In this document: positions 1-39,567 of the stretch, in pieces | Layout: each line of letters starts with the position of its first letter | Position numbering within the stretch: the first letter of the stretch is position 1 | From: Actinomycetes bacterium | GTDB lineage: Bacteria > Actinomycetota > Acidimicrobiia > Acidimicrobiales > Palsa-688 | Reading direction: 5' to 3' | NCBI GenBank assembly: GCA_021838445.1 | Contig: JAKCDU010000019.1 | Coordinates: forward strand, 27,504 to 67,070 | DNA length: 39,567 nucleotides | The notes under the pieces: model-generated | Seen by the model: the letters and a program-made list of their open reading frames with translations, nothing else | The model's database searches: none | What the model was told of the DNA's origin: nothing | Made by a program: the position numbers and the translations under genes

Positions 1-1216
1 GCGCCCACGAACGCGGCCGCGCCGGGGCGGCGACGGGCACGATGCTGACCTGGTGCCCGTCGGGCACGATGCTGACCTGGTGCCCGTCGGGCACGATGCT
101 GACCTGGTGCCCGTCGGGCACGATGCTCACGTCGGCGTTCGGCCTGGGTCCCGGCGTCGCCCCCGCGGCGGCCGGCGCCGCTGGAGCCGGCTGGCGCCGC
201 TCCTGGGGTGAGCCGGCCCCGGCCGGGGCGACGCCGCCCTGCGCCTGTCGGACCTGGTGGGCCACCTCCGGGGCGCCCATGGCCGCCAGCAGGTCTTCCA
301 GCGGCGCCAGCCAGGCCGACGCCAGCGGCCGGGCGCCGGCGTCGGCGACGGTCAGACTGGCTGCGCAGAGCTCCCACAGCGGGTGCTCGGGGTCCATCAG
401 GACCGACGCCGGGGAACGGTCCGGGACCGGGAAGCGGACCTCGACGGGCTCGCCTCGGCGTTGACGGCCCTGGATGGGGAAGTTGGCCGCGCCGACCACC
501 CGCAGGAACACCAGGGCGAGCGAGTAGCGGTCGGTCCCGGGGCCCGGGTTGGACCCGCGCCCGACCGCCGGGTCGTCCCAGTTGGGGGTCATGGGCCGCC
601 GCCGGGCACCGGCCCCCAAGGGGCTCCCGCCGGGCCCGAACCGCTCGCTGTTGTCACAGTCGATGACTAAGACCTCCGGGCCGCGCTGGAGAGACCACAG
701 CACGTTCTTGGTCGACAGATCGCCGTGGCCCACCGCTGGGTCGGCCGTCTCGAACACGCTCAGCAGCCGGGCCAGGGCGTAGACCAGCCCCACCCGCTCG
801 GGCGCCGCCGGTGGGGGCAGATCCAGCCCGTAGGCGGCCGCCCGGTGCTCGGGATCGGCGGTCAGGTAGCTGAGGGAGGCCAGGCGGCTGTGGCCATCAC
901 GGTGGCGCAGGGCGAACCGGCGCGGGGCGCGCGGCACGAGCAGGCCGACGGCCTCGCCCGACCCGTCCACCACCACCGCGCCGGGCCACGCCGAGGCCGC
1001 CCCCACGATTGCCGCCTCCGCCGACCCGAGGCGACCCGGCCAGGCGACGAGGTCCGCGAGACGGGCCCGGTCCGACGACGCCCGGTAGGCCTTGTACACC
1101 AGGTGGGGCTGGCGGGGCAGTTGGTACACCTGACCCTCGCCACCCTCAGCCAGGAGCTCACCGATCCTCAGATCGGCGACCCCGACGGTGAGGGGAGCGG
1201 GAGCCGGTTGGCTCAC
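1..1216 (-). CDS. Atypical protein kinase, C-terminus beyond left edge (partial)
   Basis: Translated from GTG at 1216, the frame stays open to base 1 (about 405 residues). The N-terminal part looks like a eukaryotic-type kinase fold: glycine-rich loop LLAEGGEGQVY (about residues 19-29), a lysine in LVYKAYR, a catalytic-loop equivalent GHGDLSTKNVLW (around residue 163), and DCD in VLVIDCDNSERF where DFG would stand. The later part is proline/alanine rich and carries perfect VPDGHQVSI repeats, suggesting a linker before a lost C-terminal domain. The GTG overlaps the TGA of the upstream VIT1-like gene (GTGA), which fixes the start and implies translational coupling. Kinase-fold membership is read from motifs; substrate and activity are unknown, and the unusual HGD/DCD motifs could mean altered catalysis. 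Confidence 0.75.
   Translation of the reverse strand, partial: MSQPAPAPLTVGVADLRIGELLAEGGEGQVYQLPRQPHLVYKAYRASSDRARLADLVAWPGRLGSAEAAIVGAASAWPGAVVVDGSGEAVGLLVPRAPRRFALRHRDGHSRLASLSYLTADPEHRAAAYGLDLPPPAAPERVGLVYALARLLSVFETADPAVGHGDLSTKNVLWSLQRGPEVLVIDCDNSERFGPGGSPLGAGARRRPMTPNWDDPAVGRGSNPGPGTDRYSLALVFLRVVGAANFPIQGRQRRGEPVEVRFPVPDRSPASVLMDPEHPLWELCAASLTVADAGARPLASAWLAPLEDLLAAMGAPEVAHQVRQAQGGVAPAGAGSPQERRQPAPAAPAAAGATPGPRPNADVSIVPDGHQVSIVPDGHQVSIVPDGHQVSIVPVAAPARPRSWA
35..127 (-). repeat. 27-bp tandem repeat, three perfect copies plus a partial fourth
   Basis: Perfect copies lie at 35-61, 62-88 and 89-115, followed by a partial copy to about 127. Read on the minus strand in the kinase frame, each unit encodes VPDGHQVSI. 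Identity at every third-codon position indicates recent expansion or homogenisation rather than selection on the protein alone. Confidence 0.9.
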
Positions 1217-1977
1217 GTGGCCTGTACGCCGAGAAGGTGGCCCACTCCGAAAGTGATCCCGGCGGCCAGGGCGGCCACGAGCAGCTGCCGCAGCGCCGTG
1301 CCCACCACGGAGCGTCCGGCCATCGATCCGATGAAAGCGCCGAGCAGGAGGGCCGCGACGGCGCCGATGACGATGGACAGGAGCACCGCTGACGTGCCCC
1401 GGGTGAAGAACCAGGGGAACAGCGGAAGTATGGCCCCGATGGTGAACGACACGAACGAGAAGGCCGCCGCCTTCACGGGCTGACCGGAGTCCTCGGGGTC
1501 TATCCCCAGCTCCAAACGGGCGTGGGTGTCGAGGGCGACGTGCTCGTTGGCCGACAGGATCTGCGCCACCGTCATGGCGTCGTCGGCCGGCACCCCCCGG
1601 GCCCGGTACATGGCCGCCAGCTCCCGCATCTCCGCCTCGGGCTCATCGGCCAGCTCCCGCCGCTCGACGTCGAGCTCCTTCTCGGCCAGCTCCTTCTGGG
1701 CTCTCACCGAGACGAGCTCCCCGGCGGCCATGGAGAACGCCCCGGCGAGCAGCCCGGCCACCCCGGCCAGTCGCACCGTGGAGACGTTGGTGCTGGCGCC
1801 GGCCACGCCGAGGACCAGCGACACATTGGTGATGAGGCCGTCGCCGGCCCCGAGGACCGCGGCGCGCGAGCCCCCGCTCTTGACATCACGGTGGCGGGTG
1901 GTCGAGCTGGGATCCCGGCCGGTCAGCCACATGCGGGCCGCGGTCATCATGGTGGCGGGACGTCTGTCGGTCTGCAC
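1213..1977 (-). CDS. VIT1/CCC1 family membrane protein (iron/manganese transporter-like)
   Basis: About 254 residues. The first hydrophobic segment carries the family signature GAGDGLITNVSLVLGVAGA. Next come a membrane segment ending in AGELVSVRAQKEL, a charged cytosolic stretch (ELDVERRELADEPEAEMRELAAMY), and three C-terminal membrane segments (FVSFTIGAILPLFPWFF, LLSIVIGAVAALLLGAFIG, LLVAALAAGITFGVGHLLG). Family members move Fe2+ or Mn2+ across membranes; the metal here is not readable from sequence. I chose GTG 1977 because a TACTCT box (1989-1984) sits exactly 6 nt before it, the leaderless spacing seen at other genes here; ATG 1950 or 1947 is possible. The stop overlaps the start of the downstream kinase (GTGA). 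Confidence 0.85.
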   Translation of the reverse strand: MQTDRRPATMMTAARMWLTGRDPSSTTRHRDVKSGGSRAAVLGAGDGLITNVSLVLGVAGASTNVSTVRLAGVAGLLAGAFSMAAGELVSVRAQKELAEKELDVERRELADEPEAEMRELAAMYRARGVPADDAMTVAQILSANEHVALDTHARLELGIDPEDSGQPVKAAAFSFVSFTIGAILPLFPWFFTRGTSAVLLSIVIGAVAALLLGAFIGSMAGRSVVGTALRQLLVAALAAGITFGVGHLLGVQAT

Positions 1978-1983
1978 AACCTC

Positions 1984-1989
1984 AGAGTA
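1984..1989 (-). promoter_or_regulatory. Predicted -10 box (TACTCT) for the VIT1-like/kinase operon
   Basis: TACTCT on the minus strand is followed after 6 nt (GAGGTT) by an in-frame GTG at 1977. This is the spacing expected when transcription starts on the start codon. The site is inferred; no clear -35 was identified. Confidence 0.4.
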
Positions 1990-2043
1990 GGAGGTCCGGA
2001 GGACCAAGACGGCACCTCCGTCGGGCTGCGCCATCATCGTGGG

Positions 2044-2565
2044 GTGACCCCCGCCCAAGAGGTGCCCGACGTGGTCGAGCCCGCCCTGGCCGTGCTCTTC
2101 TGCGGGATCAACCCGGGGGTGCGCTCGGGCGAGCTGGCGCAGCATTTCGCCCGGCCCGGTAACCGCTTCTGGAAGGTGCTGCACGGGTCGGGCTTCACCG
2201 ACCGGCTACTCGCCCCGGCCGAGCAGCAGCAGCTCCTGGGGTACCGGCTCGGCATCACCAACCTGGTCGACCGGCCGTCGCGCGCCGCCCGGGACCTCAC
2301 TCCTGACGAGTTGAGGGCGGGGGCCGCCTCCCTCGAGCGGCGCGTCGCCCGTTGGGAGCCCCGCTGGGTGGCGGTGCTCGGGGTGCAGGCCTACCGGACC
2401 GCCTTCGGTCGGCCCCGGGCCGTCGTGGGCCGCCAGGACGAGGGCATCGGGGGCCGGGGGTTGTGGCTCCTGCCCAACCCGAGCGGCCTGCAGGCCCGCT
2501 ATCAGCTGCCCGAGATGGTCGAGCTGTTCGCCGAGCTGCGAGCCGCTGCCTTCCCGCCGCCCTAG
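2044..2565 (+). CDS. mug: G/U(T) mismatch-specific DNA glycosylase, Mug/TDG family
   Basis: 173 residues, normal for Mug. The N-terminal motif VLFCGINPGVRSG matches the GINPG active-site loop of Mug/TDG, whose Asn activates the water that attacks the glycosidic bond. LLPNPSGLQ near the C-terminus matches the NPSGL motif that inserts into DNA and recognises the base opposite. The enzyme removes uracil or thymine mispaired with guanine, useful in a GC-rich genome with many cytosines to deaminate. Start GTG 2044 is preceded at 6 nt by a weak CATCAT box. It is divergent from the VIT1-like gene and convergent with cysQ. Confidence 0.93.
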   Translation: MTPAQEVPDVVEPALAVLFCGINPGVRSGELAQHFARPGNRFWKVLHGSGFTDRLLAPAEQQQLLGYRLGITNLVDRPSRAARDLTPDELRAGAASLERRVARWEPRWVAVLGVQAYRTAFGRPRAVVGRQDEGIGGRGLWLLPNPSGLQARYQLPEMVELFAELRAAAFPPP

Positions 2566-2588
2566 GTGCCCTGGGTGCCCTCGGCCGG

Positions 2589-2604
2589 GGGGCCGTCGGG
2601 CCCC
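2589..2604. terminator. Hairpin between convergent mug and cysQ
   Basis: GGGGCC (2589-2594), loop GTCG, GGCCCC (2599-2604): a perfect 6-bp stem filling the 39-bp gap between two converging genes. No T-tract. A bidirectional terminator role is inferred from position. Confidence 0.5.
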
Positions 2605-3384
2605 TCAGGCCAGGTAGGGCTGGACCGCCTCGAGCAGATCGTGGGCCAGGTCCCGCCGGCACAGAAGCAGGTCCGGCAGGTAGGGGTGCGGGCGGTTGTA
2701 CTCGAGCGGGGACCCGTCGAGGCGGGAGGTGTGGAATCCGGCCGCCTCGAGCACCCCGACGGGAGCGGCCGAGTCCCACTCCCACTGGCCGCCGGCATGC
2801 AGGTAGGCGGCGGCCTCGCCGCGCCGAACCGCCATCGCCTTGGCGCCGGCCGAGCCCATGGGCTGCAGCCGGCCCCCGACGGCCCGGGCCACCGCTGCGG
2901 CGAACTCCGGCGGCCGGCTGTCGCTCACGAGGATGGTGGGCTCCGGGTGCTCACCCCGGCCCGACCCGTCCGCCGCCACCGGGTCGTCGGCGTCCGGGTC
3001 GTCGGTGGCGTGGACCAGGCCGAGGGCGGGCTGGGCCACGGCGGCGGCGGCGATCCCGGTTCCTCGCCTCCAAAGGGCGACGTGCACCGCCCAGTCGGGC
3101 CGGTCGGCCATGCCGTACTCGCGGGTGCCGTCGAGGGGGTCGACGATCCACACCCTCGACGCCGACAGGCGCGCCGGGCTGTCGGCCGACTCCTCGGAGA
3201 GAACGGCGTCGTGGGGGCGCGCCGCGGCCAGGCGGCTCAGGATGAGCTCGTTGGACCTCCGGTCACCTTCCTTGCCGAGCTCCCTGCCGCGGAGCCCGCC
3301 GGCGCGGATCTCCAACAGCAGCCCGCCGGCCTCGGCCGCCACCAGCGCGGCCAGACGGTCGTCGCTCAGCTGGTCGTCGCTCAT
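2605..3384 (-). CDS. cysQ: 3'(2'),5'-bisphosphate nucleotidase CysQ-like
   Basis: 259 residues of the inositol-monophosphatase-like phosphatase fold. The metal site is visible: LSEESAD around residue 67, [13 protein letters not shown] around residues 82-94 and [11 protein letters not shown] around residue 197. CysQ dephosphorylates 3'-phosphoadenosine 5'-phosphate (PAP), the by-product left when PAPS is used, preventing PAP inhibition. The ATG at 3384 overlaps the TGA of cysNC (ATGA), so this is the third gene of cysD-cysNC-cysQ. A general inositol phosphatase is the alternative, but the operon context favours PAP. Confidence 0.92.
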
Positions 3385-5231
3385 GCCCCGAGGAGGCTGA
3401 CGACCATCTCGGCCATGGCCGACGGTCCTCCGTGGCCGGGGCGCAGGACCAGGTCGGGGATGTCGGGGGCCTCGTAGGGGTCGTCTATCCCGGTGAAACC
3501 GGTGATCTGCCCGGCCCGGGCCCGGGCGTAGAGACCTTTGGGGTCGCGGGCCTCGCAGATGTCGAGGGGGGTGTCCACGAAGATCTCGACGAAGCGCAGG
3601 CCGGCCGCTTCGTGGGCCGAGCGGACCCGGTTGCGGTCGGCCCGGTAGGGCGACACCAGCGAAACGACGGAGACCAGCCCGGCGTCGGCAAACAGCTTGG
3701 CCACCTCACCGACCCGCCTCACGTTCTCGGCCCGGTCGGCGGCCCCGAAACCGAGATCGGCGTTGAGACCGTGGCGGAGGTTGTCCCCGTCGAGCAGGTA
3801 GGCCGCCCGGCCCGACTCGACCAGGAGGCGTTCGACCTCCACGGCCACCGTGGACTTGCCCGACCCGGACAGGCCGGTGAACCACAGCGTGGCCCCGGTG
3901 GCCGAGCGGGTGGCCCGGTCCACCGCGTTCGTGTGCCACGTGACGTTGCTGCTCACCCGGGCCTGCTCGCCGCCGGTGATCATGCCCGCCGCCACGGTGT
4001 TGTTGGTGGTCGGGTCGATCAGGATCAAAGACCCGGTGTAGCGGTTCCGCCGGTAGGGATCGAACATGAGCGGGGCCTGGGTCCGCAGACGCACCCGTCC
4101 GATCTCGTTGAGGTCGAGGCGGTCGGCTCCCTCGTCCCGGTGCAGGGTGTTGACGTCGAGGCGGTACTCGAGCAGCTCCACCTGGGCCATCACCTGACGG
4201 GTCGTGTGGCGCAGCAGGAACCGCGATCCAGGGGTGAGGGTGCTGCGCTCCGAGAACCAGCACACCAGGGCGTCTATGTCCTGGCCCACCGACGGTCGGT
4301 TGTTGGGGCGGCAGATCAGGTCGCCGCGCGACACGTCGATGTCGTCGGTCAGGAGGATGGTCACCGCCTGGGGTGGGAAGGCCTCGGCCACCGGAGCCCC
4401 GCCCGGAGCCCGGATCTCGCTGATGGTCGAGGTGAACCCCGAGGGCAGCACGGCCACCTCATCGCCGGGCTTGAACACCCCACCGGCGACGGTGCCGGCA
4501 TAGCCCCGGTAGTCGTGCAGGTCGGCGTCGGTGCCCGACTGGGGGCGGATGACGTACTGGACCGGGAAGCGGGCGTCGATCAGGTTGCGGTCCGACGCGA
4601 TGTGCACGTTCTCCAGGTGGTGGAGCAACGGCCGGCCGTCGTACCAGCCCATGTTCTGGCTGGCGTCGACGACGTTGTCACCGAGCAGGGCCGACATCGG
4701 TATGAAACTCACGTCGTGCACTTCGAGCTTCATGGCGAAGGCCCGGAAGTCCTCGCGGATCTCCTCGAAGCGGTCCTCGGACCACCTGACCAGGTCCATC
4801 TTGTTGACGCATACCACCAGGTGGGGGATGCCGAGCAACGAGGCGATGAAGGCGTGGCGGCGGGACTGTTCGAGGACTCCCTGGCGGGCGTCGATGAGGA
4901 TGAGGGCCAGGTCGGCCGTCGACGCCCCGGTCACCATGTTCCGGGTGTACTGGATGTGGCCGGGGGTGTCGGCGATGATGAACTTGCGCTTGGGCGTGGC
5001 GAAGTACCGGTAGGCCACGTCGATGGTGATCCCCTGTTCGCGCTCGGCGCGCAGGCCGTCGGTCAGCAGGGCCAGATTGGTGTACTCGTCGCCCCGATCG
5101 CGCGAGGTACGCTCGACGGCCTCGAGTTGGTCGGCGAAGATGGCTTTGGAATCGAACAGCAGCCGGCCGATCAGCGTCGACTTGCCGTCGTCGACGCTTC
5201 CGGCAGTGGCCAGGCGCAGGAGCTCGGACAC
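3381..5231 (-). CDS. cysNC: Bifunctional sulfate adenylyltransferase subunit 1 / adenylylsulfate kinase (CysNC)
   Basis: 616 residues. The N-terminal part is the CysN GTPase: P-loop GSVDDGKST (about residues 11-19), DTPGH (about residue 92) and NKMD, followed by EF-Tu-like beta-barrel domains. The C-terminal part from about residue 440 is APS kinase (CysC), with P-loop GLSGSGKST near residue 451. With CysD, the CysN part uses GTP hydrolysis to drive formation of adenosine 5'-phosphosulfate from sulfate and ATP; the CysC part phosphorylates it to PAPS. The GTG start shares one base with the cysD stop (TAGTG), and the stop overlaps the cysQ ATG. The fusion is common in actinobacteria. Confidence 0.96.
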
Positions 5232-6142
5232 TAGAAGTAGCCCTCCTTCTTGCGATCTTCCATCCCCGCCTCGGATATCCGGTCGTCGGCGCGGGTGGCG
5301 CCCCGCTCGGTGAGGCGGGAGCCCGCCACCTCGGCCACCACCGCCTCCACGTCCGCCGCCACCGATTCCACGCAGCCGGTGCAGGTTGCGTCCCCGATGG
5401 TCCGGAACCGGACCATGGCCGTGACCACCTCCTCGGCAGCGTCGACGGTCACGAACGGCGAGACGGCCAGCAGCATCCCGTCGCGCGCGAAGACCTCCCG
5501 CTGGTGGGCAAAGTACAGGTTGGGCAGCTCGATCCCCTCGTCGGCGATGTACTGCCAGATGTCCAGCTCGGTCCAGTTGGACAGCGGGAAGACCCGTATG
5601 TGCTCACCTCGGCGATGGGCCCCGTTGTAGAGGTTCCACAGCTCCGGCCGCTGGTTCTTCGGGTCCCATTGGCCGAACTCGTCACGGAAGGAGAAGACCC
5701 GCTCCTTGGCCCGGGCCTTCTCCTCGTCGCGGCGGGCCCCGCCGAAGACGGCGTCGAAGCCCCCCTCCCGGATGGACCGCAGCAGGGTCACGGTCTGGAG
5801 CCGGTTGCGCGACGCCCGGGGACCGGTGTCTTCGACCACCCGCCCCGCGTCGATGTCGTCCTGGACCGAAGCCACCACCAGGCGGATACCGAGGCGGTCC
5901 ACCACCCGGTCGCGGAACTCGATGACCTCGGGCAGGTTGTGGCCGGTGTCGACGTGCAGGACCGGGAACGGCAGCCGCCCCGGCCAGAAGGCCTTGACCG
6001 CCACGTGGAGCATCACCACCGAATCCTTGCCCCCTGAGAAGAGCAGCACCGGCCGCTCGAAACTGGCGGCTACCTCGCGGAAGATGTGCACCGCCTCGGC
6101 CTCGACGGTGCCCAGATGCGAGAGTTCGTAGCCAACCGACAT
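5231..6142 (-). CDS. cysD: Sulfate adenylyltransferase subunit 2 (CysD)
   Basis: 303 residues, the standard CysD length. The PP-loop [11 protein letters not shown] (about residues 36-46) binds ATP, and the conserved [16 protein letters not shown] and [15 protein letters not shown] stretches are present. CysD performs the adenylyl transfer to sulfate in a complex with the GTPase CysN. It heads the cys operon; ATG 6142 lies 8 nt after a TAATGT box (6156-6151), so the 5' UTR would be only a base or two. A reductive sulfate branch (PAPS reductase, sulfite reductase) is not in the window. Confidence 0.96.
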
Positions 6143-6150
6143 TCCCTACC

Positions 6151-6156
6151 ACATTA
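6151..6156 (-). promoter_or_regulatory. Predicted -10 box (TAATGT) for cysD-cysNC-cysQ
   Basis: TAATGT sits 8 nt before the cysD ATG in a locally AT-rich pocket. The short distance predicts a near-leaderless mRNA. No convincing -35 or regulator operator was seen. Confidence 0.4.
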
Positions 6157-6231
6157 GTCAGCTTTGAGTCCGCCTGTGTCAGGAGGGGACCCGCTCCCCC
6201 AGGGGCTCGACCCGGGAGCCGCCCCGGGGCG

Positions 6232-9200
6232 TCAGACGTTGCGGCGGTAACGGCCCCCGACTTCGAACAGCGCGTCGGATATCTGGCCGAGAGAGCAGCA
6301 GCGGACCACGTCCATCAACACCGCGAACACGTTCTCCCCGCTCAGCGCCGCCTGCTGGAGGCGGCCCAGGACCTCGGTGCTCTGCTGGGCGTGCCGGCGC
6401 CGGAAGTCGGCGAGGCGCTCGAGCTGGCTCTCCTTCTCCCCCTCGGTGGAACGGGCCAGCTCCAGCTGCTCGGGAATGTCGTCGCCCGCCGGGTTGCGGA
6501 AGGTGTTCACTCCGATGATCGGCAGCGAACCGTCGTGCTTGCGGGCTTCGTAGAGCATGGACTCGTCCTGGATGCGGCCTCGCTGGTAGCCGGTCTCCAT
6601 GGCCCCGAGCACCCCTCCCCGGTCGCTCAGACGTTCCAGTTCGGCCAGGACCGCCTCTTCCACCAGATCGGTCAGCTCCTCCACGATGAAGCTGCCCTGC
6701 AGGGGGTTCTCGTTGAAGGCCAGGCCCCACTCCCGGTTGATGATCATCTGAATGGCCAGGGCCCGCCGGACCGACTCGGTGGTGGGCGTGGTGACGGCTT
6801 CGTCGTAGGCGTTGGTGTGGAGGCTGTTGGCGTTGTCGTAGATGGCGCACAGAGCCTGCAGCGTGGTGCGGATGTCGTTGAACGACATCTCCTGGGCGTG
6901 CAGCGACCGACCCGAGGTCTGGATGTGGTACTTCAGCCGCTGCGAGCGGGCATTGGCCCCGTAGCGGTCCCGCATGGCGATGGCCCATATGCGCCGGGCG
7001 ACGCGGCCGATGACGGTGTACTCGGGGTCCATGCCGTTGGAGAAGAAGAACGAGAAGTTCGGGGCGAAGTCGTCGATGTCCATGCCCCGGGCCAGGTATG
7101 ACTCCACGTAGGTGAAACCGTTGGCCAGGGTGAAGGCCAGCTGGGAGATGGGGTTGGCTCCGGCCTCGGCTATGTGGTACCCGGAGATGGACACCGAGTA
7201 GAAGTTCCGGACCGAGTTGGCGATGAACCACTCCTGCATGTCGGCCATGACCCGCAGGGAGAACTCGGTGGAGAAGATGCAGGTGTTCTGCCCCTGGTCC
7301 TCTTTCAAGATGTCGGCCTGGACGGTCCCTCGGATCTGCGCCAGGGTCCGAGCCCTGACCGCCGCCGGGTCCTCATCGGGGTGGCGGGCGATCTGGTCGT
7401 CGATGGCCGCGTTGAAGAACATGGCGAGGATCGTCGGGGCCGGACCGTTGATGGTCATCGACACCGAGGTGCTGGGATCGCACAGGTCGAAGCCGCCGTA
7501 GAGGACCTTCATGTCCTCGAGGGTGGCGATGGACACCCCCGAGTTGCCCACCTTCCCGTAGATGTCGGGGCGGCGGTCGGGGTCGAAACCGTAGAGGGTG
7601 ACCGAATCGAACGCCGTCGACAGGCGGGTCGCCGGCTGGCCCTCGGCGAGGTAGTGAAACCTCCGGTTGGTGCGCGCCGCGTCCCCCTCCCCGGCGAACA
7701 TGCGGGCCGGGTCCTCCCCTTCCCGCTTGAGCGGGAAGACCCCGGCGGTGTAGGGGAATCGGCCGGGCAGATTCTCCGAGCGCAGCCAGCGCAGGAGCTC
7801 CCCGTGATCGGTGAAGCGCGGCGTGGCCACCCGCGCCACGACGGTGCCCGACAGCGACTCCCGGGTGTGCCCGCGCAGCTCCCCGGCGGCCTCGTCCCAG
7901 CCGTCGAGCAGCTCCCTGCTGTCCCTGCGCATCTCGGCCTCGACCTGCACCGCCATCTCGTCGAGCGCCGCTCGGTCATCGACCAGCTCGGCTACCTCCC
8001 GCAGCTGCTGGCGCCGTCGGGCGAGGACCGCCTCCCGGCGGGTCTGGTCGTGGTAGGAGCGCACCGCGGCGGCCACGTCGGCCAGGTAGCGGGTGCGATC
8101 GGCGGGGACGATGGAATGACCCCGGGTCGAGGTGCGTCCCTCGACCGGGCTCAGCACCCCTGCGGGCAGCCCCAACTCGCCTCTCAGGAACTGGTAGAGG
8201 GCCGTCACCCCGTCGTCGGCGAAGCGCGAGGCCACCGTCCCGAAGACCGGGAGCTCCTCGAGGGGTACGCCCATGCGGTCGGGGTCGCGGGCCAGGGTCC
8301 GGCGGACATCGCGCAGCGCGTCCTCGCCGCCTCGCCGCTCGAACTTGTTGATGGCGACCGCCGCGGCGTAGTCGAGCATGTCGATCTTCTCCAGCTGCGA
8401 TGCCGAGCCGAACTCCGGGGTCATCACGTACAAGGGGACATCGACGTGGGGCACCACGGCCGAGTCGCCCTGGCCGATCCCCGGCGTCTCGACGATCACC
8501 AGGTCGAACCCGGCCGCCTTGCAGGCCGCCACCGCGTCGTCGAGGCAGGGGGGCATGTCGCTTCCGGAATCGCGGGTGGCAAAGGAACGGAAGAACACCC
8601 GCTCCCCGTTGCCGATCGAGTTCATGCGGATGCGGTCGCCCAGCAGCGCCCCGCCGCCCTTGCGTCGGGTGGGGTCGATGGCCAGCACGGCGATGCGGAG
8701 CTTGTCCTCCTGGTCCAGACGGAAGCGCTGAACCAGCTCATCGGTGAGCGACGATTTGCCGCTGCCTCCGGTGCCGGTCACACCGAGGACCGGCACGTGG
8801 CGCCGTCCGGCGGCCCGGAGCAGCGCGTCCCTCTGGCCGGTCGACAGGCGACCGTTCTCCGCGGTGCTGAGACCCCGGGACAGGGCCCGGGCGTCGCCGC
8901 CGAGCAGCGCCTCGAGCTCGGCGTCGGTGAGGTCGGCCACGCGCCGGTCGCATTCGGCGATGAGCGAGTTGACCATGGCCACCAGCCCCATGGACTGGCC
9001 GTCCTGCGGCGAGAAGAGGCGGGCCACTCCGTAGTCGTGCAACTCGCGGATCTCGCTCGGGGTGATGGTCCCGCCGCCCCCACCGTAGACCCGCACCTCG
9101 GGCCGGCCCTCCTCGCGGAGGCGGTCGACGAGGTAGCGGAAGTACTCCACGTGGCCGCCCTGGTAGGAGCTGACGGCGACCCCCTGGACGTCCTCCTGCA

Positions 9201-9372
9201 CGGCGGCGGTGACGACCTCGTCCACCGAGCGGTTGTGACCGAGGTGGACCACCTCCGCACCCTGGGCTTGGAGCAGCCGGCGCATGATGTTGATCGCCGC
9301 GTCGTGGCCGTCGAAGAGGCTGGCGGCGGTCACGAAGCGCACCGGGTGCGCGGGCCGATGGAGTTCTGTCAC
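6232..9372 (-). CDS. icmF: Fused isobutyryl-CoA mutase IcmF (B12-binding + G-protein chaperone + mutase)
   Basis: 1046 residues, the full three-part IcmF layout. It begins with a cobalamin-binding domain with DGHD at residues 21-24. A MeaB-like GTPase follows, with P-loop GTGGSGKSS at about 200-208 and VIVETPGIGQGDSAVV as its G3 region. The second half is the acyl-CoA mutase TIM barrel (for example FSFFFSNGMDPEYTVIGRVARRIWA and QTSGRSLHAQEM). The enzyme interconverts isobutyryl-CoA and n-butyryl-CoA using adenosylcobalamin; the GTPase part acts in cofactor loading and protection. It lies 91 bp downstream of a branched-chain 2-oxoacid dehydrogenase E1 that can make its substrate. A TAATAT box precedes the GTG by 6 nt, predicting its own leaderless transcript. 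Confidence 0.95.
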   Translation of the reverse strand: MTELHRPAHPVRFVTAASLFDGHDAAINIMRRLLQAQGAEVVHLGHNRSVDEVVTAAVQEDVQGVAVSSYQGGHVEYFRYLVDRLREEGRPEVRVYGGGGGTITPSEIRELHDYGVARLFSPQDGQSMGLVAMVNSLIAECDRRVADLTDAELEALLGGDARALSRGLSTAENGRLSTGQRDALLRAAGRRHVPVLGVTGTGGSGKSSLTDELVQRFRLDQEDKLRIAVLAIDPTRRKGGGALLGDRIRMNSIGNGERVFFRSFATRDSGSDMPPCLDDAVAACKAAGFDLVIVETPGIGQGDSAVVPHVDVPLYVMTPEFGSASQLEKIDMLDYAAAVAINKFERRGGEDALRDVRRTLARDPDRMGVPLEELPVFGTVASRFADDGVTALYQFLRGELGLPAGVLSPVEGRTSTRGHSIVPADRTRYLADVAAAVRSYHDQTRREAVLARRRQQLREVAELVDDRAALDEMAVQVEAEMRRDSRELLDGWDEAAGELRGHTRESLSGTVVARVATPRFTDHGELLRWLRSENLPGRFPYTAGVFPLKREGEDPARMFAGEGDAARTNRRFHYLAEGQPATRLSTAFDSVTLYGFDPDRRPDIYGKVGNSGVSIATLEDMKVLYGGFDLCDPSTSVSMTINGPAPTILAMFFNAAIDDQIARHPDEDPAAVRARTLAQIRGTVQADILKEDQGQNTCIFSTEFSLRVMADMQEWFIANSVRNFYSVSISGYHIAEAGANPISQLAFTLANGFTYVESYLARGMDIDDFAPNFSFFFSNGMDPEYTVIGRVARRIWAIAMRDRYGANARSQRLKYHIQTSGRSLHAQEMSFNDIRTTLQALCAIYDNANSLHTNAYDEAVTTPTTESVRRALAIQMIINREWGLAFNENPLQGSFIVEELTDLVEEAVLAELERLSDRGGVLGAMETGYQRGRIQDESMLYEARKHDGSLPIIGVNTFRNPAGDDIPEQLELARSTEGEKESQLERLADFRRRHAQQSTEVLGRLQQAALSGENVFAVLMDVVRCCSLGQISDALFEVGGRYRRNV

Positions 9373-9378
9373 AGCACC

Positions 9379-9384
9379 ATATTA
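9379..9384 (-). promoter_or_regulatory. Predicted -10 box (TAATAT) for icmF
   Basis: TAATAT on the minus strand with 6 nt to the GTG at 9372. The surrounding bases are a conspicuous AT island in GC-rich DNA. Predicted transcription start coincides with the start codon. Confidence 0.5.
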
Positions 9385-9463
9385 ATAGGACATCCAACTA
9401 TCGGGGGTCCTCGAGTCGGGGTCTCCGGGTGCCGGCCGGGAGGCCGACGCCGGACGGGCGTCC

Positions 9464-11578
9464 TCAGTACTCGAGCAGCCGCCGGGCGGCCCCGGCGATG
9501 CCCTCTACCTGGGGCAGGATGGCCCGCTCCAGCCCCGGCTCGTAGGCCACGTGGGTGTCGAGCGCCCCCACCCGGCTGACCGGGGCGTCGAGGTCGCCGA
9601 AGCAGTGCTCCCCCACCCACGCCGCCACCTCCGCCCCGAACCCCCCGGTGAGGGTGTCCTCGTGGACCACCAGGAGACGGCCCGTCCTCGCCACCGACTC
9701 GGCCACCAGCTCCCGGTCCCAGGGCAGGATGGAGCGCAGATCGATGATCTCCACCCCGGCGCCTTCGATCGAGGCGGCCGCCAGCCGGGACTTCTCGACC
9801 GTCGCTCCCCACGTGACGACGGTCAGGTCGTCACCGGCGCTGACGATCCGGCCCCGCCCGAACGGGACCCGCCACGGGGGGGCCGGCCACGGGGACCTGG
9901 TGTAGGGCTGGCGGAGCAGGTGCTTGTGCTCGAGGAACAGCACCGGGTCCTCGGCGGCCAGGGCGCTGCGCAGCAGCCCAACTGCGTCGGCGGCGCGCGA
10001 CGGCATGACCACGGTCAGTCCCGGCACGTGGGCGAAGATCGATTCCCCCGACTGCGAGTGCCAGATCGCCCCACCCGACAGGTAACCCCCGATCGGCACC
10101 CGCAGCACCAGCGGGCAGTTGAACGCCCCGTTGGAGCGCCACCTGATGGTGGCCGCCTCGGTCTTTATCTGCTGCATGGCGGTCCAGATGTAATCGAAGA
10201 ACTGCACTTCGGGCACTGGTCGCAGGCCCCTCAGCGCCTGGCCGACGGCCCGCCCGACGATGTTGGCCTCGGCGAGGGGGGTGTTGTAGCAGCGGGCGAT
10301 GCCGAACTCCCGTTGGAGGCCGTGGGTGGTGCCGAACACGCCGCCTTTGCCCTCGACGTTGGCCAATACCGCCTCGCGGGCGTCGGCTACGTCCTCTCCG
10401 AACACCCGGATGCGCTCGTCAGCCGCCATCTGCTCGTGGAGGGTCCGCCGGATGGCCTCCCCGAGGGCCACCACCTCCCCCGAGTCGGCCGGCTCGGCTT
10501 GGCGTCCGAGCGGGCCGGCGGCGTCGTCGTCGCCCCTCCGGGCGGCGACGACGTGCTCGGTGACCGACGCCGGCGACGGGCGGGGCGCGGCCAGCGCCGA
10601 CCGTGACGCCTCGGAGACGGCGAACTTCGCCTCGTCCTTCAGGGTCTGGATCTCGTCGTCGGTCATCAGCCGGCCCGCCCGGATGGCCTGCTCCATGAGG
10701 ACGAGGGGGTCGTGGGCCGCCTCGTCGGCCAGTTCCTCGGTCGAGCGGTACTTGCTCTGGGTGTCGGCCGACGAGTGCGAGTAGGGCCGGGTCACCGTGG
10801 CGTGGACGAGGGCCGGTCCGACCCCAGCGCGCACCTCGGCCACGATGCCGGCGGCCCGGGCCCGCACCTGGAAATAGTCCCTGCCCTCGAGGCGGTGCAC
10901 CCGCAGGCCCCGGAAGCCCCGGACCAGTTCCGACACCGGCGCGGGGGCCTGGTCGGCGGAGGGGACCGAGATGGCGAAGCCATTGTCGGCCACGACGAAC
11001 AGGACCGGCAGGTGGAGGGTGCAGGCCGAGTTGAGGGCCTCCCAGAACTCCCCCTCCGAGGTGGCGCCCTCCCCGAGCGAGACGTAGGTCAGCTCGTCAC
11101 CGTGGGCCCGGCAACCGCGAAGGTGAGGCCGGCGCACGATGTAGCGGGAGGCCTCGGCGCAGCCCACCGCCGGCAGGCACTGGCTGCCCGTGGCCGACGA
11201 CTGCGTGACCACATTGAGCGGGGCGTACCCCCAGTGGCAGGGCATCTGGCGTCCCCCCGAGGACGGGTCGAGGGCGCTGCCCACGGCCTGGAGGAGAATC
11301 TCCTCGGGGGTGACGCCGAGCGACAGCATCAGGGCTCGGTCCCGGTAGTAGGGGAAGAACCAGTCGTAACCGCCCCGCAGGTAACGCCCCAAGCCGAGCA
11401 GAAGAGCCTCGTGGCCCGCCCCGGAGATCTGGAAGAACACCCGGCTCTGCTTCTGGAGGGCTATCTCCCGGTCGTCTAGATACCGGGAGATCCAGCCCAA
11501 CCGGAAGTCCTCGCGGATCTCCTCGACGGGCAGCCCCCGGAACAGACCGGGCCCGCCCACGGACGTCGGTACCGCCAT
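9464..11578 (-). CDS. Branched-chain 2-oxoacid dehydrogenase E1, alpha and beta subunits fused
   Basis: 704 residues. The alpha-like half (to about residue 340) has the thiamine-diphosphate motif GEGATSEGEFWEALN...ADN (about 169-199) and GAGHEAL. The beta-like half (from about 370) starts VVALGEAIRRTLHEQMAADERIRVFGEDVADAREAV and contains PVPEVQFFDYIWTAMQQIKTEA. The fold class decarboxylates branched-chain 2-oxoacids (from Val, Leu, Ile) and passes the acyl group to lipoyl-E2. No E2 or E3 gene is in the window, so those subunits must be elsewhere. Start ATG 11578 is supported by a TAGCAT box ending exactly 6 nt upstream. With icmF next door, isobutyryl-CoA from valine is the likely link. Confidence 0.93.
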   Translation of the reverse strand: MAVPTSVGGPGLFRGLPVEEIREDFRLGWISRYLDDREIALQKQSRVFFQISGAGHEALLLGLGRYLRGGYDWFFPYYRDRALMLSLGVTPEEILLQAVGSALDPSSGGRQMPCHWGYAPLNVVTQSSATGSQCLPAVGCAEASRYIVRRPHLRGCRAHGDELTYVSLGEGATSEGEFWEALNSACTLHLPVLFVVADNGFAISVPSADQAPAPVSELVRGFRGLRVHRLEGRDYFQVRARAAGIVAEVRAGVGPALVHATVTRPYSHSSADTQSKYRSTEELADEAAHDPLVLMEQAIRAGRLMTDDEIQTLKDEAKFAVSEASRSALAAPRPSPASVTEHVVAARRGDDDAAGPLGRQAEPADSGEVVALGEAIRRTLHEQMAADERIRVFGEDVADAREAVLANVEGKGGVFGTTHGLQREFGIARCYNTPLAEANIVGRAVGQALRGLRPVPEVQFFDYIWTAMQQIKTEAATIRWRSNGAFNCPLVLRVPIGGYLSGGAIWHSQSGESIFAHVPGLTVVMPSRAADAVGLLRSALAAEDPVLFLEHKHLLRQPYTRSPWPAPPWRVPFGRGRIVSAGDDLTVVTWGATVEKSRLAAASIEGAGVEIIDLRSILPWDRELVAESVARTGRLLVVHEDTLTGGFGAEVAAWVGEHCFGDLDAPVSRVGALDTHVAYEPGLERAILPQVEGIAGAARRLLEY

Positions 11579-11584
11579 GCCGGC

Positions 11585-11590
11585 ATGCTA
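11585..11590 (-). promoter_or_regulatory. Predicted -10 box (TAGCAT) for the E1 gene
   Basis: TAGCAT (11590-11585, minus) is followed by 6 nt and then ATG 11578. It lies in the 20-bp gap after the upstream membrane-protein gene, giving a predicted leaderless start. Confidence 0.5.
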
Positions 11591-11598
11591 CGACCCGA

Positions 11599-12108
11599 TC
11601 AGCGGGGCTGCGTGACCATGAGTATCAGAGCCAGCACGAACAGGGCGTCGGATGCTCCCGCCGCCCACATGAGCCGGCGGGCGTCGTCGGTCACCGACCC
11701 GAGGTCCTCGCCCGCCCCCCGGATGCGTCGCTCCGCGGGGCGGACCACGGCCGTCAGCAGGCCGCCCGCCACCACCCAGATGAACAGCCCGGCCACCACC
11801 CAGATCTGCCCGAACTCGCTGCCTCCGGGGCGCACCGACATGGCCGCGACCCCCAACACCGGTGCCAGGAGCAGCAGGTACTCGAGGGATGACGGGGAGG
11901 CGAAATAGCGCCGCACCTCCGACGCCGCCTGCGGCCGGGCGCCGTCAGCGGAAGCGTGGCGACCGATGGCCCCGTAGGCGCCGCTCACCGCCACCGCCCC
12001 GAAGCCGATAACCGCGCACAGCACGTGCAGACCCACCAGCACGTCGTAGGCCGCGGGGTGGCCTCCGGTCGTGATCACCACGGCCGGACCCACCGACCCG
12101 CTCAGCAT
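11599..12108 (-). CDS. Four-helix integral membrane protein, DUF2269-like
   Basis: 169 residues with four hydrophobic segments: VGLHVLCAVIGFGAVAVSGAYGAIG, YLLLLAPVLGVAAMSV, IWVVAGLFIWVVAGGLLTAVV and ALFVLALILMV. A charged loop (ERRIRGAGEDLGSVTDDARR) separates the last two. The pattern resembles the DUF2269 predicted membrane proteins, but I recognise it only by topology. Function is unknown. It ends 20 bp before the E1 gene on the same strand, and an E1 promoter lies in that gap, so cotranscription is not required. Confidence 0.65.
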   Translation of the reverse strand: MLSGSVGPAVVITTGGHPAAYDVLVGLHVLCAVIGFGAVAVSGAYGAIGRHASADGARPQAASEVRRYFASPSSLEYLLLLAPVLGVAAMSVRPGGSEFGQIWVVAGLFIWVVAGGLLTAVVRPAERRIRGAGEDLGSVTDDARRLMWAAGASDALFVLALILMVTQPR

Positions 12109-12208
12109 CGCCGCTCCGACCCCCGATCCGACCCCGTCCGCGTGACGCGGCCTTCGGCATTCCCCGCCGGCTGCGCGCCCCGACCTCCGCTCGACACAGC
12201 CGACAACC

Positions 12209-12214
12209 TACCTT
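12209..12214 (+). promoter_or_regulatory. Predicted -10 box (TACCTT) for the lipoprotein gene
   Basis: TACCTT at 12209-12214 with 7 nt to GTG 12222, the same leaderless layout as several neighbours. It supports GTG 12222 over the TTG at 12213. Confidence 0.4.
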
Positions 12215-12221
12215 GGCGGCC

Positions 12222-12731
12222 GTGGCCCACCACCTCGCCCGCCTGACCGCCGTAGCCGGACTGACGGTCCTGCTCAGTTCGGCCTGTTCGGGCGGGGGGC
12301 CGGCCGCGTCGGCGGGCCCGGCCGCGACCTCGACCGGGCCCCCAACCGGGCCCGCCGTACCATCGCCCACGCCTTCGACCACCCCCCCGGCGGCCTCGAC
12401 CACGTCGACCCCGGTCACGGCTCCGCCCACCACCGTCTACACCCCGACCGCCCCGGCCGACAGCCCTGACGGGGCCGCGGCCGCGCTGGTCGAGGCGTGG
12501 GCCCGGGCCAACCCGACCCAGGCCGCGGCCACCGCTTCCCCCGCCGCCCGCCAGGCCCTCTTCGCCGTCCCCTACCCCGCCGGCGGGGCCCAGGCCCGGG
12601 GCTGCACCGACGCCCGGACCAACCCCGGCACCTGCACCTATGCCGACCTCGCCTCGGGTCGTCTCTACGAGATCGGCGTCACCCACCTGTCCAACGGCTG
12701 GTATGTCTCCTCGGTGACCATCGAGGGCTGA
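12222..12731 (+). CDS. Small secreted lipoprotein of unknown function
   Basis: 169 residues from GTG 12222. A signal peptide ends in the lipobox LLSSAC (Cys at about residue 22), so the protein should be lipid-anchored outside the membrane. A Ser/Thr/Pro-rich linker of about 60 residues follows, then a compact C-terminal domain (DGAAAALVEAWARANPTQAAATASPAARQALF ... GCTDARTNPGTCTYADLASGRLYEIGVTHLSNGWYVSSVTIEG) with two cysteines that could form a disulfide. The end resembles small domains that follow lipoprotein linkers in other actinobacteria, but I recognise no family. It converges with the acyl-CoA synthetase gene, leaving 20 bp between them. Confidence 0.75.
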   Translation: MAHHLARLTAVAGLTVLLSSACSGGGPAASAGPAATSTGPPTGPAVPSPTPSTTPPAASTTSTPVTAPPTTVYTPTAPADSPDGAAAALVEAWARANPTQAAATASPAARQALFAVPYPAGGAQARGCTDARTNPGTCTYADLASGRLYEIGVTHLSNGWYVSSVTIEG

Positions 12732-12751
12732 CCCCCGGCGCCGCCGGCCTC

Positions 12752-14371
12752 TCAGCGGGCGGAGGCGACCCGCTCGACGGCCAGGCTGCGCAGGCCGCGG
12801 TAGTCCACCTTGCCGGCCGGGGAGCGGCCGATGGAGTCGACCTCGACGAAGCGCCGCGGCGCCTTGTAGGCGGCCAGACGTTTCTTCACCCATTCGGCCA
12901 GCTCGGAGTGGTCGATCCCGGGGACACCCGGGCGGCGCTCGATGACCGCGGTCACCGCCTCGCCGAACCGGTCATCGGGTATCCCGACGACCACGGCGTC
13001 GGCCACGCCGGGGTGCAGCTTCAGGACCTCCTCGACCTCCTCGGGGAAGATCTTCTCGCCACCGCTGTTGATGCACACCGAGCCCCGGCCGAGCAACCTG
13101 ACGGTGCCGTCCGCCGCGACGGTGGCGAAGTCTCCCGGGATGGTCCAGCGTTGGCCGTCGATGAAGGTGAAAGTGGCCGCCGACTTCTCGGCGTCCTTGT
13201 AGTAGCCGATGGGCCCCCTCCCCCGGATGGCCAGGCGCCCCCGATCGGTCGAGCCCGGTTGCAGCTCGCCGCCGTCGTCGGTCAGCACCTTGGTGTCGGC
13301 GCCCAGCTTGAAGTCGGCGGTCTGGACCTCCTGACCGGCCCGGGCCGTGGACCGGGCCATGCCGACGGCCTCTGAAGATCCGAGGGTGTCCACCAGCATC
13401 ATCTTGGGGTTGTGGCCGAGCAGCCCCTGCTTGACCTCCGCCGACCACATGACCCCGGAACTGACGATCAGCCAGAGAGAGCTCAGATCCCACCGTCCCG
13501 GCTGCGCGTCGAGGGCCGCCAGGATGGGCTTGGCGAAGGCGTCGCCCACGATGCACAGCTGGGTGACCCGCTCGGCTTCGACGAGGTCCAAGAGGGCGGC
13601 CGGGTCGAAATGGTGACTGTCGGTCATGACCACCGTTCCACCCCCGCTCAGCACCGACATCGCCGTGAACAGCCCGGTTCCGTGCATGAGCGGGGGACCC
13701 GGGAGCAGCCGGGCCGGCGGGTGCTTCGGGGGCTGCTGCAGGGTGTGGCGGACTCCCTCCATCCCGCCTTCCTCCGGGTAGCGCACCTCCCCCGTACGGT
13801 TGAGGACGGCGAAGAGGTCGTCCTGGCGCCACATCACCCCCTTGGGCATGCCCGTCGTCCCCCCGGTGTAGATGAACAGCAGATCGTCCCCCGACCGGGG
13901 CCGCGGCTGCGGTTCGGCCCCCCGGGCCGCCACCGCCTCGTAGTCGGTCACCCAGTCGGCGGCCGGGAAGTCGGCGCCGACCCGCAACCACAGTCGAACG
14001 GCCGGCAGCCGCTTCCTGACCGCCTCGACGCGCTCGCTGAACGCCGCGTCGAAGATGACGGCTTCGGAGTCGGAGTTCTCCCACAGGTACACCAGCTCGT
14101 CGTCGGTGTAGCGGTAGTTGGTGTTCACCGGGACCAAGCCGGCCTTGAAAGCGCCGTAGACCGACTCCAGGTAGGCGGGGCAGTTGTAGAGGTACTGGGC
14201 CACTTTGGCCTGATGCCCCAGACCGGCGTCCAGCAGCGCCGCGGCCAGGCTGGCGGCGCGCCGCTCGAAGGCCTGCCACGACACCCGCGTGGTCCCCTGG
14301 ATCACCGCCGGACGGTCCGGGAACGACGCCGCGACGACATCCCAGACGTCGCCGAAATTCCAGTCGCTCAC
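12752..14371 (-). CDS. Acyl-CoA synthetase (FadD-like, ANL superfamily)
   Basis: 539 residues. The AMP-binding P-loop IYTGGTTGMPKGVMW lies at about residues 167-181. Later motifs are SGGEKIFPEEVEEVLKLHPGVADAVVVGIPD and the C-terminal catalytic-lysine region RSPAGKVDYRGL. The enzyme activates a carboxylic acid, probably a fatty or steroid-type acid, to its CoA thioester through an acyl-adenylate. It looks closest to mycobacterial-type FadD enzymes, but the substrate cannot be read. Start GTG 14371 is set by a GTGA overlap with the stop of the upstream MBL-fold gene; the frame remains open a little further upstream but without coding signs. Confidence 0.9.
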   Translation of the reverse strand: MSDWNFGDVWDVVAASFPDRPAVIQGTTRVSWQAFERRAASLAAALLDAGLGHQAKVAQYLYNCPAYLESVYGAFKAGLVPVNTNYRYTDDELVYLWENSDSEAVIFDAAFSERVEAVRKRLPAVRLWLRVGADFPAADWVTDYEAVAARGAEPQPRPRSGDDLLFIYTGGTTGMPKGVMWRQDDLFAVLNRTGEVRYPEEGGMEGVRHTLQQPPKHPPARLLPGPPLMHGTGLFTAMSVLSGGGTVVMTDSHHFDPAALLDLVEAERVTQLCIVGDAFAKPILAALDAQPGRWDLSSLWLIVSSGVMWSAEVKQGLLGHNPKMMLVDTLGSSEAVGMARSTARAGQEVQTADFKLGADTKVLTDDGGELQPGSTDRGRLAIRGRGPIGYYKDAEKSAATFTFIDGQRWTIPGDFATVAADGTVRLLGRGSVCINSGGEKIFPEEVEEVLKLHPGVADAVVVGIPDDRFGEAVTAVIERRPGVPGIDHSELAEWVKKRLAAYKAPRRFVEVDSIGRSPAGKVDYRGLRSLAVERVASAR

Positions 14372-15408
14372 GACCGCTTGGCCAGGTCTGTGGCGTGCCA
14401 CTCAGCGGGCTCCCCGTCTACTTCGAGCACCACCCCCAGCTTCTGGAGGTAGCGCAGATGGGCGAGGGTCTCACCGACCGCGGCTCGCCTCATCCAGCCC
14501 TGGATCTGATCCCACGGGCGGCTCCAGGTCATGTGGCTGGCGATGTCCCAGGCCGTGGTGGTCCCGCCCTGGATGGCCGTCACCACCTCGTCGAAACGGG
14601 CCTGGTGGTGGCTCTTCAGCTCCTCCACCCGACCCCGGAGGTCCTTGAAGCGGTGCTCGTGGGCGGGCAGGGCCTCGTCGGTGTCGTAGGCCGCAACCTT
14701 GTCCAGCGAGGCCAGGAAATCCCCGAGGGGATCGGGACCGGCCTGGGGGTGGAAGGAGATGTTGGGGGTGATGCGCGGAAGCACGTGGTCACCCGACAGC
14801 ATGAGCCGGTGCCGGCCCTCGTAGAGGCAGATGTGGCCGGGTGAGTGCCCGGGGGTCCAGATCGCGGTGAGGTCCCAGCCGGGTATGTCGGGCCGGTCCC
14901 CGTCCTCGACCAGCACGTCGGGGACCGCCGCCCACACCCAGTTGCGGACCGGCATCGAGGCGTTCTGCAGGGTGGCGATCTCCTCGGGCGGGGCCCCGTC
15001 GCGCCGCAGCATGGAGCCGATCTTCACCAGCAGATCGTCGGGCTCGTCGTAGCGTTCCTCGATCAGTGCGGCGTCGGCGGGGTGGAGACCCACCCAAGCC
15101 CCCGAAGCCTCCCGGATCCGCCCTGCCAGGCCGTAGTGGTCGGGGTGGATGTGGGTGACGAGCACCCCCTGGACATCGGCCACGGCGAACCCGGCCACCC
15201 CGAGCCCGTCGACGAGCGTCTGGTAGGCGTCGTCGGTGTTCCAGCCGGCGTCGATGAGGTAGGGGCCCCGGTCGGTCTCGAAGGCGTAGACGAGCACGTA
15301 GCGCAGCGGGTTGTTCGGGATGGGCACCGGGATGCTCCACAGGCCCGGCCGGACCAGCTCGACGGGAGGGAGGGGCGGCTCCGGGGCGGAGCGGTTCGCA
15401 TCGGTCAT
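14368..15408 (-). CDS. Metallo-beta-lactamase-fold hydrolase
   Basis: 346 residues. The zinc motif THIHPDHYGL (HxHxDH at about residues 86-91), IWTPGHSPGHICLY and LMLSGDHVLP give the full set of MBL-fold metal ligands. A helical C-terminal extension follows (FDEVVTAIQGGTTTAWDIASHMTWSRPWDQI ... LRYLQKLGVVLEV), typical of thioesterase-like or lactonase-like members. Coupling by GTGA to the acyl-CoA synthetase suggests hydrolysis of a CoA thioester or related lipid intermediate; this is inference. I start at ATG 15408; the frame continues upstream into DNA that is coding on the other strand, so longer starts are unlikely. Confidence 0.88.
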   Translation of the reverse strand: MTDANRSAPEPPLPPVELVRPGLWSIPVPIPNNPLRYVLVYAFETDRGPYLIDAGWNTDDAYQTLVDGLGVAGFAVADVQGVLVTHIHPDHYGLAGRIREASGAWVGLHPADAALIEERYDEPDDLLVKIGSMLRRDGAPPEEIATLQNASMPVRNWVWAAVPDVLVEDGDRPDIPGWDLTAIWTPGHSPGHICLYEGRHRLMLSGDHVLPRITPNISFHPQAGPDPLGDFLASLDKVAAYDTDEALPAHEHRFKDLRGRVEELKSHHQARFDEVVTAIQGGTTTAWDIASHMTWSRPWDQIQGWMRRAAVGETLAHLRYLQKLGVVLEVDGEPAEWHATDLAKRS

Positions 15409-15459
15409 CACGACCACTTTGCCAGGAACGGGACCGCAGGCGCCCACCCGCCCATCGGT

Positions 15460-15465
15460 TACCTT
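15460..15465 (+). promoter_or_regulatory. Predicted -10 box (TACCTT) for the YghO-like gene
   Basis: TACCTT at 15460-15465 with exactly 6 nt to GTG 15472. It lies in the 63-bp space between divergently transcribed genes. Confidence 0.45.
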
Positions 15466-15471
15466 TTGCGG

Positions 15472-16608
15472 GTGTCTGGCGCCGCGCTCGAAATCCGCCC
15501 GGTCAGGGGATGGAACAGCCGTCGGGTGTTCGTCGACGTGCCGTTCCGCATCCACGGCGGCGACCCTGGCTGGGTGCCCCCGCTGCGCGTCAGCGTCTAC
15601 GACCGCATCTCGAGGCGTCACCCGGCGGCGGCCCACCAGGAGACCGCGCTGTGGGTCGCCTACCGTCACGGCCGCCCGGTGGGCCGCATCGCCGGCTGCG
15701 TCGACTCCCTCTTCAACCGCCACCGCGGCGAGCGCTGGGCGTGGGTCGGCTTCTTCGACGCCTTCGACGATCCGGCCGTGGCCGCCGCCCTGTTCGACAC
15801 GGTGTGCCGCTGGGCCGCCGAGCGGGGAGCCGACACGTGCGTCGGTCCGGCCAACTTCACCACCAACGACGAGCTGGGCTTGATGGTCGAAGGCTTCGAC
15901 GACCCGCCGGCCCTCCTCACCCTTCAGAACCCCCGCTACTACGAGGCGCTGTGGACGCAGAACGCGTGGGAGCCGGCCATGGACCTGTGGGGCTGGCACT
16001 TCGAGCGGGGCACCACCGCGCTGTCCGAACGCCAGGCCCGGGCCCTGGAGCGCATCCGGCAGCGGGCCAAGGTCCGCGCCCGCAGCCTGAACATGGACGA
16101 CTACGACGCCGAGGTCGGGCGCTTCTTCGCCATCTACAACTCGGCGTGGGAGGACAACTGGGGGTTTGCGCCCATGCCCGAAGCCGAGGTCCGCCACCTG
16201 GCCAAGCAGCTGAAGCAGATCATCCGGCCGGAGTGGGCCTTCGGCCTCGAGACGGTGAGCGGTGAGGCCGTAGCCGTGTGCCTGGCCCTTCCCGACCTCA
16301 ACCAGCCCATGCTGGGCAACCGCTCCGGGCGGCTCCTCCCTCTCGGCTGGTACCCGCTGCTGTCCGGGCGCAAGAAGGTCACCCGGGCCCGGGTGTGGGC
16401 GTTGGGCATCCGGCCCGACTACCAGAACCTGGCTCTAGGGCCTCTGCTGTACGGCGAGATCATCAACCGGCTCAGCGCCGACCCCCACATCGAGACCGCC
16501 GAGGCGTCGTGGACCCTCGCCAGCAACCACCGGATCAACGACCAGATCGCCGCCATGGGGGCCACCCGCTCGCGCACCTGGCGGCTCTACCGCCGACCGG
16601 CCGCCTAG
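15472..16608 (+). CDS. YghO-like GNAT-fold acyltransferase (candidate ceramide-synthase-type N-acyltransferase)
   Basis: 378 residues. It opens with the pattern FxxVPFxIxxxDPxWVPPL, then GRIAGCVDSLFN, a long conserved block GPANFTTNDELGLMVEGFDDPP (about 125-146), YNSAWEDNWGFAPM (about 222-235), the loop ALPDLNQPM, and a GNAT-like CoA-binding end (VWALGIRPDYQNLALGPLLYGEII ... SWTLASNHRINDQIAAMGA). From memory this is the widespread family that includes E. coli YghO, and the bacterial ceramide synthase of Caulobacter belongs to the same group. The family placement is fairly secure; ceramide synthesis is inference from the SPT-like gene that converges on it 69 bp away. Start GTG 15472 matches a TACCTT box at 6 nt. 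Confidence 0.8.
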   Translation: MSGAALEIRPVRGWNSRRVFVDVPFRIHGGDPGWVPPLRVSVYDRISRRHPAAAHQETALWVAYRHGRPVGRIAGCVDSLFNRHRGERWAWVGFFDAFDDPAVAAALFDTVCRWAAERGADTCVGPANFTTNDELGLMVEGFDDPPALLTLQNPRYYEALWTQNAWEPAMDLWGWHFERGTTALSERQARALERIRQRAKVRARSLNMDDYDAEVGRFFAIYNSAWEDNWGFAPMPEAEVRHLAKQLKQIIRPEWAFGLETVSGEAVAVCLALPDLNQPMLGNRSGRLLPLGWYPLLSGRKKVTRARVWALGIRPDYQNLALGPLLYGEIINRLSADPHIETAEASWTLASNHRINDQIAAMGATRSRTWRLYRRPAA

Positions 16609-16636
16609 CAGCCGGAGCCCCGTTGGGAGTCGCCGG

Positions 16637-16661
16637 CGGCTCGGAGCCGGGGCCCGAGCCG
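16637..16661. terminator. Hairpin between convergent YghO-like and SPT-like genes
   Basis: CGGCTCGG (16637-16644) pairs with CCGAGCCG (16654-16661) across a 9-nt loop in the 69-bp convergent gap. There is no T-tract; a bidirectional terminator role is inferred from placement. Confidence 0.45.
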
Positions 16662-16677
16662 GCGGAGCCGGAGCCGC

Positions 16678-17916
16678 CTAGGAGCCGGGGGCGGACCCCA
16701 GGACTCGAGCGGCGCGGGCGAACCCCTCGAGGGCGCGGGCGATGTCGGCCTCGGTGTGGGTCGCCATCACCGATGTGCGCAGTACCGGCTTGGCCACCGC
16801 CGGGGGGATGGCGGCGTTGGTGTAGACCCCCTCGTCGAGGAGGGCCCGCCAGAGCCGACCGGCATCCCAGAGGTCCCCCACCCACACCGGGACGATGGGG
16901 CTCTCCTCGTCGCCGCCGACGGTGAACCCCAGCTCGGAGAGGCCCTGGCGCAGCTGTGTGGCCCGGACCCGCACCGCCTCCCGCCTCCACTGCTCGTCAC
17001 GGGCGATGTGGGCGGCCGCCAGCGCCGCGCCGAGAGCGGCGGGGACACCCGAAGCCGTGAACATGAGCGGCCGGCAGGTGATCTGGAGGAACTCGATGAG
17101 CGGGCGCGACCCGGCGATGAAGCCACCGCAGCTGGCCAGCGACTTGGAGAAGGTGCCCATGACCACGTCGGCTTCGATCCCCGCGGCGCGGGCGGTGCCG
17201 CTACCCGCGGGGCCGACCACCCCGAGAGCGTGGGCCTCGTCGACGAGCAGACCGGCCCCGAAGGCCCGGCACAACTCGGCGATCTCGATCAGGGGAGCCC
17301 GGTCCCCCTCCATCGAGTAGATGCCGTCCACCGCGACCAGGACCCCACCCGATTGGTCCTGCTCCCGCCACGACCGCAGCGTCCGGCGCAGGCTGTTCGG
17401 TCGCTGGTGGCGGAAGGCCCGCAACGTCCCTTCCGAGTAGCGGGCACCGTCCACGAGGCTGGCGTGGGCCGCGGAGTCGACCACCAGGGCGTCGCTCGGG
17501 CCTACCAAGGCGCCGATCAGACCCAGGTTGGCGGAGTAGCCGGTGGTGAACACCAGCGCCGCCTCCATGCCGACCCAGTCAGCGAGCAGTTCCTCCAACT
17601 CGCGGTGCAGGGGCAGGGTGCCGTTGAGCAGCCGGCTGCCGGTGACACCGGTCCCGAAGCGCTCGACTGCGTCCACCGCCGCGGCCCGGACGCGGGGGTC
17701 GGTGGTCAAGCCCAGGTAGTTGTTGGAGCCGAGCATGACGACCGGCCGCCCCTGGAACACCGTCCTCGGCCCGACCTCGCCCTCGAGCTCCCGGTAGAAC
17801 GGCAGCAGGTCCATCGACTGGGCCAGGTGCCACTGCTCCAGTCGGGGGTCGGCCAGCTTGGCGAATATGTCGGCCGTCGGCTTGCCCGCCGGATCCCGGT
17901 CAGGGGCTTCGGTCAT
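16678..17916 (-). CDS. Serine palmitoyltransferase-like alpha-oxoamine synthase (BioF/KBL/SPT family)
   Basis: 412 residues of the PLP-dependent alpha-oxoamine synthase family. Visible motifs: LGSNNYLGL (62-70), GSRLLNGT (93-100), FTTGYSANLG, GIYSMEGDRAPL, DEAHALG (226-232), GTFSKSLASCGGF with PLP lysine at about 258, and CRPLMFTASGVPA. The GSR(L/M)LNGT, GTFSKS and CRPxxFTAS forms are those I associate with bacterial serine palmitoyltransferase more than with BioF. Such enzymes condense an amino acid with an acyl-CoA/ACP. Its ATG overlaps the stop of the beta-hydroxylase gene (ATGA). The main alternative is that it acts as BioF, because bioA, bioD and bioB lie just upstream and no other bioF is in the window. 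Confidence 0.85.
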   Translation of the reverse strand: MTEAPDRDPAGKPTADIFAKLADPRLEQWHLAQSMDLLPFYRELEGEVGPRTVFQGRPVVMLGSNNYLGLTTDPRVRAAAVDAVERFGTGVTGSRLLNGTLPLHRELEELLADWVGMEAALVFTTGYSANLGLIGALVGPSDALVVDSAAHASLVDGARYSEGTLRAFRHQRPNSLRRTLRSWREQDQSGGVLVAVDGIYSMEGDRAPLIEIAELCRAFGAGLLVDEAHALGVVGPAGSGTARAAGIEADVVMGTFSKSLASCGGFIAGSRPLIEFLQITCRPLMFTASGVPAALGAALAAAHIARDEQWRREAVRVRATQLRQGLSELGFTVGGDEESPIVPVWVGDLWDAGRLWRALLDEGVYTNAAIPPAVAKPVLRTSVMATHTEADIARALEGFARAARVLGSAPGS

Positions 17917-18698
17917 CGGCGGCCGCCGGCGCGCAGAGCCTCGAAGCGCTGCTCCCAGGCCTCGTGGCGGCGCCGGGAGTCCTGGATGAACGGGGAGCGC
18001 CCGATGGCCCAGATGAGGGCCCGATTGACCTGGTCCATGGGCGCCCGCAGCGGGCGGACGACATCGACGAACAGGACCACCCGGACGCCGTCGGTGTCAT
18101 TCCAGGCCCGGTGCTCGTAGCCGTCGTCGAAGAGCAGGCTCGAGCCTTCCCTCCAATGCGCCCGCTCCCCACCCACTTCGATACCGGCGGCGTCGGCCGG
18201 TTCGGGGACGGCGAGGGCGAGGTGGTAGCGGATCACGCCTCGCCACGGGCCCCGGTGCTCGGGTATGTGCTTGCCGGGCGAGAGGAGGGAGAAGAACGCC
18301 GTGGTGATGCCGGGGACGGAGTCGAGCAGGGCGGCCGTCGTCGGGCAGCGGGCGCAGTTGGCCTCGGAACGGAAGCCGTAGGCGAAGAAGAAGTAGGTCT
18401 TCCAGCCGTCGTCGTCGGTAATGGAGGCCTGGTCGATGGAGATGTCCTGGAAGTTGGGCAGCTCGTCGCGAAACGCCATCACCTCGTCGAGCTCGGCCCG
18501 GATGGATCGCCACTCGGCCTCGAGGCGGGGAACCCATTCGAAGGTGCCGGCCGGCAGGAAGGGCGTCGTCGGCACCAGCGAGGACCGGACCACCAGGCTC
18601 TCCAGCCCGTGCAGGATCCACGCCCCCGCCTCGTTGGCCAGGTCCACCGCCCGGTCGCGCCACGGACGGCCGGGTGACGAGGAAACAGGCGCCGTCAT
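17913..18698 (-). CDS. Aspartyl/asparaginyl beta-hydroxylase family dioxygenase (LpxO-like)
   Basis: 261 residues. The C-terminal half has the family core: SPGKHIPEHRGPWRGVIRYHLAL (about 141-163), WREGSSLLFDDGYEHRAWN (about 182-200) and RVVLFVDVVRPL. Likely iron ligands are His148 and His196, with the arginine in RVVL for 2-oxoglutarate. Members hydroxylate either protein Asp/Asn or, as LpxO, lipid A acyl chains. Translational coupling (ATGA) to the SPT-like gene favours a lipid substrate, for example the acyl chain or long-chain base of a sphingolipid; this is inference. A TAGCCT box (18713-18708) lies 9 nt before the ATG, so it may be transcribed separately from bioD, 81 bp upstream. Confidence 0.85.
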   Translation of the reverse strand: MTAPVSSSPGRPWRDRAVDLANEAGAWILHGLESLVVRSSLVPTTPFLPAGTFEWVPRLEAEWRSIRAELDEVMAFRDELPNFQDISIDQASITDDDGWKTYFFFAYGFRSEANCARCPTTAALLDSVPGITTAFFSLLSPGKHIPEHRGPWRGVIRYHLALAVPEPADAAGIEVGGERAHWREGSSLLFDDGYEHRAWNDTDGVRVVLFVDVVRPLRAPMDQVNRALIWAIGRSPFIQDSRRRHEAWEQRFEALRAGGRR

Positions 18699-18763
18699 GG
18701 TCCCGTCAGGCTAATACCCGGGCCGATGGGCGGCGGCCGGTCGGCGAGCGGCCGGTCGTCGGG

Positions 18764-18779
18764 GCGGCCTATCGGCCGC
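18764..18779 (-). terminator. Hairpin immediately after bioD
   Basis: GCGGCC, loop of 4, GGCCGC: a perfect 6-bp stem beginning one base past the bioD stop codon. It lacks a T-tract. It could separate the bioA-bioD message from the hydroxylase/SPT-like pair. Confidence 0.4.
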
Positions 18780-19421
18780 TCACCCCACGACCCGGCCGAG
18801 CAGTTGCTCCACGTCGGTCGTCACGTCCAGGCGGTCCACCTCCGACAGCCAGGCCAGGTTGCGGCGGTGCAGGTCGTCGGCCGGCTGGTAGCGGTTGAGA
18901 TGGACGATCACCCGGCGGGGACCGAGGGCGGCCACGCTGAGGCGCACCGCGTTGATGACCCCGAGGGACGCATCGGCGACCAGGACCACGGCGTCGGGGG
19001 CGAGCCGCTGGACCAGGTCGGCGTTCGATGCGTCGGCGCCGAGCGGTGAGGCCACCCCGCCGGCGCCCTCGACGAGGGCCAGGTCGCATCCCCGTCCCGG
19101 CCAGCTGCCCTCGACGAACGCGGCCAGTGCCTCCAGCGATGGCACCGGCCGACCGAGGGCGGCGGCGGCCATGGGCGGAGCCATCGGCGCGGCGTACCTC
19201 CACCCCTGCGGGCAGACCAGCTCCTCGGGCTCTCCGCTGGCCGCGGCCAGGACCTCCGAGTCGAGTGGGTGCTCGCCGGGCGAGTAGGACTGCAGCGGTT
19301 TGCGGGCGGCCACCCGCAGGCCCCGCCGGCGGCCCGCCGCCAGAACGGCGGCCCCCACCCACGTCTTGCCCACCTCGGTCCCCGTACCGGTGACCACGGC
19401 CAGGCGGGCCGGCCGGGTCAA
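18780..19421 (-). CDS. bioD: Dethiobiotin synthetase
   Basis: 213 residues. P-loop VTGTGTEVGKTW near the N-terminus, AARKPLQSYSPGEHPLDSEVLAAASG, and LALVEGAGGVASPL are classic BioD motifs. It closes the ureido ring of dethiobiotin from 7,8-diaminopelargonate, CO2 and ATP. The start is TTG 19421: it overlaps the bioA stop as TTGA, and the P-loop follows about 10 residues later as usual. The frame stays open upstream, but that stretch is bioA in another frame. The product is the substrate of BioB, encoded divergently. Confidence 0.94.
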   Translation of the reverse strand: MTRPARLAVVTGTGTEVGKTWVGAAVLAAGRRRGLRVAARKPLQSYSPGEHPLDSEVLAAASGEPEELVCPQGWRYAAPMAPPMAAAALGRPVPSLEALAAFVEGSWPGRGCDLALVEGAGGVASPLGADASNADLVQRLAPDAVVLVADASLGVINAVRLSVAALGPRRVIVHLNRYQPADDLHRRNLAWLSEVDRLDVTTDVEQLLGRVVG

Positions 19422-20710
19422 GGGTGCACCGTGTCGAGGGCAATGGCCAAGGCGCCCACCATGCGATCTATCTCCTCCGCGGTGGATGTCAGGATGGGCA
19501 TCAGCACCACCACGTCGCCGAGGGGGCGCAACAGGACCCCCGCCTCGACCGCCGCGGCGCACACCCGACGACCCCACCGCAGCCCGGGCCGGGGAGGGGC
19601 CAGCTCCACCCCGACCATCAGGCCGCACCGGCGCACTTCGCCCACGGCGGGGTGACCGACGACCCGGGCGTCCAGCAGTCGGCCCAGCTGCTCGGCGCGC
19701 GCCGACACGTGGTCGAGCACCTTCCACTCCTCGAACAGCGAGAGGTGACGGAGGGCTACCGCCGCCGCGAGAGCGTTTCCCCCGAAGGAGTGGCCGTGGT
19801 AGAGCGTCCGCTCCCCCAGGTCGTCCCCCTCGAACGCCGCGGCGACCGGGCCGGAGGCCACCGTGGCCGAGATCGGCAGGTAGCCGCCGGCCAGGCCCTT
19901 GCCGATGCACATGATGTCGGGGCGGACCCCGCCCAGCTGCGACGCGAACATGGCCCCGGTGCGCCCGAATCCCGTGGCCACCTCGTCGCAGATCACCAGC
20001 ACCCCGGCCCGCTGGGCCGCCGAGACCAGGGCGGCGACGTCCGGCGGGCGGGCCACGTACATTCCCGCTGCTCCCTGCACGACCGGCTCCAGCACCACCG
20101 CGGCCAAGCTCCCGGCGCGCTCGGCCAGTGCGGCCAAAGCCTGCTCCAGCCAGCCCGGATGGCGGTATCCCGGGGTCCGGACGGTGCCGGGAAACCGGAG
20201 AGGATCGAACAGGTCGGTGCCGAACCCTCCGTCGCCGAGGCTGAGCGAGCCGACGGTGTCGCCGTGGTAGGCGTCGCCGAGCACCAGGTAGCGGTCCCGG
20301 CCGCGTTCACCGCGGTTCCACCAGTACTGGAACGCCACCTTCAAGGCCTGCTCCACAGCGGCGGCGCCATCGGAGGCGAAGAGGAACCTGGCGTCGTCGA
20401 CGGGCACGACCGGCGCGAGGGCCTCGGCCAACTCCACCACCGCGGTGTTGCCGTGGCCGAGGAGGGTGCTGTGGGACACCCGGTCCAGCTGGTCGCGCAA
20501 CGCCCGGTCGAGCTCGGGTACCCGGTGGCCGAGGGTGTTCACCCACAGCGACGAGATGGCATCGAGGTACCGGCGCCCGTCGACGTCGATCAGCTCCCGG
20601 CCCTCGGCCCGCTCGACCATCACCGGCCGGTTGTCGGCGTAGGCCGCCATCTGGGTGAAGCCGTGCCACACCCGCCGGCGATCCCGTTCCACCCAAGCTG
20701 TCGCACTCAC
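19418..20710 (-). CDS. bioA: Adenosylmethionine-8-amino-7-oxononanoate aminotransferase
   Basis: 430 residues, normal for BioA. Substrate and PLP motifs include ISSLWVNTLGH, GDAYHGDTVGSLSLG, ICDEVATGFGRTG and CIGKGLAGGYLP, with the PLP lysine in the last. BioA converts 8-amino-7-oxononanoate to 7,8-diaminopelargonate using S-adenosylmethionine as amino donor. The GTG start at 20710 is 22 bp from the divergent bioB GTG. The stop overlaps the bioD start (TTGA), so the two are coupled. Confidence 0.95.
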   Translation of the reverse strand: MSATAWVERDRRRVWHGFTQMAAYADNRPVMVERAEGRELIDVDGRRYLDAISSLWVNTLGHRVPELDRALRDQLDRVSHSTLLGHGNTAVVELAEALAPVVPVDDARFLFASDGAAAVEQALKVAFQYWWNRGERGRDRYLVLGDAYHGDTVGSLSLGDGGFGTDLFDPLRFPGTVRTPGYRHPGWLEQALAALAERAGSLAAVVLEPVVQGAAGMYVARPPDVAALVSAAQRAGVLVICDEVATGFGRTGAMFASQLGGVRPDIMCIGKGLAGGYLPISATVASGPVAAAFEGDDLGERTLYHGHSFGGNALAAAVALRHLSLFEEWKVLDHVSARAEQLGRLLDARVVGHPAVGEVRRCGLMVGVELAPPRPGLRWGRRVCAAAVEAGVLLRPLGDVVVLMPILTSTAEEIDRMVGALAIALDTVHP

Positions 20711-20718
20711 GGGTCACG

Positions 20719-20725
20719 TACCATA
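20719..20725. promoter_or_regulatory. Bidirectional -10 element shared by bioA and bioB
   Basis: The heptamer TACCATA reads TACCAT on the plus strand (20719-20724, 8 nt before the bioB GTG) and TATGGT on the minus strand (20725-20720, 9 nt before the bioA GTG). Both fit TANNNT. The whole intergenic space is 22 bp, so RNA polymerase would have to choose a direction, and any repressor here would control both genes. Confidence 0.5.
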
Positions 20726-20732
20726 ACGGCCC

Positions 20733-21788
20733 GTGCCCCCCACCAAGACCGAGATCGCCACTTTCGCCGGTGGCCAGGCCAGTGCCGACGCTCCCCTGGA
20801 GTTGATCGGGACAGCCCGGCAGCGGCTGCTGACCGAGCATCAGCGCCTGCCCTCCGCCCTGCTCGCCGCCCTGGCCACCATCCCCGACGCCTACGTGCCG
20901 TCCCTGGCCTCCCTGGCTCACGAGGTGCGCCTGGCCTGGTGCGGAGACACCGTCGAGGTGGAGGGCATCCTGTCGGCCAAGACGGGGGGCTGCCCCGAGG
21001 ACTGCCACTTCTGCGCCCAGTCGTCCCGCTTCGACACGCCTGTACTGGCCACCCCCTTCCTCGACACCGAGGAGGTGCTCGAGGCGGCCCGCCAGACGGC
21101 CCAGCTCGGGGCCAGCGAGTTCTGCATCGTGCTGGCGGTGCGCGGCCCCGACGAGCGCACCATGCAGCGCCTCCTCGATCTGGTCCCGATCGTGGCCGCC
21201 GAGACGGGCCTCAATGTGGCCGTTTCGGCCGGCATCCTCACCGACGAGCAGGCCCGGAGGTTGGCCGAGGGCGGGGTGCACCGCTACAACCACAACCTCG
21301 AGACGGCCCGCTCCTTTTTCCCCCAGGTAGTCACCACCCACACCTGGCAGGAGCGCCGGGACACCTGTGAGCTGGTCCGGGCGGTGGGCATGGAGCTGTG
21401 CTGCGGGGTCCTTCTGGGCATGGGCGAGACCGACGCCCAGCGACTGGAGCTGATCGGCCAGCTCGCCGAGATCGAGCCCGACGAGGTCCCGGTCAACTTT
21501 CTCGATCCCCGCCCGGGGACCCCGCTCATGATCCGCAAGCCGGTCGGGGCGCTCGAGGCGCTCAGATGGATCGCCCTGTTCCGCCTCGGCCTGCCCGACG
21601 TCATCCTGCGCTACGCCGGCGGCCGCGAGATCACCCTCGGTGAGCTGCAGGCCCTCGGGCTGACCGGCGGTATCAACGCCTTGATCGTGGGCAACTACCT
21701 GACGACGCTCGGGCGCGCCCCCCAGGAGGATCTCACCATGCTGGCGGACCTGCGCATGCCTATCGGCGCTCTGTCCAAGGTGATCTGA
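20733..21788 (+). CDS. bioB: Biotin synthase (radical SAM)
   Basis: 351 residues. The radical-SAM cluster motif CPEDCHFCAQSSRF supplies three cysteines for the 4Fe-4S centre. The family stretches GGVHRYNHNLETARSFFP, GVLLGMGET and VNFLDPRPGTPL are present, as is the arginine-bearing ILRYAGGRE segment near the auxiliary cluster. BioB inserts sulfur into dethiobiotin. The GTG start lies next to the bidirectional promoter, and bsaP follows after 9 bp. That auxiliary gene suggests this BioB is of the actinobacterial type that depends on BsaP. Confidence 0.97.
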   Translation: MPPTKTEIATFAGGQASADAPLELIGTARQRLLTEHQRLPSALLAALATIPDAYVPSLASLAHEVRLAWCGDTVEVEGILSAKTGGCPEDCHFCAQSSRFDTPVLATPFLDTEEVLEAARQTAQLGASEFCIVLAVRGPDERTMQRLLDLVPIVAAETGLNVAVSAGILTDEQARRLAEGGVHRYNHNLETARSFFPQVVTTHTWQERRDTCELVRAVGMELCCGVLLGMGETDAQRLELIGQLAEIEPDEVPVNFLDPRPGTPLMIRKPVGALEALRWIALFRLGLPDVILRYAGGREITLGELQALGLTGGINALIVGNYLTTLGRAPQEDLTMLADLRMPIGALSKVI

Positions 21789-21797
21789 GACCCACCC

Positions 21798-22013
21798 GTG
21801 AGCTTCTGCAGCGGTTGCGGTCGCCACACCGACGAGTGTCCCCGCGGCGGCCAGTGCACCGGCCGGTTCGAGCCGCCCCGCTACTGCGGGAGCTGCGGCC
21901 GGCGGATGCGCGTCGTGGTCACCCCGTCGGGGTGGCGGGCCCGCTGCCGGGACCACGGCGAGGTGGCGGCCGGGCGGGCGCCGTCCACCCACCCCCCGCA
22001 GGAGCCGTCGTAG
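21798..22013 (+). CDS. bsaP: Biotin synthase auxiliary protein BsaP
   Basis: 71 residues, seven cysteines. The pattern [13 protein letters not shown] ... [30 protein letters not shown] matches the small protein encoded just downstream of bioB in mycobacteria (the Rv1590 type). That protein is described as needed for biotin synthase activity, probably in handling its iron-sulfur cluster. Position (9 bp after bioB, same strand) and sequence agree. The cysteine spacing suggests a metal or Fe-S site; that detail is inference. Confidence 0.85.
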
Positions 22014-22042
22014 AGGTCCATCGCTCCCCTTCGCCGCTCCGC

Positions 22043-23374
22043 TCAGCGCCCGGTGCGCGCGTTGACCAGGATCCGGGCGCCACGGTGGGGCACCAGGGTG
22101 ACGTGGCGGATGCGGGGCCGTTCCCCCCGCTGCGAGGTCCACACCAGGTCGGTGCGGCGCAGCACGGCGGCGAGCACCACCCGCATCTCGGTCGTCGCCA
22201 ACGACGCCCCCAGGCAGCGACGACTTCCGCCCCCGAACGGTAGCCACACGGAGGGGTCGGGCCGGCGCCCGACGAAGCGCTGCGGGTCGAAGCGGTCGGG
22301 TCGGGGGTAGGCGTCCGCCGAGCGGTGCACCAGGGCGATGGCCGGGTTCAAGAACGTGCCGGGCGGGACGGTGTGGTCACCGAGGCGGTAGCCCGACACC
22401 ACGACGCGAGCCACGTCGGCGATGACGGGACGGCAGCGCAGGGTCTCGGCGACGACCGCGTCGAGGTAGTCGAGGTTCCCTGAGCGCGCCGCGCCGGTGG
22501 CCCGCTCCAGCACGTCGCGGTGGCGTACCAGGCGCTCCAGGGTCCAGGCCAGGGCGGTGGCCGTGGTCTCGTGGCCGGCCAGCAGGAGGGTGCGCAACTG
22601 GTCCACCAGCTCATCCTCGGTCATCGCCGATCCGTCTTCGTCGCGGGCCCGGGCCAGCACCGCCAGGACATCGGGGCGGCGCTCCAGGTCCGGGTCACCG
22701 ACGGCCCGGCGAACCTCGTCGCGCAGCAGGCGGTCGGCCACGGTCCAACCGTCCCAGAAACTCCGCCACGGGCGGTGGGCGCGAAGGGACGGCACGGCGA
22801 ACTGGGCCATCTGCCACAGCGGGATGTCGCTCAGAACGAGCAGGGCCCGCCGCAGGGCACCCAGGCGGGCCGGATCGGTCACGCCGATCGCCGCCTGCAG
22901 GATGACCTCGAGGGTGATAGCCCTCATCCGGGGTAACGCCGGGAAGGTTCGACCCTCGGGCCACCGGCCGACGGCGGCACCGGCGATTTCCTCCATGCGA
23001 GGAACGAGGCGCTCGACGGCGGGCCGCTGCAGGGAGGCGGCCATCATCTTCCTGCGCCTGCGGTGCTCGTGCTCGTCGAGGACCAGGAGGGAGCTCGGGC
23101 CGAGGACGGCGCCGAGCATGGCGGCGTTGGCCTGCCCGGCGTGGAGCACGGTGTCGTCGCTGTGGAACACGCCCCGGATGTCGCCGGGGTCGGCCAGGTA
23201 GATGTAGTTCCCGAACGGCCCGAGGCGGACGGTGAAGCGGTCGCCGTAGCGACGCGCCCACACCGACTGCCATCGCGGGCCGGCCAGGAACAGGGGGATC
23301 TGGAGGGGCCACGGCAGTCGCGACCCGGGCGGCCACGACGCCGACGTCACCGGTCGGCCCAGGCCGGATGTCAC
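22043..23374 (-). CDS. Cytochrome P450
   Basis: 443 residues. All P450 hallmarks are visible: I-helix AGHETTATALAW, K-helix ETLRCRP, and the haem-binding loop FGGGSRRCLGASLA with the axial cysteine. An N-terminal region with QANAAMLGAVLGPSSLLVLDEHEHRRRRKMM resembles bacterial P450s of the mycobacterial CYP135/CYP138 type (from memory, not checked). Substrate unknown. Start GTG 23374 overlaps the PHP gene stop (GTGA); a second GTG at 23350 exists because this junction is duplicated (23346-23393). It is odd as the last gene behind a helicase and a PHP protein; no ferredoxin gene is adjacent. Confidence 0.92.
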   Translation of the reverse strand: MTSGLGRPVTSASWPPGSRLPWPLQIPLFLAGPRWQSVWARRYGDRFTVRLGPFGNYIYLADPGDIRGVFHSDDTVLHAGQANAAMLGAVLGPSSLLVLDEHEHRRRRKMMAASLQRPAVERLVPRMEEIAGAAVGRWPEGRTFPALPRMRAITLEVILQAAIGVTDPARLGALRRALLVLSDIPLWQMAQFAVPSLRAHRPWRSFWDGWTVADRLLRDEVRRAVGDPDLERRPDVLAVLARARDEDGSAMTEDELVDQLRTLLLAGHETTATALAWTLERLVRHRDVLERATGAARSGNLDYLDAVVAETLRCRPVIADVARVVVSGYRLGDHTVPPGTFLNPAIALVHRSADAYPRPDRFDPQRFVGRRPDPSVWLPFGGGSRRCLGASLATTEMRVVLAAVLRRTDLVWTSQRGERPRIRHVTLVPHRGARILVNARTGR

Positions 23375-23393
23375 CGGTCGGCCCAGGCCAGTA
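23346..23393. repeat. Direct repeat (24-bp period) across the PHP/P450 junction
   Basis: Twenty identical bases occur at 23346-23365 and again at 23370-23389. Each copy carries a GTGA sequence, so the duplication yields two candidate P450 starts, and VTSGLGRP / VTSASWPP appear as repeated N-terminal residues. Confidence 0.85.
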
Positions 23394-24396
23394 GCCGATC
23401 GACGTCCCAGCTGTTGACGATCCTCTCCACCGGCACCGAGGCCTCGGCGGCCTGCTCGCAGCCCATCCACAGCCACTCGAGCTGACCCGGGGCGTGGGCG
23501 TCGGTGTCGATGCTGAACAGGCATCCGGCGTCAACCGCCTGCACCAGCAGGTCGTGCGGTGGATCGCGCCGCTCCGGGCGGGAGTTGATCTCCACCGCGG
23601 TGCCCGTCGAGGCGCAGGCTTCGAAGACCGACCCGGCGTCGAACGTCGAGGGGAGGCGGCCCCGGCCCACGATCTTGCGCCCCGTGCAGTGCCCGAGGAT
23701 GTCGGTGTGGGGACTCTCTATGGCGGCGAGCATGCGACGGGTCATCGAGGCCTGATCCATCGACAGCTTGGAGTGGACGCTGGCGACCACCACGTCGAGG
23801 TCGGCGAGCAGGCCGACGTCCTGGTCCAGTCCGCCGTCCTCGAGGATGTCCACCTCGATGCCGGTGAGGATGCGGAACGGCGCCAACTCCTCGTTGAGGC
23901 GCGCCACGAGGTCCAGTTGGGCCACCAGACGGCCGGCGTCGAGCCCGTGGGCCACGGTGAGGCGGGGGCTGTGGTCGGTGAGGACCAGGTAGCGGTGGCC
24001 GAAGGCCATGGCCGCCTCGGCCATGGTCTTGACGTCGCTTCCCCCGTCGGACCAGTCGCTGTGACTGTGACAGTCCCCGATGAGCGCCTGCAGGTAGCCG
24101 TCGGCGGCCCCACTGGTTGCGGGCGGGGCCACCGACTCGAGCTCGGCCAGGTAGGCCGGTCGCCGTCCATCGAGGACCTCGGCGATCACCGCGGCCGTGC
24201 GCTCCCCGACCCCCTCGAGGTCGCGGAGGCGACCGGCTGCGTGCAGCGCGGGAAGCCGGCCGGGGTCCTGCTCCTCGGCGGCAGCCACCGCGTCGGCGGC
24301 GCGACGGAACGCCCGTACCCGGTAGCTGTCGGCGTGCTGGCGCTCGAGCAGGTAGGCGATGCGACGAAGTGCGCTCACCGCTTCGGGTTCACCCAT
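23371..24396 (-). CDS. PHP-domain metal-dependent hydrolase with N-terminal helix-hairpin-helix region (PolX C-terminal-like)
   Basis: 341 residues. The first 90 resemble the PolX/HhH DNA-binding region (YRVRAFRRAADAV, LRDLEGVGERTAAVIAEVL). The PHP domain has GDCHSHSDWSDGG, YLVLTDHSP, LTGIEVDIL, VVASVHSK, ILGHCTGR and FSIDTDAHAPG, supplying the usual trinuclear metal ligands. It resembles the C-terminal half of bacterial PolX without the polymerase domain, which suggests a nuclease or phosphoesterase in DNA repair. The ATG overlaps the lhr end by 8 nt (ATGGGTGA), and its own stop overlaps the P450 start. Confidence 0.87.
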   Translation of the reverse strand: MGEPEAVSALRRIAYLLERQHADSYRVRAFRRAADAVAAAEEQDPGRLPALHAAGRLRDLEGVGERTAAVIAEVLDGRRPAYLAELESVAPPATSGAADGYLQALIGDCHSHSDWSDGGSDVKTMAEAAMAFGHRYLVLTDHSPRLTVAHGLDAGRLVAQLDLVARLNEELAPFRILTGIEVDILEDGGLDQDVGLLADLDVVVASVHSKLSMDQASMTRRMLAAIESPHTDILGHCTGRKIVGRGRLPSTFDAGSVFEACASTGTAVEINSRPERRDPPHDLLVQAVDAGCLFSIDTDAHAPGQLEWLWMGCEQAAEASVPVERIVNSWDVDRLLAWADR

Positions 24397-27300
24397 CTCC
24401 CACGTATACCCCGTCCTCGTAGGTGATGTGGTTGGTCCGCACCGCGGGGACCGTCTCTCCCGGCACGATCAGGCCCACCAGGTTGAGCGGGTCGCTGGCA
24501 TTGACGGTCACCCGGATCCCCGCCCGGGGACGCCTCCTCGTCCGCTCCAGGTGCTCGACGGCCTCGGGAAGGGCGTACTGCTCGCCGCTGAAGCCGGCCA
24601 CGAACCGACCGCCCCGAACCAGTCCCCGGTCCTCCAGGCGCCGGAGGGCCCACTGCAGCTCTCGCCACGGCAGGCTCAGGTCGTCGTGGACGGCCAGGTC
24701 CCGGAACACGACACCCCACCGCTGCAGGAGCTGCTCGGCCACCGTCTCAGCCAGGTCGTGAGCGTCGAGGCCCGACGCGTCGGGGGCGGGCACCAGCGAC
24801 CACCGACCGGCCGCCCCCGCCGTGGCTGCGCCGCTCACCGCCGCCCTCGAACCGTGACCGAAGCGCCGGGGTCGGCGCAGGGGGGCCGGGCCGTCGGCCA
24901 TCCGGGCGCGAATGGCCTCGAAGCCATCGCACATGATCAAGCCCCGCCCGACGCCCTCCCAGAGGGCCTGCTCCACCTCGTCGGCACGCCAACCCCCGGC
25001 CGTGGCTATCTCCGACGCGAAGCAGGCTCCCCGGCCCTCGAGGACGCCCAGTACGCCGCCCAGCACTCCGCCGGTGTCGGCGCCGTCGTCCCGGTCGCCC
25101 ACCAGCCAGCCCAGGTCGGCCCGGAACACCAGCGCGATGGGGCTGGCCCGGGTCGGCGCCGGCCGCCGGGCCGAGCTGGTCGGCGACACCCGCAGCCAGG
25201 CGGTCTCGCCGGCGTGGCACATGGAGTCGAGCCAAGAAGGCGAGTAGCGCAGCAGGCGGCGGCCCAACAGTTCGGATTCCCAGGCCCCGGCGGCCGCCTC
25301 GAAGCCCTGCAGCTGCTCGATCAACGCGGCCACGCCGGAGGGACCGGACAGCTGGGTTCCGGGCGCCACGTGCTGCCATTCGAGGAGGAAACGCATGAAG
25401 TCCTGGGCGGTGACGGCCTCGACCGCCTGGCGGCGGGAGCGGCGCGAGTAGGAGTGCATGCGGGCCAGGAGCCGACGGGCGACGTATTGCACCTCCGTGG
25501 CCCCCGGCGTGTAGCGGCCCTGGAAGACGAAGCCCTCCAGCTCGAGGGCGGCGAGGGCCCAGGCCACCCGTCCCGGCGCCAGGGTGGTCCGCTCGGCAAG
25601 CTCGGCCGCAGTGGTGATCCCCGCCAGCTCCAGATGACCCCTGACGCTCTGCAGCACCGCCTCGTCACCACCGGCCCGGGCCTGGTCGGCCCGGTCGCGC
25701 TGCTCGGCGGCGACCCAGAGCACGCCGGCGTCGTGGGTGCGGGTCTCGGCCCGGCCGGCCGCCTCCAAGGCCGCGAACAGGGCGGCCCACCCGGGTCGGG
25801 GCCGCATTATGACTGTGGCGTTCAGGAGGTCGTGCAGCTCGTCGGGGGACGTGGGCGCCGGATCGATCTCCGAGTGCACGGCTTCGATGGCCCCGGCGTC
25901 GAGCGAGCCGACCCCTGAGAGATCGGGGGTGAGGCCGCGCCTCAGGTGGACGGCGTTGGTGCGGCGGTTCTGGAGCTCCTCGTCGTCGAGGAAGGCGTAG
26001 GCGCGGGCGGTGATGATCTCGTGGGCCAGCACCGAAGGCTCGGTGGTGTCACGGCAATGGACCCGGATCAGGCCCGCTTCGATACCCTCGACGACCTCCC
26101 TGGCCCGGTCGAGGTCCATGGCCTCGTGCAGGGTGTCGTCGATGGTCTGGCGAACCAGTATGTGGTCAGGTATCTCGCGGGGGCCGACCAGATTGTCCTG
26201 GCAGGCCGCCGCCTGGGGGAATACCGCAGCCAACAGGTCGTCGGACTCCATCCTCTGCAGCGGCGGCGGGTTGCGCCGCCCGTTGCGCCAGCGGAGCACC
26301 AGGAGGGACCGGTTGAGGTTCCAACGCCAGCGGGATTGGAACATGGGGGCGTCGAGGATGGCGTGGGCCAGTGTGTCCTCCAGCGTGGCGCTGGAGAGGT
26401 AGCCGAGCACCTCCTCCAAGGGGAAGCTGTGATGAGGGCCGAGCGAGAGGACCACGGCGTCGTCGCTGGCCGCCGCCTGCAGCTCGAAGTTGAACCGCCG
26501 ACAGAACTTCTTGCGCAGCGCCATGCCCAGAGCCCGGTTCACGCGCGCCCCGTAGGGAGAGTGCAGCACCAGTTGCATGCCGCCGGTGTCATCGAAGAAG
26601 CGCTCGAGCACCAGGGTCTCCTGGGTCGGCAGGATCCCCAGGACGGCTCGGCCGGCGGCCAGGTAGTCCACGATGGTCGTGGCCGCGTCGGGGTCGACCC
26701 CACTGACGTCCTGCAGCCAGCGCCGGGCCCCGTCGTGGTCCCCGGCTTCGACGAAGCCCTCCACCCGGCGACGCAGCTCCGACACTTCACGTGACAGTTC
26801 CTCGGTGCGGGCCGGAGCTTCGCCGAGCCAGAACGGCACCGTCGGGGGGATGTCACCGGCGTCGCGCACCCTCACCACGCCGGACTCGACCCGGCGGATC
26901 TGCCAAGAGTGACTACCCAACAGGAATATGTCACCGGCCGACGACTCGACCGCCCAGTCCTCGTTGACGGTGCCGACCAGCACGTCGTCGGGTTCGGCCA
27001 GGACCCGGTAGTCACCGGTCTCGGGGATGGCCCCCCCGGAGGTCGAAGCGGCCAGTCGGGCTCCTTTACGGGCCCGCAGCTCCCCGTTCACCCGGTCGTG
27101 GTGGAGGTGGGCCCCCCGCCGTCCGCGCCCGGTCTGGATGCCCTCGGAGACCAGCTCGAGCACCTCGGCGAACTGCTCCCGGGTCATGTCGGCATAGGGA
27201 GCCGCCCGGCGGACCATTTCGTAGAGCTCGTCGGATTTCCACTCCCGGGCGGCGACCTCGGCCACCACTTGCTGGGCGGCGATGTCGAGCGGGCGGCGAG

Positions 27301-28552
27301 CCGGGACGATGGCGTCGAGTCGACCGGCCCGCACGGCCACCAGCAGGGCCGTGCACTCGACCAGCTCGTCCCTGGTCATGGGAAAGATGCGGCCCTTGGG
27401 GGTGCCGTTGCGGCTGTGGTTGGAACGCCCCACCCGCTGCAGGAACGTGGCGATGCTGCGCGGCGAGCCGATCTGGCAGACCAACTCGACCGGTCCGATG
27501 TCGATACCCAGCTCCAGCGATGCGGTGGCCACGAGGGCTCGCAGCTCGCCGTTGCGCAACCTCGACTCGACCCGGAGCCGTCGCTCCTTGGACAGGCTCC
27601 CGTGATGGGCCGACACCACGTCGTCGCCGAGGCGCTCGGCCAGATGATGGGCGAGGCGCTCGGCCAGCCGCCTGGTGTTGACGAACACGATGGTGGTCCG
27701 GTGCTCTGCGACCAGTGAGGCGATGCGGTCGACCGTGTCGGACATGTGGGCGGCCGAGGCCACCGCCTCGATCTCCCCGTCGGGGAGCTCGAGGCCGAGA
27801 TCCATCTCCCGGCGGTGGCCCACGTCGACGACGGCCGGTAGGGGCCGCGACCCGACCAGGAGTCGACCGACGGTCTCGATGGGCCTCTGCGTCGCCGACA
27901 GACCGATACGTACGGGGCGGGTCCCGCAGAGGGCCTCCAGGCGCTCGAGGCTCAGAGCCAGATGGGCTCCCCGCTTGTCCCGGGCGACGGCATGGATCTC
28001 GTCGACGATGACGGTCTGGGTGGTGCTCAGGGCCGATCTGCCCTTGCGGCTGGTGAGCAGCAGGTACAGCGATTCGGGGGTGGTGACGACGAAGGCGGGG
28101 GGCCGGCGGACCATGGCGGCGCGCTCGGCGGGGGTGGTGTCCCCGGTGCGGACCGAGACTCCTATGGATGGCGGCCGCAGACCCATCTCGACGGCCACCT
28201 CGGCGATCCCCGCCAGCGGCCGGTGCAGGTTCTGAGCCACGTCCACGGCCAGGGCCTTGAGCGGGGAGACGTAGAGCACGCGGACCCCGGTAGTGATATC
28301 GGCGCCCTCCTCGTGGGCCAGGTAGAGGGAGTTGATCGACATCAAGAAGCCGGCGAGGGTCTTGCCCGAGCCGGTCGGGGCGGCGATCAGCGTGTCGCGC
28401 CCGGAGGCGATGAGGGGCCAGCCCTGCTCCTGCGGCGCGGTGGGACCCTCGGGGAACCGACGGCGGAACCACTCGGCGACGGCCGGGTGGAACCGGCTCG
28501 GGTCGCGGACGGGCCATTCGAGTTCGAGGGTGAGCGGGGCAACGGTCGCCAC
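24389..28552 (-). CDS. lhr: Lhr-type ATP-dependent DNA helicase
   Basis: About 1387 residues. The N-terminal superfamily 2 helicase has [13 protein letters not shown] (Walker A), [48 protein letters not shown] (DEIH box), [17 protein letters not shown] and [14 protein letters not shown]. Conserved winged-helix and Lhr-core regions and a long C-terminal part follow. Lhr enzymes track 3'-5' on single-stranded DNA and act in repair. I chose GTG 28552 because a TAGCAT box (28565-28560) would overlap the ATG at 28561; that ATG, three codons upstream, is the alternative. Somewhat shorter than the roughly 1500-residue mycobacterial and E. coli proteins. Confidence 0.94.
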
Positions 28553-28559
28553 CCACCCC

Positions 28560-28565
28560 ATGCTA
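28560..28565 (-). promoter_or_regulatory. Predicted -10 box (TAGCAT) for lhr
   Basis: TAGCAT on the minus strand with 7 nt to GTG 28552. Its last bases overlap the ATG at 28561, so transcription from it would exclude that ATG. Confidence 0.4.
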
Positions 28566-28589
28566 GGTCGAACGCCTGTTCGCTTCCAC

Positions 28590-28595
28590 TAATCT
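28590..28595 (+). promoter_or_regulatory. Predicted -10 box (TAATCT) for the GNAT gene
   Basis: TAATCT with 7 nt (GAGCAGG) to ATG 28603. The same 41-bp divergent gap holds the lhr promoter on the other strand. Confidence 0.45.
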
Positions 28596-28602
28596 GAGCA
28601 GG

Positions 28603-29109
28603 ATGATCAGGGAAGCCCGCCCGGGCGATGAGACCGCCATCCTGCGCCTGGTACGGGCGCTGGCCGAATACGAGCGCGAGCCTGACGCCGTGGTCGCCGA
28701 CGAGGCGTCCCTGTCTGCCGCCTTGTTCGCCGACCGTCCCATGGTCCACGCCCTGGTGGCCGAGCGCGACGGGCGGGTCGTCGGCCTGGCGGTGTGGTTC
28801 CTGTCGTTCTCGACCTGGACCGGACGTCACAGCCTCTACCTCGAGGATCTGTTCGTGGAGCCCGAGTGGCGGGGGTCGGGCGTGGGGCGCCGGCTCTTCG
28901 AGCGGCTCGCCGCCCGGGCCGGCCAGCTCGGCTGCGCCCGGATGGACTGGTCGGTGCTCGACTGGAACGAGCCGGCCATCGGGTTCTACCGGCGGATGGG
29001 GGCCCGGCCCCTGGGGGAGTGGACCACCTGGCGCCTCGACGGGGAGGCCCTGGAGGCCTGCGCCGACGCGGCCGGGTCAGCTCCCGCACCGCTCTCCGAC
29101 CCCCGGTGA
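28603..29109 (+). CDS. GNAT family N-acetyltransferase (diamine acetyltransferase-like)
   Basis: 168 residues. The acetyl-CoA loop is in YLEDLFVEPEWRGSGVGRRLFERLA (about 84-108), followed by WSVLDWNEPAIGFYRRMGARPL. The order of motifs, including ALAEYEREPDAV at the start and LYLEDLFV, resembles spermidine/spermine or thialysine acetyltransferases (SSAT type). Acyl acceptor is therefore probably a small amine; this is family inference. Single gene, divergent from lhr, with a leaderless-type promoter. Confidence 0.85.
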   Translation: MIREARPGDETAILRLVRALAEYEREPDAVVADEASLSAALFADRPMVHALVAERDGRVVGLAVWFLSFSTWTGRHSLYLEDLFVEPEWRGSGVGRRLFERLAARAGQLGCARMDWSVLDWNEPAIGFYRRMGARPLGEWTTWRLDGEALEACADAAGSAPAPLSDPR

Positions 29110-29144
29110 CTCCAGGTCTCCAGGGGCTCAGGCTCGCCGGTGGG

Positions 29145-29960
29145 TCAGGGCCGGGACATGTCCTTCCACATCCTGACGATGGTGGACTGGCTCGCGGTAG
29201 CTAGCAGGGTGCCGTCGTCGGCCCACAGGTGGACGTCGCCGTGCCCGAAACCGTTGACCACCTGGTGGACCCGGATGTCCAACAACACCCACTCGGTGGG
29301 CACGATGCGCCCGATGCGCAGCGTGTTATCCAGGCTGTTGCCGCCGGCGAGGAGGCCCAGCGCCTGGCCGATACCGAACGGCACGTAGTCACCGAGCACG
29401 GCGAGCGAAGCCGATGAGATCTCCAACACGTCGGGGAGCTTGGCCCACAGCGAGCTGCGACCGGCGGGCATGCCCGGCCCCGGGAGCTCGGAGGTGCTCC
29501 GGGCCGCGGCCAGGCGGATCTCCAGTCGGTCGGGCAGGTACTGGCCGCCGGTGTCGAAGCGGACCTCGCGGGCGCTGCACAGCTCGGGCACCGGAACTAC
29601 CGGCATGACCGCCCAGGTGCCCTCGTGATCGAGCGGGCGAGTACCGAGGGCGGCATTGACGGTGAACACCTCCCGGTCGGCTACGTGGCCGACGGCGCGA
29701 GCCTGGGTCGTCTGGTGTCCCGCCACCGCTACGGTCACGTCCAGGTCCAGCACCTCGGACGGAGTGGCGAACGACAGGTACTGGCAGCTGGCCCACACGA
29801 CCGGCCTGTCGGTGGTGGCCTCCATCGCCGCCACGGCTGCGCCGAGGGCGCACCCACCGAACAAGAAGCCCCCCGGGGTGCAGATACCGGGCTGAACGGG
29901 CAGAACCCACCGGTAGGGGTTGTGGGTGGCCTCCAGGCCGAGGAAAGTGCGGGCGTCCAC
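29145..29960 (-). CDS. Acyl-CoA thioesterase, TesB-like double hot-dog
   Basis: 271 residues with two hot-dog halves. The first contains GGFLFGGCALGAAVAAMEATTDRPVVWASCQYLSFA. The second contains GGNSLDNTLRIGRIVPTEWVLLDIRVHQVVNGFGHGDVHLWADDGTLLATASQSTIVR, the typical closing strand-loop of TesB-like enzymes. It should hydrolyse acyl-CoA to free acid and CoA. The GTG start lies 9 nt after a TAGCAT box (29975-29970). Divergent from the EAL-HDOD gene. Chain-length preference is not readable. Confidence 0.88.
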   Translation of the reverse strand: MDARTFLGLEATHNPYRWVLPVQPGICTPGGFLFGGCALGAAVAAMEATTDRPVVWASCQYLSFATPSEVLDLDVTVAVAGHQTTQARAVGHVADREVFTVNAALGTRPLDHEGTWAVMPVVPVPELCSAREVRFDTGGQYLPDRLEIRLAAARSTSELPGPGMPAGRSSLWAKLPDVLEISSASLAVLGDYVPFGIGQALGLLAGGNSLDNTLRIGRIVPTEWVLLDIRVHQVVNGFGHGDVHLWADDGTLLATASQSTIVRMWKDMSRP

Positions 29961-29969
29961 GGCCGGTAG

Positions 29970-29975
29970 ATGCTA
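29970..29975 (-). promoter_or_regulatory. Predicted -10 box (TAGCAT) for the thioesterase gene
   Basis: TAGCAT with 9 nt to GTG 29960, predicting a 5' UTR of two or three bases. Confidence 0.35.
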
Positions 29976-30024
29976 AGCGCACATCACCCCTGCCGGCCAA
30001 CGCCGACGCCCGGACCAGAGTCGA

Positions 30025-30056
30025 ACCGGGTCCCGGGAGGCCGCTATCGACCCGGT
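30025..30056. repeat. Inverted repeat upstream of the EAL-HDOD gene
   Basis: ACCGGGTC (30025-30032) and GACCCGGT (30049-30056) form a perfect 8-bp stem around 16 nt, within the 243-bp gap before the EAL-HDOD start. It could be an operator or a leader structure; no known riboswitch pattern was recognised. Confidence 0.4.
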
Positions 30057-30203
30057 CCCCCGAGCAGTTGCGGCGCGCCCGGCGGCTCCATCCCGCCGGT
30101 CGCGCCGGAAAAAGCTACGTCTGCGGTCGTTTCCAGCCGACAAGTGGATGAGGCCTCGGAGCAGGCCCCGCCTCAACTGCGAGCTTCTCGAACGCGACCA
30201 ACG

Positions 30204-31481
30204 ATGAGCCAACCCCAACCCAAAGCCGCCGAGGGCGTCGACCCGCCGGACCGCGCCGTGAGGCCGGCGCCCGAGTCCGACCTGCTCCTCGCCCGTCAGC
30301 CCATCTTCGACCGGGACCTGGCCGTCTGGGGCTACGAAGTCCTCTTTCGGGACCGCGCCGGTGAGCGTTACACGGGCGACGCCATGACCGCCGAGGTGCT
30401 GCTGCGGACCGGGCTGGACGTGGGTATGGAATCGCTGGTGGGCCGCAAGCGGGCGTGCATCAACGTCACCCGGGCCTACCTGACCGGCGAGCGGGAGTTC
30501 CCGCTCCCCTACGAGCAGACGGTCCTCGAGATTCACCCGACGGTGGAGCGCAACGCCGATCTGGTCGAAGGCGCCCGGGAGCTGAGCGCCAAGGGCTACA
30601 TGCTCGCGCTGGACAACTACGTGTACCAGCCCGGCGATGAGCCGCTCCTGGAACTGGTCAACATGGTGAAAGTCGACCTCGGCGCGGCCGGTATCCCGAA
30701 GCTCCCAGAGCAGGTCGAGCGCTGCTGCCGCTACGGCGCTCTGCTCGTGGCCGTCAAGGTCGAGACCAAAGAACAGCTCATCGCCTCCAAAGACGCCGGG
30801 TTCAACATGTTCCAGGGTCACTTCCTGTCACGCCCCACCGGCATACCCGGTCAGACCCTCAGTCCCAACCGCATGAGCTGCCTGCGGCTCATCCAGGCCC
30901 TCTCCGACCCCGAGATCCCCTCCTCGGACGTCCAGCGCATCATCGAGACCGACCCGGGCCTCAGCGTGCGTTTCCTGCGCGCCGCCGGCGCCGGGGCGGC
31001 GTCGGGGCTTCGACGGCGGCTGAACTCGATCCGCGAGGGCGTGGTCCTGATGGGCGAGCACCGGATGAAGGCCTGGGTGATGCTCATGCTCCTCGCCGAT
31101 GCCGGGACCGGCGTGCCCGAGCAGTTGGCCATCGCCATGACCCGCGCCCGGCTGTGCGAGCTGATCGCCCGCGACATCCGCCCGGAGCTGGAGCACTCGG
31201 CTTTCACCGTGGGGCTGGTATCGGCGCTGGACCTGCTGATGGGTGTCCCCATCGAGGAGGTCCTCGCCAACCTGAGCCTCACCGAGGAGCTGCGCGCCGC
31301 AGTGACCGAGGGGGCGGGCCGCTTCGGCTACATACTGGGCGACGTCCTGGCGTGGGAGCAGGGGCTGGCCATCCAGCTCAAGTCGGGTCTGTCGGCACCG
31401 AGGCTCAACGAGCTCGGGATCGAGGCGCTGCGCTGGGCCAACTTCGTCTGCGACTCGCTCGAGGACTCCCATCCGGGCTGA
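30204..31481 (+). CDS. EAL-HDOD signalling protein (YuxH-like), EAL site partly degenerate
   Basis: 425 residues from ATG 30204. The EAL-like domain (about 25-225) starts LLLARQPIFDRDLAVWGYEVLFRDRAG and keeps INVTRAYL, VLEIHP, VKVDL, VKVETKEQL and FQGHFLSRP. The canonical DDF is LDNY here, so one metal-binding aspartate is replaced. The C-terminal HDOD domain (about 230-425) includes LIQALSDPEIPSSDVQRIIETDPGLSVRFLRAA. Such proteins usually act as signalling scaffolds or c-di-GMP-linked sensors rather than robust phosphodiesterases. The upstream frame is open but proline/arginine-rich and not convincing as coding. Nothing in the neighbourhood identifies a partner. Confidence 0.9.
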   Translation: MSQPQPKAAEGVDPPDRAVRPAPESDLLLARQPIFDRDLAVWGYEVLFRDRAGERYTGDAMTAEVLLRTGLDVGMESLVGRKRACINVTRAYLTGEREFPLPYEQTVLEIHPTVERNADLVEGARELSAKGYMLALDNYVYQPGDEPLLELVNMVKVDLGAAGIPKLPEQVERCCRYGALLVAVKVETKEQLIASKDAGFNMFQGHFLSRPTGIPGQTLSPNRMSCLRLIQALSDPEIPSSDVQRIIETDPGLSVRFLRAAGAGAASGLRRRLNSIREGVVLMGEHRMKAWVMLMLLADAGTGVPEQLAIAMTRARLCELIARDIRPELEHSAFTVGLVSALDLLMGVPIEEVLANLSLTEELRAAVTEGAGRFGYILGDVLAWEQGLAIQLKSGLSAPRLNELGIEALRWANFVCDSLEDSHPG

Positions 31482-31571
31482 CCCCATCCCGTCCCGGTGG
31501 GAGCAACCCGGCGCCGGTGCCCGGCCGGGAGCTAGATTCGGGATCCCGGCACCCTGGAGGGACACCACCGT

Positions 31572-32096
31572 TTGACCTGGTTCGACGACCTGCCCGAAGG
31601 ACCGACCGAATGGGACCGGATGCACGCCGCCCATCCCGAGGCGCTGTCGGCCATGGCCCGCCTCTACTTCGCGGCCTGGGAGGACAGCGACCCGGTCCTG
31701 CTCGAGCTGGCCCGTCTGCGCATGGCCACCTTGTTGCGCTTCGACGACGAGCACCGACATCGCAGTCGGGCCGCCCGGGAGGCGGGCCTGAGCGAGGAGA
31801 AGGCCGCCGCCGTCGGGAGTTGGCCCACATCGCCTCTCTTCTCCGATGCCGAGCGCAGCTGTCTGGCCCTGGTCGAGCAGTTCGCCCTCGACGCCTCGGC
31901 CGTCACCGACGAGCAGGTGTCGGCGGTGGCCGCGCATCTCGGCGACGACGGCTGCTACGTGTTCGTCGAAGCGGTATCCGCCATCGAGACGTTCCAGCGC
32001 GCCTGCCTCACGATGGGCATCACCACCACCCCCGGCGTGGACCGTCTGGTCGAGCTCGGGCACCCACGTTCCACCGAGCAGGAGGAAACCTCATGA
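31572..32096 (+). CDS. CMD/AhpD-fold protein lacking the redox cysteines
   Basis: 174 residues. The helical pattern (LLELARLRMATLLRFDDEHRHRSRAAREAGLSEEKAAAVGSWPTSPLFSDAERSCLALVEQFALDASAVTDEQVSAVAAHLGDDGCYVFVEAVSAIETFQRACLTMGI) parallels the carboxymuconolactone decarboxylase/AhpD fold, including the next gene. At the place of the CxxC motif it has DDEHRHRS, so it should lack disulfide chemistry. A GGAGGG ribosome-binding site (31556-31561) precedes the TTG start by 10 nt; an internal ATG at 31620 would lose the N-terminus. Its stop overlaps the next start as ATGA, which suggests the two proteins form a complex. Confidence 0.75.
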   Translation: MTWFDDLPEGPTEWDRMHAAHPEALSAMARLYFAAWEDSDPVLLELARLRMATLLRFDDEHRHRSRAAREAGLSEEKAAAVGSWPTSPLFSDAERSCLALVEQFALDASAVTDEQVSAVAAHLGDDGCYVFVEAVSAIETFQRACLTMGITTTPGVDRLVELGHPRSTEQEETS

Positions 32097-32575
32097 AACC
32101 CCGGATTCAAACCTCGCCGCGCAGTTCGGCGGCCGTTCCCTCGGTGGCTGCGACGCTACGCCCGGCCCGACGGGACCTGCGGCGCACGGCCTCGCAGATG
32201 GGCGAACTGGACCCGGTCACGACCGAGCTGATCCGGATGCGCAACGCCCGTTTCCAGAACTGCAACTATTGAATGAGTGTCCGCAGCGCAGTTGCGCTGC
32301 AGCAGGGTGCCGACGAGGAGCTCCTCGCGTCGGTGGACCACTACGAACAGGCCGACCTCGACGACGCCCACAAGGCGGCCCTCCGGCTGGCTGACGCCTA
32401 TCTGATCTCCCCCGCCGAGATGACCGCCGGGCTCAAAGCCGAGGTGGCCGAACAGCTCAGTCGGGCCCAGGTCGTAGAGCTGGCGGTCCAGCTCATGGGT
32501 TTCAGCAACGACAAGGTGATGGTGGCCCTCGGCTACGACCTCGACGAGGTGGCGGCCGAGCACATCATCATGTGA
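32093..32575 (+). CDS. AhpD-like selenoprotein with C-x-x-U motif (in-frame TGA read as selenocysteine)
   Basis: Reading from ATG 32093 (GGAGG at 32081-32085) gives 59 codons, an in-frame TGA at 32270-32272, then 100 more codons to the stop ending at 32575. The two parts join into one 160-residue CMD/AhpD-fold protein: ELIRMRNARFQNCNY-U-MSVRSAVALQQG. The TGA falls exactly on the second cysteine of the CxxC redox motif (C57, U60). A perfect hairpin at 32283-32300 lies at SECIS distance. The start overlaps the previous gene (ATGA). AhpD-like proteins use this motif for peroxide or disulfide chemistry, and selenoprotein members are known from metagenomes. Selenocysteine insertion is inference; sel genes are not in the window. 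The alternative is two pieces split by a nonsense mutation. Confidence 0.8.
32283..32300 (+). promoter_or_regulatory. Candidate bacterial SECIS hairpin
   Basis: GCAGCGC (32283-32289), loop AGTT (32290-32293), GCGCTGC (32294-32300): a perfect 7-bp stem inside the reading frame. Seventeen nucleotides separate the TGA from the apical loop, and a G lies in the second loop position. Both agree with the general bacterial SECIS layout as I remember it. Confidence 0.7.
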
Positions 32576-32601
32576 GCCTCCCCCGGCGCTCCTCTCCCGG
32601 A

Positions 32602-32633
32602 CGGTGGACCCGCCGCCGGCGGCCGGTCCACCG
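32602..32633. terminator. Strong hairpin between convergent genes
   Basis: CGGTGGACC (32602-32610) pairs perfectly with GGTCCACCG (32625-32633). The 14-nt interior is itself GC palindromic (GCCGCCGGCGGC), allowing a longer stem. It sits between the AhpD-like gene and the secreted hydrolase gene, so it can end transcription from both sides. Confidence 0.6.
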
Positions 32634-32648
32634 CCGCCGACCGCCCGG

Positions 32649-34319
32649 TCAGGCGGCCGAGCCTTCGAAGGGGACGTCGAAAGAGAACACCCCGCCGTCG
32701 CCGGTGACGAGCCAGTAGCCGCCGCCCGAGGGCTGGGCGGCCATGGCCACGCAGGGGGCTACCAGCGCGACCCCTCCCGTGGACCCGCGGAACGGGGCGT
32801 CGAAGGCGAATATCCCGCCGTCGGCGGCGTCGAGCCAGTAGCCGCCGGTGGACGCGTCGATGGTCATGCCGACCACCGGCTGCACCAGTGGAACACCGCT
32901 GACCGAGCCGAGGAAGCGGGCCGTGCCGTAAGTGAATACACCCCCGTCGGAGGCGACGAAGTAGTAGCCCCCCCCGTCGGGGGAGGCGGCCATGGCGACC
33001 GCCGGGGCGGCCAGTGGGATACCCCCGGTGCTGCCGTAGAAGGGGGCGTCGAAGCTGAACACTCCCCCGTCGCCGCCGAGGAGCCAGTAGCCGCCCGTCG
33101 CCGGGTCGGCGGTCATGCCGACGATCGGCGCCGACAGCTGGTAGCCGTTGGCCCCACCGCGGTAGACGGCGTCACCGAAGGAGTAGACGGCCCCGTCGGC
33201 GGCCACCTCCCAGTAGCCCTCCGAGTCGGCGGTGGCGGCGATACCGACTATCGGAGCTTCCGGCTGCGAGGGTTCACCGAGATACGGTGCGTCACCGAAG
33301 CTCCTCACGGTGCCGTCGCTGCTGGCCACCCAGTACCCGCTGCCGTCGGCCGACGCGGCCATGCCCACCACGGACCGGTTGAACGACCAGGACTGGAACA
33401 GGTCCTGGTCGGGGATCAGGCCCTCCGACGTCACCTCGGCGGCGAAGCGGTCGCGACTGGCGGGGTCATGGAACTCGGAGGTGTTGAGGAAATCGACGAT
33501 GGTGTTGCGGGTGTCGGTGGCCTGGGAGCTCGAACCGGTGTAGGCCGAGAAGTGGGTGGCGCCGGTGATGGCCACGAACACCCGGGACGGGCGGCTCGTG
33601 TTGTAGACCGTCTCGGTGCCGTCGCCGTTGGGTTGCGGGGTGTAGTTGGCGAACTCGTCGGCGGTGCCGACCATGGCCAGGACGGGCCCGTTGTTGACCG
33701 CTGCGAACGTCCCGGGCACCTGCCCCACCGGTGTCACCCCGCTCAACACCACGTAGGCGTTGAACCGGTAGGAGACGAAGCTGGGGTCGAGGGCGAGGGT
33801 CGCCACCACCGATCCACCGTCGGAGTGACCCATGGCGGCCACCTCGGCCCGGTCGATCTGCGACCCGAACGGCCCGTTCTCCTCGTTGGTGAGGGCGTCT
33901 GAAAGGTCGAGCGTGTTGTTGGCCAAATCCTCGCTCGTGGGAACGCCGGGGAAGTAGCTCGAGGTGCCCGGCGAGTCGACCCCGATGACCAGGTAGCCGG
34001 CCGAGGCCACGGCGCGCAGCAGGACGTCATAGTCGGCGACCTGCGCGTACCATCCCGGGGCGAAGACGACCGTGGGCAGTTGACCGGTTGCGCCGGTCGG
34101 CGCGTAGACGACATCGTGGATGGTCCTCGTCGGCAGGTCCGGCTGACCCTGGCGGGCCGGAGTCGGCCGGTCCGACACCGTGAAGGTGTCGTCGGACGCG
34201 GTCACGGCATAGGCGCCGGTGGGTTGCGCCGACTGGGCGGCCACGGCGGCCGCCGGCCACGTCCAAGCCAGAGCCGCGGCCGACACGACGGTCGCCAGGA
34301 TGTTCCGCCAGGATGACAT
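32649..34319 (-). CDS. Secreted alpha/beta hydrolase with six C-terminal GYW/DGG repeats
   Basis: 556 residues from ATG 34319, with a GGTGGAGG ribosome-binding site. An N-terminal signal peptide (VVSAAALAWTWPAAAVAA) directs export. The hydrolase domain has a nucleophile elbow GHSDGG (about 154-159, Ser156), an acidic residue in VGTADEF and a His in GATHFSAY. Its layout resembles secreted PET-hydrolase/cutinase-like or dienelactone-hydrolase-like enzymes. From about residue 307 come six repeats of about 42 residues, each with PIVGMAA...GGYWLV..DGGVFSF-type sequence, probably a beta-propeller-like or stacked-blade module. I associate this repeat with Acidimicrobiia. Substrate unknown; an extracellular ester or polymer is plausible. 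Confidence 0.85.
   Translation of the reverse strand: MSSWRNILATVVSAAALAWTWPAAAVAAQSAQPTGAYAVTASDDTFTVSDRPTPARQGQPDLPTRTIHDVVYAPTGATGQLPTVVFAPGWYAQVADYDVLLRAVASAGYLVIGVDSPGTSSYFPGVPTSEDLANNTLDLSDALTNEENGPFGSQIDRAEVAAMGHSDGGSVVATLALDPSFVSYRFNAYVVLSGVTPVGQVPGTFAAVNNGPVLAMVGTADEFANYTPQPNGDGTETVYNTSRPSRVFVAITGATHFSAYTGSSSQATDTRNTIVDFLNTSEFHDPASRDRFAAEVTSEGLIPDQDLFQSWSFNRSVVGMAASADGSGYWVASSDGTVRSFGDAPYLGEPSQPEAPIVGIAATADSEGYWEVAADGAVYSFGDAVYRGGANGYQLSAPIVGMTADPATGGYWLLGGDGGVFSFDAPFYGSTGGIPLAAPAVAMAASPDGGGYYFVASDGGVFTYGTARFLGSVSGVPLVQPVVGMTIDASTGGYWLDAADGGIFAFDAPFRGSTGGVALVAPCVAMAAQPSGGGYWLVTGDGGVFSFDVPFEGSAA
32652..33401 (-). repeat. Six in-frame repeats of about 42 codons
   Basis: The C-terminal 250 residues of the secreted hydrolase consist of six copies built on (I/V)VGMAA-x5-GGYWLV-xx-DGGVFSF-xx-P-F-x-GS. 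Copies are diverged, so this is an old protein repeat rather than recent DNA duplication. Confidence 0.85.
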
Positions 34320-34481
34320 CGCACCTCCACCGAAACGCTCGGCCCCGCCGAGGTTAGCAACCGCCACCTGGCGATCCGGTGACCGCCTTCCCGTTCCCGC
34401 CGGCGCGCCGGACGCGGGGACCGGGGCCGCCCCACGGGTTAGGCTCTCGACGCCGCCTACGCAACTACGAACGGAACACCA

Positions 34482-35540
34482 ATGGGTAATGCTGTCCGCA
34501 CTGTGCTGCGGGGCGGGTCGACAGGGATCGCCTTGGTGGTCACCGCGGTCATCTCGCTGAGCGCCTGCTCCTCGGGGTCGCACTCGCCTGCTTCGAGCCC
34601 CTCGACCAAGGCCACCACCTCGACGACCGCGCCCGGCGGGACGAGCTCAGGCGGATCCTCCGGCTCGGTCGATACGGCAGTGGTCGCCAACACCGGAATC
34701 ACCGTGACCGGGGCGTTCAACACCACGCCCACGGTCGTCTTCCCGGCGGGCGGGCCCCCCAAGCGACTCGAGGAGCAGACCGTGGTCGCCGGCCAAGGAG
34801 CCACCGTCACGTCGGGCGACACCCTGGTCCTCAACTACCTGGGGGAGATCTGGCCCGTCGCGACGGGCGCCAAACCCAAGGTGTTCGACAGCTCCTACTC
34901 GCGCCACGCCCCCGACGGATTCGTCATCGGAACGGGCGCCGTCATACCCGGCTTCGACAAGACCCTGGTCGGCCAGAAGCTCGGCTCACGTCTGGTCCTC
35001 AGCATCCCGCCGGCCGACGGTTACGGGCCGTCGGGTAACTCGCAGGCCGGGATCGCCGGTACCGACACCCTCGTGTTCGTGGTCGACCTCCTCGCCGACT
35101 ACAAGCCCAACGCGTCGGCCCCAGGCGTGGCCGCCGCTCCGCTGCCCGCCACCGGCTGGCCGCATATCACCAACCCCCCCGGGCAGCCACCCCAGATCAC
35201 AGGTGTGGCGGGGGTACAGGCACCCACTGCCCCGACATCCAAGCTGCTGCTCGACGGCCTAGGGGCCAACATCGACCCGACCAAGACACTGGTTCTGCAA
35301 CTCGTCCAGACCGACATCGCCACCGGCAAGCAGACGCAGTCCACCTGGGGTCATCAGCCCCAGCTGATCAGCGCCCAGACCGTCCTGTCGGTGGCCACCG
35401 CCCTCAACGGCCAGAAGGTCGGAGCCCGCGCCGTCGTACTGCTCCCCGCCAGTCCCGCCCAGCCGGCCACGGCAACGGCCCCGGCGGCCCCCGCCGCCCC
35501 TCCTGAGGTGCTGATACTCGACGTCGTCGGGCAGTTCTGA
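34482..35540 (+). CDS. FKBP-type peptidyl-prolyl isomerase lipoprotein with a second degenerate FKBP-like domain
   Basis: 352 residues. Signal peptide with lipobox ISLSAC (Cys about residue 29) and a Ser/Thr/Gly-rich linker, so it is membrane-anchored outside the cell. The FKBP domain spans roughly 90-208: GDTLVLNYLGEIW, KVFDSSYSR, FVIGTGAVIPGFDKTLVGQKLGSRLVLSIPPADGYGPSG, DTLVFVVDLL. The last 110 residues (DPTKTLVLQLVQTDIATGKQTQSTWG ... NGQKVGARAVVLLPA ... VLILDVVGQF) follow the same strand order without the active-site residues, a likely decayed duplicate. Role: folding of exported proteins. Confidence 0.9.
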   Translation: MGNAVRTVLRGGSTGIALVVTAVISLSACSSGSHSPASSPSTKATTSTTAPGGTSSGGSSGSVDTAVVANTGITVTGAFNTTPTVVFPAGGPPKRLEEQTVVAGQGATVTSGDTLVLNYLGEIWPVATGAKPKVFDSSYSRHAPDGFVIGTGAVIPGFDKTLVGQKLGSRLVLSIPPADGYGPSGNSQAGIAGTDTLVFVVDLLADYKPNASAPGVAAAPLPATGWPHITNPPGQPPQITGVAGVQAPTAPTSKLLLDGLGANIDPTKTLVLQLVQTDIATGKQTQSTWGHQPQLISAQTVLSVATALNGQKVGARAVVLLPASPAQPATATAPAAPAAPPEVLILDVVGQF

Positions 35541-35710
35541 CCGCCCGCCTCATAGGCTGGCAGATGCACCTGGGCAGGACATCCCACCCCGGAAACAACA
35601 CGAAGCGGACAGCCCCTCCGCGCTCGCCTGGTGACCCATGGCGCCGGGCTCGACACAGGCAGAAGTGACCGAAGGGGCGCCCACCGACCCCGCGGTCCTC
35701 GACGAGACCT

Positions 35711-35725
35711 CAGAAAGTGCTTCTG
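35711..35725 (-). terminator. Weak hairpin downstream of tRNA-Glu
   Basis: CAGAA, 5-nt loop, TTCTG, located 15 bp past the tRNA 3' end on its strand. It is only 5 bp and has no T-tract, so it is a tentative terminator. The rest of 35541-35740 shows no gene I can support. Confidence 0.25.
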
Positions 35726-35740
35726 CCCAGTCCTGATGCG

Positions 35741-35816
35741 TGGCAGCCCCAACGGGATTCGAACCCGTGCCTCCACCTTGAGAGGGTGGTGTCCTAGGCC
35801 ACTAGACGATGGGGCC
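35741..35816 (-). tRNA. tRNA-Glu (CTC anticodon)
   Basis: 76 nt on the minus strand with an encoded CCA end. The acceptor stem is GGCCCCA/TGGGGCT (G-T at the first pair). The anticodon arm is CCACC-CTCTCAA-GGTGG with anticodon CTC at loop positions 3-5. The T-arm is ACGGG-TTCGAAT-CCCGT. The D-arm ends CCTAGGAC as in other glutamate tRNAs. Confidence 0.96.
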
Positions 35817-35889
35817 ATGCAGTGAGAGGTAGATGATAGCCGGGACCGGGTGGCCAGCCCCAGCCGGCCATCCGAGAACGCCGGGACCG

Positions 35890-36201
35890 TCAGTCCGAGG
35901 AGGGCAGCGGCTTGCTCTCCTTGAGCGGCAGCACAGCGCCATTCACCGCCAGGGTGCCGGCGCCGGCCTTGGTGCAGAGGAGCTCCAGGCCGCTTTCGTG
36001 CTCGAAGCGCTTGCCCACCTGGGTCCCTGAGGAGAACTCAGGGTCCATCGAGGCGTCCGCCGGCTTCTCCGAGCCACCGGGCAGCATGGGCTGCCCTCCG
36101 CACTCCAGGCTGAGACCCTCACCCCCGGCCTTGACCACGATCACCTCTGTGTCATCCACTGCGCTGGTCCAACGGGAACCGGGCTTCAACTCCTGTGCCA
36201 T
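35890..36201 (-). CDS. Small conserved-type protein of unknown function
   Basis: 103 residues from ATG 36201 (MAQELKPGSRWTSAVDDTEV...). It has short beta-strand-like stretches (TEVIVVKA, LSLECGGQPM, GLELLCTKAGAGTLAVNGAVL) and two cysteines. The pattern PGSRWxSAVxxTEVxVV ... CGGxPM resembles small actinobacterial hypothetical proteins, but I know no function. AGAGGT lies directly before the ATG. A longer frame to 36243 exists but lacks support. It lies between the tRNA and the divergent esterase gene. Confidence 0.65.
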   Translation of the reverse strand: MAQELKPGSRWTSAVDDTEVIVVKAGGEGLSLECGGQPMLPGGSEKPADASMDPEFSSGTQVGKRFEHESGLELLCTKAGAGTLAVNGAVLPLKESKPLPSSD

Positions 36202-36365
36202 ACCTCTGGATGTCCTCTCACCTGGTTGTTTCAGCGGGTCCATACCCTAGAGGAACGCACAACCGTCCCTCGACTCGGCCACCCGACGGGCCCGGACCAG
36301 GCGTCGGTGCGGGCAAAGCCGGGGCGGCGGCCGTATCGATGAGGCGCCGGCCAGGGCGGCGGTCG

Positions 36366-36371
36366 TAGCAT
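36366..36371 (+). promoter_or_regulatory. Predicted -10 box (TAGCAT) for the esterase gene
   Basis: TAGCAT with exactly 6 nt to ATG 36378; predicted leaderless start. Confidence 0.5.
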
Positions 36372-36377
36372 CCGCCC

Positions 36378-37325
36378 ATGCCGATGCCCGCCATCGATCC
36401 GCAGTTCCGGTCCGCCATACAAACGGTCCTGCCGACGATGCCCCTGCTGCATACCGACATCCTCGAAGACCTACGCGAGGTCCGTCGAGCCAACCTCGAG
36501 CGGCAACCGCTCTCGGATCGGGTGGAGCGACGGGATTACGTCATACCCGGTCCTCCCGGCGCACCGGAGATCACCGTTCGCCTGCACGTACCGGTGGGGC
36601 TGGACACCCCGGCTCCGTGCCTGTACTCGATGCACGGCGGCGGCTACGTGCTCGGCCACCGGGCCATCGACGACGTCCGCTTCGACCGGTGGTGCCCGGA
36701 GCTGGGCTTCATCGGGGCCTCGGTCGAGTACCGCCTGGCTCCCGAGACTCCTTTCCCGGGTCCCCTCGAGGACTGCTACGCCGGGCTGATGTGGCTGTTC
36801 GGGCACGCCTCCGAGCTCGGGGTCGACCCGACCCGGATCGGGGTCGGGGGAGCCAGCGCCGGGGGCGGGTTGGCCGCCGCGCTGGCCCTGCTGGCTCGCG
36901 ACCGGGGTCAGCTGGACGTCGCCTTCCAGCTGCTCGCCTACCCCATGATCGACGACACCATGGCGGCGGAATCCAACCGGTGGGACGTCCCGATCTGGCC
37001 GGCGGCCAACAATGCGTTCGGATGGCGCTCGTATCTGGGTGACCTACACGGCCGCGACGACGTCCCCTACCTCGCCGCCCCGGCCCGGGCCACCAACCTG
37101 ACCGGTCTGCCCCCCACGCTGGTGTTCGTCGGGACGGCGGACGGGCTCTGCGACGAGTCCGTCGCCTACGCCAGCCGCCTGTACCGGGCGGGGATCGCCA
37201 CCGAGCTGCACGTCTACCCCGGCGCCCCGCACGCCTTCGACAGCATCGCCCCCGACGCGCCGATGTCCATTCGTGGCACCGAGGCCGTCAAGAACTGGCT
37301 GAGGGAGGCCTTCGCCGTCGCCTGA
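36378..37325 (+). CDS. Alpha/beta hydrolase, hormone-sensitive-lipase family (esterase)
   Basis: 315 residues. The oxyanion-hole motif YSMHGGGYVLGH (about 88-99), nucleophile elbow GGASAGGG (about 159-166, Ser), an acidic residue in FVGTADGLCDE and His in PGAPHAFDS form the HSL-family triad. No signal peptide, so cytoplasmic. These enzymes cleave short to medium acyl esters; the substrate is not readable. Monocistronic, with a TAGCAT box 6 nt before the ATG. Confidence 0.92.
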   Translation: MPMPAIDPQFRSAIQTVLPTMPLLHTDILEDLREVRRANLERQPLSDRVERRDYVIPGPPGAPEITVRLHVPVGLDTPAPCLYSMHGGGYVLGHRAIDDVRFDRWCPELGFIGASVEYRLAPETPFPGPLEDCYAGLMWLFGHASELGVDPTRIGVGGASAGGGLAAALALLARDRGQLDVAFQLLAYPMIDDTMAAESNRWDVPIWPAANNAFGWRSYLGDLHGRDDVPYLAAPARATNLTGLPPTLVFVGTADGLCDESVAYASRLYRAGIATELHVYPGAPHAFDSIAPDAPMSIRGTEAVKNWLREAFAVA

Positions 37326-37374
37326 TACCAACCGGGATGGGACGTGGTGGGGCCCACCCAGGTCGATCCGGGGT

Positions 37375-37380
37375 TACCAT
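37375..37380 (+). promoter_or_regulatory. Predicted -10 box (TACCAT) for the small membrane protein gene
   Basis: TACCAT with exactly 6 nt to ATG 37387; predicted leaderless start. Confidence 0.45.
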
Positions 37381-37386
37381 GCGCCC

Positions 37387-37602
37387 ATGAACCGCCGGGA
37401 CTCCCTGCTGATCATCGCCGCCATCGCCGTGTTCGCGACCATCGTCGGCTGGGACGCTGCGGTGTACCAGGAGCCTCTCGGCACCGTGCACCGGGTGGTC
37501 GGCTCACCGGCGCGCGGCGCCGGGCAAGCGGCGGTGATCTTCCTCGGCGGCATGATGATCTACGGGGTGGCCCGCTTCCTCGTGCACATGAAGTGGGTCT
37601 AG
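37387..37602 (+). CDS. Small membrane protein with two predicted helices
   Basis: 71 residues. Hydrophobic segments LLIIAAIAVFATIVGWDAAV and AAVIFLGGMMIYGVARFLV flank a short loop. No family recognised. Coding status is supported by the leaderless-type promoter placed exactly 6 nt before its ATG, by strong membrane-protein composition and by the gap between genes it fills. Confidence 0.6.
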   Translation: MNRRDSLLIIAAIAVFATIVGWDAAVYQEPLGTVHRVVGSPARGAGQAAVIFLGGMMIYGVARFLVHMKWV

Positions 37603-37957
37603 AGGCCCGAACCCTCCTCGTGGGGTCAGGCCACTGACGCCCTGATCGTGCCGCCATCCGGAATCGCCACTGACACCGTGAGCAAGCGCCCCTGCCGCCC
37701 CGAATCGCCCCCTGTAAAGGACCGCAGGCACCAGGCCTGCGGGTCCCTCTTGCTGAAGTTGCTGCGCTCCCAGCGGCACTGGACGACAGGGCGGCCGGCG
37801 GCCGGGGACGGTCCTGGCCGTGTTATCAGGCGACCCCGAGGACCGATAACCCGATCACCCGGACAACCATCCCGGTACGGCACTCATCGGGCGGGCCCCA
37901 GTTGGTTCTGCTGGTCCTTGCTGCGAGTTATGGGGACGCTAGTGCAGCTGCCGAGTA
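37603..37957. other. 355-bp intergenic stretch with an imperfect hairpin
   Basis: No gene I can support. At 37719-37746 an 11-bp stem with one bulged G (GGACCGCAGGC / GCCTGCGGGTCC, loop ACCAG) stands out. On the minus strand, 37626-37883 is open and includes WERSNFSKRDPQAW, which looks like debris or a repeated element rather than a working gene. Codon and base patterns are less regular than in the neighbours. Confidence 0.4.
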
Positions 37958-38296
37958 TCAACTGGCGAGAGGTGCCTCTTCCTGGCCGATCCTGACCGAC
38001 AGGGGGGTGCCGAGGGCTTCTGCGATCCGGGCCAGCATCTCGATGGTGACGTTCGTTCGCCCCGACTCGATCCGGCTGAGAGCCGACTGGGCCACATGCA
38101 TCCGGGCGGCGAGCTCGGTCTGGGTCACCCCGACCGTTTCTCGCGTGTCGCGGATGGCGATACCTAGCCGGAGCGCCCCGGCCAAGCGGGCGGCTCGAGT
38201 CTCGGACTCGGCCCGCTCGGTGTCGGTCAGATGGGCTCTCCGGGCGGTCTTGGTCTCCGACCAGCTCCGGTGGCCCGTCTTGGTTTCTTTGGTCAT
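37958..38296 (-). CDS. HTH (XRE-type) antitoxin, HigA-like
   Basis: 112 residues. A basic N-terminus precedes an XRE helix-turn-helix (about 45-100): AIRDTRETVGVTQTELAARMHVAQSALSRIESGRTNVTIEMLARIAEALGTPLSVRI. Its ATG overlaps the toxin stop (ATGA). In HigBA systems the toxin gene comes first, as here, and the antitoxin binds both the toxin and the operon promoter. The frame could extend to 38317, but the overlap-supported ATG is preferred. Confidence 0.88.
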   Translation of the reverse strand: MTKETKTGHRSWSETKTARRAHLTDTERAESETRAARLAGALRLGIAIRDTRETVGVTQTELAARMHVAQSALSRIESGRTNVTIEMLARIAEALGTPLSVRIGQEEAPLAS

Positions 38297-38628
38297 GGAT
38301 GGTGTTCTCCTTGGCATCGGTTCATCGCATCTCGGGCTCGGGCGACCTCATGGCGCTCGTTGTTTCGTTGCTTGTGGAACACGGTGAGCAAGACGAGAGT
38401 CTTCTGGGCCGCGAACCAGTAAGTGATCCGCCACGACCGCCGGTTCAGGTCGAAGCGCAATTCGAAGAGGCCCTCGCCCAAGGTCCGACTGTGGGGCATC
38501 CTCAGGGCCGATCCGTACTCGGCCAGCAGGTCGATGTGTGCCTCGGCCACCTCGAAGGCTCTGACGTCGAGCGAAGCTAGCCAGTCGGCTACCTCGGGTT
38601 CGAGCTCGACCTCCCAGTCGGTGGGCAT
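38293..38628 (-). CDS. RelE/HigB-type toxin (Gp49-like)
   Basis: 111 residues. Core pattern: VADWLASLDVRAFEVAEAHIDLLAEYGSALRMPHSRTLGEGLFELRFDLNRRSWRITYWFAAQKTLVLLTVFHKQRNNERHEVARARDAM. The ELRF...RITYWF...LLTVFHK succession is typical of HigB-family mRNA interferases that cut translated mRNA at the ribosome. It is followed by the antitoxin with an ATGA overlap. A TATACT box (38643-38638) lies 9 nt before the ATG, with GGGAG between; antitoxin autoregulation there is expected for the family. Confidence 0.88.
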   Translation of the reverse strand: MPTDWEVELEPEVADWLASLDVRAFEVAEAHIDLLAEYGSALRMPHSRTLGEGLFELRFDLNRRSWRITYWFAAQKTLVLLTVFHKQRNNERHEVARARDAMNRCQGEHHP

Positions 38629-38637
38629 GCTCCCGAC

Positions 38638-38643
38638 AGTATA
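38638..38643 (-). promoter_or_regulatory. Predicted -10 box (TATACT) for the toxin-antitoxin pair
   Basis: TATACT, the closest match to the textbook -10 in the window, lies 9 nt before the toxin ATG. The antitoxin probably binds around it. Confidence 0.45.
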
Positions 38644-38812
38644 ACCTGAAACGCATAGCCCGGAGGGCAGGAAGGCCGGCGACCAACTCCGGGGCCGGGC
38701 GCCCAGAACCCCCCAACCTCAGCTGACGACAACTTGTCTCAGACCGTCGGGTCTCAGGGGCGCTCTCGACTGGGCAGGGGTGGACCGGCTGGCGTGGGGC
38801 GCCCTCTGGGAC

Positions 38813-39292
38813 TCAACCTGAGATGGGCGGGGTGTCGTAGAGCAACAGCTCGGCGGCGTCGGGCGACTGGAATATGGAGGACCATCTGTCGAGGTCGGCT
38901 CGAGAGATAGGGTAGCTGTCCCAAGGGGGCTGCGAGTTCCGGGTCTCGATGCGCCGCCAGAGTTCCTCGGCAGGTACGTCGAGGTAGTGCAGTTCGATCC
39001 CGACACCAAGGCCACGGGCCGCACTTCGCATCTCGTCGCGTTCGACCCGCGCCCAGAGCCCGAAGTCAAGGACGACGCTCAGGCCGAGGCGCAGGATCTC
39101 TTGGGCCAGGCGCCAGAGTTGGGCTTCGATCTTTTCTCGGGTCGGCTCATCCCAAGGGGTGGTACCGAGGGCCCAGAGCCATTCGTCCTTGGTGAGGCGC
39201 ACGGCGGGGCGCTCAGCGGCGAGATGCGTCGCGAGCATGGTCTTACCTGCTCCGGGCAAGCCGCACGTGAGAATCAGTCGAGCCTGGATCAC
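38813..39292 (-). CDS. P-loop AAA_33-type ATPase/kinase
   Basis: 159 residues from GTG 39292. Walker A GLPGAGKTMLA follows about 8 residues after the start; then RLTKDEWLWALG, SVVLDFGLWARVERDEMRSAARGLGVGIELHYLDVPAEELWRRIETRN. This is the pattern of small AAA_33 nucleotide-binding proteins related to zeta-toxin/chloramphenicol-phosphotransferase-like kinases. Substrate unknown. The frame continues upstream to 39457, but the extension looks non-coding and Walker A normally sits near the N-terminus. It lies 184 bp from the toxin-antitoxin pair, with no overlap. Confidence 0.8.
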   Translation of the reverse strand: MIQARLILTCGLPGAGKTMLATHLAAERPAVRLTKDEWLWALGTTPWDEPTREKIEAQLWRLAQEILRLGLSVVLDFGLWARVERDEMRSAARGLGVGIELHYLDVPAEELWRRIETRNSQPPWDSYPISRADLDRWSSIFQSPDAAELLLYDTPPISG

Positions 39293-39503
39293 GCTGTTGA
39301 TTCCAGCAGCTCCGCCTCCAACAGGCCGCGACCTTTCGCCTGGGATCGCCGGGCTCAGGTCGGTACTCGGCGCGGCAAAACAGCCTCCGGCCCTTGCCCC
39401 AGAAGGATCAGCCGCGTCCTGACGACAACCCATCCCCGATCGCCGGCTGAAGGTCACGTGAGGTTTGGGATCCCAGGGAAGCCCGACGGCGGTTCCTATC
39501 TGC

Positions 39504-39567
39504 TCAGCTGCATCCGAGCGCGACGCGTAGGGTTCGGCAGGCGGCCGCCATCTTCTGGTCGCTCAGG
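39504..39567 (-). CDS. Possible 3' end of a gene entering from the right edge (partial)
   Basis: A minus-strand frame open at the window end gives LSDQKMAAACRTLRVALGCS and a stop. Twenty codons are too few to assign; it could be chance. Confidence 0.2.
   Translation of the reverse strand, partial: LSDQKMAAACRTLRVALGCS

What the first reader, a model, noticed from the sequence alone, without database searches (positions are those of the whole stretch)
32093..32575. AhpD-like selenoprotein hidden by an in-frame TGA
Seen directly: two adjacent frames (32093-32272 and 32273-32575) are in the same phase, separated only by TGA, and together give one complete AhpD/CMD-type domain. The TGA occupies the second cysteine position of the family's CxxC site (NCNY-TGA-MSVRS). 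A perfect 7-bp hairpin with loop AGTT begins 10 nt later, 17 nt from TGA to loop, with a G in the first two loop bases. No ribosome-binding site precedes the ATG that follows the TGA. Known: AhpD-like selenoproteins with CxxU motifs have been reported from metagenomic data. Inferred: the TGA encodes selenocysteine in this organism. Standard gene calling splits this gene and loses the redox centre.
Basis: partly seen in the sequence, partly recalled or inferred. Interest (0 to 1): 0.92.

Follow-up and report, generated by a model that had tools for sequence, protein, structure and literature searches.

The report
Selenocysteine AhpD-like enzyme with cysteine-less partner
A gene that standard software would cut in two really encodes one small redox enzyme with the rare amino acid selenocysteine in its active site, and it sits next to a partner gene of the same fold that has lost its active site; the kind of enzyme is known, but this subfamily and its two-gene layout appear undescribed.

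Summary
The observation and the reading both hold. TGA 32270-32272 is in frame inside a 160-residue AhpD/CMD domain and sits at the second position of CxxC (CNYU). The organism's own genome (Acidimicrobiales-like) has tRNA-Sec, selA, selB and selD in one cluster and a second, textbook selenoprotein (formate dehydrogenase, ARIUH). The TGA is kept in relatives 97, 68, 55 and down to about 33% identical, in Actinomycetota, Chloroflexota and alphaproteobacteria; relatives without it have Cys there. TGA-bearing genomes have selA in 28 of 30 cases, the others in 3 of 12. The hairpin is weak evidence alone (z -0.67), but across 22 relatives it covaries strongly (score 0.584; at most 0.186 when slid) and is absent from Cys relatives. 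Most likely a selenol peroxidase or AhpD-type reductant; substrate unknown. CxxU AhpD-like selenoproteins are known since 2005; no curated NCBIfam model claims this one.

The parts
32093..32575 (+). Selenoprotein gene, 160 aa, AhpD/CMD domain, motif C57-N-Y-U60
   Evidence: Translation with TGA=U; PF02627 hit; AlphaFold model pLDDT 82.9, best PDB match P. aeruginosa AhpD PA0269/7xw1
32270..32272 (+). In-frame TGA read as selenocysteine 60
   Evidence: Aligned with Cys in TGA-less relatives; Sec machinery in the genome
32283..32300 (+). Bacterial SECIS hairpin: 7 bp stem, loop AGTT with G at loop position 2, loop 17 nt after the TGA
   Evidence: Covariation in 22 Sec relatives, 92.9% of cells paired, 33 double-change cells versus 9.3 in shuffles; not kept in Cys relatives
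32261..32263 (+). Codon of Cys57, first residue of the CxxU motif
   Evidence: Invariant in alignment A1
32282..32284 (+). Codon of Arg64, invariant where AhpD and PA0269 have the proton-relay His
   Evidence: invariant R64; PMC3141380 gives Glu118/Cys130/His132/Cys133/His137 and Glu36/Cys48/Tyr50/Cys51/His55
31572..32096 (+). Upstream partner gene: Cys-less CMD paralogue, 174 aa, overlapping the selenoprotein gene by ATGA
   Evidence: PF02627 E 4.6e-9; counterpart beside or fused to the Sec/Cys domain in 102 of 108 loci, none with CxxC
32081..32085 (+). Shine-Dalgarno-like GGAGG of the selenoprotein gene
   Evidence: Sequence

Best explanation
The locus is a two-gene operon. The first gene makes a CMD/AhpD-fold protein with no active-site cysteines; the second, overlapping it by ATGA, makes a CMD/AhpD-fold selenoprotein whose UGA codon 60 is decoded as selenocysteine by SelB, tRNA-Sec and the hairpin just downstream (recoding: strongly supported; the stated confidence refers to this). 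Glu45, Cys57, Tyr59 and Sec60 fall on the AhpD catalytic residues (Glu118, Cys130, His132, Cys133), so Sec60 takes the place of the second cysteine of the dyad. Inferred mechanism (about 0.6): the selenol attacks a hydroperoxide or a disulfide, Cys57 resolves the oxidised selenium as a selenenylsulfide, and a cellular thiol reduces it again. Inferred (about 0.6): the two products form a heteromer built like the two halves of sestrin, the Cys-less half serving in assembly, substrate choice or regulation.
For: Sec cluster (tRNA-Sec, selA, selB, selD) in G000 contig C10. Second selenoprotein, formate dehydrogenase with U at the usual site. TGA kept at 97, 68, 55% identity and lower; Cys otherwise. 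selA in 28/30 TGA genomes against 3/12 others, Fisher p 2e-5; the two exceptions are 78 and 83% complete. SECIS covariation score 0.584 against 0.163 shuffled and at most 0.186 slid; mean pairs 6.07 in Sec against 3.32 of 7 in Cys relatives. Amino-acid changes constrained on both sides of the TGA between congeners (pN/pS 0.42 and 0.37). AhpD fold by prediction. Partner separate in 44 and fused in 4 of 54 Sec loci; fused in 41 of 54 Cys loci. A fused relative resembles Sestrin2 over both domains, Z 19.3, 242 residues.
Against: No selenium measurement. The window's hairpin alone is not significant. The AhpD proton-relay His is Arg64 in all 24 aligned relatives, so plain AhpD chemistry may not apply. 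No ahpC sits beside it; the AhpC-type peroxiredoxin is on another contig. Heteromer formation rests on gene fusion and on a model of a fused relative, not on a complex.
Confidence: 0.95

Rival explanations
1. The TGA is a true stop: a pseudogene, or two separate short genes with restart at ATG 32273.
For: TGA is an ordinary stop in this genome (both genes here end in TGA); an ATG follows directly.
Against: Same TGA in dozens of diverged genomes, Cys otherwise; amino-acid constraint on both sides; covarying hairpin; no ribosome-binding site before ATG 32273.
Confidence: 0.02
2. A sequencing or assembly error turned a sense codon into TGA.
For: The window is from a draft genome.
Against: Independent assemblies at 97%, 68% and 55% identity carry the same TGA.
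Confidence: 0.005
3. The UGA is read through as another amino acid (by a suppressor or a reassigned code) and not as Sec.
For: Read-through alone would give a full-length protein.
Against: TGA ends this gene and its partner; the genome has tRNA-Sec and SelB; a hairpin of SECIS form follows; the TGA is exchanged with Cys only.
Confidence: 0.02
4. The protein is a selenoprotein, but works as another kind of CMD-family enzyme (for example a reductive dehalogenase like Bmp8) and not as a peroxidase or AhpD-type reductant.
For: Debrominase Bmp8 is among the best sequence and fold matches; the relay His is Arg.
Against: The best matches are PA0269/AhpD; no neighbour conserved across clades hints at another substrate.
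Confidence: 0.2

Closest known systems
AhpD-like (COG2128/TIGR01926), CMD-domain and 'hypothetical protein 1' (NF041238) selenoproteins, Zhang et al. 2005, PMC1088965; list in PMC13188914
   Same: CxxU motif in a CMD/AhpD domain, Sec at the second position, bacterial SECIS after the UGA
   Different: Scores far below the cut-offs of NF041238 (18.7 of 175), TIGR01926 (22 of 81.8), NF041047 (18.8 of 110) and NF053654 (35.9 of 310); separate Cys-less partner gene
PA0269, AhpD-like protein of Pseudomonas aeruginosa (2O4D, 7XW1)
   Same: Best sequence and fold match; Glu, Cys, Tyr, Cys in register
   Different: Sec for the second Cys; Arg for the relay His; paired with a second gene
Sestrins and their bacterial fused AhpD-like analogues (PMC4674687, PMC11429811)
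   Same: Two AhpD-like halves, one with and one without active-site cysteines; the fused relative aligns with Sestrin2 over both domains. PMC11429811 reports bacterial fused forms with a Cys-less N-terminal and a CxxC C-terminal half
   Different: Here two separate genes; catalytic half second, in sestrin first; Sec; no detectable sequence match of the fused family to sestrin chains

Membership tests
Bacterial selenoprotein | In-frame UGA aligned with Cys in relatives | tested here: met
Bacterial selenoprotein | SECIS hairpin directly after the UGA with a loop G | tested here: met
   not significant from the window sequence alone
Bacterial selenoprotein | selA, selB, selC, selD in the same genome | tested here: met
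Bacterial selenoprotein | Selenium in the product | not testable with these tools
   Needs 75Se or mass spectrometry
CMD/AhpD-like superfamily (PF02627) | Domain score over the curated cut-off | tested here: met
   32.2 bits, cut-off 23
AhpD (as enzyme family with the five-residue relay) | Relay residues Glu, Cys, His/Tyr, Cys, His | tested here: not met
   Glu45, Cys57, Tyr59, Sec60 in place (residue 59 varies in relatives), but Arg64 for His in all 24 relatives. AhpD-like by fold, not shown to be an AhpD
Curated NCBIfam families NF041238, NF041047, NF053654, TIGR01926 | Score over the model's cut-off | tested here: not met
   All far below
Sestrin | Two AhpD-like halves in sestrin arrangement | tested here: inconclusive
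   Fused relative Z 19.3 over both halves; the window pair itself was not modelled together
Sestrin | Sequence homology to sestrins | tested here: not met
   Profile of the fused family finds no sestrin chain in the PDB up to E 10

The most novel reading that the evidence does not exclude
A selenium-dependent, split sestrin-like enzyme: an obligate heteromer of a catalytically dead AhpD-like subunit, which senses or binds a ligand, and a selenocysteine AhpD-like subunit, widespread in uncultured Acidimicrobiales and Chloroflexota, and representing the unfused two-gene stage of the architecture that appears fused in other bacteria and, by analogy, in sestrin.
Probability: 0.3. Interest if true: 0.75.

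Novelty: new member of a known kind. Interest (0 to 1): 0.5.

Why it matters
It adds a well-supported, unmodelled CxxU subfamily of AhpD-like selenoproteins in lineages where gene callers split the gene and lose the active site. The Sec/Cys and split/fused versions across one family give natural pairs for testing what Sec adds and what a catalytically dead AhpD-like partner does, a question also open for sestrins.

Tried and rejected
No neighbour other than the partner gene is conserved across clades, so context gives no substrate. The window hairpin against shuffles is not significant, so the case does not rest on it. Two mycobacterial plasmid relatives of moderate identity were not followed. 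A sequence link of the fused family to sestrins was not found. Literature on selenoproteins in Acidimicrobiia: nothing relevant in the held library. Direction of Sec/Cys change: the tree has 125 columns and weak deep forks, so it is left open, except that L020 (Cys, separate partner, no selA) beside the window clade looks like a loss of Sec.

Full report
Observation. The two frames 32093-32272 and 32273-32575 are one frame interrupted by TGA 32270-32272. Read through, the 160 residues match Pfam CMD PF02627 across the TGA. The hairpin is as described: stem 32283-32289/32294-32300, loop AGTT, 17 nt between TGA and loop. GGAGG stands 7 nt before ATG 32093; nothing like it stands before ATG 32273. 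By itself the hairpin is ordinary: z -0.67 against shuffles, and about 3-4% of synonymous recodings of the same peptide give seven pairs.

Machinery. The genome that holds the window (3.99 Mb, 117 contigs, 96% complete) has a tRNA-Sec over the Rfam cut-off (63.7 bits, cut-off 47; ARAGORN agrees), and next to it selA (416 bits, cut-off 268), selB (279, cut-off 242) and selD (329, cut-off 125). It also has a formate dehydrogenase alpha chain with an in-frame TGA at the known Sec site, ARIUHSSTVPGL. So Sec is in use in this organism independently of the finding.

Conservation. The two other genomes of the genus carry the same TGA at 97 and 68% identity. In a sample of 298 genomes of the order 40 have a relative; those read with a TGA have it at the same position, CxxU, and those read without it have CxxC. 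A scan of one genome per species gave 77 loci, among them Chloroflexota, Defluviicoccus and Actinomycetota MAGs with TGA, and cultured Rhodococcus, Nocardioides, Amycolatopsis, Frankia and Solirubrobacter with Cys. Some of these are the same contigs as in the first search. selA is found in 28 of 30 TGA genomes and 3 of 12 others (Fisher p 2e-5); the two TGA genomes without it are 78 and 83% complete. Genomes are related, so the p value overstates independence. For two of the twelve (G266, G291) the motif was not read, only the absence of a stop; likewise ten TGA matches of the table were not read base by base.

SECIS. In 22 distinct in-register Sec sequences the stem forms standard pairs in 92.9% of cells, with 33 double-change cells (shuffles 9.3, sd 2.8) and a covariation score of 0.584 (shuffles 0.163; slid at most 0.186). 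The second loop base is G in all of these. Chloroflexota relatives have a stem shifted by one base. Over all distinct loci, Sec sequences average 6.07 of 7 pairs, Cys sequences 3.32. Changes between the window and its 68% relative show amino-acid constraint on both sides of the TGA (pN/pS 0.42 and 0.37).

Protein. The AlphaFold model (pLDDT 82.9) is an all-helical AhpD fold, best matched by P. aeruginosa AhpD/PA0269 (TM 0.83 by target); the sequence profile finds the same proteins first (E 1e-13). By PMC3141380 the AhpD relay is Glu118, Cys130, His132, Cys133, His137; in the window Glu45, Cys57, Tyr59, Sec60 and Arg64 hold these places (same spacing). Arg64 is invariant in the 24 aligned relatives, Sec or Cys, a consistent departure from AhpD.

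Partner. The upstream gene 31572-32096 is also a CMD protein (E 4.6e-9) and its stop overlaps the start of the selenoprotein gene (ATGA). A profile of it finds a counterpart directly upstream in 102 of 108 loci: separate in 44 and fused in 4 of 54 Sec loci; separate in 13 and fused in 41 of 54 Cys loci; none has CxxC. Some fused hits are weak (E up to 4e-3), a few loci are duplicates, and both traits are clustered on the tree, four changes each, so these counts are not independent. No other neighbour is conserved across clades. A model of the fused Amycolatopsis relative (pLDDT 84.5, pTM 0.86) aligns with human Sestrin2 over both halves (Z 19.3, rmsd 3.0, 242 residues), above single AhpD chains (Z 14). 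The 2024 review PMC11429811 already describes bacterial fused AhpD-like proteins with a Cys-less first half and notes their likeness to sestrin; the unfused, Sec-bearing form is what this locus adds. There is no sequence match to sestrins.

Known or new. CxxU AhpD-like and CMD selenoproteins were reported from the Sargasso Sea in 2005 (PMC1088965) and are listed in a 2026 review (PMC13188914). None of the curated NCBIfam models reaches its cut-off on the window protein or its relatives. Verdict: real selenoprotein, new member of a known kind, with a two-gene layout that is undescribed as far as the held library shows.

Shown: sequence, conservation, covariation, machinery, partner conservation. 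Inferred: Sec insertion in this protein (very likely), selenol-based peroxidase or disulfide-reductant chemistry, heteromer with the partner. Unknown: substrate, electron donor, role of the Cys-less partner.

Noticed in passing
L010 (G000 contig C10, 93000-106000): Compact cluster of selA, selB and selD with the tRNA-Sec gene beside it on the opposite strand.
   Followed up: yes
L127 (G000 C88:34728-36131, minus strand): Formate dehydrogenase alpha chain with in-frame TGA at the canonical Sec site (ARIUHSSTVPGL), a second selenoprotein of this organism.
   Followed up: partly
window 29970-31481: HDOD protein with a degenerate EAL-like part directly upstream of the pair, same strand, 90 bases from the partner gene; HDOD over the Pfam cut-off, EAL below it.
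   Followed up: no
window 32649-34583, minus strand: Large protein with a PETase-like/chlorophyllase-like hydrolase domain (PF12740 E 3.9e-11) and a long repetitive tail; kept beside the pair in the nearest relatives only.
   Followed up: partly
L118-L122: Defluviicoccus MAGs carry a distant CxxU relative (CRYU) without a detectable partner gene.
   Followed up: no
L022, L025: Sec-type relatives in which the Cys-less domain and the CxxU domain lie in one open frame (fused).
   Followed up: partly
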